DNA of 13,297 bases, taken from positions 1-13,297 of the forward strand of contig JABDLH010000097.1 in the NCBI GenBank assembly GCA_013003145.1. The letters are read 5' to 3'. Of the stretch, positions 1 to 13,297 are shown piece after piece. This DNA comes from Flavobacteriaceae bacterium. Its GTDB lineage: Bacteria; Bacteroidota; Bacteroidia; Flavobacteriales; Flavobacteriaceae. The notes under the pieces were generated by a model. That model saw nothing but the letters and a program-made list of their open reading frames with translations, ran no database searches and was not told the DNA's origin. How positions within the stretch are numbered: position 1 is the first letter of the stretch; every line of letters starts with the position of its first letter. The translations under genes were made by a program, and so were the position numbers.

Positions 1-1412
1 ATGCAATCCTGCGTTTACTGCACCATAAAAATGACCAGATTAAACTGGAGGCCTTGGAATGTGTCAAAGAATTCTGTGTTTTAGAATCGCTGGAGATATT
101 AAAGAAAATATACCCGGAGAATAAAGCAGAGATCAAACGTACCATATTAGATACTATTGGCTTCCTGGGCTCAGAAACAGAAATACCCTTCTTAGAACGG
201 GTAATTCATCAAGAGAAGGACTTTATGGTGAAAAGCAAGGCGATTAGCAGCCTTAATGAAATTAAACCGGACAGTATCCTTCCCGAAGAGGTATTGGCTA
301 AGCCCGGAAAGGAAGAACTGACCTTTGATCCCCAGCAGGAAGACCAAGGAGCACAAGTAGACACCCAGGAAAATGAGCCGGTACCGGTTGTAACTGAAAC
401 ACAATCCCCAGAAGCAGCATCTTTAGAAGAGGAGGTATTGACCGAAGCGGTTCCCGGAATACCCCCTGCTGAGGAAATGCCTGTCGCAACTGCGATCGAA
501 GAACTTGAAAATGAAGAAAATATATCAGCACCGTCTGAAAAAGGTCTGAGTATTCCTGACGAGCTTCCGATAGAAGAAGAGGACCTGGAGATCTTTGACC
601 TCTGCCTTCATGAATCTCTAGAAGAATTGATCCTTGAAGCTCGTGAATACGAAGGTACGCTAAGTCCGAGGGGGGTACTATCCCTGGATTTCCTCCCCCT
701 GGTCAATGAACCACAAGCCGAGGAACCATTTGATTCCGAGCTGTCGGAAGACGAATGTGAGGCCATTATGCATATGGAAACCGTATACGAGATCCTTGAA
801 GCCGGGGATGATGAAATTCCAGAAGAGGAGCAGGAAGATATACCCCTGGACAGCTTATTGCATCCCCATGGTATTGCCTTGAAGACGGATGATGACCACA
901 CTTCCTTAGAAGATACAGAAGCTATTTTAGCAGAGAATAACATCCCGGAGCTGGAGATCGACTTTTCACCGGAACCTGCTTTTCACCACAGTATCTTTTC
1001 CGATTTGTTCTTACGCTGTGATAAAGATACCAAGTTGATGCTGCTGGACGAAATACTGGCCGTGGGAGATGAAAAAGAGCTGGAATTCCTCGATTTCCTG
1101 CTAGGTCAGGAAGAAGGGGCGGTTCTGGAGAAAGTGGAACACATCCGCGAAAAACTGGGATCCCTTCTGGAATCCTGTCCTTTGGGTCCTGGAAGTAATT
1201 CTTCAAAACATAATCACATAGCTGGAGAAGGGATACGTGAAAATGAGAAGTCGGCGGTAACGAGTACGGATACCGAGGTGATATCTGAACCATTGAAAAA
1301 TGATGCAGAAGAATTGCTCAACCTGAATTTTGAACCAACCGTAGCTAAAGAGGAGTCTGCAGAAATTGTTACAGGATCGTTCTTTAATTGTATTCGCAGA
1401 TTGATGAGATAA
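1..1412 (+). CDS. HEAT-repeat protein with long acidic linker (5' partial)
   Basis: The frame is open to the left edge: codons starting at base 3 already read as HEAT-type helix (AILRLLHHKNDQIKLEALE), so the TTG at 54 is internal and the true start lies outside the window. 469 residues are visible. The first ~95 form two to three HEAT-like helical pairs with the typical pattern of alternating leucines and 'D..I...A...L..I'. A linker of about 200 residues follows that is rich in Glu, Asp and Pro (roughly 30% acidic by eye), then a further HEAT-like segment at about 958-1170 (residues DTKLMLLDEILAVGDEKELE) and a low-complexity tail. HEAT repeats are protein-binding scaffolds; no catalytic motif is seen. 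The stop is 2 nt before the glycosyltransferase ATG, so the two are surely co-transcribed and this protein may dock onto or control the synthase (inference). Whether it has an N-terminal membrane anchor cannot be seen here. Confidence 0.8.
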   Translation, partial: AILRLLHHKNDQIKLEALECVKEFCVLESLEILKKIYPENKAEIKRTILDTIGFLGSETEIPFLERVIHQEKDFMVKSKAISSLNEIKPDSILPEEVLAKPGKEELTFDPQQEDQGAQVDTQENEPVPVVTETQSPEAASLEEEVLTEAVPGIPPAEEMPVATAIEELENEENISAPSEKGLSIPDELPIEEEDLEIFDLCLHESLEELILEAREYEGTLSPRGVLSLDFLPLVNEPQAEEPFDSELSEDECEAIMHMETVYEILEAGDDEIPEEEQEDIPLDSLLHPHGIALKTDDDHTSLEDTEAILAENNIPELEIDFSPEPAFHHSIFSDLFLRCDKDTKLMLLDEILAVGDEKELEFLDFLLGQEEGAVLEKVEHIREKLGSLLESCPLGPGSNSSKHNHIAGEGIRENEKSAVTSTDTEVISEPLKNDAEELLNLNFEPTVAKEESAEIVTGSFFNCIRRLMR

Positions 1413-1414
1413 GA

Positions 1415-2842
1415 ATGGAAAAAGATGTACTGCAAATCGTATTTGAATACCTGAACATCGTTTTCCTGTTGTTTACAGCTATGCTGTTTCTCATGTTCGG
1501 TTTTATGGCGTATCTCTCTTCCAGGAGTTCGCTTCATTATAAGCATAAGAACAGTTTTGGGGACCTGTCAAAGATCATGGCTTCTCCCTTAGCTCCAAGT
1601 ATAACCATTATCGCGCCGGCCTATAACGAAGGCCCTACTATCGTTGAAAACATCAGGTCACTGCTGTCCTTACAATATGTGAATTTTGAAGTAATGGTGA
1701 TCAACGATGGAAGTAAGGATGATACCCTACAGAAAATGATAGACGCTTATGACCTGGTAAAGTCGGAAGAATTGACAGACCCGGACCTGAAGTGTAAGAG
1801 AATAAGGGGTATCTACAAATCGACCCAGCGATCATTTGGGAAACTCACCGTGGTGGATAAAGAAAACGGGGGGAAGTCCGATGCACTCAACGCCGGTATA
1901 CACCTGTCTACAAGCCAATATGTAGGATGTATCGATGTAGATTGCCTTTTGCTACCTGAAGCTTTGCTGCATGTGGTAAAATCGTTCTTCCAGCGTTCAC
2001 AGAAAAGGGTTATCGCGGTTGGAGGGGTGATCAGGATTGCCAATTCCTGTAAGATATCAGGCGGAACGCTAGAACAGATCCGTATGCCAAAACATTGGCT
2101 GGCCAAGTTCCAGGTGTTAGAATATACTCGTTCTTTCCTCATTGGCAGGATGGCCTGGGGGAGAATAGACAGCTTACTTATTATTTCCGGAGCTTTTGGT
2201 TTTTTTGATCGTGAGATCGCCGTTGCTGCAGGCGGTTATGACACCAATACTGTTGGAGAAGATATGGAAATCGTTTTCAGGATGCGCCGCTTTATGCATG
2301 ATCGGGAGCTTCCTTATTCCATAGAATACATACCCGATCCTCTTTGCTGGACAGAAGTCCCCGAAGATCTTAAGATGTTTGTGAATCAACGGGATCGTTG
2401 GTCACGTGGAAACCTGGAAACACTCTACACCCATAAAGACATGTTCTTTAATCCCAGTTATGGCAGGTTGGGAATGCTGAGTTACCCGTATTGGTTCTTT
2501 TATGAATGGCTGGCCCCCTTGTTGGAATTTGTCGGTTTTCTCTCGGTCTTACTATTCTGGTATATGGGAGTTCTCAATAAAGAATTTTTTTTCCGAATCA
2601 CCCTGGCCGTGTATATGTTCTCCGTGATGTTCTCCTTTTACGCCATCCTGGCAGAAATGTACTCCTATAACCAGTACAACAAGACCAGGGATATTTTCAC
2701 CCTGGCCGTTTGTGCCCTTATAGAGCCATTTATTTTTCACCCCATCGTGGTCTATTCGGCTGTTAAAGGGAACTTTAAAAAACTGTTCAATATCAAGTCA
2801 GGCTGGGGTACTATGGCGAGAAAAGGATTCGCAAAAGCGTAA
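1415..2842 (+). CDS. Membrane-bound processive family 2 glycosyltransferase (PgaC/NodC-like)
   Basis: Predicted inner-membrane polysaccharide synthase that polymerises a nucleotide-sugar and threads the chain across the membrane. I chose the ATG at 1415 (475 aa) over an in-frame TTG at 1388 that overlaps the previous gene. One transmembrane helix (about 7-33) precedes a cytosolic GT-A domain with the family motifs: VINDGS (Asp98), DKENGGKSDALNAG, the metal-binding DVD at 174-176, GED with the likely catalytic base Asp283, and the processive-enzyme signature QRDRW at 325-329 (QxxRW). Three hydrophobic stretches follow (about 365-387, 391-415, 428-450). Length and layout fit PgaC, hyaluronan and chitin-oligomer synthases and E. 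coli YaiP-type enzymes. The sugar cannot be read from sequence. The gene sits between a HEAT protein and a sulfatase-like/YaiO pair, which suggests exopolysaccharide synthesis coupled to export. Confidence 0.92.
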   Translation: MEKDVLQIVFEYLNIVFLLFTAMLFLMFGFMAYLSSRSSLHYKHKNSFGDLSKIMASPLAPSITIIAPAYNEGPTIVENIRSLLSLQYVNFEVMVINDGSKDDTLQKMIDAYDLVKSEELTDPDLKCKRIRGIYKSTQRSFGKLTVVDKENGGKSDALNAGIHLSTSQYVGCIDVDCLLLPEALLHVVKSFFQRSQKRVIAVGGVIRIANSCKISGGTLEQIRMPKHWLAKFQVLEYTRSFLIGRMAWGRIDSLLIISGAFGFFDREIAVAAGGYDTNTVGEDMEIVFRMRRFMHDRELPYSIEYIPDPLCWTEVPEDLKMFVNQRDRWSRGNLETLYTHKDMFFNPSYGRLGMLSYPYWFFYEWLAPLLEFVGFLSVLLFWYMGVLNKEFFFRITLAVYMFSVMFSFYAILAEMYSYNQYNKTRDIFTLAVCALIEPFIFHPIVVYSAVKGNFKKLFNIKSGWGTMARKGFAKA

Positions 2843-2845
2843 TAA

Positions 2846-5227
2846 ATGTTCACAAGTATTACAGATAGCAAAATAAGGGATCAGCGACCACTTCGGGATT
2901 ACATCCGTATGGTCCTGACTTTTTTTATCTGCCTGGTCCTGTTATCTGTATTACAGCAATTTCATTTATACCGTCAGGGTGTATTGGACTCCGTGATCAA
3001 CAAAAGCCTGTTCATCCTGGTGATTCATCATACAGGATTTGCGTCTTTGGCCGGCATAATCCTGGCCTTTATCTTTAAATTCCTGGAATCGGTAAAAAAA
3101 TCATTTGGTCTTTTTAGTTGTGGTATCATATTTATCTTACTGCTATTCTCCGAGATCCTGACCACCCTTTATTTTACTGAACAACACGAAATGCTTGGAT
3201 CGGACTTCTTCGTTGTTTATTTAGCCCGGTATACTTCTTCTCAGGTTATTTTAAGGCTTATATTGGGTTTATCACTGGGTTTATTGAGTTTCCTCATAAT
3301 GTATCGCCTCGTGGCCCGTGTTTACCATCTTATCTCGAGGATGTATCCATTTACCCTGGTTTTACTCAGTATATTCCTCACCACCCTGATGTCTCACAAG
3401 AACCCTATTAACGAAAATAAAACCCAGCATTTGCTGGAAAATGCGTTAACGGAGCTTATGGACTGGAACGCGTATGAAGGAAAAGCAGAATACCCTCTTT
3501 TACGGCCAAAGTCCTCATCAACGGCATTGGGCCCCTACTTTAAATTGGGAGCGGAGAAACCTAACCTCGTTTTCCTGGTCATCGACGGTTTAGGAGCGGA
3601 TTTCCTGGGAACCGATGTAAAATATGGAGGATTTACCCCCTATCTGAGCTCATTATCCGAGAAATCACTGCATTGGGATCATTTCTTAAGCAACCAGGGA
3701 ACAAATTATGCCGCTGTCCCCAGTATTACCGGCTCATTGCCATTTGGGACCAGGGGGTTTACCAAGATCGACCAGCGACTGAATCGCCATACGCTATTTA
3801 GCCTGCTACAGGATAATGGTTACAGGACTTCATTCCATTATGGAGGGAATACAGCTTTACATCAGATGGATCGTTTCTTATTTGAAGAAGGTATAGACGA
3901 GATCATTGGCAGGAAAAATTTTGGAACTGCCTATCAACAACAACCCGAAGACGAAGCCGGTATTTCTAAAGGATATCCTGATAAAGCATTGTTTGCGTTC
4001 TATCATTCCGAGGAAAAAGATTGGAGCAGGCCAAGGCTGGAGGTATTCCAAACCCTCAGCAGCAGTAAACCCTTTAATATTCCTCAAAAGCAGGTCTATG
4101 AGAAAAGAGTGAGGCAGACCTTGGCTTCAGGGAATTATTCAGAAGAGATAGCTTCCAGGATCAACCGAAACAGCGATATTTTCGCATCCATGCTGTATAT
4201 GGATGATGCGGTAAGGCATTTTATTCAACAGTATAAGGCATACCCGGATTATGATAATACCATTTTTATCATTACCGGGAGCCATAACCTCTCAGAGTTA
4301 CCCCAGGAAAGTAATATAGACCGGTACCGGGTGCCACTTATCATGTACAGCCCCTTGTTAAATGAAGCTCGGAAATTCAGTGCATTGTCATCCCATGCCG
4401 ATATAGTACCCGCCCTGCTGGGTTTATTAGGCCAGAAATATCCAATAAAGTTGCCAGCAGAGGTAGCATGGTTGGGGGATGATTTGTTGATCGAGTCTGA
4501 GCATAAAACCATTCCTTTATTTCGATACCAGAACGGCATAGAGGATTTTATTATGGGATCTCACTTTTGGAGTAATGGTGATTTATACCAGATCGGGCCA
4601 TCCTTTAAGCTCACGAAGCTCAGGAATCATGAAAAGGAAGAGGAAGTAGAATCGGCATTCCAATATTTTAAGGCGGTTAACCGTTATGTAACCATGCAGA
4701 ATAAGCTTATACCTCCTGTTAAACCCGGTCTAAATTCATATTCATCCCAGGAATTCAGTAAAGAGGAGCAGATCTGGATACAGAGCATATTTAACGGGAA
4801 GGATTATGATAAAGCCTACAGCATTGCAAGAGATATAGCCTTCCGGGGAGAATGGGATAGGGCTGATCTCCTCTGTCGATATATATTGGACAAAGTGCCC
4901 GGACATGCCGACACCGAAATACTCATGGGAAGGATAGCTGCATGGCAGGGGAAGTATGAACCAGCCGAGGAAATACTCAGTAGCGTAGTGCGAAAGTACC
5001 CTGTATATTCAGATGGTTATGCAGCGCTTCTCGATGCCTATTACTGGAGTGGAAAGCATAGGAAAGCCCTGGAATTGAAGACCGGCATTGAAAAATATCA
5101 CCCGGAAGACCAAGTATTGAATGAAAAACTAAAGAGAGCTTCGACCAGCCTGAGAAAACAGCTTTTAGATGAAAGCGAGAAAAGCAGGAATAAGCAAGTG
5201 ACAAACTCCATAACAGCAAAAAAATGA
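2846..5227 (+). CDS. Five-helix membrane protein with LtaS/sulfatase-like domain and C-terminal TPRs
   Basis: 793 aa. The ATG lies directly after a double stop (TAATAA) of the synthase gene. Five transmembrane helices (about 20-40, 50-76, 84-108, 129-155, 164-182) precede a periplasmic alkaline-phosphatase-superfamily domain (about 238-560), the architecture of lipoteichoic-acid synthase and phosphoglycerol or phosphoethanolamine transferases. Seen motifs: NLVFLVIDGLG with Asp247 at the first metal ligand, QGTN with the candidate nucleophile Thr286, and the GGNTALHQMDRFLFEEGID stretch that matches the family's GN...RD...G.D pattern. Two expected residues are missing: the His of the usual T-L-S-x-H-x-P-F is Ser407 (TLSSSKPF), and the metal-binding Asp of the usual G-D-H is Ser479 (TGSHN). 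Residues about 645-775 are TPRs. The family could modify the exported polymer with a phospho-group, but this copy may be a pseudoenzyme scaffold. Its stop overlaps the next ATG (ATGA). Confidence 0.85.
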   Translation: MFTSITDSKIRDQRPLRDYIRMVLTFFICLVLLSVLQQFHLYRQGVLDSVINKSLFILVIHHTGFASLAGIILAFIFKFLESVKKSFGLFSCGIIFILLLFSEILTTLYFTEQHEMLGSDFFVVYLARYTSSQVILRLILGLSLGLLSFLIMYRLVARVYHLISRMYPFTLVLLSIFLTTLMSHKNPINENKTQHLLENALTELMDWNAYEGKAEYPLLRPKSSSTALGPYFKLGAEKPNLVFLVIDGLGADFLGTDVKYGGFTPYLSSLSEKSLHWDHFLSNQGTNYAAVPSITGSLPFGTRGFTKIDQRLNRHTLFSLLQDNGYRTSFHYGGNTALHQMDRFLFEEGIDEIIGRKNFGTAYQQQPEDEAGISKGYPDKALFAFYHSEEKDWSRPRLEVFQTLSSSKPFNIPQKQVYEKRVRQTLASGNYSEEIASRINRNSDIFASMLYMDDAVRHFIQQYKAYPDYDNTIFIITGSHNLSELPQESNIDRYRVPLIMYSPLLNEARKFSALSSHADIVPALLGLLGQKYPIKLPAEVAWLGDDLLIESEHKTIPLFRYQNGIEDFIMGSHFWSNGDLYQIGPSFKLTKLRNHEKEEEVESAFQYFKAVNRYVTMQNKLIPPVKPGLNSYSSQEFSKEEQIWIQSIFNGKDYDKAYSIARDIAFRGEWDRADLLCRYILDKVPGHADTEILMGRIAAWQGKYEPAEEILSSVVRKYPVYSDGYAALLDAYYWSGKHRKALELKTGIEKYHPEDQVLNEKLKRASTSLRKQLLDESEKSRNKQVTNSITAKK

Positions 5228-6741
5228 AAGGATACTTTGCATATCTCGGCATTCTGCTGTTATCGCAGTGTTTGGCATACGGCCAGGAGAAGGCTCAATT
5301 ACAGGATTCAGACCTGCTCTTTTCTGAAGCTCGTGAACTTGCCTTTAATGGCCAGCACAGCGATGCGAGGAATACCCTTGAAACTATACTGTCAGACTAT
5401 CCCGATCATTCAGATGGGAAAACCCTGATGGCAAAAACTTATAGTTGGGAAGGAAATTATGAGGAAGCTCGGAAACAACTTAACCGTATGACTTCCAGGA
5501 ATCGGGATAACCAGGAGGCCTGGGTAGCCGCTATCAAGAACGAAATGTACGCGGGTAATACTTATATCGCCCTGGGACTTGCGAACAAAGCACTGAAATT
5601 CATGGCTACAGACCCGGAACTTAATGGTCTGAGAGCTGCTTTGGAATCCGAACTCAACCAGAGATCAAACAACAAGACACAACAAGAAACTGCTTCGGGA
5701 GATATTATCGCCTTAAAACCAAAGAGTCAAACGTGGCTGGGAAAGTACGACCAGGCACGGAAGCGTTTTAATGCGTATACCTCTGAAGATCCTTACCACC
5801 AACAGGCCTGGGTAGGCGCCATAAATAACGAGATGGATGCCGGTAATCTTATTATCGCATTGGGATTGGCCAATAAAGCTCTCGAGAGACTATCGGGAGA
5901 CCAGGAAATTCTCGTTCTCAGGGCCCATCTTTTAAAATTAATTGATCCTGCTGCAGCTGCTAGCAACATAGAAAAAAAGCCGGTGCTGAAGAAAGAAGAA
6001 GTTACTTACAGGGGTAACCGTGTATCTGTAGCTAACCAGGTTGATGTCTTTGACCAGGTCTTTGATCCAATGTACTATGGGAGTGTTGAATATACCCGGG
6101 AGACTCCCTTTGGCAAGATTATCCCCAGGATACTGTACAGTAACCGCTTTAATACAGAAGGCCTGCAATACGAATTGGAATTGTACCCGAAATTTTCAGA
6201 AAAGATCTATGCCAATATTAGTTATGCGTATTCTTCCTCTTTCATTTTTCCGGCACAAAGGGGTAGGGCAGAGGTATTCGCTAACCTGCCCAAGGGGATT
6301 GAAGCTTCTTTAGGGGCCCGATATTATGATTTTAAAGAAACTGATGCCCTGGTATACACGGGTAGTATCGGAATGTATAGAGGTAATTATTACGTATCAT
6401 TAAGGCCCTTTATTACCCCGCGTGCCGGGCAACCGCTTTCGCTGTCAGGATCTTTACTGGCCAGGAAATATACTCGGACTAAAGATGATTACTGGGGGAT
6501 TCGATTGGGAGTAGGGTATAACACAGACCTTAAACAGCTCAGGAGAGATGACACCCTCCTTTCAGAAACAGTATTATTTGTAAGTTCTCAACAACTTCAG
6601 TTAGAACACCAGTTCCGGCCACAACAGGCTGCTTCTATGTACAGGGCGAATCTTGGACTGTTGCGACAAGAATTCGCTGCTGACCCGGGGAATTTTTTCT
6701 ATGCTATCTCCGGGGGATTGCAATATTTCTTTGATTTCTGA
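5224..6741 (+). CDS. TPR plus YaiO-family outer-membrane beta-barrel protein
   Basis: 505 aa. The start overlaps the preceding stop as ATGA, implying translational coupling. A Sec signal peptide covers residues 1-20 (hydrophobic core YLGILLLSQCLA, likely cleavage after AYG before Gln21). Residues 28-245 are TPR-like helices with the YaiO-type pattern AR.LAF.G...AR..L..IL..YP.H.D and W.G.Y.EA. Residues about 262-505 are alternating amphipathic strands (for example YYGSVEYTRETPFG and KIYANISYAYSSS) ending in the aromatic terminus QYFFDF that is typical of proteins inserted by the Bam complex. E. coli yaiO lies beside a family 2 glycosyltransferase gene (yaiP), and the same pairing is seen here. 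Likely role: outer-membrane pore or anchor for the polysaccharide, with TPRs in the periplasm (inference by analogy with AlgK/AlgE and PgaA). The TPR part carries a 96-residue internal duplication. Confidence 0.88.
   Translation: MKGYFAYLGILLLSQCLAYGQEKAQLQDSDLLFSEARELAFNGQHSDARNTLETILSDYPDHSDGKTLMAKTYSWEGNYEEARKQLNRMTSRNRDNQEAWVAAIKNEMYAGNTYIALGLANKALKFMATDPELNGLRAALESELNQRSNNKTQQETASGDIIALKPKSQTWLGKYDQARKRFNAYTSEDPYHQQAWVGAINNEMDAGNLIIALGLANKALERLSGDQEILVLRAHLLKLIDPAAAASNIEKKPVLKKEEVTYRGNRVSVANQVDVFDQVFDPMYYGSVEYTRETPFGKIIPRILYSNRFNTEGLQYELELYPKFSEKIYANISYAYSSSFIFPAQRGRAEVFANLPKGIEASLGARYYDFKETDALVYTGSIGMYRGNYYVSLRPFITPRAGQPLSLSGSLLARKYTRTKDDYWGIRLGVGYNTDLKQLRRDDTLLSETVLFVSSQQLQLEHQFRPQQAASMYRANLGLLRQEFAADPGNFFYAISGGLQYFFDF
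5428..5949 (+). repeat. Tandem 96-residue (288-nt) duplication inside the YaiO-like TPR region
   Basis: Residues about 69-146 and 165-242 of the YaiO-like protein align without gaps at an offset of exactly 96 residues (Trp75 to Trp171, Ala99 to Ala195). Over residues 75-124 against 171-220 I count 31 identities in 50, including NEM.AGN and IALGLANKAL. The DNA has diverged mostly at third codon positions, so both copies stayed under protein-level selection after duplication. Confidence 0.9.
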
Positions 6742-6803
6742 TTTTATTCACCATACTTAAAACAGTGTTTAACCACAAAAAAAAGAGGCTACACCACAAT
6801 AAG

Positions 6804-6834
6804 TTGCGATAATTTCTATTATTAAATATGTTTA
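6804..6834 (+). promoter_or_regulatory. Candidate Bacteroidetes promoter for the tiny-ORF pair
   Basis: TTG at 6804-6806, a 20-nt spacer, then TATGTTTA at 6827-6834. It matches the Bacteroidetes TTG / TAnnTTTG pattern except for the last base. Transcription would begin near 6840, about 40 nt before the first tiny ORF. An alternative -7 box with one mismatch (CAAATTTG, 6842-6849) lacks a TTG at the right distance. Confidence 0.45.
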
Positions 6835-6865
6835 CTGTAAGCAAATTTGACACCAATCAAACCAC

Positions 6866-7012
6866 TTAAACCCCACTTACTATGTTGTATGATACCTACG
6901 GTGAGGAATATTTAATTTTCCTTAGAGAATTAAATGAGATCTTAAGTTTAAATGAACTAGCCGAGCTGGATTATCTATAATCGGTTTAAACCCCTAAAAC
7001 CTTTTTACTATG
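6866..7012 (+). repeat. Repeated leader motif ahead of both tiny ORFs
   Basis: TTAAACCCC at 6866-6874 and 6986-6994 is followed in each case by TTACTATG, which includes the start codon (6877-6884 and 7005-7012). The gap between the two blocks is 2 nt in the first copy and 10 nt in the second. This indicates that the duplication that made the two ORFs included their leaders, or that the leader is a conserved translation signal. Confidence 0.6.
6882..6980 (+). CDS. Tiny ORF A, 32-residue acidic helical peptide
   Basis: Not a family I recognise. ATG to TAA encodes 32 residues starting MLYDTYGEEY and containing the core YLIFLRELNEIL. It is strongly acidic, with no Cys, no signal peptide and no double-glycine leader. 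Hydrophobic residues at 11, 14, 17, 20/21 and beyond would line one face of an amphipathic helix. The support for translation is its neighbour at 7010-7111, which encodes the same core with different synonymous codons. No Shine-Dalgarno sequence is visible, which is normal for Bacteroidetes. Possible roles include a small regulatory or membrane-associated peptide; nothing in the sequence decides this. Confidence 0.6.
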   Translation: MLYDTYGEEYLIFLRELNEILSLNELAELDYL

Positions 7013-7111
7013 GCAAATGATCACAAAGACCAAGCAGCGTATCTGAATTTCATCGAAGACCTCAATGAAATACTGATGAATTTTAATATTAACAGGCTTA
7101 ACTGTTCTTAA
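7010..7111 (+). CDS. Tiny ORF B, 33-residue paralogue of ORF A
   Basis: Not a family I recognise. It starts 29 nt after the stop of ORF A. The 33-residue product begins MANDHKDQAAY, has the core YLNFIEDLNEIL and ends RLNCS with a single Cys near the C-terminus. Aligned to ORF A at an offset of one residue, Y, L, F, L, N, E, I and L of the 12-residue core are identical. Of these eight, the two Leu before NEIL, the Glu, the Ile and the last Leu use different codons in the two genes, which points to selection on the peptide. The hairpin terminator follows 24 nt after the stop. Confidence 0.6.
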   Translation: MANDHKDQAAYLNFIEDLNEILMNFNINRLNCS

Positions 7112-7135
7112 TTGTTTTAGTGTATAGTGTAAAAT

Positions 7136-7166
7136 AAAAAAGGGAACTGACAAGCTCCCTTTTTTT
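7136..7166. terminator. Bidirectional intrinsic terminator between tiny ORFs and rpoD
   Basis: A perfect 10-bp stem pairs AAAAAAGGGA (7136-7145) with TCCCTTTTTT (7156-7165). Two more pairs form inside after one A-C mismatch, leaving a GACA loop (7149-7152). The T-run serves the + strand and the A-run serves the minus strand, where rpoD ends 12 nt away. It therefore suits both convergent units. Confidence 0.88.
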
Positions 7167-7178
7167 ATGGATAATGAT

Positions 7179-8042
7179 TTATCCCAAATAATTTTTAAGC
7201 AATTTACTCCTGGAATTATGACGTAGTTTCCTGATCGCTTTTTCGCGGATCTGGCGTACCCTTTCCCGGGTCAGATCAAAAGTCTGACCAATCTCGGCCA
7301 GGGTCATGGATTGTTGGTCCCCGATCCCGTAGTATAACTTAACCACATCGGCTTCGCGAGGAGAAAGTGTATCCAGGGCCCGGTTGATCTCGGTATTCAA
7401 GGACTGCTGCATCAGTGATTTATCCGGCTTGGGGGATTCCCCGGATCGCATGACATCATATAAATTAGAATCCTCTCCCTCTTTTAAAGGGGCATCCATA
7501 GAAACATGGCGGCCTGAATTTTTAATGGACTGCTTGACTTCATTTACGCTCATATCCAATTCTTTCGCGATCTCTTCTGCAGAGGGCGGACGTTCATGAG
7601 CTTGTTCCAGGTAGGAAAAAGTCTTTTTGATCTTATTGATAGAACCGATCTTATTCAGAGGTAATCGTACTACCCTGGATTGTTCTGCCAAAGCCTGGAG
7701 AATAGACTGCCTGATCCACCAAACAGCATAGGAAATAAACTTAAACCCCCTGGTTTCATCAAAGCGCTTTGCAGCTTTAACCAAACCGACATTCCCTTCA
7801 TTGATAAGGTCAGGTAATTTTAATCCTTGATTTTGATATTGTTTGGCCACGGAGACGACGAATCGTAAATTGGCGTTGGTGAGTTTTTCTAGTGCGGCTT
7901 GATCCCCTTCCCTTATTTTTTGGGCCAGCTCAACTTCTTCATTAGCAGTGATCAGATCTATTTTACTGATATCTTGCAGGTATTTATCTAATGATTTGGA
8001 TTCTCTGTTTGTTACCTGCTTGATTATCTTTAGTTGCCTCAT
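7179..8042 (-). CDS. rpoD: Primary RNA polymerase sigma factor RpoD/SigA
   Basis: 287 aa, the usual length for the Bacteroidetes housekeeping sigma factor, which lacks the long region 1.1 and the non-conserved insert of E. coli RpoD. Region 1.2 is near 17-50. Region 2 (about 54-124) shows [18 protein letters not shown] and the DNA-melting [11 protein letters not shown]. Region 3 spans about 133-205. Region 4 (about 218-275) ends in the helix-turn-helix [20 protein letters not shown], which contacts the -33 element. It directs RNA polymerase to housekeeping promoters, here TTG / TAnnTTTG. The ATG at 8042 gives the canonical MRQLKI start. It is transcribed alone, convergent with the tiny ORFs and divergent from the DUF6155 gene. 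Confidence 0.97.
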
Positions 8043-8157
8043 ATGTTTGTAAAGGGATTTAAGGGTTATATCCTCTCAGTATAACATTTTATTCCGTCTT
8101 TTCCAAAAGCGATAGGGTTGTACACCCGATTTTATCAAAAGTTTAGCAAAAAGAGCG

Positions 8158-8188
8158 CAAAATTATACCCTCAGGGGTATATTGGAAG
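8158..8188 (-). promoter_or_regulatory. Candidate rpoD promoter (minus strand)
   Basis: Read on the minus strand, 8165-8158 is TAATTTTG, a perfect TAnnTTTG box followed by C. No TTG lies 17-23 nt upstream; the best is CTTC near 8188. Transcription would start near 8152, giving an untranslated leader of about 110 nt before the rpoD ATG. The 18-bp inverted repeat at 8164-8181 fills the spacer. Confidence 0.45.
8164..8181. promoter_or_regulatory. 18-bp perfect inverted repeat, possible operator
   Basis: TATACCCTCAGGGGTATA: 7-bp perfect arms around a TCAG centre. It lies inside the spacer of the candidate rpoD promoter and directly abuts the TTG of the opposite promoter for the DUF6155 gene. A dimeric regulator bound here could affect both units. 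It has no T-run, so it is not an intrinsic terminator. Confidence 0.5.
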
Positions 8189-8212
8189 GTGTATAGCAAG
8201 AGTTTACTTTCG
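8182..8212 (+). promoter_or_regulatory. Candidate promoter of the DUF6155 gene
   Basis: TTG at 8182-8184, a 20-nt spacer, then TACTTTCG at 8205-8212, with one mismatch to TAnnTTTG. Transcription would begin near 8218, only about 14 nt before the ATG at 8232. This supports the shorter gene start. Confidence 0.45.
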
Positions 8213-8231
8213 ATATCGTTATCTTCGGGGC

Positions 8232-8759
8232 ATGAGTAAACGAGCCTTGAAGAAGTATGTGGCCGAGTTGCCCAAAGAAGAATTGGAGTTGCAACTCATC
8301 GCGCTATATGAGCGATACCCGGAAGTTAAGAAGTATTACGATTTTATATTCAACCCTAAAGAGGAAGCACTGGTCCAGGAAGCAAAAACCAAGATATCCT
8401 ACGAATATTTTCCCACCCGGAGAAAAAGGGCTCGGGCGAGACGTTCAGTCGCCCATAAATACATCAAAGCCTTCAGGAAGCTGGAAATGGACCCTCAATG
8501 GGTGGCAGAGCTTATGTTGTACAACCTGGAAATTGCCCAGGTATTCGAGGATAAAAAGCCACTATCTGACGCCTTTTACAAAAGTATGTGGAAATCGTAT
8601 TCCGAGGCCATACAGTTTATCAGCTACCATCACCTGAAAGCAGAGTTTGAAGAGCGTATCCGTAAAATTCTCAATACGGTGCAGGAAAGGGAATGGCCCT
8701 ATGAAAGTGAATTTATCAGGGTATACGAATTGTTAGAAGAAGACCCACAACAGCATTAA
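8232..8759 (+). CDS. DUF6155 family protein, function unknown
   Basis: 175 aa from the ATG at 8232. The frame is open further upstream to a TTG at 8118, but that extension crosses the promoter region and does not resemble the family, which starts MSKR.LKKY. Recognised from memory as the Bacteroidetes DUF6155 family by the stretches KKYYDFIFNPKEEAL (33-47), KISYEYFP (54-61), a basic patch RRKRARARR (63-71) followed by SVA, and DPQWVAELMLYNLEIAQVF (88-106). It is soluble and mainly helical, with no signal peptide, membrane segment or catalytic motif visible. The basic patch could bind nucleic acid (inference). The dehydrogenase gene starts 19 nt after its stop, so the two are probably one transcript. 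Confidence 0.8.
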   Translation: MSKRALKKYVAELPKEELELQLIALYERYPEVKKYYDFIFNPKEEALVQEAKTKISYEYFPTRRKRARARRSVAHKYIKAFRKLEMDPQWVAELMLYNLEIAQVFEDKKPLSDAFYKSMWKSYSEAIQFISYHHLKAEFEERIRKILNTVQEREWPYESEFIRVYELLEEDPQQH

Positions 8760-8778
8760 TATAATAAGACAACACCAA

Positions 8779-9708
8779 ATGGCAATAGTGATCATCCGGC
8801 AAGACGGTAAATCTGAAGAATGGAAAAGTGCAATACAGGAGTTAGCTCCCGATACAAACGTTTATGTACATGGAGATGATTTCCCAAAGGAAGAAGTAAG
8901 CATGGCCTTAGTGTGGAAACATCCGGAAAACAGCTTAAACCAGTACCCTGAATTAAAACTGGTCAGCTCCATGGGCGCGGGGGTCGATTTTATCCTGGAA
9001 GATCCAGGCTTGCCTGAGCAGGTGGCGATAAGCAGGGTGGTAGATCCCTTGTTGGCCGAAGATATGTCTGAATTTGTATTGGCCCTGGTTTTAGGCCATA
9101 TAAAGAATCTTAACACCTATCACGGGGATCATAGGCGAAGATGGTGGCAACCCATTGCTTATACCCGGATTAAGGATACAAGTGTGGGAATTATGGGATT
9201 AGGGCAGTTGGGAGCTAAGGTCGCCTTAGATCTTAAGGGCGCGGGATTCCAGGTCAGTGGCTGGTCCAGGTCTTCCAAAGATATTCCCGGGATAACGACT
9301 TATGCAGGGCAGGAAGGGTTATCGGATTTCCTGAATGATACGAATGTTTTAGTTTGCCTGCTTCCGCTGACACCGGAAACCGAGGGAATGCTCGATGAAA
9401 AGTTTTTTGAGAAGGTCGAAGAGGGAACCTACCTGATCAATGTCGCCAGGGGAGGGCACCTGGTAGAAAACGACCTGCTTATGGCCATTGAGAATGGAAA
9501 GATCTCCGGCGCCTCCCTGGATGTATTTCAGCAGGAACCCCTGGGGGTGAATCACCCGTTCTGGGAACACGATAATATCCTCATAACCCCTCATGTGGCC
9601 AGTGTTTCCGACATGGATTCCGTAGCATCATTGCTGCTTGAGAATTACCGCAGGCTCACTGATGGCGATGCCTTACGCTTCGAGGTTTCCCGTAGCCGGG
9701 GGTATTAA
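8779..9708 (+). CDS. D-2-hydroxyacid dehydrogenase, GhrA-like glyoxylate/hydroxypyruvate reductase
   Basis: 309 aa, cytosolic NAD(P)H-dependent reductase of 2-keto acids. It has the Rossmann fingerprint GLGQLG at 140-145 within VGIMGLGQLGA, and the catalytic triad of the family: Arg224 (NVARGG), Glu253 (QQEP) and His272 (TPHVAS). The N-terminal half shows the GAGVDF motif (72-77, SSMGAGVDF). The length and the WWQP segment near 121-124 are close to E. coli GhrA (312 aa), which reduces glyoxylate and hydroxypyruvate. The exact substrate is inferred, not proven. It follows the DUF6155 gene closely and probably shares its promoter. The next gene has its own promoter candidate. Confidence 0.9.
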   Translation: MAIVIIRQDGKSEEWKSAIQELAPDTNVYVHGDDFPKEEVSMALVWKHPENSLNQYPELKLVSSMGAGVDFILEDPGLPEQVAISRVVDPLLAEDMSEFVLALVLGHIKNLNTYHGDHRRRWWQPIAYTRIKDTSVGIMGLGQLGAKVALDLKGAGFQVSGWSRSSKDIPGITTYAGQEGLSDFLNDTNVLVCLLPLTPETEGMLDEKFFEKVEEGTYLINVARGGHLVENDLLMAIENGKISGASLDVFQQEPLGVNHPFWEHDNILITPHVASVSDMDSVASLLLENYRRLTDGDALRFEVSRSRGY

Positions 9709-9732
9709 AGCACCAGTTTTCACACTCATAAT

Positions 9733-9763
9733 TTCTTTTAAGCTTAAAAAACTGCTAGTTTTG
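9733..9763 (+). promoter_or_regulatory. Candidate promoter of the helicase gene with a palindrome in its spacer
   Basis: TAGTTTTG at 9756-9763 is a perfect TAnnTTTG box followed by C. The -33 position 20 nt upstream (9733-9735) reads TTC, one base off TTG. The spacer contains a 14-nt perfect palindrome, TTTTAAGCTTAAAA (9736-9749), which could be an operator or a weak terminator for the preceding dehydrogenase gene. Transcription would start near 9769, about 55 nt before the TTG start codon. Confidence 0.5.
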
Positions 9764-9824
9764 CAAAATTGATGTTGCCGTATTGAAAGGGTAACAGACC
9801 TCAAACTTAAATCCAAATCTCGAT

Positions 9825-11336
9825 TTGAACCTGCAGACCCGAAACAAAGAAAAAACACTTTACGATTACCAGGCAGACGATCTGAATGCCATATTTGATT
9901 ACCTGGATGAAGCCCCGGATAACGTCAATTTGTTGTACCAGCTTCCTACAGGAGGTGGTAAGACCGTTGTATTCTCGGAAATTGCCAGGAGGTTTATTCA
10001 GAAAACCGGTAAGAAAGTCGTTGTACTCACCCACAGGATTGAATTAAGTTCGCAGACCTCGAAGATGCTGAAGGGATTTTCGGTCAAGAACAAAGTGATT
10101 AACAGCGAGGTAAAAGAGCTGGGAGCAGACGATGACCACATGTGTTATGTAGCCATGGTTGAAACCCTGAATAATAGACTGCAGGACGGGATGATCACCC
10201 TGAATAATGTAGGCATGGTCATCATCGATGAGGCGCATTACAATTCGTTCCGGAAACTCTTTAAATATTTTGAGAAATCCATCATACTCGGGGTAACCGC
10301 CACCCCACTCAGTTCCAACATCAAGCTCCCGATGAAGGATAATTACAAGAAATTGATCGTAGGGGAATCTATAGAATCCCTGATTTCAAAGAATTTCCTT
10401 GCCAAGGCTAATATGTACAATTACGATGTTAGTCTTAAGTCGCTGAAATTAGGTGTTAGCGGGGATTATACCGTGAAATCGTCGGACGAGCTGTATGGGA
10501 ACCAGAATATGCTGGGGAAATTGTTGGGCGCATACGAAGAGATCGCCAAGGGAACCAAGACCCTTATTTTTAATAACGGGATCAGTACCTCTCGTTATGT
10601 GTACGAGATCTTTAAGAAAGCCGGTTATAATATCAGGCATCTTGATAATAAGAACACGGCCTCGGAGCGAAAAGAGATCCTGGAATGGTTCGCGGAAACT
10701 CCGGATGCCATCCTGACCTCCGTCAGTATTCTAACCACCGGTTTTGATGAACCAACGGTAGAAACCATCATACTTAACCGGGCTACACGAAGTCTTACCT
10801 TGTACTTCCAGATGATTGGAAGGGGCTCTCGTGTGCTTCCGGATAAAAAGGAGTTCACCGTAGTAGACCTTGGAAATAACGTGGCGAGGTTTGGGCGTTG
10901 GGATGCACCGATCGATTGGCAGGAAATTTTCCACTTCCCTGATTTCTTCCTCGAGAACATCAAGAATGACGAGGATATAGAGCGGGAGTTTGTATATGAA
11001 ATGCCCCAGGAACTCAGGGAGAAATTCTCAAAGTCGGACTCCATCGAATTTGATGTTAAAGAGGAATATAAAAAAGTGTTTGCCCAGGGCCTTAAGTCTA
11101 AAACAGTTCTTGAGAGGTCTATAGAACAACATGCACAGATCTGTGTGGAAAACAGTGGCGATGTCTTTGATGCCCGCTTATTGGCAAAAGAGTTAAAGGA
11201 GGAGATCTCGTACCGGGTAAGACAATACTCTTATTGTATCATGAATAACACCAAGAGCTATAAAGAATGGCTGGAGGAAGACTATGAGCGTAAACTCCGA
11301 TTGAGTATTTCGCAGAAATTCGCGGCCCGGATGTAA
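9825..11336 (+). CDS. DEAH-box SF2 helicase, RadD/SSL2-like
   Basis: 503 aa. The only plausible start is TTG at 9825: an in-frame TAA lies at 9792, there is no ATG between, and the first helicase motif begins about 15 residues in. Motifs: YDYQADDL (Q-like region), Walker A PTGGGKT with Lys46, LTHRIEL (Ia), DEAH at 135-138, TATP at 158-161 (III), TTGFDEP (V) and QMIGRGSR at 329-336 with the arginine finger (VI). This places it in the SSL2/RadD group of ATP-dependent DNA helicases that act in repair and fork rescue. E. coli RadD has 586 aa and a Cys-rich C-terminus. This protein is shorter and its C-terminal ~130 residues are helical and charged, without a zinc-finger Cys pattern. Exact function is inferred. 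A glycosyltransferase gene follows after 40 nt. Confidence 0.88.
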   Translation: MNLQTRNKEKTLYDYQADDLNAIFDYLDEAPDNVNLLYQLPTGGGKTVVFSEIARRFIQKTGKKVVVLTHRIELSSQTSKMLKGFSVKNKVINSEVKELGADDDHMCYVAMVETLNNRLQDGMITLNNVGMVIIDEAHYNSFRKLFKYFEKSIILGVTATPLSSNIKLPMKDNYKKLIVGESIESLISKNFLAKANMYNYDVSLKSLKLGVSGDYTVKSSDELYGNQNMLGKLLGAYEEIAKGTKTLIFNNGISTSRYVYEIFKKAGYNIRHLDNKNTASERKEILEWFAETPDAILTSVSILTTGFDEPTVETIILNRATRSLTLYFQMIGRGSRVLPDKKEFTVVDLGNNVARFGRWDAPIDWQEIFHFPDFFLENIKNDEDIEREFVYEMPQELREKFSKSDSIEFDVKEEYKKVFAQGLKSKTVLERSIEQHAQICVENSGDVFDARLLAKELKEEISYRVRQYSYCIMNNTKSYKEWLEEDYERKLRLSISQKFAARM

Positions 11337-11376
11337 CTTCGAACCAGGTTCAGAATTAGCGCTGCAACTGATCATC

Positions 11377-12618
11377 ATGAAAAAACTCCTGATCATAGGA
11401 TATAACTGGCCGGAACCTGCTACTACGGCTGCAGGTGTACGTATGATGCAGTTATTGCGGTGTTTCCGGGAAGCCGGCTACCAACAGACCTTTGCCTCTA
11501 CCGCTGCTGCCTCTTCCTATACTGCAGATCTAGAAGCCGAGGGGATACAGACCAGGACCATCCGGATCAACGATTCTTCCTTTGATGCGTTTGTGAAAGA
11601 ACTGCAACCCGATGTTGTATTGTTTGACCGCTTCCATACCGAAGAACAGTTTGGTTGGCGCGTAGAAGCTAATGCGCCGGATGCGCTACGAGTGCTTGAT
11701 ACCGAAGATCTGCATTCGCTCCGCAATGCCCGGAAAGAAGCTTTAATGAAAGACCGGGATTTCTCTTTAGATTCCTGGTTACAACAAGAGCTGACCTACA
11801 TGGAACTGGCGAGCATCTGGCGATCAGATCTGAGCCTGGTGATCTCCTCTTATGAATATGCATTACTGAAGGACCAGGTAAAAATTGATCCCTCCCTTCT
11901 AGTCCTGGTCCCATTTATGACGGGTGTTGGGAATACGATAAGCACTGATTTTAACAAGCGCAAAGATTTTATTTGTATCGGGAATGGCAAGCACCATCCC
12001 AATACGGACTCCGTGCAGTATCTATATAAACACATCTGGCCGGGCTTAAAAAAGCTTATTCCCGATGCCTGCATCCGGGTCTATGGCGCTTACTTGCCAA
12101 AAGCTATTCAACAGCTGCACCAACCTGCAAAAGGTTTCCTGGTAGAAGGCTGGGTAGAAGATGCAAAAACCGCTATGGGAAATGCCAGGGTGCAATTGGC
12201 GCCACTGCAGTACGGCGCCGGGATCAAAGGCAAGCTGTTGCTGTCTATGCAAGTGGGCACCCCGAGTGTTACTACGAGTATCGGGGCCGAGGGGATGCAC
12301 AATGGTTTACCCTGGAATGGTTTTATTGCAGATGAACCGAAAGACTTTATACAATCTGCCGCTGATTTGTATACCGATGAAACCCTTTGGAAAAACAGTG
12401 TGGAAGCGGGGAAAACCATTTTAGGTGAAAAATATAATCGTGATCTGTGGGAACCGCATTTAATAAGCACCCTATCAGAAATACATCGCTCCTTAAAAGC
12501 TCATCGGGCTAAAAACTTGTTTGGTAGTATTTTACGCCATCATTCAATGGCTGCCACCAAATATATGAGTAAATGGATAGAAGCCAAGAACAAAAATCAG
12601 GCAGGGAAGCAGGAATAA
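11377..12618 (+). CDS. GT-B fold glycosyltransferase (GT4-like)
   Basis: 413 aa. The N-terminal Rossmann half starts MKKLLIIGYNWPEPATTAAGVRM, the opening typical of GT4 enzymes (PP....G...R). The C-terminal donor-binding half has the signature PLQYGAGIKGK (276-286) and GTPSVTTSIGAEGM (294-307), the common 'PL.YGAG.KGK..E.M..G.P.V.T..GAEG' block. In that block the Glu normally after the lysine helix is Ser290, giving KLLLSMQVG. It has no signal peptide or membrane helix. It probably transfers a sugar from a nucleotide donor to a cell-surface or lipid-linked acceptor, but the substrate is not readable. It lies 40 nt after the helicase gene and is likely co-transcribed with it. No functional link to the helicase is apparent. 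Confidence 0.85.
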   Translation: MKKLLIIGYNWPEPATTAAGVRMMQLLRCFREAGYQQTFASTAAASSYTADLEAEGIQTRTIRINDSSFDAFVKELQPDVVLFDRFHTEEQFGWRVEANAPDALRVLDTEDLHSLRNARKEALMKDRDFSLDSWLQQELTYMELASIWRSDLSLVISSYEYALLKDQVKIDPSLLVLVPFMTGVGNTISTDFNKRKDFICIGNGKHHPNTDSVQYLYKHIWPGLKKLIPDACIRVYGAYLPKAIQQLHQPAKGFLVEGWVEDAKTAMGNARVQLAPLQYGAGIKGKLLLSMQVGTPSVTTSIGAEGMHNGLPWNGFIADEPKDFIQSAADLYTDETLWKNSVEAGKTILGEKYNRDLWEPHLISTLSEIHRSLKAHRAKNLFGSILRHHSMAATKYMSKWIEAKNKNQAGKQE

Positions 12619-12636
12619 CTTTTTTTAAAAGTATCT

Positions 12637-12644
12637 TATCTTTA
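12637..12644 (+). promoter_or_regulatory. Possible -7 box for menB
   Basis: TATCTTTA matches TAnnTTTG except at the last base and would start transcription near 12650, about 17 nt before the menB ATG. No TTG is found at the expected distance upstream; only a T-run at 12620-12626 is near. menB might instead be read from the glycosyltransferase transcript, since no terminator is seen in the 48-nt gap. Confidence 0.3.
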
Positions 12645-12666
12645 GCCTTTATAAAATTAAATCACC

Positions 12667-13297
12667 ATGGAGACAGCTAACTGGGTAACCGTTCGGGAGT
12701 ACCAGGATATCACTTATAAGAAATGTGACGGAGTGGCACGGATTGCTTTTAATCGGCCAGAGGTCAGGAATGCATTCCGCCCACAGACTACCAAGGAATT
12801 ATATGATGCTTTTTACGATGCACAGGAGGACACCAGCATCGGGGTGGTATTGTTGTCAGCAGAAGGTCCTTCGCCCAAAGATGGAGTGTATTCGTTCTGC
12901 AGCGGTGGAGACCAGAAAGCCCGCGGACATAAAGGATACGTGGGTACAGACGGGTACCACCGGCTGAATATCCTGGAGGTACAGCGACTTATCCGGTTTA
13001 TGCCGAAAGTTGTCATCGCTGTTGTCCCCGGTTGGGCAGTAGGAGGGGGGCACAGTCTGCACGTGGTTTGCGATCTTTCATTGGCTAGTGAAGAACACGC
13101 GATATTTAAGCAAACGGATGCAGACGTGACCAGTTTTGATGGGGGTTATGGCTCTGCTTACCTGGCTAAGATGGTAGGGCAGAAAAAAGCCCGCGAAATC
13201 TTTTTCCTGGGGCGTAATTACAGTGCAAAAGATGCTTACGAGATGGGAATGGTCAATGCGGTGATTCCGCATGCTCAACTGGAGGATACGGCCTATC
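12667..13297 (+). CDS. menB: 1,4-dihydroxy-2-naphthoyl-CoA synthase MenB (3' partial)
   Basis: Crotonase-fold enzyme that closes the ring of O-succinylbenzoyl-CoA in menaquinone synthesis, in the cytosol. The ATG at 12667 opens METANWVTVREYQDITYKK; 210 codons are visible and the frame is open to the right edge, so about 70 residues of a typical 280-285 are missing. Motifs: FNRPEVRNAFRPQT (CoA site), SFCSGGDQKARG, the oxyanion-hole block VPGWAVGGGH, and TDADVTSFDGGYGSAYLA (150-167). Ser156 and Asp158 match the catalytic positions. Asp151 sits where E. coli MenB has Gly156, so this should be the bicarbonate-independent class, in which a side-chain carboxylate replaces bound bicarbonate. MenB fits the menaquinone-based respiration of Bacteroidetes. 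Confidence 0.96.
   Translation, partial: METANWVTVREYQDITYKKCDGVARIAFNRPEVRNAFRPQTTKELYDAFYDAQEDTSIGVVLLSAEGPSPKDGVYSFCSGGDQKARGHKGYVGTDGYHRLNILEVQRLIRFMPKVVIAVVPGWAVGGGHSLHVVCDLSLASEEHAIFKQTDADVTSFDGGYGSAYLAKMVGQKKAREIFFLGRNYSAKDAYEMGMVNAVIPHAQLEDTAY

Follow-up and report, generated by a model that had tools for sequence, protein, structure and literature searches.

Twin microprotein genes beside rpoD in Flavobacteriaceae and a predicted LytTR- and sRNA-based circuit around them

The DNA analysed here (13,297 nucleotides of a Flavobacteriaceae contig, hereafter the window) contains two very short ORFs in tandem, lying between a polysaccharide gene cluster and rpoD. The locus raises the question whether such ORFs are genuine genes and, if so, how they are controlled.

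Coding and conservation of the twin ORFs

ORF A (6882..6980, plus strand) encodes 32 residues, MLYDTYGEEYLIFLRELNEILSLNELAELDYL, and ORF B (7010..7111, plus strand) encodes 33 residues, MANDHKDQAAYLNFIEDLNEILMNFNINRLNCS. The coordinates, the lengths and the 29-nt gap agree with the initial annotation, and it can be read directly off the sequence that 8 of 12 core residues are identical in A and B, five of the eight through different codons. Comparison of the A and B family profiles gave a probability of 95.4% and an E value of 1.9e-8. Therefore, the resemblance is beyond chance, and A and B are paralogues, as had been supposed. The core originally written as Y-L-x-F-x-x-x-L-N-E-I-L reflects a real likeness, but the Glu residue of LNEIL varies in the B family. 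What the two families share is approximately Y-x2-F-[LIV]-x2-[LI]-N-x-[IM]-L.

Of 397 Flavobacteriaceae genomes sampled, 78 contained A and 72 contained B. The strong sets consist of 73 genomes for A, after removal of G024, G048, G145, G214 and G267 (E values of 5e-4 to 0.008), and of 70 genomes for B, after removal of G040 and G341. G024 and G267 were later handled as carriers of a distant A. With ORF B as the query, no homologue was found in 15 genomes of other families, the matches L008, L009, L010 and L012 being discarded as chance. The carriers of A in an order sample (12/296) and a phylum sample (5/296) are all Flavobacteriaceae, where the non-family share of the samples is not given. 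Stretches encoding A in GTDB species genomes amounted to 245 named loci, the best 80 of which were retained for analysis; they come from Zeaxanthinibacter, Robiginitalea, Muricauda/Allomuricauda/Flagellimonas, Maribacter, Eudoraea, Croceitalea, Croceivirga and others. The genome of the window belongs to the same genus as G001–G003.

All of these best 80 of 245 loci keep A as 32 codons with no internal stop, the 80 genes comprising 77 distinct DNA sequences and only 22 proteins. B is recognised in 78 of the 80 loci, 74 times with 33 residues and twice each with 34 and 32. All 80 A and 78 B genes start with ATG. Over 3160 pairs of A genes the raw pN/pS is 0.08, and over 2701 pairs of B genes it is 0.28; pS is saturated in these comparisons, and the variation lies mostly at third codon positions. 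A genes that have diverged from the main group and lie elsewhere still have 32 codons. Thus, the claim that the peptides show the pattern of translated and selected sequences is borne out, and the search for frame loss in relatives did not refute it. In two loci (L134 and L145), A is present and no B was recognised downstream.

These values also bear on a reading in which the locus yields no more than a structured or antisense RNA and its ORFs are incidental. RNA-level constraint on the leader and on codons 3, 5 and 6 of A, as described later, is in its favour, as is the fact that the related LytTR-site sRNAs mostly have no ORF of at least 25 residues ahead of the terminator (one of them, L262, has a 41-residue ATG frame). 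The pN/pS values, the unbroken frame and the ATG starts of the A and B genes, and the 32 codons kept by diverged A homologues contradict this reading, which was rejected on codon statistics and is exceedingly improbable. In the sequences compared, coding and conservation strongly support A and B as real genes for microproteins, probably transcribed together as a single short unit.

Neither A nor B has any match in Pfam or NCBIfam, in agreement with the initial statement that no matching family was known, and the A-family profile gave no match among PDB chains. In the best AlphaFold models, A has predicted helices at residues 2–6 and 8–23 (pLDDT 87.5, pTM 0.48), and B has a single predicted helix at residues 3–31 (pLDDT 81.5, pTM 0.45). 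Both are acidic and predicted to be helical, with a shared conserved face. The description of the peptides as amphipathic is weak, since the hydrophobic moment of the helix is ordinary in comparison with shuffled sequences (reached by 2883 of 20000 shuffles for A and 1256 of 20000 for B).

Neighbourhood, promoter and LytTR-type repeats

The constant neighbour of the pair is rpoD/sigA (7179..8042, minus strand, with Sigma-70 domains), which is convergent with A in 80/80 loci (best 80 of 245). An intrinsic terminator predicted from the sequence (approximately 7136..7166) is common to the A-B unit and the convergent rpoD. In the window, its stem has an internal A·C mismatch and is absent from the list of the terminator scan; the stem is perfect in a congener (L002).

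The position in the window and the invariant convergent rpoD may suggest that the peptides are part of the polysaccharide operon upstream (GT2, sulfatase-like, YaiO) or act on the adjacent RpoD. However, 27/80 loci have a YaiO-like gene immediately upstream in the same orientation, and a separate promoter and leader are conserved in front of the A-B pair. The view of the pair as an appendix of the polysaccharide operon was therefore rejected as a constant association. Of six further genomes that were fetched, five (L152–L156) have the A homologue with no rpoD inside the 8 kb taken, which disfavours a regulator dedicated to RpoD. Membership of the polysaccharide operon or action on RpoD is very unlikely. 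No B was seen next to the diverged A genes in L152–L156, which suggests that a duplication of A gave rise to B.

The promoter candidate of the initial annotation exists and is one that we take to be of the Bacteroidetes type; a generic sigma-70 scan does not list it. In the window it spans 6804..6834 on the plus strand, with TTG at 6804–6806, a 20-nt spacer and the −7 element TATGTTTA at 6827–6834. In the sequences upstream of A, TTCACCACA stands right before the −33 TTG and the −7 TAnnTTTA, and a second copy is found 21 bp further up. The corresponding repeats in the window are the proximal TACACCACA (6790..6798, plus strand) and the distal TTAACCACA (6769..6777, plus strand), each 9 bp long. 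In 78/80 loci, the best match to the proximal repeat deviates at no more than one position. A distal repeat with at most one mismatch to TTCACMACA precedes the proximal one by exactly 21 bp in 68/80 loci, and at 11 other offsets in none. Counted from the first base of the proximal repeat, a −7-like element follows at 37 nt in 64/80 loci; in 8 loci none was recognised.

LytTR sites, in the part of the literature report available (PMC6193735), are 9-bp direct repeats, mostly with a 12-bp spacer, just upstream of the −35 element. The repeats of the A-B promoter have this geometry, being 9-bp direct repeats upstream of the −35 region with a spacer of 12 bp. Their sequence, TTCACMACA, is unlike the mostly ACCNCTTA-type repeats of the same excerpt, which itself notes low sequence conservation among LytTR repeats (PMC6193735). 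From these sequence features we infer that a LytTR response regulator probably activates the A-B promoter, with binding to the repeats being predicted.

The distribution of the sites is consistent with this prediction. The strict pattern TTCACMACA-N12-TWCACMACA was found in 18/20 A-bearing genomes (not in G126 and G168) and in 0/16 others, which include the distant-A genomes G024 and G267; the reversed control gave 0 in all 36. A looser pattern was found in 8/8 A-bearing genomes with 3–6 sites each, against one reversed-control match in the eight. With up to two mismatches, the genome of the window has 14 sites against 0 for the reversed control. As far as loci were fetched, 16 of the 26 site-bearing genomes have sites adjoining the gene of a LytTR response regulator, of a TPR-HisKA_2 histidine kinase or of both. 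An ortholog of this regulator is present in 20/20 A-bearing genomes (360–447 bits, 75–93% identity) and in 0/16 others, whose best match has 161 bits and 39% identity. Since A, B, C, the regulator and the sRNAs occur in one clade, common descent accounts for some of this co-occurrence.

In the fetched loci there are 116 distinct sites, and several gene classes recur behind them: the A-B operon, stand-alone sRNAs, another microprotein (C), a protein of 123–126 residues, the kinase gene itself, and proteins of the collagen-like and LRR types (a single member of either type was domain-tested). The 123–126-residue protein is found in L161, L165, L171, L172, L189, L191, L198, L220, L234 and L236, and the one member tested (L267) gave no Pfam or NCBIfam match. 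A 58-residue protein with one hydrophobic stretch, beginning MSYKIKSLLYFVCFLAAIGIYEL, stands behind a site in the window genome and a congener (L315 and L318), and a 56-residue protein beginning MKNVLLI[RK]EIY in two genomes (L225, from 1329, and L252, minus strand). In L170 (from 1500), and in L308 and L312 (window genome), sites are followed by a shared short segment, TTTTCATTTTCATATAGTGTTCTCGTAAAAG, and then by a hairpin and a T-run; this segment is possibly another tiny RNA.

Microprotein C has 33–35 residues (MEAQMN..EEIQVYKNDFFSGIVMLTKKLFML) and is encoded behind LytTR-type sites, with a terminator called in 8/10 cases and a GNAT gene behind it in the single case tested (L168). C was found in 72 genomes, 70 of which were kept (G012 and G224 were dropped). 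These 70/397 are the same 70 that carry strong B, where 10 of them supplied the C profile; the strong A genomes are these 70 plus G075, G095 and G305. C gave no match in NCBIfam. A relationship of C to A was rejected (hhalign probability of 0.2%). In the genus of the window, no repeats were recognisable in the C promoter. The genes of C and of the sRNAs are located elsewhere in the genomes, outside the window, which on its own could not have revealed them.

Two complementary sRNA families and the microprotein starts

The stand-alone LytTR-site sRNA genes carry the motifs CCCCAAATC, CTTGAACTTAACC and ACCTACTTAA followed by a terminator. A model built from 22 of 33 members (11 were excluded from the alignment and model) matches 21/30 A-bearing genomes and 0/20 others. 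Because 12 of these 21 genomes had contributed members to the model, the independent figure is 9/18. In the remaining 9/30 A-bearing genomes, the model search found no LytTR-site sRNA. Neither the window nor seven loci of these sRNAs gave an Rfam match at the gathering score.

Weak matches of the model turned out to be the reverse complement of a second sRNA, whose genes lie on the opposite strand. This multicopy sRNA is a short RNA with a near-invariant 40-nt core, CCATAGCATAAGTAGGTTAAGTTCATGGTAAGATTTGGGG. A −7 box of TAnnTTTG is found in 51/103 copies, and many of the others shown have a TAnnTTTA-like box. Behind each of the 40 copies shown stands a separate terminator, which differs between copies. 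The core, at up to three mismatches, is present in 25/26 A-bearing genomes, 2/2 distant-A genomes and 1/17 others, with 0 matches for the reversed control. The A-bearing genomes have 2–6 copies, mostly clustered. The one other genome, G015 (L343), carries one copy, and A was not detected in it. The single A-bearing genome in which no copy was found is that of the window itself, whose assembly is 68% complete; three congeners carry 3–5 copies. Six loci around the reverse-complement hits gave no Rfam match.

The LytTR-site sRNAs contain the motifs CCCCAAATC, TGAACTTAACC and ACCTACTT, which are complementary to the multicopy sRNA. The mean duplex energy with the core is −34.8 kcal/mol, with z below −2 in 24/24 cases (nine of the 33 sRNAs, those without a called terminator, were excluded). 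This mutual pairing is not independent evidence, since the multicopy sRNA was found as the reverse complement of the LytTR-site model. In contrast, the pairing of the core with the starts of A and C is independent evidence.

In the window, the predicted pairing site (6871..6903, plus strand) comprises the end of the leader, the start codon, codons 5–6 and part of codons 7–8 of A. The duplex has an energy of −27.3 kcal/mol (z of −2.46 and p of 0.01 against dinucleotide shuffles). The A leaders have a mean of −23.6 kcal/mol with z below −2 in 74% of 80, and the C leaders one of −30.9 kcal/mol with z below −2 and the start codon covered in 11/11. The B start regions have a mean of −19.4 kcal/mol with z below −2 in 27% of 78, and the B duplex of the window is within the range of shuffles (z of −0.57, p of 0.28). 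For control starts, the values are −12.9 kcal/mol (3% of 76) for rpoD and −16.0 kcal/mol (5% of 150) for other ORFs, the latter being ATG frames of 150 residues or more, taken mechanically from 40 of the 80 loci, and not curated genes. Other protein genes near LytTR-type sites have z below −2 in 7/38 cases. Complementarity above chance at the translation start is therefore seen for A and C, and not for B of the window or most other B starts.

The A leaders pair better with the true core than with any of 100 shuffled cores (mean of −15.8 and best of −20.95 kcal/mol), and a CCCAAAT-like motif occurs in 68/80 of them against 23 expected from shuffles. The codon usage under the duplex should be noted. 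Codon 5 is ACC in 65/80 genes and codon 6 is TAC in 72/80, whereas Tyr10 and Tyr31 use TAC in only 37/80 and 29/80, respectively. However, codon 3, which is unpaired in the window duplex, is equally biased (TAC in 72/80), indicating that other start-proximal effects are possible.

These energies also leave some room for a different reading, in which A and B are under LytTR control, but the complementary sRNA acts as an activator or stabiliser, or truly works on the LytTR-site sRNAs and pairs with A only incidentally. The pairing is strongest with those sRNAs and weaker with A, B hardly pairs, and the direction of regulation cannot be obtained from sequence. On the other hand, the start codon is covered in A of the window and in all C leaders examined, and both the superiority over shuffled cores and the bias at codons 5–6 argue against this reading. 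We consider the activator or incidental reading unlikely, and a block of translation by the multicopy sRNA is preferred.

The distant-A genomes G024 and G267 carry the multicopy sRNA with neither the LytTR ortholog nor a site, and the pairing there is non-significant (z of about −1). This observation suggests that the microprotein and the blocking sRNA may predate the link to LytTR.

The proposed circuit and its place among known systems

The findings can be combined into a model, which we regard as probable overall. The LytTR regulator, paired with the TPR-HisKA_2 kinase, would activate the A-B promoter. The multicopy sRNA would base-pair with A from the leader across the start codon into the early codons, and also with the start of the unrelated microprotein C, to block translation; B would be blocked perhaps through coupling to A. 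LytTR-type sites would also drive the second sRNA family, whose complementary motifs would act as decoys titrating the blocking sRNA. Upon activation of the two-component system, the microprotein mRNAs would thus be transcribed and the block on them lifted together. We guess that A and B, as effectors, bind a protein partner. The stronger proposal, that this is an undescribed three-layer circuit of marine Flavobacteriaceae in which LytTR-induced decoy sRNAs neutralise a near-invariant multicopy sRNA to free A, C and, via A, B, is tentative, its chances falling somewhat below even. Among the matches listed, the open-licence PMC literature contains no report of these microproteins or sRNAs.

Several known systems resemble parts of the model. 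CsrB/RsmZ and sRNA sponges are regulated RNAs that titrate a repressor with repeated motifs. The proposed decoys share this principle, but here the factor predicted to be titrated is itself a multicopy sRNA, and the targets under the same control are microproteins. The FopS sRNAs of Bacteroides form a paralogous family. They are likewise an sRNA family of the same phylum, and no microprotein or decoy link is seen in the available part of their description, by which, and not by sequence, they are set apart (PMC11697453). Rfp18 of Flavobacterium psychrophilum is, in the excerpt available, a conserved trans-acting sRNA of the same bacterial family; it differs, again by description and not by sequence, in being structured and acting on protease mRNAs (PMC9723704). 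The CiaRH regulon of Streptococcus similarly combines a two-component system with abundant homologous sRNAs, the csRNAs, whereas the regulator here is of the LytTR type, and the part of the CiaRH description available mentions no complementary multicopy sRNA or microprotein operon (PMC3091779). LytTR autoregulatory systems, as far as their excerpted account goes, have in common with the present one the 9-bp direct repeats with mostly a 12-bp spacer near −35 and sites adjoining the regulator gene; the present system differs in its response regulator with a HisKA_2 kinase, its sRNA and microprotein regulon, its occurrence in Flavobacteriaceae and its repeat sequence (PMC6193735).

An unannotated pair of microproteins thereby gains a regulatory context, and two sRNA families without an Rfam match and a third microprotein are exposed from sequence alone, all linked by common promoter sites and complementarity. 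They belong to a phylum for which little is known of small proteins or of regulation by sRNAs, and the links are testable in cultured marine strains of Zeaxanthinibacter, Maribacter and Flagellimonas.
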